From contig CM048560.1 in the NCBI GenBank assembly GCA_026413225.1, positions 10,310,001 to 10,374,000 of the forward strand: 64,000 bases of DNA, written 5' to 3'. This DNA is from Otis tarda. Its lineage: Eukaryota; Chordata; Aves; Otidiformes; Otididae. The number at the start of each line of letters is the position of its first letter. The first letter of the stretch is position 1. The translations under genes were made by a program, and so were the position numbers. The notes beneath the pieces were generated by a model. It did no database searches. It was not told the origin of the DNA and saw only the letters and a program-made list of their open reading frames with translations. Positions 1-64,000 of the stretch are shown here, piece by piece.

Positions 1-3000
1 TTAGACAGTAAAGATTCTTGATTACCCTTTCTCTTGGTCTGAAGTCCTGAAGAAAGGACTACAGCCCAGTTGTGCTCTTTTCTCTAGTCAGGATGCAGTT
101 TCTTTCTGTAAATATCTAGTGGTTTTACTGTGCCATCGAACGCGCAGGTGAGCTGGCTCAATACATTTATCAACCGACCACCAGCAGCCTGAATGACTCA
201 TTGCCCCTGCAGCAGCGGTCGGCTCTGATGGATGACAGGCAGACAAGTCAAACTGCTGGGCTGTAATAACCCTCCTTAGCTTTCAGAACCCATTCCTCAC
301 CCCCACTCTCCCTCCACAGAAGCCTACAGCACCTCTTCAGAGGGGTGGGCCGTGCATCTAGGCACGAGGACCCACACCTTGGGCCAACCAGCTGGATTTT
401 TTGGAGGTGGTCTGGCCTGCTGGGCCTCTTCTGGGAAGGAAGGGGCTGCTGACAGCATTACAGTGTCTGCAGTCTATCACAGGGACCGGTGCTTGCCTGC
501 ACCAGAAACAACACGCTAGGCAAGCGTGCAGACCTTTGTGGAAGCTACAGCAATTAGGTTAATTAAGAGCTGGGGCAGTCCCATATGTTTTCTGATCTGT
601 TGTTTTTTAGGTTCCCATTGCACCTGTTCCCATAGCATCCAAACACCCTGAAGGCTTAGACTTTCCCACTCCAGACATGAGAACAGAAGGACAGTTGTCC
701 CAAATCAGAGCAAAGGCCTGTTTGGCCTCCTATCCGGCAGCAGATAGAGAGGGCAGGAGGATAAGAACAGGACATTCATGCCCCTGGTACAGGTCCTCTG
801 CTCTTCCTGGGAAGGTCCCAAAGGTCTTCTCTAAGGAGTCCAGTATCATTCTGCTTTAGAAACAAGGTAGAGGCATGAATTTCCCAGACTTAGCCATCAG
901 CTGTGCTGGGAAATTAAAACAAGTGCTCATTTTCCCAGGCTACAATCTGAGTGTTAGAAGAGATAGTAGCCCCAGCTTGAGGTTTCTGAAATAGCCAAAG
1001 AGATTCAGACACCAAATCAATCCCACTGTCCGGGACCTGTGCACCCAAATCCCTGGGGTTGCTTGGAGCATCCCCCCAGCCATGGGGTGCCACTGCACTG
1101 GGAGCCACCCGGGTTCCTTTCAGAGAGATTCTGCTTTTTGCACAGGGTGCACAGCACCAGCTTCCACCCACAGTACCACTCACAGCCTGGGACAGGGATT
1201 TGGAGTAGGTGACTCCTCAGGGCTCCTCAAATTCTGTTTCCTAGGATCCTCTGACAAGTTCTTTCCTCAGGTGCAAGCTGAAGGAGAAACTTGCTCTTCA
1301 GAGTTAGCTTTGCTCACTGCAAAGTCTAGGGGAGTCCATGTTCCCAAAACTTCTCCAAGACAGATGGTTCATTCTTGCACAGTGCATTTCTCTGAGGCCA
1401 AAACACTTTCTGGAGCTACGCTTCAATGACGACATGAAAGCAAAAAGTATCTGTTTGCTGTTTGCAACCGTCTCTGTTTCACGTGCTCATGGTGGAACAT
1501 GAATAAAGTGCTTTAAAAGTCCACGGAGTCTCCATCACCAATTTCTGTCACCAAAAGTCTGACCTGCAAGACCTGCTCCCGCTTAGCAGACAGGGAAGGA
1601 TGTTGCAAAGAGTCATTCAGCATTTCACAGGCTGAGAACAAAAATCTGCCCTGCGTGTGTGCAAGGAAACAGGAAGCAAAAGTGACAAAACAAAAGCATT
1701 GACTGACCCATTGTGTGTGCACGTGCGGGCGTGTGTCTGTGCGTGTTATTAGCTTCATCTGGCAGCATTTGAAACACTTTTGTCAGCACCTACAGGAACT
1801 GCTTCCGAATTTAATGCAGCCAAATGGGATTAATTGTAGTCTGGAGAAAAGGGTGATCTGGGCCTGACTTCTTTTCAGCACTTACATGACTTCAGTGAGC
1901 CAGATGCTTCTTTGTAAGTAATTACAGTTACTTTACAAGAAACTATTTATGTCCAGTATGTGTTTAAAATCAGTTTTAATTTTAAACTCAGTGTTAGGAA
2001 AGGCGTGGATTTTTTAACATCCTGAGTGTTCTCCTCCTGGCACATCAGCTGGGATTTTATATGACTCTGCGCAGAAGCTAAACCTTCTACTCAGGCAGGG
2101 CAAATTAAACAGGGCACTGAATATTCCTGAAGAAAGAGCTAATAGAGGAAAAAGAAAATGATCCAGATCAATCTGTACTGACCTCAGCAGTAATATCCAG
2201 CTGCCCCAGTTCAAGGGAGCAGAGTGACAAATGCATTCAGGTGAATGGCTGGCCTGTCTTTAGTGCAAATAAACCACCAGCCTGAGCAAACTTTGCATGT
2301 CTGAGTAGTGCGTGCAGAATCCACTGTGGCTTTACCAATTGCCCGCAGGATGGAAACTGCCACTGTTCCCTCCAAGGGCACGTGGTGAGGGTCTCTCACC
2401 TCTACCCCAAGCCCTGTACCCACCAAAAGTCAGGAAGAAGAGCACAAGCAGCAGGCGAGAAGAGTCTTGCAAAACAGAGATAGAACTGTTCTTCCCTCCA
2501 GGAAAGGAGGAAGAGCTGTGGAGAACATGGGCTGTCTCCCTGCTCCCTCCCACAGGACTCCATGATGACTTCTTCAACGCTGTCCAGTGCGTCAGCCAAA
2601 TCCTCTGCCTTTAGTTGCAAGAGGTTACTGACACAAGTGAGTTTTTCTCCACAAGCGCTTCTGACAGAGTAGAACAACTGCGGCTACATCTGCTCATTTG
2701 CAGGGGTTGTGTTGGTCAAAAGTGACTTGCTGTAAAGTAGCAAAGATCTCCATTCTCTGAGAATGACCCAGCAGTTCCTAACTCATCTGCAGAGCTTTCC
2801 TCTGCTGCCTTCGAGGGCTATCCAGATCAGACTCCAGTCTGCAAACAGTTCCGTGACACAGACAGCATCCCCTGCACTCCACTCAGATACCAACCTGGGG
2901 TCCCTGGTACCAGCTGAGGCAAGGAAGGAGGAGGAAATACAATGAGGACTGGAGAAGGCCCTTTCTGTCCTAAAACAGGGCTTTCTAGGACTACTCCCAC

Positions 3001-5102
3001 TGTCTTTCTGCTCAAACCGTATCATTTCCCCGTGGGACATCTTGGTTGTTCTTGTGAAACCAGCATTTCACCATGTCTGATTTTTATGTTATCGGGATTG
3101 TTTGCACTGACACGAGATAAGGTGAAGCAGGGACGTTTCTGTTTTGTGCAGTGTGTGCTGTGCTGTATTCCCCCCTTGGTTTAGGCCAGGCTGGGTTTGA
3201 TTTCCCAAGATGCCAAAGTGAACACATCCTGCCTGATTGCAGCCCCTCCTTTCCCAGAAATCATCCTGTGGAATAAGCCCTGAACAAAGTGTTTCCTGTC
3301 TCCATTTAAACCCTTTTCCTTCCACCCAAACTCTCTGTGACCCAAGGCCCCCTCCAGAAGGCATGGATTCAGTGTGATTCCCTCTTTCTGCCCACTCAGA
3401 GGCTGTCAAGAGCCCAAAATGACAGCATTGGAGTGCCAGAAGCAAGCAAGTCACCTGCAATTTCACACCTGCCATCACTGCTTTCAGGGCAGCTGGCGAG
3501 GCGAGAAGTTGATGAAGGTCCCACTTCACCCAGGCTGAAAGTCAAAGCAACTGTTGGGCTTTTCAGGGAATGTCCTTCCCTGAAGTGGAAAGGCAGGTAG
3601 AGAAAACCTGCTGGCAGCTGCCTGGGGGCATCTGCTGCTTTGCTGAAGAGGCATTTGTGCTTTTTACATGCTGTCCTGTTCTTGGCAGCAGCTTTCCTGA
3701 GCTGGAAAAAGCACTGGCCATCATCAGCTGTGGAAACACTTCCTGGGCTGTGGATTTCTTTCTCACCACTGGAGCCACAGCCAAACTGTGTTGGCCAAGT
3801 CTGCCTCCCTTCTAGGTGAGATTTAATAGGGCCAGGTGAGTTTCACACTACCAACAGGAGGATGGCCTGCCTGTCTGTGGGCAAGCCCATGCTGTATTTC
3901 TCATTTGATGTGAGTTATGGCTCCCAGGGAATAGCGATCTTGTGGTCCTCTCTGTCCCTGACCAAGAGTTCACCATAGCAACTTTCTCCTCCAGGATTAC
4001 AGGGCTGAAGACCCTTGCCAAATACCCACCACCAGCCACACATTAGCAGCAGCTCCAGCTAAGAGGAAGGAGCCAGCCCCCTGCAAGAACCAGAGGAATT
4101 CAAATGGGAACAACTCTCAAGACACAAAACAGACTCACAAATACTTGAGTATGTTGCATTGCACAGACACTGTGCATTACAGTCTGACCTCCTGGCCCTA
4201 CTACCCTCTGCCAGCTCCCAGAGCAGGAGCTGAGCAGGGTGTTGTGATCAAATCAGTAACAACTCCTGTGGGAGCTGCGGCTTCAAAGTCCCTGCTGCCA
4301 GTCCTCAGCAAAGCACACAAGGAGCTGCAAAGACCTCCAATTTCCAGTGCCTGTCGCAGTGACCCATCTTCATGAGTGAAGAACTGCTGCCTAAATGCTG
4401 GGCCCTGTCCAGCCCTTGAAAACTGGAGCTCTGGAAGGCAACTTCAGCCAGGCTCTGGTAAATGACTGCTTGTTTGATGGCTAATTGCTTATGAAAACAG
4501 AAGGCACAAACCCAATCTGGGCAGGGCTTATACTGTCCATATCACCAAGGGCTGCAGAAACACCTATCCCAAATCAAACACTACCTGTCTGTTTGAGACT
4601 TTAAGTTAAATTTTGTTTCTAAGTCCCCTTCTGTCAGACTGTAGATGTAAAAAGCTAAAGCCACCCGGCTAGCTCGGTTCATCAGGAATGTGCTAAGTTA
4701 CACCACAAAACCCATCCCCTTGCCAAGCAGCAAACACACAGAGCTGTGAAAGGACATTTGTGCCTCTCAGTTAATGTCACCTTCACAGCTTCCATAGGTC
4801 ACAGCACAAGCAGACCTCTGCTCCAAAATAAGATGCCAGGCAAAATACAGATCCCATTCTGAACACCACCACAGGCCCAGGGAGAGCTGAGGAATTTAAG
4901 GGAAATGGGACAACAGAAAGTAAGGAAGTCCCTCCAGCCCTTCGGTGGTTGCACAGCACTGCACCATATAGAGGAGCGATACAATGGAGTTACTAAATGA
5001 CTGCCTGGCAGCAAGTGTTCCCATGGCCATTCCTGCCAGCACGGGAACTATACAGACAATAAACAACAGAAGAGCTGTGCTCACAGGCACTGCAACAGAG
5101 AC
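1..5102. other. Intergenic DNA, no recognisable gene
   Basis: I see no exon-like unit here on either strand. In mammals SELL lies just downstream of SELE on the same strand, so I looked on the minus strand for lectin, EGF or CCP signatures (the EPN motif, CxWND-like ends, CCP cysteine spacing) and found none. Base composition is more GC-rich than the SELE introns. A GT-rich patch sits at about 1711-1750. The open frames present are short, overlap each other on both strands and show no family motifs. A regulatory role cannot be judged from the sequence alone. Confidence 0.6.
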
Positions 5103-5146
5103 ATATCCACTGCAAATAAAATGACTATTTTATTCGCAGTGGATAT
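5103..5146. repeat. Near-perfect 20-bp inverted repeat (hairpin) with 4-nt loop
   Basis: Left arm 5103-5122 and right arm 5127-5146 are reverse complements with a single A-C mismatch (5114 against 5135) around the loop GACT. Each arm contains the poly(A) hexamer AATAAA, one readable on each strand. It lies in intergenic DNA downstream of SELE. It is too short for a typical animal pre-miRNA. It could be a small palindromic element, a remnant of a MITE-like insertion, or a bidirectional 3'-end signal; function is inference. Confidence 0.75.
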
Positions 5147-6619
5147 TAAAGATCCTAAAAGTCTGGACACACCATGGCATCGTAATGCATAATTCATAGC
5201 CTGAAGCAGGCAAAAACAGTGCCAGGAAAAGATCAAGAATCAAGCAACCTGGACAAGCACAGGCTAGGGTTTTGCCTGTGCCCTGGACTAACATTAATTA
5301 TGAGGACAGATGTAACCTGTAAATCACTGGAAGGAAGGGGATCCCCTTCAGGGAGTCTTTGTCTGACATAGGGCATACACAGGGGGGAGAGAGAGAGAGA
5401 GAGAGAGGACTAGTCTCACTCAAATGTGGTCTCTCCTGCTGCCTCCAGAAGTCACAAGGGATGAAGGTTTGGAGAAAGAGAGGGGATAATTTTATAGTCT
5501 CTTTTCTGGCAATAAATCCCCTGTAAGATCCCACGGAAAGCTACTAGAAGCACCAGCTCCTGGGAAAGGAGAGGCTGGGCTGCCCTGACTGCAGCAGGGT
5601 AGGAGCCATGCTGGCCTGAGCAGCCAGAGGATGCCACACATGTAGAGGACAACAACAAGGACAGGCTGGGGGACCCATGTGGTAGTTTAGCTCTCAAAAC
5701 AGCTCCTGCAGGGATTCAGAGCAGGGCGTTTCGGGCTAATCTCTATGTCCCCTCAGGGAACCTGAAGGATTACTGCTCTGCATCTGCTCACATGGTTGGG
5801 CCCCACCTTGTCAAGGCAGGGGAGGCGCTGACAGCCGCTCTCAGTTCATTAATCGGTTTGAGATAAACAGCAATGGGCTCTGTCCACTGTGGCACAGCAC
5901 CTCTTAATTGACTCCCTTGCTTACAGGCCTGATGGCTCCTCTTGAGCCTTGCCTAGGGCAGGAACGTATCTCATGGTTGCATCAAGGGCTGGCTGCTGGC
6001 AGCAGCTATGGAGAGCCACAGTGCAGTTCCCTTGGCTATGTCAGGGGCTGGGGAACAGTGACCACAGGAGTGTCTGGCTGTCGCTGGCACCTGGCCAGCA
6101 CTAGCCCATAGCACAGCCTTTGGCTACAGCCCTAGACAGCAGTCATCACTAATCCCCAGAGCTGTGCTCTCACCCATTACCCCGTGGTGTCTCAGCACTC
6201 AGCTAGCTTCCCAGCAGAAAGGGCTGCAAAAGACCTTCATGGACTGAGGGGTTTATGCAGTTAACCATGCTCCAAGATCACCTACTTGCTTTTCCTTCTG
6301 CTTTCCTTTCCCTCCTGAGCATGCCTCTGGCTTAGCCCACTGCTGGTCCAGGCACCTGCCTTACAGGACACATTGCTGAGCCTTCCTCCTTCCTCTCACG
6401 ACTGAGGATGCTGGTTTGGGGTCCAACTCTGGCTGTGCTAGCTCCCAGGCAGTCAGTGCCATCTGCTGGCTACTCTCTCTGACAGCTATGAAAACATGAA
6501 AAGCTAAATAAGGCACAGCCTTTCTATCTAGCTATTCTTCCCCCAACCCCTCACATTCTGCTGCTGAAACCATGTGCCTCAGGGCTGACCTAAATAATTT
6601 AAATGTACATTTACAAAAA
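5147..6619. other. Intergenic DNA downstream of SELE
   Basis: No gene is seen. The stretch holds the GA-rich microsatellite near 5384 and otherwise unique-looking sequence up to the inferred SELE poly(A) site at about 6620. Confidence 0.55.
5384..5409. repeat. (GA)n microsatellite
   Basis: A short run of alternating G and A preceded by a few G residues. It is an ordinary dinucleotide repeat and is likely polymorphic. Confidence 0.85.
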
Positions 6620-7706
6620 CGGAGCATTACATTTAAAACATTTTATTAAATACTATTACAAATAGGACAATACATACCAGATTTTAAGTCAGATTCTTAA
6701 TTTATAATTATAACTTAAACATAACTTAAGACTATCATTTAAAGTCCTTTGACAGTTCAGTAAATCATACTTGCAATATATATACACTCAAATCTCAAGC
6801 TTCTGTTTCATCTGTAAACAATATGTAGGCATGAAATCCTTAGAAAGACCTCAATTATTTTAAAATTACCTGGGCCCAGATCAATGGCCACATACTTACT
6901 CAGGAACAGGTATTTTACAATACATTTAACAGCACAGAAACACCCACAGCAAAAATTGCACAATTAAGTATTTATGTATACATCTGTATTACAGTGCATA
7001 ATCCCACAGGGATGAGAATTTCAGATCTACTTCCTGCAGTTAGAAACCAGAGTACCTAGTATAAGCACTATGATTCCTAGTGCTATTACAAAAAAAAACC
7101 AACAAACAAAACAAAACAGTTTAAAGTCCCTAAGCTTTTTGGAACATGCAGCAGAAACTCAAATAATTGCCCATATCACTATAGGCATATTTATTGACTG
7201 GGACATCCTCTTAAAACAAACTGACTTCAACATAAACCAGATCAATAGTTTCAAGGCTAGTCAATGAATATTTTTTCATCCTGCTTATTCTGTTTCTACA
7301 AGTATAACCTATATCTCTCCACAGAAGACATCTCCAGCAGTGTAGCAACTGATGTGAAATAATGCATGTCTTCACCTCACCTAGGTACCTTTGAGTAGAC
7401 CAGAGGAGGAAACCAGCCTCCTCTTTAGGCAGTAGCCTACTATTTGCTTACCATCTGGACAAGAGATGGCAAGCTCCCAGTTATGATAACTACATGACTG
7501 AACGTAGACAGCATTTTGCCAGAAGGCCAGAGTTTTACTCTCTGCTGTCTGCAATGGAAATACCAGACAGCTTGAGTTCAAAATTTGAGCAGTACACAAG
7601 GTCAATCATCTTGTCAGCAAGAGGTAAAAACATCTGGACAGTTGCTGATTTGCATGCAGTTTAATTCTCCGGAAATCTGAGACATAAGTAAAGATGGCTT
7701 CAATTC
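6620..7706 (-). other. Probable SELE 3'UTR terminal exon
   Basis: The coding exon that contains the SELE stop ends at a consensus donor (lower edge 8050, TTTCAG then gtaag). The best downstream acceptor I can read is a pyrimidine-rich tract ending in CTCTCTGCAG just above 7706, which would make an entirely untranslated last exon of about 1.1 kb ending at the AATAAA near 6645. The sequence is AT-rich with scattered ATTTA pentamers on the minus strand, as expected for a cytokine-response transcript. Boundaries are inference. Confidence 0.45.
6642..6647 (-). terminator. SELE poly(A) signal (AATAAA on minus strand)
   Basis: The plus-strand TTTATT reads AATAAA in the SELE direction. It sits in AT-rich DNA about 1.4 kb beyond the SELE stop codon, with cleavage expected near 6620. 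Choice of this hexamer as the used one is inferred from position only. Confidence 0.5.
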
Positions 7707-8049
7707 CTGCAGAGAGAACAAGATTCCTCTATAAATCAGAAAATTGGCATAGGTTTGTATTTGCTCTCATTTCAGAGGAATTTTGTATGCAGCAGGTAGC
7801 AAAAATGCACAAAAACATGTTCCTAATACTATATGTGGCTGGACAGAATGCTAAGCACAATCATCCTCAAGCAGCTGAAGAACCATTTCTAAAGCAATAA
7901 ATCCACCAGTCTTGTAAGGAACTTCGATGCAATGCCCAGATGCATATTAGGCACCCCAAAGCACATATTGCTATTCCAGCAATTTTATAGCAATTAACAT
8001 TTGATTTAAAGGAAGACAATTTGTGCGTGCAACTCTCTCATCTTCTTAC

Positions 8050-8122
8050 CTGAAACATCTGGAGTTAGACATTCTGGTCAGCGCTTTGCAAGCTACCTTT
8101 GATGGTTAGACTCTGGCAGCTA
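8050..8122 (-). CDS. SELE: SELE exon 13: cytoplasmic tail and stop
   Basis: Encodes [10 protein letters not shown] then SLQSADQNV and a TAA stop at 8067-8065. SSCQSL is shared with human E-selectin; the final residues are not similar to human YQKPSYIL. A donor-like AAAG/gtagct inside the exon at 8097 is ignored because the next usable acceptor would leave an intron of only about 20-30 bp. The exon continues untranslated to a good donor at 8050. Confidence 0.75.
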
Positions 8123-11100
8123 CTACAAAAAAAACAGAAATGAGAAGTACTTCAGTGACAACTGGTTTACATCAAATGGATTTTAGCAAAGCGATTGCAG
8201 TGGTTTTCATGCTGCTTTTTGAGACACAACTTACCTGGAAGGAGTAAATGTCCCTGCTGCAAGAACAACAAGAAAAAGTATTAGCATTTCAAGACAAAAG
8301 ACCCCCTCATGCAAACTTTCTTCTACTAAAAAGCCTCTGATTTCAGAATAGCTGATAAAAAGCCATTATTTAGCAACAAGGCAGTTTATTACTGTGTTGT
8401 CATTAGCATAATCTCAAATTCCCATTCACTTTCCCTCACAGTAATTACTGATGTTACTGAATGTTGCTTTTTTTCTTCTAATTCTTATTTTCTAAACATT
8501 TGGCTTTTACTATTTTTGATTTTTAAATGTTGACCCAAAAGCCAAACATGGCATGCATGCAGGCTTCTTGAAAATAATTTTGGAATTTCCTTAAGTATGG
8601 GAATCTTCACTTTTTCAAAAAGCAAGGTATTAGGGTTTGGAGGTGTTTTTCTTCACTGAATTTTTCAGTAAGATAAAACCAGTGGACCCAGTCCAATTGC
8701 TCACCTTTTCTTTGGAAACGTCTTACAAGCCAGAGAAGGAAGAATGCCGTGGACAACAGAGAGGCACTTGTGGCTGCTATGCCCACAGTGACATAGCTCA
8801 CTTGTTCAGAAGCTGAAAGGATGGAAAAGTTTCAGTGAGATCAAGAGGCATGCGAGGTCTTTGAAGCCCTCTCTACTTCTTCCTCTTCTTGTGCTCTTCA
8901 AGAGGAACCAGAATTGCAGCTTGTAACCCTTTAATTTTCTCTTGCTGAGAGAGGACACATCCTATACACAAGGTAAAAAGCTGTATACTAAAGAATTCTC
9001 CCATCCATTGCCAAAGCAATGGCAAGGCAACAAGCTATCTATACCAGGGACTAACCTCCAGCCTCACCTGAGAATTCATGCTCTTTTATTTTTCATGTTT
9101 CAGTTCATGTTTTAATTCCCACTGTGCTGTCTTCCCCTTTGAGCAATCCCATTGAGATCAATTAAATTATTTAAGGATCTAAATTCTCCTCAAGCAAATA
9201 AAGTGGAGTTGAGCTTTTAGGATCTCAAGCAAAAGCTGATTTCAGGCAGGCCAAGTATGTTCCCACTGAGGACAGGGATAGAGCTCTTACTGCCTTGAAT
9301 GGGAAGGGAAAGGCTGAGACTTCTGTCCTGTAAAGTTACAGCTTTGACAGAAAAGCTCTGTGAAATCTTTTGGCTGAGGAGTTCACCCAATAAACTATCA
9401 CACCAAATTAACAAATCTATAAGCTTTTCCACTGAGAAACAGATTTATGAATGCAGATTTCCCCATGAGGTTCTGTTTCTCTAGAAAAGCTTTTTTTCTT
9501 AATTCATAGGGAGAAAGCTCAACATAAGAAATATTTTAATTAAAAATGAAACAAACCAACCTGAAATCAGGCTGCAGCTTTTTGTTTTGGATAAGAAAAC
9601 AATATTTTTTACTAAGACCTTTCAGTAATTTTTTCCTCCTTCTTTTTTCAAAAAAACATACAGAGAGATTTGTTTGGGCTTCTTAATTCATGGACTTCAC
9701 TAGAAGTTCTAGCTCACTGGTTGGTGTTACTTCCTCCACCCTTCCATACCTCATTTGACTAGAAACCCAGTGCCACCTTTCTGTGGCTGGTCACAGGTCA
9801 AATACCTTCACATGTGGGCAGAGTAGCACTCCAGTTTCCCAGATAACTGCACTCAAGAACACGAGAACCATTGAGCCTCCATCCTTCTAGACAGCTGAAG
9901 CGGCAGGCTGTGTTGTAGGTGAAGTTCTCAGCACCATGTGAGCAATCCATAGAGCCTCTCTCAGGAGAGCTCAGTGGTTCACACCGTACAACTGAAATAC
10001 AGAAAGAAATGGTTAAGAATCATTAAGGGCTTTCCTGTCTTTGGCCCTATTTTTTTTGCACTAGTAGATGTACACTGTATTTTCAAATTCATTTGACTTT
10101 GGGATGGGAGAAGCTCAGAGCCATGAGCAGGCATTTCTAAGGCATGGCAAACAGCTGAAAACATGAGAGGCAGCGCAGAGTTTGGTGCCAGGACCCTACA
10201 GGAATAGGTATTTCGGTGTGCTGTCCAGTGACAAGAAAACTGTCTTTTCCAACCAGTAAGTCTTACCTTTGCATTTTGGCACTGGTTCTGACCACTGTCC
10301 CTGCGCTGTGCACTCAATGCTGGATGGGCCATCCAGAACATAGCCTTCGCTGCAGTGGAAATCACAACGCGAGCGATAGGTGAGATCTGCAGGAGCACGG
10401 TCACAAGTCACAAAGCCTTCTTCTGGTGGGGCTACAGCCTCACATCTCACAGCTGCAACACACAGATCACAACAGCAGTCAGTACAGATGTCTCAGGACC
10501 TCAACATTCCAACACTGACAGTCCCAAGTGCTCAGTTGAGCTGGGATAAGGAAGGGTACCTGCACAGGATGGCTGCTGCCTGTCCCAAGCCCCAGAAGAC
10601 CCACACTGCAGTGTGGCTGGTCCTGTCAGGACAAATCCTTCCTCACAGGTGAACTCACAAGTAGTACCCCAGGTGAGCTCCACAGAGGGATAGGAGCAGT
10701 TCCCAGCACCATGGGCAGGCATTTTTAAGGCAGGACATGTCACAGCTGAAAAGCATAAGAAACAGTAAAGAGTTTAGCTTGGAGTGGGTCAAGATAAACA
10801 CTCCTCTTTGAACTGACAAGAGGACATTCCCCATTTCCTGAGACACTATTAGGTCTGAAAGGAAGTACTACAGCTCTGTCGGGGACAGCTTCAGGCAGGG
10901 TCTTCAGCGTGTTGCACAGTGCAGCCAGAACCCTTAAACATGCAAGCTATCCCAAGACTGGCTCCAGATTATACTCCAGAAGTGGCTTGAATAAACAGAC
11001 ACTGGCTCCCATTTGGAGTATATAGAATAAAGAGTTCCTGTCAGAACACTCCATTTCAAAAGCCTGTTATCATATGTACTGGGGACACATTTCCTGAGTG

Positions 11101-14077
11101 TTGCTTGTCACCCTTCACTGCTGCTTCCTCTTTAATACAACAGGCTAAATGATCTCCATCCTGAGATCCGCTTATGAAAAGTGCTATAAACATGCTAGTG
11201 ATGACTGTTACTCCGTGACAACACTTAAATGAGGAAGTATCTTCAGCTTATTTGAGCTACTCTAAGCTTTGATTGATTATTACCAACCAGTAAGTCTTAC
11301 CTTTGCATTTTGGCACTGGTTCTGACCACTGTCCCTGCGCTGTGCACTCAATGCTGGATGGGCCATCCAGAACATAGCCTTCGCTGCAGTGGAAATCACA
11401 ACGCGAGCGATAGGTGAGATCTGCAGGAGCACGGTCACAAGTCACAAAGCCTTCTTCTGGTGGGGCTACAGCCTCACATCTCACAGCTGCAACACACAGA
11501 TTACAACAGCAGTCAGTACAGATGTCTCAGGACCTCAACATTCCAACACTGACAGTCCCAAGTGCTCGGTTGAGCAGGAATAAGGAAAGGTACCTGCACA
11601 GGATGGCTGCTGCCTGTCCCAAGCCCCAGAAGACCCACACTGCAGTGTGGCTGGTCCTGTCAGGGCAAATCCTTCCTCACAGGTGAACTCACAGGTGGTA
11701 CCCCAGGTGAGCTCCACAGAAGGATGGGAGCAGTTCCCAGCACCATGGGCAGGCATTTTTAAGGCAGGACATGTCACAGCTGAAAAGCATAAGAAACAGC
11801 ACAGAGCTTAGCTTAGAACAAACCATGAAAAGTTGCTTTTCTTTCCTGAAATTTAGCAACATATCCACTATATGGAAGCAGCTTTAGAAAGGAGATCTAC
11901 TATGCTGCCATTTCAGAAAGCAGATAGGAGTGAAAAGATCTCAAAGGAATGGGCCAGAACTTCAATTTCTACCTACCAATAGAGCAACACTGACATTTAC
12001 AGATCTATGTACAGTGTAGAAAGCTCATTTATCAGTGCTTGAGAAGTTCACCTTTGCATGCTGCAAGGGGGGCAGACCAGACCCCAGAAGAGGTACAGTA
12101 TACAGATTCCAGTGCAGTCAGTTCATAGCCTTCCTCACACTGAACTGTGCAGGATGAGTTGTAGCTGAAGTTCCCCAACAGATGGTTGCACTCAAGGCTT
12201 CCATGATCAGGTTTCTCTAGTGGATCACAACTCTCAACTTCAAAGAAACACAAGAAGGTACACAGTCAGTCTCATCGCTTGAGCAAGTAAATCAACAAGC
12301 CAAACTGAACACTAGCTAGCGTGAACATCACCCGCGTTGAAAAGCAGGATGGAGTAATCTTACCAAACTCGCATTCAGGCCCATAGAACCCAGGGTTACA
12401 GCGGCAGGTGTGATTGTTAATAGTCTCTATGCATTCTCCATGGCCACTGCAGAGAGATGGGTTGCAAGAAGCTGGGGAAAAAAAAGAAAAAATACAGCAA
12501 ATTATAAAAGAATCAGGAATGGCCACTAATGAAACCTGGCTAGTGCTTTATCTTTCTGGCACTAAACAAGCGCTTTGTACAGCAAAAGAAAAAACAGGGT
12601 GTTTGGTACATAAGATTACCCTGTCATTTCACAGAAGCATTTCAGAAATCAATGCCTTTCACAGACTAGCCAGCTCACAGTGAAAGGATTCTACTGGTAA
12701 GACCACTTATTCTCAGGTAGATATTAGCAATACTTAAAACACAAAAGGAAGAGTACACTATGGGATAGGCAGAAATCCTCAACAGGTACGTTCTTCATTA
12801 ACTCACCACAGCTCTTATTTGGCTGATACCTGACTTGGAAGGTTTGGGTTTTTTTTTACCTAGCCTTAGCCAGCTCTACACAAATCTAATCCAGTGGTCT
12901 ATAGTCAGACAGATGCCTCCAAAAGGGCCATTCTTATCTAGCTGAGACATCCACTTGAGAGACAGATGCAAGTCAACATCTGGAAGAGCCTGTTTCTCTC
13001 CACTGATTATAGAAAAGGTCTGGTGATTTTCTCATAAGAGATGTATAATATTCTAGGAGCTAAAAGGTAAGTGAAATCAATCCAGCTCATAGAACAAGAA
13101 TAGCCTCAGCCCTGTAATGATAAGTGTACAGGTGCTTACAAGGTCAGGTACTGAATATGTAAGACTCACCCCACCCACCACCTCATCTCCACAGGGGCAC
13201 ACTAGAAGGGTCTTTATCATACTATACCTGTGTAGCACAAGGCGACCTTCTTTTTCTCACACTGCTCATCATTCCATTTGCCATCATCCTTCCCTCTTTT
13301 GATGTAAATTTCAACGCAGTCCTCATTGTTCCCTTTGCCATTTGGCTCACCTGAAGCCCAGTTTTTTGCCTCTTCTGTCAGTTCTTTGTTAGTTCCAATC
13401 CAGGTCCATACCTCATTAATTTTTCTGATTCCAATCCAGTAGTAACCCGGATTGTAGGGTAAAAAGTTATTGAGATACTTGATTTCCTCCTTATTCTGGA
13501 TGGCAGCCATGTTAGTATACCTCGCTTTGCACCACTGCTCTGCTTCTCTGTAGGTCATGTTTGTGTCTGAATAATGGTATGTCCAACTATTCACTCCCTG
13601 CAGTACTGTAAATCCTAGAATGAAAAGATGACAAAAAGTTGGTGTCTGACTTTTCCCTCCTATCTCTCTAGAAAAGGATCTATAAAGCTCTATAAATCTT
13701 GCAAACTTATCAATATCTGAAACTGCGTAAAAAGTAGTGGCAGTTATTTTATAGACAATTAACTGGCAAGCTTCAAAACAGGCATGTCAGCCTCAAATAC
13801 AGGGACTTCAGTCTGTGAAATTATGTCCTATCACATAAAACTTTGCCAATATAGAAGCCAATTATGTATTTGACAGCCAAGCAGGGAAACATGCTGTTGC
13901 AGCTAGAGGTTTTCCTGTATAAACCCAACCTCAAGCTAATTAGGTTAGATTCAAAAATTCTATTTAATTCTGAGCTCAAACAGAAGAGGTACACTAATAT
14001 TACCATCCAACTAGTCTTCTACACAGACTTACACACTTACCATAAGCAAGAACAGACAGGAACCACAAGCAAATCAT
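8065..14077 (-). CDS. SELE: E-selectin (CD62E), complete gene
   Basis: Endothelial C-type lectin receptor that binds sialyl-Lewis-x-type glycans on leukocytes and mediates rolling at inflamed vessels; type I membrane protein. Coding exons on the minus strand: 14041-14077, 13228-13614, 12364-12471, 12052-12237, 11594-11779, 11301-11486, 10560-10745, 10267-10452, 9806-9991, 8705-8812, 8235-8256 and 8065-8122. All joins keep frame and give 611 residues, against 610 in human SELE. Order: signal peptide, C-type lectin, EGF, six CCP/sushi modules, transmembrane segment, short tail. Six CCPs and the tail motif SSCQSL identify SELE rather than SELP or SELL. The neighbours METTL18 and FIRRM agree with mammalian synteny. 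The promoter has a TATA-like box and an NF-kappaB site. Oddity: CCP4 and CCP5 are near-identical copies of CCP2 and CCP3, and a decayed extra CCP exon follows CCP5. Confidence 0.95.
8235..8256 (-). CDS. SELE: SELE exon 12: 22-bp cytoplasmic microexon
   Basis: The acceptor TTCTTGCAG and donor CCAG/gtaagt bound only 22 bases, encoding AGTFTPS in the frame set by the TM exon. Human SELE has a similar small exon (AKKFVPAS). Splice phase 1 in and 2 out fits both neighbours. Confidence 0.85.
8705..8812 (-). CDS. SELE: SELE exon 11: transmembrane segment
   Basis: Encodes [17 protein letters not shown] and a following leucine- and phenylalanine-rich stretch ending [11 protein letters not shown], a single membrane-spanning helix with a basic stop-transfer. 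Position and length match the TM exon of mammalian SELE. Confidence 0.9.
9806..9991 (-). CDS. SELE: SELE exon 10: CCP6 (sushi) domain
   Basis: A 186-bp exon encoding [16 protein letters not shown] through SATLPTC, with the CCP cysteines and an NFTYNTAC glycosylation-type motif. It is the membrane-proximal module and is not part of the recent duplication. Confidence 0.92.
10075..10154 (-). pseudogene. Decayed CCP2-type exon in SELE intron 9
   Basis: Minus-strand sequence starting at an intact-looking acceptor (TTTTCAG above 10154) reads [20 protein letters not shown], clearly related to the opening of CCP2/CCP4 ([18 protein letters not shown]). The upstream intron flank to about 10195 also matches. 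After about 25 codons the homology fades and a stop follows; the second half of the module and its cysteines are gone. It is a partial third copy of the duplicated unit and presumably skipped by splicing. Confidence 0.8.
10267..10452 (-). CDS. SELE: SELE exon 9: CCP5 (sushi) domain
   Basis: A copy of the CCP3 exon with no base differences seen over 186 bp. The intron between it and CCP4 is also nearly unchanged from the intron between CCP3 and CCP2. Confidence 0.92.
10560..10745 (-). CDS. SELE: SELE exon 8: CCP4 (sushi) domain
   Basis: A near copy of the CCP2 exon with the same splice sites and phase. Four cysteines and the tryptophan are intact, so the module should fold. Confidence 0.92.
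11301..11486 (-). CDS. SELE: SELE exon 7: CCP3 (sushi) domain
   Basis: A 186-bp exon encoding [16 protein letters not shown] through SEPVPKC. By eye it is identical, base for base, to the CCP5 exon. Confidence 0.92.
11594..11779 (-). CDS. SELE: SELE exon 6: CCP2 (sushi) domain
   Basis: A 186-bp exon encoding [16 protein letters not shown] through DRQQPSC. By eye it differs from the CCP4 exon at only about five bases and two amino acids (H/Y and A/V), marking it as one half of a recent duplication. Confidence 0.92.
12052..12237 (-). CDS. SELE: SELE exon 5: CCP1 (sushi) domain
   Basis: A 186-bp exon encoding [15 protein letters not shown] through SAPLAAC, with the four cysteines and late tryptophan of a CCP module. 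It includes an NFSYNSSC glycosylation-type motif. It is clearly distinct from the other five CCP exons. Confidence 0.92.
12364..12471 (-). CDS. SELE: SELE exon 4: EGF-like domain
   Basis: A 108-bp exon encoding six cysteines in EGF spacing ([12 protein letters not shown] ... [12 protein letters not shown]). In selectins this module packs against the lectin domain and supports shear-dependent binding. Acceptor and donor are consensus. Confidence 0.93.
13228..13614 (-). CDS. SELE: SELE exon 3: C-type lectin domain
   Basis: A 387-bp exon that codes for the ligand-binding lectin fold. Visible hallmarks are [12 protein letters not shown], the calcium and sugar-binding GEPN motif, [11 protein letters not shown] and KWNDEQC, all in the order found in human E-selectin. 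The Ca-coordinating glutamate and asparagine of EPN and the asparagine-aspartate pair of WND are intact, so sugar binding should be preserved. Confidence 0.95.
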
Positions 14078-14113
14078 GTTTCTGAGGGTCTTCTCTATCT
14101 TTTAAGCAGACAG
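14041..14113 (-). CDS. SELE: SELE exon 2: start codon and signal peptide
   Basis: The acceptor CTTTCACAG and donor TATG/gtaagt bound this exon; the ATG is at 14077-14075. It encodes [12 protein letters not shown] and the first base of a glycine codon. Together with the first residues of the lectin exon it makes a hydrophobic leader of about 22 residues, with cleavage expected just before the WTYHYS start of the mature protein. The upstream part, 14078-14113, is untranslated. Confidence 0.85.
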
Positions 14114-14390
14114 CTGTGAAAGATCAAAGGAACACATTTGTAAAGAACAAATATTGACTTTTTACAATTGAATATAAAATACTGTCTATGCAATCTTTTC
14201 TACGTACTTTTTAACAAATATTCTAAAGACTTAAGATTCCCATTTTTAGGAAATTATTCATTTAAAAAATGATTCTTAGTATCAAGACAGCTTTTAAATG
14301 TAACCAACTTTTAAAAAACACCAACACAGAAATTCTGCCCAGTTTCCCTTTAGCTGAGCAGTGAAACAGAATAGCATACTTCATTTATAC

Positions 14391-14515
14391 TCACAGGTTG
14401 CAGATGTGGTGGTCAGGTGGCAAAAGTCCTCTGCAGTATTTCTCAGTGACTCCTTCCTCTTGTAAGTTGCTGAATACGTAGTTGAAGATTAAGTTCAGCT
14501 CCAAGTGTCTGGACT
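14391..14515 (-). other. SELE: SELE exon 1 (5'UTR)
   Basis: An untranslated first exon is inferred from a TATA-like box at 14541-14550 and a good donor at 14391 (CTGTGA then gtataa). Its upper edge is only an estimate, set about 25-30 bp downstream of the TATA box. Human SELE also has a non-coding first exon. Confidence 0.6.
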
Positions 14516-14540
14516 GTGTAATCCCCTGCCTTTACTACAG

Positions 14541-14550
14541 CCTTTTATTC
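14541..14550 (-). promoter_or_regulatory. SELE: SELE TATA-like box
   Basis: On the minus strand the sequence reads GAATAAAAGG, a TATA-like element about 30 bp upstream of the presumed transcription start. Human SELE likewise has a TATA-driven promoter. Confidence 0.65.
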
Positions 14551-14604
14551 TCTCAACTGGCCTGTCCTCCACAAGATGGGAAATTGCGTAGCAAAAAATT
14601 TCCA

Positions 14605-14614
14605 GGAAAATCCC
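14605..14614 (-). promoter_or_regulatory. SELE: NF-kappaB site in SELE promoter
   Basis: The minus strand reads GGGATTTTCC, a full match to the kappaB consensus, about 90-100 bp upstream of the inferred start. A second, imperfect kappaB-like sequence (GGGAAATTGC on the plus strand) lies at 14578-14587. The human E-selectin promoter is driven by clustered kappaB sites at similar distances in response to TNF and IL-1, so cytokine induction is a reasonable inference. I did not see the human ATF/CRE-like element. Confidence 0.7.
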
Positions 14615-14615
14615 A

Positions 14616-17600
14616 GGATCTGGCCCTCCTGCACATTAAGCCTGATGCTTCCCCTTTGCCAAATCAAACCTCTCACAAAGGCACACTGTGCTGACAAACT
14701 GCCAAGTGCTACATTACATAGTTTTACTGACAGAAATACACAATTCCAGGATATCAGGAAGCAGCAAGATGGTTAGTTGGAGTTAGCTGCATCAATAAGC
14801 AGATTCCAACTTTTCACCTAGCATAATGTTTCACACCAAGGAGGTGCCAGTTCTTTTGGAATCTCAGTAAGAAATGCACCAACACCCAAAGCTGGTCAAC
14901 TAAGTTTGAGTAAAATACAGAAACTGCAGCATTGGACAAGCCCTTCCTTGCGGATCACAGCACGCTGTGCAGAGTTCTCATTTGTGCTACGGTTTGCCAG
15001 CCCCAGGATTGCTAGTACTCTTCTAGAGTCTTGCTCACAATATAGGTTCATCAGTCACCCACAGCAGTCAAGCTTGGAATGTGGACTTAGCTTTAAAGAG
15101 TTCCTTGGACAATATGCTCCAATATCCTTACCTCAATAGAGTTACAAGTCCTGAACAGGTGCATATAATATTTCAGGTAGACAAGACAATACACTAGTGT
15201 CACACTGAATTTGTGCACATTCATTGTGTAGATACTGATTAATTATACTACCGTAGCCACATGGTGTCCATGGTATGGAGATACATGCCTGAGAAATCAT
15301 GGACACTTTGCTATAGTGGGTTGGTAAGCAGTCACAGGCTGTTTAAAGAGTGCACCTGCATACATGAGAAGGCAGTAAGCATGAGGATCACTGACTCCTT
15401 GCACAGAAGTCTTCCATCTGCACCACTCCGCTCCTTGATCCTCATGTGCACCTTCACATGTATGCCATTTCAGTGACGAGTGACTTGCCACGCTATGTGC
15501 AACAGTACTTTTGAATATTCTCACTTAAGTATCCTTGCCTCCGTTACAGGTCTCACACATCCTGTTGAGGGCTGTAAGTAGGGAATGGGCATCACAAGTA
15601 ACAGACACATTAGTCGGTTGCCAACCCTGCGCAAAGGCATGACACCAGAACCTTGTTGCAGAGTTCACATTCCCCAGCACTCCCAACCCTAGTCAATACA
15701 AAGTGGTATTATTCCCTCGTGCCCTGATCAGCCATGTCATCCCACCCCTTGTCCATCACCACTCAGGCACTTACTAGGGAGACTCCACCAGACAGTCCAG
15801 TTGCCAAATTGGTTTCCCAGACAAAGATTCACCATTATAGGTAAGGTTGAATGAGGCTTGACAATCAAAGGACTCAATAAGGGTCGTCAGCAATAGGAGA
15901 ATGTTTGGTAGCACTCACTCCATATCTGTAAAGCATAGTTACAGCTTATACACTGCATGTTGGAGCTCTTATTTTGGAGCCTCAGCCTGTTCCTACAGAA
16001 TCAAAATTAGTGGCTCCTAGATTTCAAGCTAATATCTCAGCTAGTATCAATTCCCAGGTTTTTTTTCACAAAAAAATATTTGTCAATATTCTGCAAGCCT
16101 AGGCCTGGGTCAGCCTTGCTTAGAACAACCAGACTTTCAGGTAGCATCAGATCAGGACTGCTGTTTCTTTAGCCTCAGCTGCTCACCTGTAAATTGGGAG
16201 TGCCAATTCCTGTCTGTCAACCTCTCTATCCATGTTCTTCAGATTGTAAACCCTCCTAACAGGGGCTGGTACTTTTAATGCTCCTGTACAGTACATCATG
16301 CAGCAGGGCCTAATTTCTCAGGGGTTCTATAAACATTATCCTAACAAAAACTAATGATAATGAGTTTTGATAGCACAGTCTTTTTTCCCTAAAACATTGA
16401 TCAGCTGTTATAATTCCATGCATAGAGGAATTACAGACAACTCTAGAACAGTTTATATCCTCTGTGGAGCCAGGGGGCAGAAAATACATCTTTTCCTGGA
16501 TATTCACTTTCTCAAATTGTTTTATGAGCTTCCTACTGGTAAGTGCTCACTCTTCTCATGACAGAAGCTCTGAAGTTGAGTGGCCAAAACTTTATCAGAA
16601 CTGCTTTGCCAGTGGACTCTCCGGAGGAAGGAAGAGACTGTTTCACAGTTTACAATAGTCTTCCTTCACAGTGGCTGCCTGAGACCTCTTGTCTGCAGCA
16701 GATAAAAAAAATCCACACACACAAAAAAAACCACCAAACCACCAAAGCCTAAAAACAATATGCCTGTAAAAACTCCAGCCTAAAAAAAGACTGCCTCTTT
16801 TTGTTGGCAATATTCCTGTATGCATCACTGGCACGGGACAGTTTTCGGTTTTTCCCGGGGAATTCTGCCATCCACCGATTATATTTTTATCTCCTTTTAA
16901 TTTAATGGAAAATTAATACAAATGCAAAATGTTCAGAAAAAAAAGAAAGTCTGGAAAGCATTTTCAAAAGCACACAACTGCAAGGTTAAAATCTTATTAT
17001 TAAAAGTCAAAGGCACTGAAAAACTTCAACTCTGTTGTTCGGGAAGACTGGGATTCCTGTCAGCTAAAGCTCATATTGGATCTTAAGTTACATAGGTACT
17101 TCAGGAAAAATACCTCTGATACAGTTACTCAGGTTGAACTGCAGATTTTCAAGTTAGGCATGCCATCCAGCCTGCCTCTTAGCTGGTTGCCGTGTTACTG
17201 ATTTATTCTCTTCTCATTGTTATTTCACATTTGTGCATTTGTGCTTTTTTCTCTCCTTTGCCAATTGATTTGAGACTGTAAGAACCCCATTTCTTGTGCT
17301 GCACTGAGCTGGGTACAGTTGCCCACTCCCCTCTTGTGCTGCATGAACACACAGTTCCTTAAAATTAATCCAACTCTTCTCTGCCAGAAAAACAGGAGAC
17401 CTTAAACCTAAATAAAGTAAAAATTTTAGAAATCCTGATCACTTCCTGTTTCTATACACTCCAGACCTTTATCTCCAGAAATGAAAGCCCAGCTTTTTAC
17501 AAGTGAATGGGAATACCCCAGATCACCTCTTTTCCCTTACAGAGGTGCCTAACAACGATTATCTAGCAGCAACTAATTTTCCAGTTCGAAGGTTTACTTT

Positions 17601-17859
17601 ATAGGCCACTACAGGACATAAAAGGTAAGAAAAGGTTATATAAACACATTAGGAGTAAGAATAACAAAAACCAGTCAGGTCTGCTATTTAAAGGACAGTA
17701 ATTGATAGAGGACAGGTCAAGTGTCATTTATTTCTATACAGAGAAAAGTTAAGAGATACTCCCTGCAATAGTGTTACGCACTGGGAAAAGAGAACAGGTC
17801 AGAGTATGGAGAGACTGGAATGAAGACTAAGGTAGTTATAGCCAACCAAGTCACTGTTT
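14616..17859. other. Intergenic DNA upstream of SELE
   Basis: No exon-like unit is recognised. AT-rich unique-looking sequence with short A- and T-runs (for example 16060-16080 and 16707-16750). Distal SELE enhancers could lie here but nothing specific is visible beyond the promoter-proximal kappaB motifs. Confidence 0.5.
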
Positions 17860-18860
17860 AAGGATTCAAACCCTCAGTAATTGCCTTTGAGAGTATGAGG
17901 AAAGGCATCAGAGGACTGATGAAAAGCAAATATTGCCTTTCTGTACCTAGGAAAGGAAAGTCAAGGTAATTAGAAGCCAGGGCTTCCACCTGAGCACCTA
18001 GAAAAGATACTAGAACTGTACAGAAAAAATATTTAAAGAAAAAAAATTGAAAAATCAGCAGAAGGCTACTAAGCTGTCAAGAACAGCAGATCAATCTAGT
18101 TTATACTTCAAGGGTGACTAAGTAACAAAGAAACAATACTGCGCTATAGTTTGATATATTTAAGACTTAATTCTGTCCCATGAGACATTCTTAAAGCAAA
18201 CAAGTGAAATAATGCTTAGCTGAGATCACCATAAAATGAGCATGCAAGAGATGTTACCACTACTCAAAGGGCAGTTTTTCAAAGGTCACTGTCAGTCTGA
18301 AAGAACTATACAAATGAGCCCTGCAAGGACTTACCCTGAACTAACTTGAGCTAATTTAAGTTCGGTGACAAATTCTCATCTAAAGTGCTTAGAAAATTTG
18401 CAGATGACACCAGGCTTTGAGGAAATCACAAGAGTTCCAAAGGACCAATGTAGGACTCAAAAATTTTGATAAATTACAGACATGATCCAAAAGAAAAGAG
18501 TACAAATCAATATAAACAAGCACAATAGTCTTAACCTAAAAAAAACCCAACATGATAACAAGCTGGGAAAGTGCTGGCTAGGCAGGAGCATTGTAGAAAA
18601 GGAACTAGGAGTTAAAGTAGATTACAAATTAAGTATGTGTTAATGACTTATTGTCATTTTTAAAAATAGGGAAAACTGTTTTCATATGTATTAACATGAA
18701 TGTTTTATTTAATACAAAATTTGCAATTATTCCATCCAATCTGCCACTGCTAAATCTCATCTGGTGTATTGCACCTAATCTTAAGCACCATGGTTTTTAG
18801 AGAGATACAGGCAGACAAAATAGAATAAAAACCTGAGCAGTCAATACATTCTTTAGAATT
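17860..18860 (+). mobile_element. Ancient, degenerate CR1-like LINE (reverse-transcriptase region)
   Basis: Scattered but collinear resemblances to CR1 ORF2: around 17970-18015 a stretch like the RPVSLTS...KILE block; at about 18390-18415 codons for KFADDTRL, which includes the FADD-type catalytic motif of non-LTR reverse transcriptases; at about 18585-18635 a match to the AEKDLGV...DYKLS block; and at about 18750-18820 a match to the conserved 3' part. Frames are broken throughout. Recognised by eye from protein-level pattern only, so limits are rough. Confidence 0.5.
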
Positions 18861-21800
18861 GAGATCAAAGTTTCATTCTCTTTTGGAAAAGACACTAGGA
18901 CTGTCTCACAGAATCTTGACACCCTGCATGACTTTCAACAACAACAAAAAAGAGTCTGAGATTTACTAATTTTATTTCTTACACTCATTTTGTTTCCTTC
19001 CCTGAAAACATATATGTATGCTTGTCTGGCTTGTAAAGAGATTGTAAGTGATCTCATCTTCCAATCTATCAGCTCTCCACAGATCACAGTTCAATTAACT
19101 TATGTTCAGAAAATACAGCCTATATGCAAGCACCGAAGGCATTTAATTGTTTTATTCCCACCACACTGCAGAAAATTATGATGGGGAAAGAAATCTATAT
19201 GATCTTCTAAAGCCTAAAGGTATTTTAGAGTACTTAGCAGGCATGTGATGAACAATTTATGTCCGCTTGGTGCATAACAAGTAGTGGTTAGATTGATTTG
19301 TAGTGACAAAGTTTTAAAGGAAATTTTTCTAAACAAGGAGGCCATGAAATGCTAGAACAGGAGTCTTACAGAGTCTAGATTTCTGTTGTACATTTTAAAG
19401 TCTTGGTTTGAGAAAATTTTGTCACTATCTTTAAAAAAAATGGGATACAGCAGGAAATGATTTTAGGTTATCTAAAATTCTCTTTTGAACTTGTTGAAAT
19501 CACAAAAAATAAGACAAATACAGGATATGGTGGGGTCTCAAGTAACCAGAATATATACATGCACATGTACATGTAGAAAGATAAAGATTCATTTTCCATG
19601 CCTTTTTTAAAGAATGGTTCTTTACCTACATTATAAGATTACATCTTCATTTAGACATTTTTAAGTCTTCCTTTTTAAACATTTTAACAATGCTTTTATG
19701 TCAACAGACAACACCAGAGAATTAAGTACCTCTGAATAACCAAGTTCCATCGCTCTTCTAGGAGCTACATTTGTCATTCCTAAACTAAACCACTTCATAA
19801 CTATTTATGTCAAAACAGTTTGCATAACAGATATGTATCCCATTGTAAAGAGCTGTAAAACTACTTGAAATTTTGAAGTCATGGAAAAAACTTCAGCTTC
19901 ACCCTCAGTAGAAGAGGAAGAGTAAGAGCTTTCGCCAGCCTTGAGGGGAAGAGGAGTTCTGGTGCCAGTAGTGAAGGTGTTTCCTGCCTGGAGAGGAGCT
20001 TAAAACACTAATTCTCTAAAAATTCAGAGACAAAAGGTCTAAGGTACAAGTTTTCCCTGAGGTCTAGACAGGAAGAAAAGAATTTCCAAAGACAGACTCA
20101 TCCCTCAGCCTCTGTGTCTCATTAAGTGTGAATAACACTGCCAATACAACTGCTACAAAGAAGCTGGAATTTCTCAGGCTGCCTAAGACAGTCTCCACTC
20201 TGTCTGGAGTTAAAGCCCAGGAGTCAGAAAAGTCTTATCTCCACTTCGCATTTCGGGAACTCTGATGTGACTCACACTACTCAATTTCCTCCAATTAGGT
20301 AAAAATACATATTCAAGAATCTAACCTGAGGCCAAGGATCACTTGCACTGGCAAGGTGTGATTCAGTGCATTGAAACATGAAAAAGAACAAAGGAGCAGA
20401 GGAAACAACTCACACCTTCGGTTGAGATAAAAGCAGGGCTGGCCTTAACATCAAGTACTTGGTTGCCTGCAGTTGCAGGTGGAACTGATCATATGTGGAA
20501 CTTGATTATTTCTAGTGTTGAAAACTATGGCAAAGAAGCTCTTGGAGCCTTGCCACCCTTCATGCACATATAAGAGTAACACCCAGCAGTGCTGATTTTA
20601 CTGCCCAGGTCTGTTCCACAGTCCCACATTCTCAGCAAGTGAGGTGTTCTGTACGTGATACTGATGGGGATGGTGGCTCTGAGGAAGAGAACAGTTACAG
20701 CTTTTGGAAAATAGGAAGAGTGATAGGAAGTTTCAGGATTAGGAGATTAAGTAGGTTGTTGGTTCTGTAAAAGTGGTCATTGTGAAAAATGGTTTTTGCT
20801 TTGCAAATTCTTTGCATGGCTTCGGCCTAACTGTTCCGAGAAAACAGTTTCGACTTATCAGACAGCATGCGAGCTATCAGTAGCACTGGAGTGCTGACAT
20901 GACCTTCCACATTCTCTACTTGCAGTATTATGAGAAAGAGACTAAAAAAAAAGGATGAAGACGGCAGTAGTTTCACTTCCTAACACATCTCATCATTAGT
21001 TTATGAACTCCAAGCTTCAGGTCTGTGCTTTTCAGTGCTTCTGTCAGTTTCAGGTAGATATTCTTATACATCAATGGATGCAGTATTTAATGTGTTTGGG
21101 TCCATAACTAAATTGTTTTTCTACCCAAATTGCCCCCCTCAGCATCTGTACTGCTCTAGGAAGAAATGTCTGCTCCACAAGCTTCAGAGAAGGCCAGTAC
21201 ATGTATTTTGGTCCTTAATTTTTTTACTGGGAAACAAGCAGTAAACAAACTCTGCAAGTGTTATCTGCAGCACATCATAAACTAGAGCGCCACATTTTTG
21301 AAGGATCTAGAAGTTTTGGATCAGGTACCTAAAAGGTGCTTGGGTGATACTGACCTCTCTACTTAAAGCCAAGCCCCAGAGACTATCATCATTGTCTAAT
21401 GCCATTTATAAAACCAAGAAGCAAAAAAGTCCATCGCCAAAGCTACTGGCACTCTGTGGAATGAGATCTTATCACTTGGTATACGAACTCTTCAAAGCAG
21501 AAGACCAAAGCACAAGGAACAACTGGACAGCCCAGAGAAGTAAAACTTGACCCATGAACAGCTGGCAAAGACATATCATTCATAGCACTCATGACTTATC
21601 AGTCAGTAGACCATGAGAGAACAGAAGTTCTTCATTTAAGTACTCTTTCAGGAGCATTCCAGCCACTCCACCAGTTTGCCACAACCATCACCTCCATGAA
21701 TAAATAAGTTTATTTCTATCAGCTGGATAAGTAATGGCTTTCTAGGATAGGCATGTTTAACACAAGATCATTAGTGGAGGGTACTTCAATTGATGCCTAT

Positions 21801-22166
21801 AGCAGTTGTTTGAAGAACAACTTCATCACTAATATTGAAAGCAATGGTATCAGATGTCTCAATTCTACAGTTTCACGGACAAAAACCAGCACCACGAGGC
21901 TTTTTAAAGTTCCAGTTAATTGGTGTCAAGATCTTTAGGACTTTCCTTACTTACTGGGCCTGAAAACAATACTTTTAACTTTCCAGTGAAGTTTTTGCTC
22001 TTCCGTCACTTCTAGATTTCTTGACTCATCAGGAAGGGTGAGTCTGTCACCTACCCTGAAATTGCTGCACTTCCCTACTATTTCAGCCTAAAAGGCAATC
22101 CACAAAGTCCTTTTTCTCAAACATAAAGCATGTACACCATCCCCCCCACTTCACCAAAGTCATTAT
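18861..22166. other. Intergenic DNA
   Basis: AT-rich sequence with no recognisable exon, RNA gene or clear repeat. Short open frames here have no family motifs. Confidence 0.5.
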
Positions 22167-22349
22167 CAAAGACTGGAACAGGCAGCCCAGAGAAGCCGTT
22201 TATTCACCATCCTTAGGGATATTTAAAAGACATGTAGACACAGTGCTTAGGGACATGATTTAGTGGTGGACCTGGTACTAATAGGTTTGTGGTTGGACTT
22301 GATTTTAAGGGTCTTTTCCAATCTAAATGATTGATTCTGTGATTCTATA
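22167..22349 (+). mobile_element. CR1 LINE 3' end
   Basis: The order of landmarks is that of the CR1 3' end: GGAACAGGCAGCCCAGAGAA, the TTTAAAAGACATGTAGACAC-like block, CTTAGGGACATGATTTAGTG, GGTTGGACTTGAT, GGTCTTTTCCAATCT, and the terminal GATTCTGTGATTCTAT tail. It is 5'-truncated as most avian CR1 copies are, and strongly supports an avian or close reptilian genome. Confidence 0.9.
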
Positions 22350-24039
22350 TTTATCCTTCCTGGTGCATATTAGTTGTGTTTTTTCCTCTTATTTATCAAT
22401 AGGCATTTACTCATCTTTTGTAGTCACACATGATTGCAATCAGCAGCAGAGTCTAGTTATTTAGACCAAGAAGTAATAATCAGCTAAGATTACTTTCATA
22501 ATAGGTATTGGATCAGCAGGAAGTGAAGGGATTGTGATTTAGCATCTACAAAACAATACTGGGCCTGCATGCAACACTATTTGAAGCAGTTAAGAGTTCA
22601 GTTTATTTGTACTTCTAAGCAACAAAGTCCCCATGAGGTTAGACTGGGTACATAAACTACAAGGGAGAAGCTACCCTACTGCCAAAACAGAACAAGAGAT
22701 CCAGATTTATGCCTACCTGAAGACAAGTAAATTAGGAGTGCAGTTGCTCTATACACTCTAGAGTCAAAGACAAAAGTTTATCTACAGGTTAACTCAAAGG
22801 AGATACATTATCTCTCAACAAAACCATTTGCTTAGATGCTTAAAGCAATGGGAAAAGAATTCAGAAGAAAATTGACAGCATTGTATTTTTTCATCTCTTA
22901 TTCAGGTTGTGTCATTAGCTACTGAAAATACAAAATAAAAGTTAAACCACCAGTTCTATGCATCTGCTTCTGTCCTCTAAGACGGGATTCAATTTTCTTC
23001 CCCTGAAATAAACAGTGTACATGCCCTTTTAAAGGCACTTTGCTCACTTACTAGAGTATAGTATGTAATTTAGTAAAATGGGGTAACAAGAACACATTCC
23101 TATGTATTCCAAACACTACTCCTGACCTTGGCACTCACTGAATGCTAGCATTTGGGAAAGCAGCTCTTCATTCTTTTGCTCTGCATGCAATGTCCCTTCT
23201 CTCAGAGCAGAATTATCAGTATAGCTAAATCAGCCCACAGACACAAATATTAGATCACCACAAGAAATAAAAATAATCTACCTTTTTCCTTCAATCTATA
23301 TCTAGAATTCTGCAAGTAAGACTTCATACAATCACATTACCCATCCGTCTTTTCTTCTTCATTCTGACAATTTCCTATGCAACTGCAATCCCAACACCGT
23401 GACTAAGGAAGGACAGTTTCCCTGACAGGTACCTCCAGCCCTAAAACCACCATTCAAAATACCCTCATATCACTGCTCCATGAATGCAAGTGCATGAGTT
23501 TATCTTGAAGAAAAGCAGCTGCAGCTGAAATGCCCTTATATTCAGGACATCATGTATCCCACATAAATTAACTCTGATCAATTAAACAACTCGTTCACAC
23601 TGTTTGTCTCTACAGACCACAAAGTAACAGCTGGAACTCCAGAATCATCACTGGCACACTGTGCTTTCGTTGTGCCCCCAACATATGCTGTAACGCATGG
23701 ACACTAAGGGCAGGGAAGGATGATTGAAGGACAGCAGAGCCCTGAAAACAAACCCAGCAGACTGGTTTCACTGACCAAGGGGATCCTATGGGGGGAATGT
23801 GTTCAGTACCTCAAAGTGGGGAAAACTAGCAATCCTGTGAGAGGCTGGTGGTATTTATGGTCATTCAGAAGGAAAGCTAGGAGAATGACACCTCCTGTAG
23901 GAAACTCTTAGACTGTCCAAACAGTAGAAATATTCTATGAAGTCCCCTGTAAAGAAATATCTTCCCAGGTGTGTATTAGAAGTTTATGTTTAAGTCCGAG
24001 GGCGAGGAAGCAGCTAGGAAGGCTCAGAAAGGATGTGAT
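22350..24039. other. Intergenic DNA
   Basis: No gene or clear repeat is recognised; AT-rich sequence with short stop-free frames only. Confidence 0.5.
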
Positions 24040-24310
24040 GGGCTCTTCCTAAGTATCAGGAAAGTAAAGAGGGTAATCTGAAGTTTCCAATATATAAAGG
24101 CCCAAAGCTGGTACAAAAAAAAAAATCAAATGGATACAAACCATCAGTGAGTAAATGTAGACTGGAAATTAGGAGGGAGTTTCGAGCCAGCAATGAGGTT
24201 ATAAAACAGCCTTCTATGAGTAGCAGAACAAAAAAGCTGGTTTTCATGCAGACCTTGTTCCATTTCTGAATGGGATCATGTGCGAGCATTATTAATGAAA
24301 GCAAGGTATA
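24040..24310 (+). mobile_element. Probable old CR1-type fragment
   Basis: A segment around 24130-24225 (GTAGACTGGAAATTAGGAGG, then a GAGGTTATAAAACAGCCTTC block) resembles the conserved pre-terminal part of an old CR1 lineage seen in birds, crocodiles and turtles. The match is recalled, not computed, and the ends are uncertain. Confidence 0.45.
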
Positions 24311-26066
24311 AAGGACCCAGCAGAGGTCCTTTAGACTCCTGCATGCTGGATGTTGGCTCAGATTCTTAACCTTCAGCACACAAACCAAGCCTCTGGCTTC
24401 TGAGCTGAGTATACACACACAGATTCAAAAGAAGTTAATACCAAGAGAGAACTTTATTATCCTGCATTTGTTCTGTCTTCTTTGCTAATCTGAGGAGCTG
24501 CTAACCAACAGCTGTAAAGAAAAAGCTTAATTCAAAGCCTATTAAAATGAGTGGACCAAGCAGCAAAGCAGACCTGTGATCTGATATCCCAGATAGTCAT
24601 AATTCACAACAGTGTATTTCATTTGCAACAGCGTATTATGTAGTCTTCTGTTGAACTCGAGTGTAATCTCACTCTGGGATAAAAAAAATTTCAAGTACAG
24701 ATGAAAGTTAGCCCTCATTTTATTTGCTGTCTTGTTTGAGAGTTACATGCGATGGAAATTACCTACTTCAAAATCCTTTTCTTAATATTTTCCTGTAATA
24801 CAACAAGGGGCCAAACATGTCCTTATACCTTGTGCCCTGCTGTCAAAGAGCTCAGTAAAAGGAAAAAATTATAAAGCTGCAGTTCAAACTGATTGTTTCC
24901 CTTTTCCTGACTCTAGTAACCTGGATTGGCTTAACAGCTTGAAAGAATCCCACAGTGAATTTCACTGCAGCAGAATGTATATTTAACATATTTGCATAAC
25001 ACTATTATTCCTTTTCTAGTCACTTGCTGTTCAGAGGCTAATAGCAAAATAAAGATGAGAATGTTTTAACATTAAGATACTCCTGGTTCACAGGTTTTTG
25101 CTTATTCACAAATGAAATGTTACATTTGATCTTGAACTGCAATCCAGTTTCTTCCTTTTAAGATGTCATGCAAGTTAACTAGTGTAGTCTGCACACTGAA
25201 AGCAAGCTAGAAATAGCAGGTCTGAGACCCACACAGTAAATTGATCCTGGGTTGTGGCAGGACAAACCAGTCAGATCTGAACTCTGTTTCTGCAGCCTGA
25301 TGACTTCTGCTACCTGAACTTGTTCAACTACAACTGGCTTTGATACCTCCATTTACAGCTGCAGGACAGTCTCACCTTCTCTTCTTCATCCTTCATTCCA
25401 ATCCAAATTGATAAAGCAAGTGACAGTTGTCAATAGCCAGTAACAATTTCTCAAAAATTCCACTCAAAGCCAAATTAGCTTTTAACCATATATCAGAAAA
25501 TCTAATGAGCCATGCACAAGGCCTAACCCATTTGGGCTTTCAACCCAGACTTTTTCAGAAATCCTTTCCATTACTAAGTTACTCAGAAAGGGAAACCAAT
25601 GTGTTTTCTTTGTAACTATCAGTTACTGTGTACTAAACTTTTCCACTTAGTGGAAAATATAGAACATAATACAGGGGGAAGGAGTAATCTCAGATACTCG
25701 ACCTATCTGAATGCTGAGTGTGAGTCAAAATGTAATCTGGTCCCAGAGTTGGACTCCTGACATTTTGCCCAGGAGAGGAGTTGAAGTGCTGTACATAGCA
25801 CCTTGCCTGAATTTTAAAAATAGGTTAATGAATCAAGTCTGATTGCAAAATACTGTCACTGACTACACAGAATCTGGAGAAATGTAGGGAGAAGCTATGA
25901 ACCTTCCATTTGCAAGGATTCTCTTTTGCAAAGATCTAATCTTTGCATGCACAAAAACATTTAAGTGGGAAGTCCATTTACACATTGATAAGTGCACACT
26001 TAAAGTAAAAAAAAGAAAAAAACAATACAAAACCTGTTTTTCACTGCTTTTTCAGTAATCTTAGCA
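24311..26066. other. Intergenic DNA
   Basis: AT-rich sequence without recognisable exons or RNA genes. Confidence 0.5.
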
Positions 26067-26215
26067 CTTGAATTTCATAGAATACCCCATATTGGAAGTG
26101 ACCTCAAAAGATCACCTGGTCCAGCCTTTTGTGGGAAAGGGAGCCTAGATAACATGATCTAGCACCCTGTCCAACCACATCTTGAAAACCTCCAGTGATT
26201 TGCTGCCCTGCTTTG
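26067..26215 (-). mobile_element. CR1 LINE fragment, minus orientation
   Basis: Reads TCATAGAATACCCCATATTG, GGAAGTGACCTCAAAAGATC, CTGGTCCAGCC and later GTCCAACCACATCTTGAAAA with CTCCAGTGA, the reverse-complement order of CR1 3' sequence. Divergent and truncated. Confidence 0.8.
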
Positions 26216-29200
26216 CACCTGCATCATTTTTCAGTGATATTTAAAGGGAAGGCTAGTAAGAGACTCAACCCTTCTGCTTTTGTGGCAAAGGTTTTAGGAA
26301 TCCAGCTGGCAAATGGGAGTCCTACAACAGCCATCTCTGGTATACTCACTGCAAGAAGGGAAGGGAAAGAGAAGAGTCAAAAACAAGAAAGGGGTAGCTA
26401 GGCAGAACTGCTCTGGAAATCCTTAATAAGACACAATATTCACCTTGCTCTGCTAGCACCTAGGGCTCAGGAACTCCTAGGAACCTATCACCTGATGTAA
26501 CTATAGTATTGTGTCTGCTGTATTGCAGACATTCCACACACGCTTTAGCTGGACTGCCAATACGCAGGAAGAAAATGCAGCTGCGTTTACATTACCTGTC
26601 TGGGCTTTGCTTTTAAAACATTTAATCTACTGATGTGATTATTTTTAATTTTTTTTTTAGCATGCTTTTAACATATTCTTCTGCTGTTAGGTTTGATACT
26701 GGCACATAACTGGATTCCTTAAACTATATTAAAAATCCATATTTGTTGAAAAACTAGTATTTAACATAGTCATGTAACAATCCATATACTTAAAGTCACG
26801 GTTTCCATTTTTTTCAGAAGAATTTCCTAATCTGAGTTGCAGTTTGAGCTACTGAGTGGCATAAGGCTAGAGGATATAAAGACTTAAGATGAAGTAGCTG
26901 TATTTTGATGTGTCAAGCTACTGCTTACATCTAGTAAGCACTCCAGAGTTAATTTTTAAGGGCACTGCACTCACAAGTGGAAACCTCCTCCAAGATTATT
27001 TTAAGACTGTTTGTCCACCTCAGTAGCCAAAAAAAAGTATGAAACTCTGAGAAAGAGATTCAAAAAGAATGCTCAATAACCATATACATCTCCTAAAAAG
27101 AGTAATTTTTCCTTAGGGAGTGAGGCACATATTAGGGAAGAAAAATGTTTTTAGAAAATTGCCATGAAAACATACAAATACCACAGCCTTAATGCCACCA
27201 CAAAGCCCAGTAGAAATGCAGTTAAGTGTGACAACAAGGATGTATTTGTACACTGTCAGCAAGTTCCATCACCCAAATATATCACCCAATACAGAGGAAC
27301 CCACGCCCTCAGCAGAAGCACTCATAGTACCTCTGTTCTTCACCTATTTTCATCAAACCTGTAGGAATATAGTAACACTGATATCTCTATCATGATCTCA
27401 TGAGTTAACATTTACTAATCGTGTCAAGAGTTATCAGAAAAAGCATGGTCACAGGACCTTCTTAAAAGGAATACAATAGACAACACAAGGCTATCATCTG
27501 CTTTATCCCTCTCAAGACACTCAGGAAATACTTTTAGAAGGTAAAAGTGTGACGGATACCAGGACATCTCATACCTGTATGAAAATGAGCTGGGGTAGCT
27601 ACCATAGTTACACCCAGCTATCACGCCATGTCATGTGAACTACAGCTTTTGTTGCTTCTTCTCCCTGATTTCTGGAATATGTAGAGAAGTTTGACCAAGT
27701 CCAGATGCAGTAGTAACTTGGTTAACATATCCCAGATTCAGCCTAACCACACATTCTATTTCACCAGCAAACAAATGCTGTTACACCAACAGTTTAATCC
27801 ACTGCAGCATACATTGCAATATTGGTACAACCCAAGATAATGTAAGGACTGGTGAATTTTACAAGGCCCTGTGGATTAAAAACAACAGTAAGTAGTAAAG
27901 GCATAAACAACAACAATGCAACTTTATATTCATTCAATTGTTGTCCAAAGTCTGCAAACTGTAATGGAAAACAAGCCCCATATATAACACAGAAGAGGAA
28001 AAAATGCTGGCAACACTTACTCTTAGGGTTTGGTTACAACTACTCAAGAAAAGTATCTACAATCCTATCTTAATTATCATTGCATTGGTTCACTGTTACC
28101 TAATTTGAGATATTTACAATACTTTTCCTCAGAACAATGTTTTATAGGACACTGCTGTGAAGATAAAAGATATCATTTGGCCAAATAAATAAAAAACCTC
28201 TTAATTTTTCGGAAATAGGGGCAAACTGACTGCCACGGTTAGATATGAATAAGCACATTAGAACAGGAAAGTCCCTCCATACAGTTTTATTGCAGGCAGG
28301 CTGTCTCTGGTTTGAGACACCAGTTGCCCAGTGCCATCCTCTTTGTACCCCTGAGGCCCGCAAAGTGACACACTAACAATTACTGCCAACAGCAGGGGAT
28401 TTCTGTTTTCAGACTAAAAGCCAACAGGAAGCTCCTGTACCTCAGCATAGCTTAGGAAATTACTTTTGGATAAGGTGGATGCTTGAGGAAAAAAAAAGCA
28501 TTAAGGAGAACAGGACAAAGTTCTGCTTTGCCTGTTGCTAAGTCACAAACTTACCTGTTCAAACTTACATCAAGTCAAGCCAGACACCTGCTGTCCACAT
28601 TGAGAACAAATTCATTTAAACTTCAGCTTTTATCTGAGGTATGCCATGTGTATTTCCTTTACCATCCTTGCCCCTGCTTATCAGTACTACCATTGTTTGT
28701 TGTTAGTTCCTTCCATACATTATAACTGAAAAGAGGCAATAAAGTTTCCCAGAGTCATATAACAGACTTTTATGCCTAAGGAAATTAAGTGTCACATTCC
28801 AGTTAAAAATAAAAAATGCAAGACTCATTCAAACAAGCAAGCTCCATAAAACTTTCTTAATGATATAGCTCCAACAAGAAACAAATAAAAGCATCAGATA
28901 GCAAGCTAAATTAAAAGACCAATTAATTAAAAATAAGTTACATACACAAAAACTAACAAAACAAAAATAGATCTTCTACAGTGCCTGAAATAAAGGACTA
29001 ACGCTGCAACAACCTTACAGGCCATTACAACTGAACAAAGCAAGCTTAGGCAACCACCTCAACTCCACAAAATTCTCTCAGTCTTACAATCCTAAAAGAC
29101 ACCTCATCCAGACACAGAATTTATCACTTTCCTTGCCTGCCTTGGCAAATCCAGAACAGCTGAGACAGTAGGCTTGGTTTCTACTTAAAGCCCTTCTCAC

Positions 29201-29999
29201 CTCCTCATCTCCTAAGATACAACTAGCAAGAATTTAGCTTAATTTACTGAGGTTCTGGCTGTTTTCCTCACAGTGATGGTGCTACTCTGTGTCCAAGAAG
29301 GTAACTAACAATAATTTCTGACATAACAAAATATTAAACACTTTTTTAAAGGATTAGGACAGCTAATAAAATAGCTTAGTAAACAATTTTAGTTGTGATG
29401 AACCACAAAACCAATTCTAATCTAAAAATTGCATCTTATTAAGCACTTCTAAATACTGTGTTTAGATGATATGTAATCTTCCTCTATTTTACTGATGCTT
29501 TTAATACTTTACATCTTAGTTTATATACTGTTTGTATTCAAGCACTGTTTCTATATTGTAAGACTACTATAAATGGAGAAATTCATGTCAGCAATGACTT
29601 ACTTCTTGTGTGTATAACAGAAGAGTTCAGCTGAAAGTAATGTACAGTACAGCACCTGAAAGCACTGGCTATGTTGAAACTCATTTGTGGAAATATTCAG
29701 AACCTTTTAAAAAAATTTCTAGTCTTTAAAATGTGAATATTCTCTCTTTTTGGAGTAAACACTTGATATAAGACCATGCTTTTACTTCAAGACTACAAGG
29801 AAACAATTCTTTTTCTTCTGGTAAATGTTATAGACTCAATTTTCAATAAGTTGGCGTATCTTACTCATTTTAGGCATCTGTGGCTTCATAATGAATCTGT
29901 GTGGAGCCTGCCTAACTTGTAAAATCAGGTAAACGGGAGGTAAATTGTATTTCTTCTTTAGTATATGTGAAGAGTAACCTATAGATTCCGAGGGCATTA
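26216..29999. other. Intergenic DNA upstream of PHPT1
   Basis: AT-rich sequence with no recognisable gene. It ends abruptly at a CpG island that begins near 30000. Confidence 0.5.
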
Positions 30000-30620
30000 A
30001 GCTCCCCCTGCCCAGGACCCTTTCCCCACCCCGGTGTCAGTACCTGGCCCTGCAACGGGCCGGTGATGGCGGGCGGCCCCTGCGAGGCCCAGCTCCGGGG
30101 CGGGAAGGCCCGGCGGCTGGGCAAGGGGCACACGGCCACCCCGCGGCGGCAACGCTGGCCTCCAGCCCGTGAGGAAGGGCCGGCCCGAGCACCCCCTCGC
30201 CTCAGGGCCGACTGGAGAGCGGCGGCGGCTGCCCCGCCTCCAGGGCCGAGCGGCGCCTTCCCGCCAACCGCGGAGGACGGCGGCGGCCCAGTCACCTCCA
30301 GGGGCTGACGGCACGGCCATGGCGGCGGTGCGGGACGTGGAGATCGACCCCGAGGGCACGTTCAAGTACATCCTGGTGCGCCTGCAGCGCCCGGGCGGCG
30401 AGGAGCAGCGGGACATTGTCCGCGGCACCAAGGCGGCCGAGTTCCACAGTGGGTGACAGGCTGGGGGGGGGGGCGGGGCGGGAAGCGATCGTTAGCGGCC
30501 CCCCCCTCTCACTCCGTCCCCGGCAGCGTCCCTGGACGTGGCCGCCGGCTCCCGAGCGAATCTGAGGCGAAGGGGGAGCCCCTGGCCTGCGGTGGCCGGT
30601 GTGAGCGGGCACGGCTCAGA
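30000..30620 (+). promoter_or_regulatory. CpG-island promoter of PHPT1-type gene
   Basis: The base composition changes sharply from AT-rich to very GC-rich with many CpGs, spanning the first exon of the PHPT1-type gene. No TATA box is evident. A run of more than ten G residues lies just after exon 1, near 30461. Open frames on the opposite strand are compositional shadows. Confidence 0.8.
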
Positions 30621-33559
30621 ATCCCCCCCTTCCCCCCCTTTATAGGTGCCGCATGTCAAAAGCAGGCCAAGTGTCTCTGTCAGATGTCGTTTCCAAACCT
30701 GATAAGGAAAACCTCATTTAGCAGAGCGAGATGTCTTAACTGAAAAAAACCTGAAACGGAGACCCTTAATTACAGCTTTTCTATGTCAGTCAAGGGAAAC
30801 CTCCCTTTCCTGCAGGGGAAAGAAGGGAACTGGAGGAAAATGAGTGGAAAATAGCTGAAAAGAGTTCTAGAGGATTTGAGGCCTAGTTACATGTTCTAAT
30901 GGCTCTAACAATTCTTCTTGTGCAGATCACATATTTGAAAAAGTAAATCCTGAGATGGAAAAGCTGGGATATGAGTGCAAGTGCCTTGGAGGAGGGAAAA
31001 TTGACCATAATAGCAAAGACAAGAAAATTAGAGTATATGGGCTCTCTACAGTAAGTGCATTTTGTATTCTTTCAAATTCTTTAGTCTCCGATGTTCTGGG
31101 ATTTTTGTTTTATAGTATGGTGGTTTTCAGCAATTTTAGTCACAGTATAAACATTAACTGGAAAACTTTTTGTCTCACTTGTGAGACAGATCAGAAAAAC
31201 ACTATTTTTAAGCGCAGGAGATCAAGGCAAAGATAACTAAATAACTTAATGCAGAATAATATCATCATTAAGTTATAATCAAGACTGAAAATGGAAGTTA
31301 GCATCTCTTGACTCAGAATCTTTTTTGTTGTGTTGCCAGAGCAGGAGTAGCCCATTTGTAGCTGCAGGGTCCCGATCCAGCTGTATTGTGATCTTTATTT
31401 GCCAATTAAAATGTTGGTTGGTAGTTGAGCAGCTGAACTGTGAATGGTGTTCTCTCTGTGTTGAGTGAGAAGATTAGAACCAGTTTAAGTGTGGTGAATT
31501 TCTAGTAGGTGAAAATGTAGTTTCTCATAAATGCATTTTGTAGGAATAAAAGTAACTTCCAAGAGTATGGAAACCAGAGAATTTTTGTTACCTGTTACTG
31601 TTCTGTTTAAGTTCCATTTCTTTATGAAACACTCAGTAAGTGGTAATGATTTCTTGAATTTAGGGAACATGCTGTAGTCTGTTTCTGGTGTTCCTCTGTG
31701 AGGAAGCATAGCTCCTTCTATAGTAATACCATGAGCAAAGATTCTAGACTTCTAATGTAGACAAAAAGAAAATAGTTCAAAGTTAAATTAATTTTTTTTA
31801 TAAAAAGTGATGGTTACTTCACATCTGCTTACCTTAGTCAGATGAGCAGTGAAGGCTGGGCCTTGAATGCTTTAAGCTTTTTAAAATGTTAGTGCTGCTT
31901 TTGTTCCAAGATGACTCTTGCCACCTGGAATCACACACACACAAAAAATTTTAGGATTCTTATGGAGTGGGAAGGCAGTGCTTATTCTACTAAATTCTTG
32001 TGATTGTAGGTCCTCATCATAACAGCATTTTAGATAAGGCTTGACACCTGCTTTATTAATTCAGCTGCCAATTTAGTGTTAGAGGCAGTGGCCAACTCTT
32101 GCTCTTTTAACGGAACGTCTATGGAAAATACCTCATTTCTCTGCATTTGGTACCTTGAGAGGAGAACCATGTAAAAGCAGAGTTTTACCATGAGGGCTTC
32201 TCTCTTGCAGAGGCCTGGAGGTTCAGAAGACCTCAGTTAGCAGGTCAGAAGTTAGTATATTAATTAAATTGTTTAAATGCTTCTCTTACTTGGAGATGTG
32301 TTGTCAGACTCTAAACCAGCACTATTGTGGTGTTTTATCAGAACAAGAGAAATAGTCATTGACTTCTTTTGAAGTAGATGCTGTGCTATTATTTGCAAAG
32401 CCAGATGGTGTCTTCAGAGTTATTTCCAAGGTGAGAATGATCTGTAGGTCTGTTGCTTTACAAGTGATGGTATAAACCTGTGGTATTTTTGAAGAGCTTG
32501 CATTTTATAATGCATCAATAATTTTAATCTGTGCTGTTCCTCTTTGGGCAGAGTCAGTGGTGACCAAGAGTACAAGTTTTGATAATATAATCTTGAGCTC
32601 TTTTTTCAGTCTTCCAGGTTAAATGTTTCACATTAAATATTACTGGAAAAAGGAAGTAATCTGTAAATCACAGGGTTTTATCAGTAGACTGCACTGTTGT
32701 CCAGTAAAAGCTTTTTGGCATGGGAAAAATTGTAGTTCTGAAATTAGAAATCAAGATCACTTAATTCATATAAGACAATAATGGAGAGGCACCTTCTACT
32801 GCAACTCTTACATTTTAGTGAAAGAGTAACACTATGATCAGTGATTGGAGGGTTAAAAATCACATGGATCATCTGACCTTGCCTTAGTTTGGAGTTGCAG
32901 TGGCTGAAGAGCAGAGATATTTAAAATTATGTTATTACCAGCTAAGACAAGATTGCAAACAAATAAACCATGAAGAACTGTTTTTTTTTAGTGGCTAGAA
33001 TAGTATTCAGATGTTCACACATGTGCCGCCTTATTCCTTTTCCTTCAGCTGAGCCAAATCAGTTGGTTTTATGTTCATACATTCAAGTGGGTCAATGCAA
33101 TCTCTGTGGTTTAAAAGAACATTCAATAAATACGGTAGCTGAGGGGTTGGGAACATCTTAAAACAAGCCTTCTGCTGGAGAAATCATGATGTGAAAAATG
33201 GATCCTCTATTACCTGGGATTGCTTGACTTTCTCATTTACTTTCTACATATCAGGATGGGGAAATTGGAGAGGACAATAGAGGAAAAAAACCAAACAAAA
33301 CAAAACACCCTGATACTGCAAGAATAACTTTTAGAACCTGTATTTGATTTGTATATGAACTACTTGAAGTATCAAATCATAACTGGATAATGTGTCGAAA
33401 AGAACTCAGTGATTCTGTGGCTTTACTGTCTGTACCTGTCCAATAAGAACTTGTTCTTTCTTGCAGGGCTATGGAAAAGCAGATCATTCGGTGACTGTAG
33501 AGATACTGAAAAAAGTGTACAGAGATTATGAGATTACATGGTCAGATGACAAGAAATAA
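30319..33559 (+). CDS. PHPT1: 14 kDa phosphohistidine phosphatase (PHPT1 family)
   Basis: Removes phosphate from phosphohistidine in proteins; cytosolic, janus-fold enzyme. Three exons, 30319-30448, 30926-31050 and 33467-33559, join in frame to 115 residues (human PHPT1 has 125). Visible family blocks: DPEGTFKYILVRL near the start, IVRGTKAAEFH, whose final histidine aligns with human catalytic His53, the glycine-rich CLGGGKIDHNSKDKKIRVYG substrate loop and a C-terminal YEITW strand. The ATG lies in a strong context (CGGCCATGG) in a CpG island. The exon 1 donor is read as CCACA/gtgggt because it gives the family length. Human PHPT1 lies on chromosome 9, so its presence between SELE and METTL18 is unexpected; it may be a paralogue or a relocated orthologue. 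Introns show it is not a retrocopy. Confidence 0.88.
31051..33466 (+). other. PHPT1-type gene intron 2
   Basis: A 2.4-kb intron with consensus ends (ACA/gtaagt and TTCTTGCAG). No further coding exon is seen inside it. Confidence 0.7.
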
Positions 33560-33623
33560 ATTGGCTACATATGAACACAACAAGAAGTTCAAAACTGGTA
33601 AATCTGTGAGCTGTACTTTGGTA

Positions 33624-33629
33624 AATAAA
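33624..33629 (+). terminator. Poly(A) signal of PHPT1-type gene
   Basis: AATAAA about 65 bp after the TAA stop; cleavage is expected near 33645-33650. Confidence 0.75.
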
Positions 33630-33649
33630 ATTAAATGTCTTCTATGTTG

Positions 33650-36200
33650 GTTACCATAAATCTGGAGTTACTGAACTCTGCTGTAATTTATACTATGGTT
33701 AGTAATCCCCAGATATATCTTATTTTTCAGATCATTCCTTTGTGCAGAAGCTGCAGTTCTAAGCCTTTTTCCTCTCCTTTTGACATACTGTCTAATTAAA
33801 CACTCCCACATCATCTTACCGCCAGTTTGCTTTCATCCAGTCCTGTCTCACTGATACACTGTAGGATACATCATCTTAAACACTGCAGGACCAAACCTGT
33901 TCCCTGGTCTTTTGACCACAGTGTTTTCTGTTTATTGTTCTTTAGGCTTTTCAACTTTCTTATCCACATTTACAAAAATTGGGGAGGGGAAGGTTGACTG
34001 TTACAGTTCTTCACCTATTATCTAAATCTTCGATTTACTCCATGGTTTTGAAAATTCAGTATTTGTGTTCCACACAAGTCATGATCGAGGTCTTTTGTGT
34101 TTCTCTAAGATACTTCCCCATAGCAGACTGCTGGCAATGTCAAATTCTGACAATACTTGTTTTATTCTGATTCTCCTGTACTACTATTATTACCCATGAG
34201 TATAATTATGCTTTTTCATTTTTTAATGACTGTAATTATCATAGCTAACTACTTCCCAGCCAGAGCCGGTACACCTGTGCAGTGTCTGAATTATCTTATG
34301 GTACCTGCTTCCTCCTGTTGTGGCAGGATATTGCCCTTTATTTGTAATGAAGTTACTTGCTACAATTTTCACTTGTTTGTTTCCTGCCAGTCTTCTCTTG
34401 AATGCTGTTGTGGATTTCCAGGCAATACCTTTTGTTCTTATGCTTACATTGTTGACTTGCAGTCTCCAAGAGGTATTTGTATATAAATCCTGGTTCCTCC
34501 CTTTGTTGTAGTTCCTACTGCAATTATCTACCAGTGTCTGGTGGTATATATTGGCTTTTTTCTTTTCAGAGTGCATGTGACTCTTTAAAGTACAAACAGT
34601 ATGAAATTTGGGAGTTCAGTTTGTCACAAAAATTCTTGCTGTTACTGCCTTATTACACTAATTATCCATCGTCACTCTTCTGTATCTTGGTTTTGATTGG
34701 TTGGGCAGAGGCATTTCCTGTTCTCATCCTCATACCTTTCAGTCTGTTCCTTGTATCTCTATCCCAATAATCACCTGGAAGCAGGTTCTCTTGAACCTAG
34801 TGCTGCAGGCATCTTGGTTGGCACCTGCCTCCCTGTCATGCAGCCTGGACTTTCCCCTCTAGTGCTTCTGTAAGCTTTTGCATCTCCTGTTTGTGCTGCT
34901 CTTTATGCTCTTGTGCAATAGGTCATCTGGCTGCACCAGTTCAAATGCCATGATAACACTGACTGCAGGTTTGATTTTTCTTAAGATTTTGATTTCAGAG
35001 TGTGATTAAATGCCTGTGTACCTAATAACCAAGAATAGCATACAAATTAATAATTTGCAAATTGAGCACTTCCCACTTTGATTTTCCTCAGGGCTTTTTC
35101 CCCTAAGCTTCAGTAAAATAACTGTGACAAATGACATTGAATTGGTGCCAGTATACAAAACTGATTTTTTTTTTTCGATAGCCTCATTTCCCAAAACTAG
35201 CAAATAGTCTTCAAAGGGAAGTAATCAGTTAAGGATAACGCCTGTTAAAACAAACAAGCTTTTAAGTTTAGTTTCCTGAGATGTTTTATGACTAATTTTA
35301 ATGTTTCTCTCCACAATACTTACGGGAAAGACATAATTTAGACTGGATTTCTTGTTGTTACGACTCTTTCAAAAAGCGAGGAGTGATTTGGAATGAGCTA
35401 CTAAATTGAGTTACCAGCTGATCTCCACCTCTTTATACAAGAAATTGGTCCTGATATAAGGGTTTATTGTATCATCAGAAAAATACTTTTGAGGATCCTC
35501 CCAATTGTTATTTTCTAGTGCAATGTCATTTGGGGAAATGTTAATTTCCCTATCTATTAAGTATATGTACAAGTATTACAAGTGAGTGAAAGATTTTTAT
35601 TCCAGATCATAAGAGAAGCTGGGAACTGGTCACTGGGGTGGTCAATGATTTGGCAAGCAGAGAGAGCCTTAATGGTTAGGGAAACCAGTATTTGATGTTG
35701 AAACACCAACCAGCCTACAAAACTAGGTGTTGAATCCTGCTTCCTCTCAGCATATATATGCTGACTTTTAAGAATAGAATAGAACTCATCTGGAATTATG
35801 GAAATACCAATGCTAATTTTTCTGATTCCACCTCAGAAAAACATACTTTAACTCTTACCTGTAATTCTGAAAAGGAAACTTAATTATACTGTGTGGGGTT
35901 TCCTGTTTTGCAGGTGTGTACTCACTGTGAGATTGTAGTACTAACAGTCTTCACTTGAAAGTCCTGAAAAATACAATTCTGTATTTGCACAAAAACAGAG
36001 CTATGTTTGAGCAATCCAAGGATAAAATGAGGATGCTGAGCAAAGTAGTAGTGTATTAAACCCAAGACAGTGTTTGATCATGGAGTATTTAAGAGGAAGC
36101 ATTATGGTAGAAGATTATAAGTGCTGCCCTTATTAAAAAAAAACCACGAGATTCTTGTTCTTAACCATATTCATTGTCATAGTGCTCAACATTTCTTATT
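33650..36200. other. Intergenic DNA between PHPT1-type gene and METTL18
   Basis: Pyrimidine-rich and AT-rich sequence. Fairly long overlapping open frames on both strands near 34157-34770 have no recognisable motifs, and their overlap on opposite strands argues against both being coding. Confidence 0.5.
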
Positions 36201-36207
36201 ACTTCAG

Positions 36208-36321
36208 GTGCCATTCTCTGAAACAGCCCTAGACCTGGCAGGTGTACAACAAGCTATTCAGTCACTATGTGCAAGCCATGATTTGTCTTATGACTGGAGT
36301 TTGAAAAATGGCAAGTGGTAG
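36208..36321 (+). other. Candidate orphan terminal exon
   Basis: An acceptor-like TTCTTATTACTTCAG is followed by 37 open codons, beginning VPFSETALDLAGVQQAIQSL and ending NGKW before a TAG. The frame at the acceptor is phase 0, which would be compatible with splicing from PHPT1 exon 2. I do not recognise the peptide. Amino-acid composition is protein-like. It could be chance, a decayed gene, or an alternative 3' exon. Confidence 0.3.
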
Positions 36322-38104
36322 TCACTTTGTTTTGCGCTTCCTAGCTTTGACAAACTGTGTTAACAGTATTTTATTCATCTGCCAAAGTGAAAACTCTTTT
36401 GTTCATCAATCTGTAGTCAGCAGTTGTCTATCATCAGTAAGTTTCAGACTTGTTGCAGAATAATTCCAAAGTGCAGTCACAGCCGTGGCACAACTGACTG
36501 CTGTTTTCCTCTCTCCTGTAAAAGAGCAACTTCAGTAGTTTCCAAAGCATCTCTTTAAAATAGTCTACTTACAATTGTTTTTGAAACAACAGTAGTTGTT
36601 AAGGCTCTTCTGTGAAGTACAGGAAATCCTCTGTGACTCTATCGTAACAACATGGTCAAAATAGGAGTCTTGCAGTTGACTTTAATAGCCAATGACAGGA
36701 ACTTTACGCAATAATTGAAGTGATTTAGGTCAGTGCTGTAATAAGTTTCTTTCCCCTCCCTCAGACTATTTTCCATTCTCGCCTGCACTGAGTATCCTTG
36801 CATCCAGTTTACTGCAGTGGTTGACTGTCTCTAAGTTTGTATTTTTGCAAGAGCACCCACCCGGTAAAGCACTGCATGATGATAAGCAGTAGCTTCGATG
36901 TACCTGGTGGAGTTGTGTAACAGCTTTTTGTCCAGTTTTAGTTACCACAAAACACGCAATGGATTTTTATCTGAATTATTTGTTATATCAAGCATTCAGG
37001 ACCAGGTTTCATAGTTGTTTGAGTTTGTTTGCATTTTTGGTAAGATAATTTCTTCAGCAGCATGACTATCTTCAGCCTGTGACACAGGACTGACTTGTAC
37101 ACAGACTTTTCTGAAAGCTCGCTGCCCTGCCAAACTGCTGAAAAACTGAAAAGGTTTGACAGTGTTCAGTAGTACCCCCAGCAAGTTTTGAAAATGGGTC
37201 ATAGTGTATAGGTCATTAATTTCTGGAAAAATCTTGTTTAAAAAACCTCCAAACCTACAAAACAGTACAGCATCTAGTTGGCAATCTGCTATAATAGCGT
37301 AGTTCATCTCCTTTCCCAGTTGCCACCTAAAGCTCAGTTCTGTCATCCACAGGTTCCCTAAATTACATTTGTAGGCTTATTGGTTGTTTGCTTTAAGGAA
37401 CTTCTCTTGTGTAGCACCTTCTTTCAACTCAGCTTCTAAAACAGAATTCAGGTTTGTTCATTTCTAAAAACAGTATGGCTTTTCCCAATTACTTGCTGGA
37501 ATTTTCTTGAGTGTTATGTCAGAATCTGAATGTAAAAGTTCACAGACCACAGCAGTAAATATTCTGTGGTACACTTTTTCAAAGGCTTGAATAAAAGTCA
37601 TGTGTGAATGACATATGGAAACATGACAGACTGGTGAGCTTGCTAGCAGAATAGGATGCAAGGGATAAATATAATCACATCCCCCTCTGCTGGCAAAGCA
37701 GCAGAGTGCTCAGGTTTGCAATCGAGTCTGAAATCAGTTGCTGCAGTTCAACCCTATCTGAGTTGGGAGCCTTGCCCTCCAGAACCACTTCTCACACAGC
37801 ATTAGGATGCTAAACGATCTCACTCAGGTTGTGCTCAGCGGCCACTCCTGTGAAGTATGGTTCTGGAACTGCCAAAGAATGAGAGGGGACAGTGACATGC
37901 TTCCTTTTTAAATACATATAAATGACAACTGGCATAAACAGATGCTGGTTTAAGCAGAACTCCATATTTCTATACAAAACCAGAATCAGGAGAGTCCTTC
38001 ACTTCTAAGCAGACATCAGAATTTGTCAAACACTTCAGTAACCAGTAAAGAGCATCCTTAATTTGTCAGTCCACAATAACTCAATGGAGGAAAAAAGCAA
38101 AGAG
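36322..38104. other. Intergenic DNA downstream of METTL18
   Basis: No gene is recognised up to the inferred METTL18 poly(A) site. Short open frames on the minus strand (for example 36996-37346) lack known motifs. Confidence 0.5.
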
Positions 38105-38121
38105 ATATAAGGATTAAAACA

Positions 38122-38127
38122 TTTAAT
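38122..38127 (-). terminator. METTL18: Possible METTL18 poly(A) signal (ATTAAA on minus strand)
   Basis: A minus-strand ATTAAA about 36 bp beyond the METTL18 stop. No AATAAA was seen close by, so use of this variant hexamer is a guess. Confidence 0.4.
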
Positions 38128-38162
38128 CTTTAAGATATTTTTGAAGGACCAGTGGTTGAATT

Positions 38163-39700
<1,538 letters not shown>

Positions 39701-39816
39701 GCCCGGCTTCCCTTCCATACGCAGAGCAGGCGAAGGGATCCGGTCCCGGTTTACCCGCCTTGCGCCCGTACCGACCGCCGGCTACCGGATGCCCCGGCTC
39801 CTTCCGCTTCCTTTCA

Positions 39817-39826
39817 GCGCATGCGC
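39817..39826. promoter_or_regulatory. NRF1-type site
   Basis: GCGCATGCGC is a complete palindromic match to the NRF1 consensus. NRF1 sites are common in divergent CpG promoters. Confidence 0.75.
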
Positions 39827-39897
39827 GCCCGCGGTGAAAAAGGGGGGCGGGGCGGCTGCGGACGCAGCCGCCCGCCTCCCTTTTTCACCGCGGGCGC
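39825..39897. repeat. Long GC-rich inverted repeat in the promoter core
   Basis: Left arm 39825-39860 and right arm 39863-39897 are reverse complements apart from about two positions in the G-run, with a two-base centre. The outer 20 bp (39825-39844 against 39878-39897) pair perfectly. It lies about 65-135 bp upstream of the FIRRM ATG and overlaps the NRF1 site at one end. It could form a cruciform or a stable hairpin in a transcript. Confidence 0.9.
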
Positions 39898-39961
39898 AGA
39901 GGCTGCTGGGATAGCGGAGGGAACTTTTTCCCGCGTCTGCCCGGCTTTGAGGGAAGCCGCC

Positions 39962-42900
39962 ATGTCCCAAACAGACCCCGAGCTGCTCCTGCAAGAACTG
40001 GGAGGCTGGGATTGGGAGCTCTGTCGCCGGGAGCTGCCTGCTGTCCTACCCCGGCTCCTCATATCCTTCCCGCAGATGGTTCGGCTGCTGGGTGGCTGTG
40101 GGAAGCCACCCCGAAATGGCGAGGCTTGGGGGGGGGCGGGACGGGGAAGTGTGGGGGTGTTGATTCTTCAGCCTTGAGCAGTTAAAACAAATAAATCCAT
40201 GGGAGGGAAAGCAGTGCAAGCTTTGTAAAGGGGCTGGCACAGGACAGAAAAGCTGGAAATGCGTACAGCCCTTCACTGAAATAAAAGATTCACAGTAGAA
40301 AGCAGTGTGTGATTCATTTAGCGCTATAGCTCACCCCCTAGCCCCCCAAAGAACCCCAAGACTTGCCCTCCAATACACTGTAGAAATACGCGAGCTGAAG
40401 GTGCGGGCACTGAGCTGTACCTGCCTGCGCTGGCTACATTGCATCCCTGCCAATTTCATGCACTGGGTGAAGTGTAAGTGGGACAGCGTGAGGGAAATCA
40501 CTGTGGCTTCTGCAGATGCTTTGAAGATAACTTTTTATGGCGGAACGAGCTGGAGTTTCTTTAACGTTTTTACTCTATGTATCAAGAATCTGAAGACTGG
40601 ACTGAGCATATTCGTAAGTAGTGACCAAGAAGTGCCTCTTCTTCCTAAGGATCGTTGTATTGCAATTGCTTTATAAATTCTGCACTACTTAAAAACGCTT
40701 CTGCTATAACTAGTGACTTTCACGGTCTTCAGCATTCCTGCTGGACCTTACACGTTACGCTAATTGCACTTTGAACAAGCTTTATGAAAGCCCATAAAGA
40801 AGCTGTGCATGTAAGGCTGCTTTTTCCTTCCCACTACATCAGATTTTTAGATACTTGAAAGAAGGGTGATTTTCATATTGTATTTTACTGTCTTTTTCGG
40901 CCGTTATCTTAGCGGTGGTAAAACTCTGGTAATACCTGATAGTGATTAGAAAATGAGGCTAATATTCACTGTTAGGCTGCATATTAGTGCCAACAGCACA
41001 TTAGATGTGCAACTATTTGCAGTTTGGAGCATGAAAAATTATAGTTCCATGGGCAAACAATTGTGCTTAGCCTTCAGCTAAGTATAGTCAGGTGTGATGC
41101 TATTATTCATGGGTTTATGCATGTTGGACCCGTTATTGTTACTTGATTTTTCAGATAATGCTTATGTGGCAAATGTTATGTTGCCCCTCTTAAAAATCGA
41201 ATATCTGATCTGTTTCTGCTTGATGCAGTTTTTTCATCTAGTAGGTTGCTACATGTTTCTGATAATCACCTGTCGTTTTTCTGTAAGGTTTTATAAATGT
41301 TTTGCTTTGCAGGTGTTTTGAGGATCCTGACTGAAATGTTTTTGCCTCATATTAACCTTGCAGATTTGGAACAAACTTTTTTCTCAAAAGTATTACCTAA
41401 GGTATGACAGTTTCAGTTAAATGTAGAATTTTCAGTCAGTCTGGTGCTAAAAGCCTGCTTAGAATGCAGTGATTCTTTTTTGAGGTCTCAAGACATAATT
41501 GTTGCTTTGGATGCAAAACTTGAAATTAAGATTTTACCCTTTAAAAGTTTAACAATTTTGTATTGTTGAATTGTTTCTGTGATTGATTGTTACCATTCTT
41601 TACAGTGGAGGGAGGATCAAACATATGATGTTTTACTTTCTATATTCAGTAACACAATTAGTTTTTATTTCTTCTTGAGAAGATTGAGCTTTCTATAAAA
41701 TGACGAAGGTGGAGAATTTTTATGTGAGGTAGCCTCTCAAGACCAATAAACTGAAGAACCCAACAGTAACATATGTTCTCTTTTTGGATTAAGTGATGGA
41801 GAACTTTGTGCTGTAGTTGTATTAAAGTTCTTCAATGCTTACATTTTAACTGAAGAAACGCAGTGCCAAATTACTGATTTAAGTTTCAGGCCTCAGCCTG
41901 TGTATTTTAAGAAACCTGTAAAAATAGCCACTTGATTTCTATTTACCTTATTTTATGTCCTGTAGCAAATTTTGGAGATTACAAGAAAAATGGCATGTAA
42001 CAGGCATGTCCTGAACAAAGATTACCGTACCATACCAGTTTATGTAGTATCCTGCACGTGCCTGGAAGCCACTCTCTGTCTTTGCAGTCTCAGCACTAAC
42101 ACTCGTAAAATATCCAAGGACCTCAACCAAAGTAGAAATTATTGTTGTCTGCAGGTCATAGACTTATTTCTTTATGTATTCAAACTGTTAATGATCATTC
42201 TCAAAAAAAAGAAAAGAATTCTGAGACAAAACAAAAATCCTTTTAAAATGGCATGGGTTTAACTAAGTGAAAAATCTTTGGTAGAATGAGCTATATGTTT
42301 CAAGTGAATGAGTTAGGAAGTTTGTTTTACTAACAGATTTTATACAAAGTAACAGCTAATATAGCTTCTATCTATAATTTAGGAAAATCATAAGACAATT
42401 TTTGCTTCTTAGTATATCAGGCTTTATTATTGAAATGCTAGAAGGGGTTATTTTCTCCTGAGAGTTATCTCAGTAGCCCACCATTGCAAGGAAGCAAGCA
42501 GATACAGAATGGTGTGCTATTTGCGTGTGTACATTTATAAATAAAATGTTTAAGTTTTGTTTTGTTGTGACAGACTCTACAGTTATTTGATAACTTAATG
42601 TATGAATTATCCAGTGAGGCCAAAGGATTAACCAGCCAGAATACGGAGTTATGCAGTACTGTACGGAATCTTCTACAGGCAAGTCCCGTGAAATAAGTTG
42701 TCAAAGGAATGTTTACGTCATTCTTTGATTTTACCTAAACAATTAAGAGGTTTTTAGAATGTTTTTGTTAGCTACTAACTAGCTGGGTAAAATGTAATTT
42801 GAACTTTCTTTGCAGTTGAAGATTTTAAAATTTTGGGAATGATATGATTATATTTAGTGTGCGATGCTAATCAGAATAAAAAAAAAATCTCAAATTCTCT

Positions 42901-45900
42901 AATGCAAATGGAATGTGATTCTCCATATTTATATAGTCACTCTTTACAGAGTGACTCTGGCACCTATTTATACAGTCACTTAATTCAGAGCTTTAAAATT
43001 TTTGTAAATTGACAACAGAAATTGACAAAAGAAATATGAAACTGTCAAAGAATATATGGTATCAGAGAAAAGGTCTGGAATTGTTTGATATGATTTTGTG
43101 GAGCCTTATTCATCTTTAACAAACTACTTATTTATGCAAATAGCAGTGAACTTTTAAGTGCCATAAAAATCTAGGTGCAATTCAGGTAAGAAAAGATGCT
43201 TTTGAAATTATTGCAGAGGTGAAAATTATTGACTGTTGTTGTTTTATTCTTGCTTTAAGACTATGGTGCAACTGTTGGAAACTCTGACTGGTTGCGTACG
43301 ATACATCTGCACGCTGCAAGAGTGCGTCCCTCTGGAGAGCATCCGCACCCTTCCATCCTCGGTTCTTTATGTAATAAAGAACACGTTTACACACTGCAAG
43401 GTAGGTCCGTGTTAAAAGGAGAACCAGTTCCTGCTTGGCTTCTGGGAAACACTCACTTTGTAAGAAGATTCTATTTTGAAACAATATTGTTGTCAAATTG
43501 TTATTTTGTTAATTTAAATTTAGTTGTTAAATAGTTTACGGAATGTACTTAGTGCACAAGTAGAAAGACGATTTTTCAGCTGTCTACCCAGCAAATCTGA
43601 CCTGCTAGTGAGAGGCACAGATTGCGCTATTTCTGTATTTTCCACCGCTGTCAGTTGAACATTTTGATTATGAATGCAGGCTCGTTGTGACATCTGTGCA
43701 CTTCTGGTAGCCGCAGTATTTTGAGACCTACAAATGGTTACCAAAATGGCGCTACTTAACTTATTTCTGTGCAGGTTCCAAAGTGGATTGGAAGTTGCGA
43801 GTAGGATCTTTATGTTGGTTACAATGAGTAACATATAGCAGTTTCAGATGTGCATTTTCAGATGAAACAGTAATTCCCTCTACAGCAGTGAAAATAAAAC
43901 AAAATTATCATAAGGACACAATAGCTTTTGGTCGGCCTTCATTTTCTCTTTTCAGTTTTCTTTCTTATGGGAATATTTACAGCAGTTTTCTATGTCAGGA
44001 CTTGAACTCGGGTGCCACACCTTTATTTAACAATTCTGATTTTAAAGTATGGGGAATTATTTGGAATGCTGCTTCCTTTGTTGTTAACCTTGTACTGTTT
44101 TGTTCAGAAATATAATCTTGGGTTCATGCATCAAGGCCTAATTCAAAGCCTAGTAAACTCGATAGAGCCAGGCAGACTTCGTTAGTCGTTGATGAGGCTG
44201 CAGGTGAATAGCATTTTATGTTTAGTGAACAGAGGGTTGGTATCAGAAGCTACAGATCTGTTTGTGTATTGAGTTAAAGCAGGTGTGTCTATGCCTTGTT
44301 CTGTTTTCCAGTGAAAGGTATGACAAAGCTCTGTGTTTTGAGCATGTGAAAAATCAGGCTGTGATTTCTGAACTTTTGTTTTAAATTTCCTTCTTCTCTG
44401 TTTCCTACAGGACAGTGAATCAGTGTACTGTGGGCATCTGCACTTGATTTCTGACCTCCTACAAGCTATGTTCAAGGAAACTTACTCTCTTCAGAAGCAG
44501 CTGATGGAACTACTTGATATGATTTCCATGGGCTCTGCTTCTACTGAAGATAACATCGCAGATATGGTGTCAGGTATATGTGGATCTAACGCCTTTTTTT
44601 AGTCTTGCTCGGTCTGTATGTCTGAATTTTTAAAACAGGGTTCTGAGCTTGCTCAGCTCCTGCTGTCCTGACCAGCCTTTCAGAAGGCAGCATTTTGCAG
44701 TTTTAAATATTTTCCTTTTTCTCCTGAAACTGTCCTATGGGATGGGGCATGCTGTGTAGGTTTGTAGGAAAGGGGCAGCACCTAAGCACTGAGCCATTTT
44801 CCCGATTCAGTGTTAATGTGGTGATATTCTCCTAGTGCTTGTGATTGCTATTTTTTTTTCCTAGGAGAGCAGCATAGCCATGAACTTAGGAATCTGATTC
44901 AACTCAGTTGTTGCTGTTATTGTTTCCTCCTTAGTAATCCACACGGTGCTGGAGATATGCTCTGTCATTTCCAATATGGACCACGCTCTTCATGCCAATA
45001 CGTGGAAGTTCATCATCAAGTATGTAATTGAACTCTTTGGATTTTAATGTAATACAAACAGATTGTAATTTTAAATAACCAGTGTTTCAATAGCTTTATA
45101 TTCAGAGTTTCGTATAAAATTGAAATTAGAGAATTCAATTCATCTATTTAGCTAGTAAGTAAATTTAGAAATTTATTTTAAAAATTAGCTAATAAGTAGT
45201 ATTAAAGGTACTGTTAGTGAAGATAGTTAGGAATAATATGTGAAACACACAGTAGAAGCTTGACTTTTTGTATTACAACACAGAAGTAAATTTGAAATGC
45301 CGTTGTCTGAATAAATAATCTTAAGAGGTCTGACCTGCAATTTTGTAGGTGTTTTTGGCTTGAGCTGTGCTGTCTTTCATTTTCATCCTGCCTCTCTTCT
45401 GTGTTTCAGTCATGGCTATGAAAAGAGTTATTCTCTTTAAATTTCTGGTTTTGGTGTACGCGGATGTGGCACCAATTAGTGCTGTTTAAAGGAATAAATA
45501 GAAGAATTAGTTATTTGTATTTGTACCAACTTACTGCATGATCACTTCTGACAGTTAAATATCTGATTCTATTCCTCTCTTGTAGGCAAAGCCTGAAGCA
45601 TCATTCTCTGCTGCAGTACCATCTGAAACACAGTGACATCCTCAGTGGCCTGTGCAAAGACACTCTTCTCTCTTTTCACTCCTGTTTGCACCTGGCTGAG
45701 CAAATGAAGATGTCAGAGATACAGGTGAATTAAAAAGCTCCCAAAACTGCCGATGAACTTGAGGAGAATAAATTCTTTGTGCTGTATTATTGCCTGGAGA
45801 GTTTGGGTTTGGTTTTTGTGTTTTTGTGTGTTTTGGTGTTTTGTTTTTGTTTTTGTTTTTTTTTGTTTTTTTAATTCATATGGTAGGCAGAATACCTTAT

Positions 45901-48900
45901 TCTTTTGAAAGCATGTGAAAATGAGGCCTATAATTTTGTTTAGATTGAGGATGTTTTAGTGAGACACTGAAAATAAGTTTCCATCATACTGTGTGGGAAT
46001 TTGTTTTATTTCCTAAACTGATGATAACCCAAGGTCAATCAAAAGATAATATTTCAGTTCTGAATATTGTTATTAAAATGTTGAGGCATACTGAAGATTT
46101 CTAAAGTTTTCCCTCCATACCTGCAGAGTCTGTAGAGAATCAAGTTTGAAATAGGTTTTGAACATTGTTAGCAGGCTAACTTTCACTTTTATTGTATTAC
46201 TTTTTGTGTGTATGTACATAGACACTCTGTTTATTAACTTTTACAACTCCTTTTTTTTTTGGACAGGAGGGCACTGACCTCAGGCTGTTCCAGAAGACAG
46301 TCAAACTGTGCAGGTTCTTTGCTAATTCCCTTGTACATTACACCAAGGTAGGTTTTAATACTTGAATTCTATATTAGTATTAAATTTAAGCCTCTGGTCT
46401 GCAAATGGAATAATTTTGTACTGCATAATATCTTAACAATTTCTGACTCTACCATATGGGTAGTGTAATTAACATCCATGCATAACCTGCTGGTGGTACT
46501 TCCACCTGAATACACTCACAAGCCTAAGCAGGATTACTGCTGTGATTTAACACAAAACCAAAGAATAATAATAAGCTGTCACAAGCAGTGTCACTGAGGA
46601 GTTGGTAGGAGATGTCTAGTCTTTACAGGCAGCCTTGACTCAATGCAATAGTAACTTATCTGGAAGAATTAAGCAGATGAAACCTGTTGCCAAGTTTTCA
46701 GAATTGTCGCTCGTTTCAACAACTGAAAATGATGTGGCATTAACAAGAAGAAATGCCTGCATACTGTTGTTAGCTCTGACACTAACTCCCTGCTCTTTTC
46801 CTGGCCCTTTCACTTTGTGGTTGTGTTTTATTTTTCTCATTAATAGCAGACAGACTCTAAATCTACCCATTTTAAGAAGGTATGTGAAAACATTTTGCTG
46901 TCTAAGAACAGCAATGATGATGCGTTCTGCATCTGTCCTCTCCCATGGGGTGAAAGCAGGGGGGCAATTTGAGGGGTGGGGACGGACGGACACAAAATGA
47001 ATAGCATTGTGGCAGGATAAAACAGCCTTATAGCATGTATGAGACCACTTCAGATTTTTGCTGCTCTCTATGGCTATTACAATTGAACTTACCCTTCTTT
47101 TTTAAAAAAGGCTATAAATTTAATTGTTTTACCTACTATGTGTATATATATATATATATATGTATGTAGTGTAATTATTCTTAGGAATACTTTGTTTATT
47201 GTTTGCTTTGTGCTGTGGATTGTTAGAACTTAACTGGTTTTTGCAGTCTAGTGCTTTACACACCAATATAGCAGAACAGAAAGAAAGCGTATTTAAGAAT
47301 GTGTTTTATATTAAAAGTACCATTCAAAATTAATGGCTTTTGCAGGAATTTCTTTCTTTCTTTTCTGATTCGTGTTCTCAGTTACATCAGCTCTTTCTTC
47401 AGATATACAGGTAAGTCAAGTACAAATTATTGGTAGTCTCTTAATAACATCTTGATATTACATTCTTAAAGTTACAAGTATTTTGAGACGTAAAAATACA
47501 GTTCTTGTTCCAGAGCTGTTGCTTTCTTTTTTCAGGTGTAGAAATCTATAATTTTTTTAATAAATTGGGCATTTCTGTGTGATACTAGTTACCTTAGCCC
47601 CATTCTTGATCAGTGCTGTGAGTGTCTGCTATTGACAAACCACTAACTTTGTTGCAATTCCTTATGTCAGCATTTCTTAACTAGTTATGTTTAGAATATG
47701 CAGACTGATTGTCTTGGTCACTGGGTCTGTTTATGCAAGTTCATTTGAAAATTCTTGTTCCTAAAGTCAAAATTCCAGAAGGTAGGATTCGCCCTTTGGT
47801 CACCTTGTGATGAAGCAGTTAGAGCTTAAACAGAGCAACCCAGAAGTGTACCTTCCACTTGGAAACAAATGGTAGTGTGATGTTAGTCAAGCTGTGCAAA
47901 ATCAAGGCAATTCAGAATTACCATTGCCTAGTAATCCTAATTCCTTTCTGATTATATATAACTAAATAGCCACGCTGCTCTCTTTTTCTGTCTGTGAAAG
48001 AAAAAAAAACAAGACTAAATGCAGGTGTCAGCAGCAACACTTTGACAGATTGTTTCTATTTTAAGACAAGCTATGGAAACATTTGTCCTGGATGAGAAAC
48101 ACAGTATCTTGAATTTTTTCATAGCTTTACTGTTGTGTGTAGAATCCTGTGAAATTTCACAAAAGGATTCTCTAGTTCTTCCGAAAGCAAACACTTTTTA
48201 AATTTCACGCTCATGAGGCGTAACAGTCTGCAAGCGACTTAGCATTTTTCTTTAAAAAGTTCTGTTTGCTTCAGTATTGGGGAGGAATAGGGGAGAGTGG
48301 ACTTTATAATAGAGGGCTGATTTCAGTCATTCTTTTGGAATTGAAACCAGGTTCTGTGGTGAGATGCATGCGTGAGTTCACTGCATGTTTCACTGCAAGA
48401 TCGGGTGGTTATTTTTTTTACGAGTTTCCTCTTCTAGCTTTACTTACCTTGTAGATCTTTCTCAAGTGGAGGGTTGTAAACTTTTATTCACTGAGCAAAA
48501 CTGAGCAGGATTTTTCAGTAGGAAGGTAGTATTTTTACAGTCTCTTTATAAGCTGCAAGAGTAGAAGGTTTTCATTTCATGATTCTGTTTTGGTTTATTC
48601 TCGTATAATTTCTTTTTTTCTTTTACTGCCCAGGTTTTTTTTTCCCTTCAAAGGAGTTGTGCTACTCTTTTATTAGTGTCATGTGTTAAATTAGTGCTGT
48701 CACATTTATGACTGTCAAATTGCATATACAAATGTTTTCTTGGCTTTTCATTGCTTGACTCTTTTTGTGATTCAGTATATTTCTTCTTCTAGGTTATGTA
48801 TTTTACATGCATTTTTTGTGAGACTGTAAGGTTTTCTTTCAATGTTTAGTAAAATATTGGATTGCAATGCTTAGTTTAAAGGCTGAGTGCAGAGTTGTAA

Positions 48901-51900
48901 CTCTCAGCTATCATAGATATTCTAAAATAAGGAGCCTTTTCTGTCTTTTATTTCACAGTAACAAGGAAATAATGAATTTGCCTTTTTGTAGTTCTTTTGA
49001 AAAGCAATTATAATGCTAGTGAGACTATTTAACTTTCTTTTTTCATCTCCTCTCAGCAAATTTCCTCCCAGTCTCTATGCTCCAGAGATCTCAGAATTTC
49101 ATCGAGATGAACTATCCAGGGTTTTTCTTGTGGCTCTGGACCCTCTCATCAACCAGCTTCTTCCCTTTAGCCCTTTCATGGAGCAAGTGTTAAGTGAAAA
49201 GTTAGGTGGGTTTAAAATACAGCTACCACTACTACAGTACTATGTAAGCATCTCTAAGGGGTCAGGATTGATATTTTGACTTTCTGGAACACGAGCAACA
49301 TTCTGTACCAGTTTGCTTGTCTCTAATTCTTTTGTAAGTACTATGATGTAGCCAGTTGCATGCAAACTCAGATGAATTTTATAACAGTTCATGTTGCTGT
49401 TGAATGCATCTTTTCCAAAGTACTCACAATAACGTCAATATTAACCCTATTAACAGAAATCCTGTCAATTCTACTGTTTTGCACCATTTCAATCCACATT
49501 TGTGTTGCAAACTTTCAAAATAGGCTGAAACTTTTCTGCTGTTCTGTTGCTGGGGGAAGATAGCTATTTTTCCTAAATTAGTTATTTTCTATGGAAAGTA
49601 GAATGCTTTGAAACTGAAAAATGATCAGCTTTTTGTCCTTTCTGCCCTGACTAATATGTCTTAATTCGGAGGTAGCTGTGCTGCCTTTTGGAAGATATGG
49701 TATGAGCATCTGTTGCTCCTTTTCCCTTTGTAGCCTGGGCTTACTTCTCTCCCACGTGTGCACTACGGCCTTGTGATTATCCTGATGCACTTAGAACAAA
49801 ACTTTGTGTTTTCAGTGATTGAGGCATCCAGTGCTTTCAAGGAGACTGGAAGCATGAGACATCCAGATTGTAACTCCTTTGCAGCATCTTGCAATGACCA
49901 TTCAGAACTGGCATATTTTAGTTTTTACTTCAAATAGTATTTTGCATTTATTTTTCACTTCACACATAATATTAATGATGAAACATTCCTTTTTTTTTTT
50001 TCTTTCCAGCTGTGTTTGTAAGTAATTTTTGATTGTTTTACTGTGAACTTTTATGTTTCACCAGTTGTTCATTGTTTGTCAGTTGCTTAAAAGCAAGTTT
50101 ATGCACACAATATATTTACTAGGACAACTAGCATCACATCTGAAAAAAAACCAACAACTTTCTACAGGTCTCCCTCCTGAGCAGCAGCTGCCCCAGTGTC
50201 TCGTCCTGATTACCATAATGGACAAGCTGTCCTCTCAGCCTGAAGAAGTGCAAACTCTCTGGAACACAGGGAAAAGGTACCAAAAATATTTTTACTCTAA
50301 TTCTTCACCACAACAATCAGTATATATGGGCAAACAGAGGGGCTCAGTTGCTGGGGTTTCCCTTGCAAACCAATATTAACATTTGTCAGGCTCTACGGAT
50401 TTACATTCTGATGCTGGGTAAAATAACTGTAATGAGTTATTGTCATAGTTTTCAGTCAAAGACAAAGATTCTGTAGCACAGGTGTTGTTTGCAGCATTTG
50501 GGATTTGCGTATCTGTAACCCAACTGTTCTTTTTTTTTTTTTTCCTCTCTTTTTTTTTTTCTTTCACCCTTGCAGCCTGTCTTTGTTTTCAGCTCTCTTC
50601 TTCAGTTTCCAGCAATGTTCTGGTGAGCTTTCTCTCCCTGTTTGTTTGCCAGAGGTGATCAGTACAGGACAGCCAGCAGTTCCCATCACCCTCTATCACT
50701 ATGTCTGTGTCCACCTGTGCTCCTTCATTGCTTCCACACTCCCATCACACTTTCCTCAGCTGGTAAGATTGGTTTTTGCTTAATCATCTCTTCAGCTGCT
50801 GTCATGCATAGGCACTATTTAGAGTGACTTCTTTCTAATGATCTAGCTCTAAAGAGATGCTTGGGTATAAGGTGGTTCTGAGTTCAGTTAGACAACAAAT
50901 GTCACTTGTGGGAAAGGGGAAAATAAAGTTTCATGCAAGTTTTTGAGAACCTTAGTTGTGTTGGAAATTTTTATTCTCTTTGAAAGCAGGGGAGATCAAG
51001 TTATTATAAAAGTTCAGTGCTTTCTTTTATATGGCTTTCAATTTCTACTTAATTTACCTGGTTTCCTTAGTCTATGCTGTGAAGTAATTAAGTGGCATTT
51101 AATATTTAGACTAGATTATATTGTTGTGATTCCAGCTAAGAACATATCATAAAATGGTAATAAGCAAATTTTTCTACTTCAGAGGAGTATTCTGGGCTTT
51201 GATTAATGTTATTGAGTGTTTTAAAAGTTTTTCACATAGACAAAAGAACCTCTAGATAAATGTAAACCTCTGTAAAGTTAAAAGCTGTCACAAAAATTAT
51301 AGCCCTAATTTAGGAGTTTTTTTCTGAATGCTACATTCCTCTTTCAGATAAAATGAGTGTTCCTAAAAGAGGAAAATGTTTTCTTTGGTTTTCCAATAAA
51401 CCTGCCAAATAAGCTTGCAAGAAAATTGTCAATAGATTGGTTTAAAAAAAAAAAATTCATAAAAGTTGCCTTGCTAGGAAGGGATGCACATGATGAAATG
51501 TTTTGAAAAGTGAAGGCTCCTCAGCCCACTGAAATGAATGTACAGGTGAATTCCAAGTATGCAAAACTAAAGCTGTAGCTGCTTGCTTGATGACGTAGCT
51601 GACTACAGAGTATGAAAATGAGTTCTTAAAACATTTTATATTGGGTAAGCTAAAAACCTTTTTAGATTTTATGCTAATTAGTGGAGTAAAAGTAGTAGTA
51701 GGCCTGCAATCTGTTTCTGCGTGAATTTACATACAGGTTTTCTCCTCAGGAGTATGCTCTGCTGGATGCTGTGCTGGGTTCCAGTATGATCACATCTCTG
51801 CTAGCAATGGATGCATGGTGCTTCCTTGCCCGGTAAGATGTTTTTATTACAGGTCAAGCAGGATTTCCACAAATCCAGTTAGTTCTGTTGTTGTACATAA

Positions 51901-54900
51901 TTCCTTGAGAGAGATTTTTTTTTTTTTTTTTACGACAAAATTGCCCCAGAATTGGATTCTTTTCAGATACAGAGCATATTTTGAAAATTAGGAGCAGAAA
52001 TGGCTAAGCCATTTTTTACATTCGTGCAAGTAAGGGGAACATTCCGTTTTGATTATTTAACAGTTATTTTCTAGAATCGTTCTCTCAAATAAATTGTGTC
52101 TGTTCATATCAAGTTTAAATATGTTAGCGGAAATGGCCATCTCTCAGACAAGATTTGTAATATTTAGTCTGTAAAAGAGTAGGAAGTACAGACCCACAAG
52201 CTTCTGTCTTTCCCATTCCAGGTATGGAACAGCTGAACTGTGCGCTCACCACGTTGTTGTGATTGCCCACTTGGTAAGAACCACAGTGATGTTTGCAATT
52301 CATCTCCAGTTTTAACTGTAGTTCTGCTGGCAAACTTTCTAAATGACCAAAGACAGGAATTTCATTTTTTTTTCCAAATGCAATCGAGACTCTTTTAATT
52401 CCTCAAATTGGATTAATAATTAGCAAAAGCAGTACTGTGAAAATACAAAACAATATGTCTAGGTTTCCAGCACGTCCTGAATATTTACAGTGTTACTGCT
52501 GTGATTCCACATAGCAACTCTCGGAACATTCTGTATAGAATCAATTTGCTGAGTGGTGATGTTTTTTTTTCCCTTAATTTAATTGGATGTGTTACCCTTT
52601 TATCCTAATTCAGATAAAGTCTTGGCCCAGTGACTGTTACCAGGTCTCTGCCTTGGGTGTTCTGCTGAGGCGTATGCTCTTCTTGATGGCTCCAGATCAT
52701 CAGGTGAGTATAGCACTAGCATCTTCTGTCTTTGATAGAAGAGATTTGAATCAGTTGGCCTGTGTTAAAATATCCTCTTTCAGTTCTTCAGAAGTGACAA
52801 GATGTTGAGTGCTTGCTTGCTGTGCTTGATATTGTACTTGTCATAGTGGATCCTAATTTGTGCAGATGTGCTCTTTAAAACAAGAAAGGCACATACGCCT
52901 TTCTAAGAGTGCTCTTATTGGGCAGCAGTCTTTTTTTGACTGAGTACGAAAATGGCACATCTCCCAAATGTGCTGAAATTGTATGTCCTGTCATTGCATC
53001 GGTGACTGGTGTTCATGAGTGTTCTCATGTCATCAGATATAAAGTGTAGTATCCTTTCCTGTCAGTGCCTCTCTCTACACCTCGGAGAGGCTAAAGCTCG
53101 TTTTTCTACTTGCTAGGGCCATTGCTTCAAGCAGCTGAAAGAACAAATTGCTTAATCATTTTGATGTCCTATATGTGGCAAGGGAGGTGGCAGTATTAGA
53201 AGGTTTTTATATAAAAAGTTGGGTTGTACTTAAAGGTTTTCTACAATTTTTTAAATGTAATATTTCTAAAACAAACTAGTGCATTTTGTTTTCTTGGCTT
53301 TCTGACAGATTATCAAATTGTCTTGTGGTCTGTTTAGTTCATATTAACTTTTGTTTGCAGGTAGAATTTGCTCATAAGTTTCTTCCAGAAGAAGTGGAGA
53401 ACTTGGCTGTGTGGCAGCACATATCCCTCAAGGCCCTGAATCCTGATCTTAGGAAACGAGTGGCGTGTCAGCTTTGCGTGGCAGGACTCACACAGTGCAG
53501 GCGATGGCTGAATAGCAGGCACGCTTTGGGAGAGCTCCGACCTGTGGTAAAGGAGATGTTGTTCTCTTTGTAAAAATTTGTGAATTCTGGATTTACAAAC
53601 TATAAGGATTCTGTTGCTGTCATCTCGGTTCTCTTTTTCTGTGTCCTGCATAGCTTTTTTTGCATGCCTAACTGGCAAATACGTGAGCAAGAATTCTCAT
53701 TTTATTATTTTCTTCCAGTACACAGCACCATAGGACCGTCCACTCTGAGGGTGATGATAGTGGAGGTCTTGTGGTTTACGAAGTAGTCTAGTTGTTTGCT
53801 CTCTGGGTGAGCAGTTGTATTTTTCTTTAGAATTTCTGATTTATGCTATATCATCCAATTACTTTAAAATTTAAAAGTCCTGTCTTTTAAATTTAGCATC
53901 AAATCTGAAAGATGCTCACTGGTTTCCTTGGCAAAGGAAAGGAGTGTGAGAAACCAGAAACTTCCACATGAAGTACCTGATGCCAGCTTTTGCCTGCCAG
54001 TGCAGCTAATGACTGCAGCACCGTGTGAAACTCAGAAGTAACGGATGCTTTCCTCACTTTGGAAGCTTTGGCCGGTGGCCTGGTGGATTAGCTGTACCAT
54101 ACAGCTGACACAGCAAACTGGGCTTCTTGCCATCCTGTATAATTTCAGATGTTTAATATAAGCCTGGGATTTTGGTTTGTTTCACATGTAGGTTTTTTTG
54201 GTCTTACTCAGACATTTTTTCCTACTAGAATACTGCCCTTTCCGTCCTGCTGGCTGCCTGCAATTTTGCTGGTGACGCTCTGGAGGCTGAACTTCAGGCA
54301 TCTATCCTGGGAGTGCTTGCTCAGTTCTGGACTTTTCTGCAGGCTAAGCAGGTAGGAGAATTTGCTGCTCCAATGATGTCTTTGAGAGGCCGGTGCTGTT
54401 TCATCGTGTGTGTGTTACTAAGTTGTTTTACTTGGATTGAACCATTTCTGTAAAGCTAAATGTAACTCTGCTGCCCATCTGCAGACAGCTGGTTTATGTA
54501 TTTTGCAGGCACGTGCTCTGGGAAGGGAGTTTGAATTTTCCTGAATGTTACATATATGGCACCTTGCTACTCGATCTGTTACTCACTGTCAGATTCACAC
54601 TTGCTTAACAAGAAGTCTGAAATACCTAATTTGGATTTATTCCAGTTAAAAATTTGGTCTATTTTGAATGTTCATTGGAACGTGAACAAAACCCATGATG
54701 ATTTAGGTGGTACGTAGCTTAGCACATGAAAAAGCATAGAGCTAGTAACCTTCCTCCCGTATTTAAGAACAAGGGGGTAAGGCGCTTCCCTCCTGACTGT
54801 ACATCTATTAGTGTCTGCAGTTGCAGTAAGGAAAAAAGGATTGTCATGGTTCATACACTGGATTAAAAAATAAAGTTTGAGAGTGGGGCTGAAGAGGAGC

Positions 54901-57895
54901 CACCAATGTGCCCCTTCAGGGGTCTCTTCCAACCTCAGCCATTCTGTGAAGGCATTTGGCAACTGACAAATTAAATGAAACAGTTCAGATTACCTTCAGC
55001 TGCTTGTATTAGTGAGTGGAGGAAGGAGAATGACAGCTAAGAAATAGTCTGAATAAAAATCAGAGAAGACTCTTGTAAAAGATGACTACCTGGAAATATT
55101 GGTATTTTAATATTTTTTTTTCTGCTGCTACGATGTGTTGTTTTATGTGTGTGAAGTTAGGCTAAGAATTTTAAATTCTTTAAGTAGTTATTCCGTAAGC
55201 TAGAATGCAATGTTACTAGTATCTTGTCATCTGTTGAAGGTCTCAGCTGAGCCATGTCTCCAGCAGACACTGTGTTTGTTACTTCGCCTTTTGGAATTTT
55301 TCATCCAAGCATTAGATGCTCAGCTGATTACTCAGGTAAAAAAAAACAAAACAGAACAAAACCTTCTTACAAATAACTTAATTCACAAAAACCAAGTTGT
55401 GATTTACTGAAAACTGAAGAACAATTTTCACCTGTAATCTGTTTGATGGAGCTTCGCTGGGGTTTCTTTTCTGCAGGTATTTGCACTGCAGTCTTCCCTT
55501 TTCCAGTTGGATCCCCCAGATCATGTTCGTCTAGCGATGGTGGATTTTCTCTCTTCTATGGGAAAGGTGTTTATACCACAAGAAGCGCAGGTAAATATAA
55601 TTGTGGCCTTATTTAGACAATCTTCAGTCTTTTGATGGAAAATACATGCTATTTATTTAAATATAAAGGATCAAGTTCATCAAATACATACAGGAATGCC
55701 ACGACATAATAATGTTGGAGACTTATTAATGGTCTATGGCAGTTTTATTTTTCATCACAACAGCTGAGTGCATGTAAGATGCTTGGCTTATTCATGTGCT
55801 TGTTGCTTCTCAGTAGTTAGAAAGGACTGACACTTGAACCTCCAAGAAGAAAGAATGTCACCTCCCTTACAGTGTTGGTTTTTTTTTTTTTTTGCCAGAC
55901 AGGCAGTAGCACTCATATTTCACAAACCTGTCCCATGACCTTAGAGTAATTCTTTAATAATAAATCATGCTGGTAAGATACACACAATTAACTCTTTGGA
56001 ACTGACAGATAATTTTCTCTTTCAGAGGCAAGTTGTACCCCAGTTGTCATGTTTGTTTGCTTCTCTGTTAGCTGACCAGACCTGGCTGATTCATCAGCAC
56101 GCACTGGAGGCATTCACACATTTTGCAGAGGTAAGCGCAGCAGAAGTCTGGATGTGCATGTATTTGGCTCTGTTAACTTTTATTGTGCAGAAATTCTTCT
56201 CTCTTAAATGTTTGCTGCTCTTCACTGACCAATTTGTATCTTAGCATCTGTAAAACTATTGCATGTCAAAAGTAATGAGGGCTAGTGCAGTTGTAAGTGA
56301 TTTCAGGAATGGAAGTGAAGGAAGACATTGTTTTCTTAGACTGGTTGCAACAGGGAAGAGACTGTCAGAAGCATTTTTTACTTTGTCTAATCCTTTGTTA
56401 ATATGAACGTACTAAACAACTCTTACTCAACACTTCCAACAGGAAACAAGCCATGAAGATGTTGTTCCTCAGTGCCTTAATTCTGAAGAAACTAAGAACA
56501 AAGTTGTTCGTTTTCTGGCTAAGGTATGTCTGCTGAACCATTTCACTGCCTTCTTAGTTGATGTTGTACACATCCATTATAAGAAGTACATGGTCTATGT
56601 CTACACCTGCATCATCTGCATGGTGATTAAATAAGTTTAAAATAAATTGTTGTGTTAACTGGAATGTGGTTGAACTTTTCTACTTGCTTTAATCAGCAGA
56701 ATTAACAACTGCCACTCCTATGCATGCTGCTCTTCCAGTACTTGCCAACTTTGATTTAGATACTTCGCTTTTCCCTCATTAAACAAAAAAAAAAATTAAA
56801 TTGCACAGTAGTTGTTGTAAGCAGGAAAGTTATCTATTAAGGAGACAAGGATTTCATTCAGTTTGCGGGATTTCCTTCCCTGTTTCTCTCGTATCAGCTT
56901 CTGAAAGGTGAACAAACATGTATGAAACATCTCAGTCCTTCCTGCATGCTAGAAACAATTCTCTTAAGAGCAGATGGCTATTCATGCAAAGCATAGACAA
57001 TGGGAAAGAGGGGGTGGTTATCATGCTGTAATCTAAGGCAGGACTATCTGGATGAGCAGTCTTTGACAAGCAGATAATTAGCAAAAGAATTGATGGCTGC
57101 CAGTGATGCTACACCATAGCTGTAGATAATTTCCATCTCCTGCTCAGTAAAGCATGTGAAAAACTAGATTCACTTTGAACTGCACGTTAGGATCTCTCCC
57201 TCCCCTTTGTTCTGGCCTATAAATCGAGCATCTGAAGGCTGGTAATGCCACCTTGGTTTAGTTACCTCTCCTGTGGCTTTCTCCCTAGACGAGGCAAGTA
57301 GAAGAGACAACAGAAGCACGAACAGAACGCATGAAACAAGAAAGGATTACCTGCAGTGCACAGTTTCTGAAAATGGCTGGAGAACTGGAGTCAACAGGAG
57401 AGGTACGTGCACTTCTTTAAACTATCTGGGCTCTATTGTCAATTTCTGTCAGTTCTGGAAGTCTCTTAAAGAGGTTCAGGGTGGTCTTGCTGCCCTCCAT
57501 GTTCTAAAAAAAAAAAGGTCGTGTGCACTGCTGGCCCTTAATATTTCATGTGAATGCTTAGTAGGGCCTGCCAGCCAGCACTAACTCTTACAAGGCAAGG
57601 GAATCTCTTGCAGCTCTTCTCCACTGAAGGGTTCTCTTGCATTTGCATGAAGACTGATCACTCACGTAGAGCATTATAAATGATGTCTCATGTTTGTTTA
57701 AATCTGCAGCCTCTGGCAAAAAGAGCATGTCACCCGCCCTCGGAGGAGCAGTATAAGTCAGCAGTAGGCACGATGGAGGGAGCAGTGGAGGCTGTGAAGC
57801 TGCTCCTCCAGAAAGGGTCGCCCCCTGCTTGGCTCACAGTGAAACTGGAGGCTCTACATGCAGCTATAACCATCCTCAGAGACAGTGTACGGTAA
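39962..57895 (+). CDS. FIRRM: FIRRM (C1orf112), FIGNL1-interacting regulator of recombination
   Basis: Partner of the AAA ATPase FIGNL1; the complex controls RAD51 filaments during crossover and interstrand-crosslink repair; nuclear, helical-repeat protein. Coding exons: 39962-40091, 40587-40613, 41313-41401, 42574-42678, 43260-43400, 44411-44573, 44935-45019, 45586-45724, 46267-46347, 47346-47410, 49057-49205, 50168-50276, 50576-50762, 51750-51832, 52222-52273, 52614-52703, 53361-53546, 54229-54351, 55240-55335, 55477-55590, 56026-56130, 56443-56523, 57289-57402, 57710-57895. All phases match and give 899 residues (human 853). Conserved blocks include LHANTWKFIIKQSLKHHSLL, CRFFANSL, KFPPSLYAPEIS, FQQCSGELSLPV, MITSLLAMDAWCFLARYGTA and NSEETKNKVV. 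The start has a GCCGCCATGT context. The exon 1 donor (G/gtggct) is weak, so that edge is least certain; intron 4 uses a GC donor. Confidence 0.93.
40587..40613 (+). CDS. FIRRM: FIRRM exon 2: 27-bp microexon
   Basis: Bounded by an AAG acceptor and an ATTC/gtaagt donor; encodes ESEDWTEHI and the first base of an arginine codon, aligned with human DSESWDQHV. Phase 1 on both sides fits exons 1 and 3. Confidence 0.75.
42679..43259 (+). other. FIRRM: FIRRM intron 4, non-canonical GC-AG intron
   Basis: The donor reads CTACAG/gcaagt, a C in place of T at position +2 but otherwise a perfect match to the U1 consensus; the acceptor is TGCTTTAAG. Protein continuity NLLQ to TMVQLL matches the human protein, so the junction is well supported. 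The intron itself shows nothing else. Confidence 0.85.
45805..45872 (+). repeat. T-rich low-complexity tract in FIRRM intron 8
   Basis: A (GTTTTT)n-like stretch of T with interspersed G, a simple low-complexity run that may be the tail of an inserted element. Confidence 0.7.
47142..47163. repeat. (TA)n microsatellite in FIRRM intron 9
   Basis: Alternating T and A followed by TGTATG; ordinary simple repeat. Confidence 0.85.
47411..49056 (+). other. FIRRM: FIRRM intron 10
   Basis: A 1.6-kb intron with consensus ends (ATACAG/gtaagt and TCTCAG). It is AT-rich and holds no recognised element. Confidence 0.65.
54890..54952 (+). mobile_element. CR1 3'-end remnant in FIRRM intron 18
   Basis: The block GGTCTCTTCCAACCTCAGCC followed by ATTCTGTGAAG resembles the CR1 3' terminus; the rest has decayed. 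Limits are approximate. Confidence 0.45.
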
Positions 57896-57918
57896 GGTGC
57901 TCAGCAGGTTTTAGAGAC

Positions 57919-57924
57919 AATAAA
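57919..57924 (+). terminator. FIRRM: FIRRM proximal poly(A) signal
   Basis: AATAAA only 24 bp after the stop. It would give an extremely short 3'UTR; further hexamers lie at 58537-58542 and 58550-58555. Confidence 0.4.
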
Positions 57925-58536
57925 ACAGCGCAGCTCCCTGTTCTGAGGGAAGAGATGCCTTTGTACGATGATTGCTGGAGAATAAAAAAACTTGTGTCAC
58001 AGGGTAGTGCTCTTCTGTACTGCTAGGTCTCAGTTAATGTGCCAAAATGAACTTGAGGTCTCAGATGCTGCCCATCTTTCATAATAACTGGCTGGAAGGA
58101 CATTTTAATGGACACTACTGTGCATCTGAGCTGTCATTTTTGTATATTGCCAATGTATATAGCTTGTTCTTCTGAGCTACTGTATGGTGACAAACATTTC
58201 ACAAGGTTGTATTTTGAATACTAAGATGTTTGAATCTGTCATAAAAGTAACAGTTTCTTTTGTTCCTGTCATGTACAAATGAGTAGGCAGTAGGTGTTTT
58301 AATCTTAATTTTAAAATACACTCAAGAACAACAATTTAAGTTTCTCTACTGTTCTCTGAGCATACCTCTGCTGCTGGTTCCACTCTGTACTAGGGTGATC
58401 TTTTAAAAATAATCTTCACTGGTCAGAGTTAAGAGCAGAAAGAATGCCGTGCTTACGCAGTTTGTGTTCAGTGGTCCTTCACTGCACAGTTCCTAGCACC
58501 TCTTGTGCCATCCACTGACAGAACTTTATAAACAGA

Positions 58537-58555
58537 AATAAATAAGTTGAATAAA
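58537..58555 (+). terminator. FIRRM: FIRRM distal poly(A) signals (two AATAAA)
   Basis: Two AATAAA hexamers (58537-58542 and 58550-58555) in AT-rich DNA about 650 bp beyond the stop. Cleavage near 58570-58580 would leave about 80-100 bp before the SCYL3 3' end arriving from the other strand. Confidence 0.55.
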
Positions 58556-58673
58556 CTATATATTCATCTTAAAATAATCTTTTAGCTAACAAGTTAAAAG
58601 GGTTTTACTTTTCTGAAAAAAAAAATTAAAAAAAAGAAAGGCACATTAACCAAGGAACTCACTGTGACTTTCA

Positions 58674-58679
58674 TTTATT
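58674..58679 (-). terminator. SCYL3: SCYL3 poly(A) signal (AATAAA on minus strand)
   Basis: A minus-strand AATAAA about 360 bp after the SCYL3 stop; cleavage is expected near 58655. Confidence 0.6.
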
Positions 58680-59035
58680 GTCATCAGTTTTTCAGAGCAG
58701 AGATGAGTTCCAGGACAATCACTTAAACCACTCTTGGCCTCCAGCAGCACATCCACACCTGTCACGCTGTTCCACTTTCTGGTAGCAGTGGCATGCACCA
58801 CAGCTGGGCATATTGCTTGAGTGCAGGCCTCACCCCTGCAGTTTTTGGCACAGACGGGAAAGGAGCATCCATTGCAAGAGATCAGGCCCCACGGGATCCT
58901 GCTGGCTGGTGCAGCAAGTGCCTGCCTTCTGGCAAAAGCAGTGCTGAGGTACCATCCATTGTATTGGGGAAGCAGCAACTTCTCTTACAGAATCCAACAC
59001 ACCATAAATTGCCTTTGTCTCTTTCAGTCATCCCA

Positions 59036-62000
59036 TTACCAGTTAGTATCATCTTCCCAGTTCAACTCCTCCTCTTCACCCCAGCCTGCACCTTCTGCCT
59101 AGAATAACATACAATTATGAACATTAAGGCATGTGTAGCATACTTCTGTAAGGAAGTTAAGGAAAACACCGTTAAGGAAACACCTTGAAGACAAAGAGCA
59201 AACTAACAGGGACATTCTTGTATTTTTTTTTCCCTAAAACTAAAGCAAGAACTGCTTGTACCAAAGCTACTTTCCATTAAGAACAGGATGCTATAAAATA
59301 CATTATTTTCCCCCTAGGAAACAGCTGTTGTCCCCCTGTATTCTAACACTATGACTTTGGTCTCATCTGTCCACTGGCACAGCTCTTTCACTGCATTACA
59401 GCGAGTGCCTCCCCCCAAAGCGGGGTTGATACCACAGCAGTGCTTCAGTCACACAACAGACGCTGTGCCATTTTTCAAATGTGGTAAACAACTTCAGTTT
59501 ACATCCAAGGCCCCTCTCCCCATGCTACCTTCCACCCCTGTGGTACCTCTCTTGAGGCTTAATTAGCAAAACAACTTGACATCAACACCTATTCCCTAAC
59601 GGTGTTATGGGTTCAGCTGGCAGTGTTGGGAATGCTACCTCCTCTCCTAGGAAACAGAAGCTGTCTCTGTGATGGGGCTAGAGGGATTTACCTGTTTACT
59701 TAAAAATGCAGTTTTGTAACCCCCTGGTCCTCTGAAATGGAGAAATGTCTCAGCTATTCCGTTATGAAAACGAGGCACCTGAAAAACTTCTCTGTCATCC
59801 AGAGGTTCTGGTTTCCTGGACCTTTATTTATGATCCTATTGGGTTTTCCTAGAAAAGCCAGGAGCCACACTAAGCCCTGAGCATCCTCTGTGCTAGAAAG
59901 CCCCTCTGGCTTGTGCTTAGCGCCGTGCCTGTTCAGAGAGGACCCAGCCTTATTTTACCTGTCTGACAAACCAGTACTCTCCCTAACATAGTGTAGGGTC
60001 CTTGCATCCGGGATACAGCAGCACAAATTAAAAGCAAGAGTTAAACCTCCTTAGTCAGTGCCTTTAGTAGCATACAAATTAAGTCCATCCCCTTATTGTT
60101 TCTTAACACAGCTCTCTTGCTGCTGCAGTAACAGCCCACTGAATTACCTGGTGCCTGACAGGATGCATCATTCAGAGCTCAGCATCTTGTATTCACAGGT
60201 AAAGACTCAACGGGACAGTTGTATGTTGCTGATACTCCCCCAGGTGATCCACCACTGGATTAAGGATCCAGCTGGTGCTACTACAGTGTGTTGTGCTATG
60301 CACATGCTTTAGGATTCTCTCAAGTGTGCAGACATTTAAACCCCACTGCCTATAGTCTCTTACCTCAATAATATCAGCTGCTGCAAATTTGGAGGAAAAC
60401 AGCATGTTTTGGGAGGCATCTCCTCTGCTGGATACTGCACCAGAGTGACTGGGAACAACCACTTCTGTCCTCACTTCAGGTAAAATCAAGATAGCTGAAG
60501 AAGGTTTAATGTCTGGGATCATGTCAGCAAACCAGTCCAGCTCAGGGTCTTGCACAGGTTTCCTCTTCACTTTGATCGTGAATTCTTCTCCTAGGCCAGT
60601 CTCCAATGAAGACTTCAACCTTTCCTGAAAGGTGGTTTTTGGCAGCACAGTTTCTCCCAGTTGTTCCTGGTGGTCCCACTTGTCACTGCTCCAGCTGTTC
60701 CTGGGGCAGGATTTTGTGGTGGGACTCAGTCTGAGGCTTTTGAATTCTTTGCTCAGTTGATGGGTACCTGGCAGGGGCCTCGGTGTTTCAACGGCATCAG
60801 CTTGTATCACAGTGGGGCAGTTTCCTGAGGACAGTTCAGGACTGGGGCTGCTGGGCTCAAAGTCATCCCAAGGCTTCTCATCTACATCATGTTCAGCAAA
60901 ATAAGGTCCCACACTACCCCGCAGCTCTTGGGGCTTAATTTGAATGTTCACAGTTTTCTCAGTGTCTGTCTCCTCTGGCTCACTCCAGTCTGGCCACTCC
61001 TCTGCTGGCTTTTCAGAGGTAGTCAAAGAGCTCCTGCTGCTCCCAAGCATATTAATGCTTCCAGGAATTCCGTTCAGGGGGGACTGAGTGTCTTGCTCAT
61101 CTGTGGAAGACAAAGGTGTTACATATTCATTTCAAGAGAGCAGGTGTAGAGACAGAGTTGTGCCTAAAACTCCTTGATGTCACAGGTAGCACCTGGCATG
61201 GAAATAAGCCGGCAATGCTGATTGGAAAGAGGCTTCAGTGCAAGGGAGGGGTACTAATGTCAAAGCCCTGGGGCAACAAAAAGTTGACTGCTGATAAGCA
61301 ATAGGTGACTGAAAAAAGGCCATGAGAGTAAACAGAGTCAGCTTCTGAGGCCAAAGAATGAGCTGACCTATATATCTAGTGCATCTGATCTGCCAAGCTG
61401 TGGGAGGGGTGAAAAGGAGAGCCAAGAACCTGCCATAAGGAAACAGAAAGGTGGGCCGGCCAGCTGTCTGTGTACATCAGATTCCCAAATAACTGTTCTC
61501 TTGGAAGTCAAGAGTTGCACTCTCGTTCCTTCACCGTTACCTTCCTTGGTTCACTGTATCTCTTTCAGATCAGCACATGGGGAAAATGAACCTCTTCTCA
61601 AGCAACATTTCATTTGTAGGACACTTGATTTCTAAAAAGGAAGAGCTAGGGTACAGTTTCACCTGTCTTTAAAGTCAGTGGATTGTCCTGTCGCGCAGAA
61701 AGCTTCTTGACAGGTACATTTCCAGCGATGGGGAACACGCTAGAATTGTTCTTCAAGGGCTGCGAGGTTTGATTTCTCTGATTGCTTATGACATGACTGG
61801 GGGAGTCTGCAGGGATAAAAAAAGAGGACACCAGGTCCACAAGGTGTGTTGTCAGTCTTAGTTGAAATAGCCCACAGCACTGAAACATTCTTGTTTACAA
61901 CACCCACAAGCAATACTGAATGAAGATTGGTGCAGCAATGCAACAGCTGCACCTCTTGAGCTGTACACAACGCAATACTCCTCTGTTCCTGCCATCTGCA

Positions 62001-63840
62001 GCTCTTGTCAATACAAAGTTTGGGCAACTGTAAATGGTCAGGTTTTGCTATGTTCTTTTCAGAAGTATATAACGAACAAACTGATTATGATCGGAACAGA
62101 AACTTAAAAAATGCTGTCCGTCACCTGGCTGGATCCAAACCCCCAGCATCCGTACCGCGTGGCATCACAAATCCCCTGTTATCTGCCTCATACAAAAGCA
62201 CAGCCCTGATAGTCACAACACTCCAAAGCATAAGCAAAGTTGCATGACTACACAAACCCTCTTTTATGCCTGGGCATGAGCAAAGCAGCTTAGACAACAA
62301 GAAGCTCTACGCTGAAGGCTGTGTGACAGCCTCCCTTGTACCATACCCAAACTAAGGTGGGGTGGGGTGGCAGGCAGGAAGGTCCATGCTTTGAAGCTGC
62401 GCAAGGCTGGTTTGTTTCCCTGGGCCAGTGACAATAGCTTGGCAAGCACCTCGTTCCCGTTCCTTTCTGGGAGTTGTGGCAGCAGTTCATCGGCACTGGC
62501 CTCAGCTGTGTGAGGCCCTGTTGCCACCAGCCCAGAACAGAATGGCTTGGGCCAGTGCTGCATCTGCTTCCATGCAGCTCATCTGTCTCCCCAGCCAGCT
62601 GCGCCGGCCTAGGCTGCATTACCAGCACAGCCAGAGACACGTGGCCTGCGGCGCTGGAAAGGACCACAGTTAACATACAGAACTCACCCCCTCCCCAAGT
62701 GCCCTTGGTAAAAGGTACTTCCTTTTAGGGGCTTATGCAAACAGCTTATTAAGTCTCATGTGTTCAACCTCTAGTACTGTTTTTTGGAGGTTGTCACTGT
62801 TGAGGACAAAGGTCTTTTTTTGTAGTTTGTCAATAGTTAAATCGGGTCTAATTTTAAATATGTTCTGAAAAATAAACCTGGTTTTAGCATGCAATCCAAG
62901 GGTTTATTTGCTACAGCCTGCTAAAATAACGTAAAGCAAAATAATGCAATGAGCCATCCACAGATTTTAATAAAGGGCGGTAGCTGTCAATACACACATA
63001 ATCAGGAAGACAACATTTATACTTAAATTAATTTCTATCATACATTTCATTTGTATCTATATGTCTAAAGTAGAACAAATGCTGATTCTTCCCTCCTGTT
63101 ACAAGCATTCTTTCTTAGTTTCAATTTCCTTAGTACACTTGGTTCCAAGTTATCTAGCGGGTGCAGGGACTACTGTCTTCATTTGGATTAGCTGAAAAGC
63201 CTCCTGAGAGCTGACAAAATAGGGAAGTTCGTATTCCTTTTCCAATCTATAAATAGAAATTGGGGGAAGAGGATGAGATTTACTGTTTTAAAAAACATCA
63301 AGGACAGAGGGAATATTAAACAACTCTGGATAAGTACAGAAGTCCTTCAGAAGGGCAGTATAGTTTTCCCACCAAACAAACACACACGCTCAACAATCTC
63401 CTTTACTTAAAAAGATTCTGAAATTAAGAAGAGATTTAATTTTTTTTACATATATTTCCTAAATTTAAAATATTTTTATATAACTCTTCTTCTTATATCA
63501 ATTTTGTATCTGCAAACAGCACCTAATTTAGAATTGAAGTTCAGCTGCAAATTAGCTTTTTTGCATTAACCTGTCAACAGCAACGGATTAATCATCCAGG
63601 AAATTCTGCCTACATTGCTTGGACAGAACGGGCAAGAATCCCGAGAGCACTCTGACTGTATCGTTTACCTTCTGGGGAGAGATCAGCAGTTTTCATGAAA
63701 CTTGGTGCAGAGCTTTTGAAGATCTTCGTTCTTTCTCCACCTACAACTACTTCAGGTCCAAGCAGGGAGACGAGAACTGCTAAGCTGTGCAGTGTTATCG
63801 CAACAATAGAGTCACTGGTATCTCGAAGGCCCAGCAATAC
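59036..63840 (-). CDS. SCYL3: SCYL3 (PACE-1), last four coding exons; 5' part outside window
   Basis: Catalytically inactive SCY1-family pseudokinase that binds ezrin and associates with Golgi, membranes and lamellipodia. Exons in this window on the minus strand: 63669-63840, 61663-61806, 60364-61100 and 59036-59098, with phases 0 in, then 1, 1 and 0, all consistent. The first exon encodes the end of the HEAT-repeat region ([36 protein letters not shown]). The 737-bp exon encodes the acidic, serine/proline-rich C-terminal region with the repeated W-P/D-W motifs ([43 protein letters not shown]). The last exon ends [16 protein letters not shown], nearly as in human. The kinase-like domain and most HEAT repeats lie upstream of the window. 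Convergent with FIRRM. Confidence 0.95.
61807..63668 (-). other. SCYL3: SCYL3 intron between HEAT-end exon and following exon
   Basis: A 1.9-kb intron with consensus ends (CAGAAG/gtaaac and CCCTGCAG). A GC-richer patch at 62300-62700 supports overlapping open frames on both strands but shows no recognised motif. Confidence 0.65.
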
Positions 63841-64000
63841 CTGCACCAAAAACATATTAACATTACCAAGAACAGAAAATTCTGCTTTTTCACTTCTTTC
63901 CCCTTTCAATGTTGTATTTGCAGCACATTTTATGTCTACGATCTCCCACAGCTCTCAGTAGACACTGGACGTTATTCCGTAGCATACAATCAGCCTTCCA
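63841..64000 (-). other. SCYL3: SCYL3 intron, running off the window
   Basis: Sequence upstream of a good acceptor (TTTTTGGTGCAG at 63841). No exon is seen before the window ends. Confidence 0.6.

Follow-up and report, generated by a model that had tools for sequence, protein, structure and literature searches.

The selectin gene on the minus strand of a 64,000-nucleotide stretch of Otis tarda DNA (hereafter the window, C9:10310001-10374000, in a genome of 1.198 Gb and 116 contigs) carries two pairs of CCP modules that are almost the same in sequence, the intron within each pair included. This arrangement raises the question of how one gene came to hold two such similar pairs: by a recent copying event, or by the repeated overwriting of one old copy with the other.

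The gene is identified as the E-selectin gene (SELE). Its domain order is a C-type lectin domain, an EGF-like domain and a CCP array, followed by a probable transmembrane segment (chosen by eye), and its best selectin match is human E-selectin, with 395 bits in one stretch covering the lectin, EGF and CCP1-2 regions. Both observations bear out the assignment to SELE made in an earlier note on this DNA. Complement receptor 1 outranks human E-selectin solely by adding up ten CCP stretches. On sequence similarity, the window selectin is nearer to E- than to P- or L-selectin, by a margin that is narrow for the lectin-EGF part alone (249 and 246 bits for E-selectin, 247 and 243 for L-selectin and 225 for P-selectin). 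All six CCP exons start and stop in one phase (1-1), so that gain, loss or conversion of a whole exon preserves the reading frame. Given the position of the transmembrane segment, the gene probably continues beyond CCP6. In an HMM scan of the window together with 180 kb to its left and 100 kb to its right, only weak CCP matches (E = 0.17-0.34) were found beyond the six SELE exons and a relic described below. A cluster of CCP matches is also present at C40:62050442-62111417, several of them in open frames of approximately 950-1040 amino acids that cover more than one CCP; we guess that this cluster is complement-receptor-like. The features of the SELE locus are listed in Table 1.

Table 1. Features of the SELE locus. 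Positions are counted from the first nucleotide of the window.
Feature	Position	Strand	Basis
C-type lectin domain, most of the exon	13229..13588	-	human E-selectin matches
EGF-like exon (ends are the extent of the match, possibly a few bases off)	12362..12475	-	translation and genome match
CCP1 exon, phase 1-1	12052..12237	-	HMM match, splice sites; grouping with human CCP1 (99/97)
Tract copy 1: CCP2 exon, intron and CCP3 exon, with 18 bp past the donor and 37 bp ahead of the acceptor	11283..11816	-	offset-1034 comparison
CCP2 exon (named B)	11594..11779	-	HMM match, splice sites
CCP3 exon (named A), same sequence as CCP5	11301..11486	-	HMM match, splice sites
Spacer of 500 bp, most of the CCP3-CCP4 intron	10783..11282		genome search, flank alignment
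Tract copy 2: CCP4 exon, intron and CCP5 exon, with equal short flanks	10249..10782	-	offset-1034 comparison
CCP4 exon (B), 5/186 differences from CCP2	10560..10745	-	HMM match, splice sites
CCP5 exon (A), same sequence as CCP3	10267..10452	-	HMM match, splice sites
Relic: degraded 5' portion of a third exon B and its acceptor region, in the CCP5-CCP6 intron	10101..10184	-	self-comparison, weak HMM match, three-way alignment
CCP6 exon	9806..9991	-	HMM match, splice sites; grouping with human CCP6 (83/84)
Probable transmembrane segment, 38 residues	8697..8810	-	by eye from translation

Compared at a fixed offset of 1034 bp, the two copies of the tract align without indels and show 14 differences over 534 positions, 12 of the 14 being transitions. 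The CCP3 and CCP5 exons (0/186 differences) are the same throughout; the CCP2 and CCP4 exons differ at five of 186 positions (three synonymous changes, one H/Y and one A/V replacement) and the intron within the pair at five of 107, counts that the earlier note had reached correctly by eye. When the parts are divided at codons, the donor-side flank has no differences in 19 bp and the acceptor-side flank has four in 36 bp, all of them in the outermost 17 bp. Measured from the splice sites instead, the tract extends 18 bp past the donor of A and 37 bp ahead of the acceptor of B; both of its limits lie close to the exon ends. The copies match at 903 bits in a self-comparison of the window, as against 47-52% DNA identity for the remaining pairs of SELE CCP exons, which rules out chance similarity. 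A genome search found the tract at these two places only (2/2 candidates scored), and the window is without any N.

The differences are unevenly distributed along the tract, with weak P values. None falls in the first 219 bp from position 10249 (longest empty stretch, P = 0.043, uncorrected), and exon A has 0/186 differences versus 10/331 in the rest of the core (P = 0.016, uncorrected); for exon A against exon B alone, P is 0.061. The outer 17 bp at one end of the tract contain 4/17 differences versus 10/517 elsewhere (P = 0.0006, for a boundary that was set after the data had been seen).

Outside the tract, this similarity disappears. Although the copies are spaced 1034 bp apart, they are alike over 534 bp only, and the 500-bp spacer between them returned itself alone in a genome search that skips very common words. 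Alignment of the spacer with the two outer flanks was no better than that of shuffled sequences: the fractions of 300 shuffles reaching the score were 0.25 and 0.29 for one flank and 0.67 and 0.96 for the other. When the outer flanks were aligned with each other, the fraction of 300 shuffles was 0.023 under loose and 0.24 under strict alignment, and no inference is drawn from these values. A tandem duplication should repeat the full 1034-bp period; as only 534 bp are alike, either a copy was pasted at a distance from its source or the exons of older duplicates have been homogenised. A recent tandem unit of the whole 1034 bp is rejected on these grounds, the similarity extending over 534 of 1034 bp without the spacer and the spacer being alignable to neither flank. 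An origin of the spacer from a transposon was likewise rejected, as the same search, with very common words skipped, gave no further copy.

The intron between CCP5 and CCP6 contains the relic of a further B exon. This relic is 77% identical to the CCP2 region (E = 5e-11) and 75% identical to the CCP4 region (E = 7e-9), and a translated piece of 12 residues gives a weak HMM match. Within the shared core, 12 of 67 positions of the relic are unlike CCP2 and 12 of 67 unlike CCP4, while those two agree with one another (0/73), which places the further B exon well earlier than the last homogenisation. At assumed bird rates, on which both dates rest, the difference between the tract copies would correspond to 5-9 million years and that of the relic to 31-54 million years. 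For the outer 17 bp, the relic can be aligned over 15 positions, of which 6 differ from CCP2 and 7 from CCP4; with so short an alignment, homology of this edge is uncertain, and the excess of differences between the tract copies there is at most suggestive of a conversion boundary inside the homology.

The bird modules were compared with human ones in a tree of 18 rows, which included three of the eight array units of a second selectin (described below), the human SELE modules and no mammalian P- or L-selectin CCPs. Bird CCP1 groups with human SELE CCP1 (99/97), bird CCP3 and CCP5 group with human CCP3 and CCP5 (95/98) and bird CCP6 groups with human CCP6 (83/84, below the level starred by the programme). 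This tree gives bird CCP2 and CCP4 no resolved placement. They are 47-48% identical to human CCP3, 47% to human CCP2 and 44-45% to human CCP4, and human CCP2 and CCP4 are themselves 47% identical. Human CCP3 is thus as near to bird CCP2 and CCP4 as their human namesakes are, and the argument for a shared doubled B-A layout is weaker for it; the sequences are compatible with such a layout in the common ancestor of birds and mammals. The total of six modules, which human SELE shares, may equally have arisen independently, as the earlier note suggested.

The same genome provides a control in the form of a second selectin-type lectin domain (C9:12035440-12035808), which scores about equally against L-selectin (183 bits) and P-selectin (181 bits). 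No third selectin lectin domain was found in two genome searches (103/156 and 22/22 candidates scored); a weak lectin match on C7 (31% identity, E = 4e-4) in the first search was absent from the second. SELE (C9:10323588) and the second selectin (C9:12035808) are 1.7 Mb apart. SELE, SELL and SELP are described as being in tandem in fugu, human and mouse (PMC514892). In the bird lineage, SELL may have been lost, or may have been missed here, and the selectin cluster may have been broken.

Eleven CCP exons were found in the second selectin (C9:12029801-12036000), eight of them arrayed in tandem at intervals of 314-323 bp. The exons of these eight units differ by only 1.6-17.2%, and the earlier note's expectation that selectin CCP repeats usually diverge strongly therefore fails in this genome. 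Units 1-2 and 7-8 are 93.8% alike over 536 bp and constitute whole-unit tandem duplicates. Silent and intronic differences were compared for 21 pairs of units, unit 8 being omitted as its downstream intron is of a different length (185 bp). Among the 10 pairs formed by units 1, 2, 5, 6 and 7, silent differences are 0.02-0.09. The introns of eight of these pairs are 21-29% apart; those of the other two (1-7 and 5-6) are alike too, and from their sequences these two pairs look as they would after recent duplication. In the 11 pairs that include unit 3 or 4, silent sites differ by 0.20-0.33 and introns by 0.23-0.39, indicating that silent sites are not specially constrained. Fisher tests gave P < 0.05 in six of the eight pairs with low silent difference and diverged introns (five of eight after correction for 21 pairs, which are not independent) and in no pair out of the 11 that include unit 3 or 4.

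In a Sawyer-type permutation (28 pairs, the 16 lowest listed), pairs 1-3, 1-7 and 2-8 reached P = 0.0002; two of them are consistent with a recent two-unit duplication, and each of the three runs includes sequence outside the exon. Runs within the exon were obtained for pairs 1-5, 1-6, 1-2 and 1-8 (P = 0.005-0.021) and are not significant once corrected, so it is the silent-site comparison that carries the exon-centred claim. By that comparison, the second selectin shows exon-centred gene conversion: in eight of 21 pairs, silent sites are alike while the adjoining introns have diverged. By analogy, we propose that the modules of SELE may be homogenised in the same exon-centred manner.

For SELE, our preferred explanation, with a probability of roughly 0.55, is recurrent, exon-centred gene conversion acting on older duplicates, ahead of a recent spaced duplication; conversion in this gene, its age, its recurrence and its effect on the stalk are inferred. 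What SELE itself displays is the tract with its limits, a spacer and flanks that are unrelated, the relic and the exon phases. The competing possibility is that a 534-bp B-A copy was inserted 500 bp away in the neighbouring intron, for example by template switching, in one event approximately 5-9 million years ago that took the gene from four CCPs to six. This course of events deserves serious attention, although we put it below even odds. Sharp ends of homology and a spacer that matches only itself are in its favour, as are the low difference (8 in approximately 233 silent or intronic core sites) and the phase 1-1 exons, which would tolerate an inserted block. However, it requires both breakpoints to sit no more than 37 bp from exon ends, the uneven distribution of the differences speaks weakly against it and the sister selectin gene displays conversion. 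The relic, moreover, means an older array with another B exon, yet a single old B-A pair plus the relic would also fit.

Whole-unit tandem duplicates such as units 1-2 and 7-8 of the second selectin offer a precedent for a different history, in which a 1034-bp tandem duplication was followed by replacement or enlargement of the spacer by unrelated sequence. We consider this improbable: the spacer and flanks are without recognisable common sequence, the spacer is unmatched elsewhere in the genome (very common words again being skipped) and an extra, unseen replacement is demanded within a few million years. Still less probable is a false duplication introduced by the assembly, as both copies are bordered by different sequence on both sides and differ at 14 positions with frames and splice sites intact, in a window free of N. 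The earlier note had posed the choice as one between recent duplication and conversion; that alternative was rightly framed, with conversion the better fit, but a plain recent tandem duplication does not survive the finding that 534 of 1034 bp are alike.

Under the favoured reading of recurrent conversion, the six-CCP stalk of SELE would contain two old copies of a unit made up of module B followed by module A, one copy being repeatedly overwritten with the other by non-allelic gene conversion. Each conversion tract would span the two exons, B and A, with the short intron between them, and would end where homology stops, just outside the exons. The introns around the B-A pairs would escape conversion and drift beyond recognition. 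As conversion requires well-matched partners, it must recur often enough to halt exon drift. The last exchange would have left the present silent and intronic difference of approximately 3%, equivalent to about 5-9 million years at assumed bird rates, and a third unit, truncated earlier, would persist as the relic. The outcome would be a set of uniform, interchangeable spacer modules that may keep the lectin head off the membrane.

Several known systems resemble this proposal in part. In concerted evolution of the alpha-globin type, homology blocks are split by unrelated spacers; the non-homologous sequence between similar blocks is like that of SELE, but whole genes are involved there rather than exon pairs. 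CCP exons have been duplicated and exchanged within the long homologous repeats of CR1. Exchanges between CFH and CFHR are also reported to involve duplicated and exchanged CCP exons (PMC1626556), as proposed for SELE; CR1 and CFH/CFHR differ from it in that larger blocks or separate genes take part and in that they are complement regulators, not selectins. In TLR1/6, avian TLR1A/B and TLR2A/B and the avian Trojan family, homogenisation of a coding part while the rest diverges has been described, in birds too (PMC3125219, PMC4372362). Conversion in the TLR and Trojan cases occurs between genes, whereas in SELE it would occur between modules of one gene.

The number of SCRs in E-selectin is given as 10 in zebrafish, six in human, mouse and horse and five in rat and rabbit (PMC6331844). 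The lectin-EGF-CCP stalk whose module number varies among species in that report is like the one described here; bird SELE differs from it in having two near-identical module pairs, inner intron included. That selectin CCP number changes between species is already known, and so is the kind of event. Literature titles and abstract openings gave nothing on the CCP number of bird E- or P-selectin among the matches listed; among those matches, the new details are the near-identity of the SELE module pair and its parallel in the second selectin.

The number of CCPs affects how selectins capture cells: when monomeric mouse E-selectin carried six SCRs, two or none, its reported KD for CD44 was 2.0, 5.7 or 17 micromolar, respectively, an effect exerted via the on-rate (PMC7076219). 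A gene that keeps its modules interchangeable could alter the length of its stalk in one step with the frame intact. A bird with two selectins whose modules are homogenised would lend itself well to asking whether selection tunes the length of the stalk or whether that length merely drifts. We suggest, as a tentative generalisation that we regard as somewhat unlikely, that in this bird lineage neither of the two selectins detected has stayed in the ancestral cluster arrangement and that both keep their modules uniform by exon-sized conversion as their introns drift. If this is true, module number would be free to grow and shrink as a spacer that can be adjusted, and it might be polymorphic in the species.
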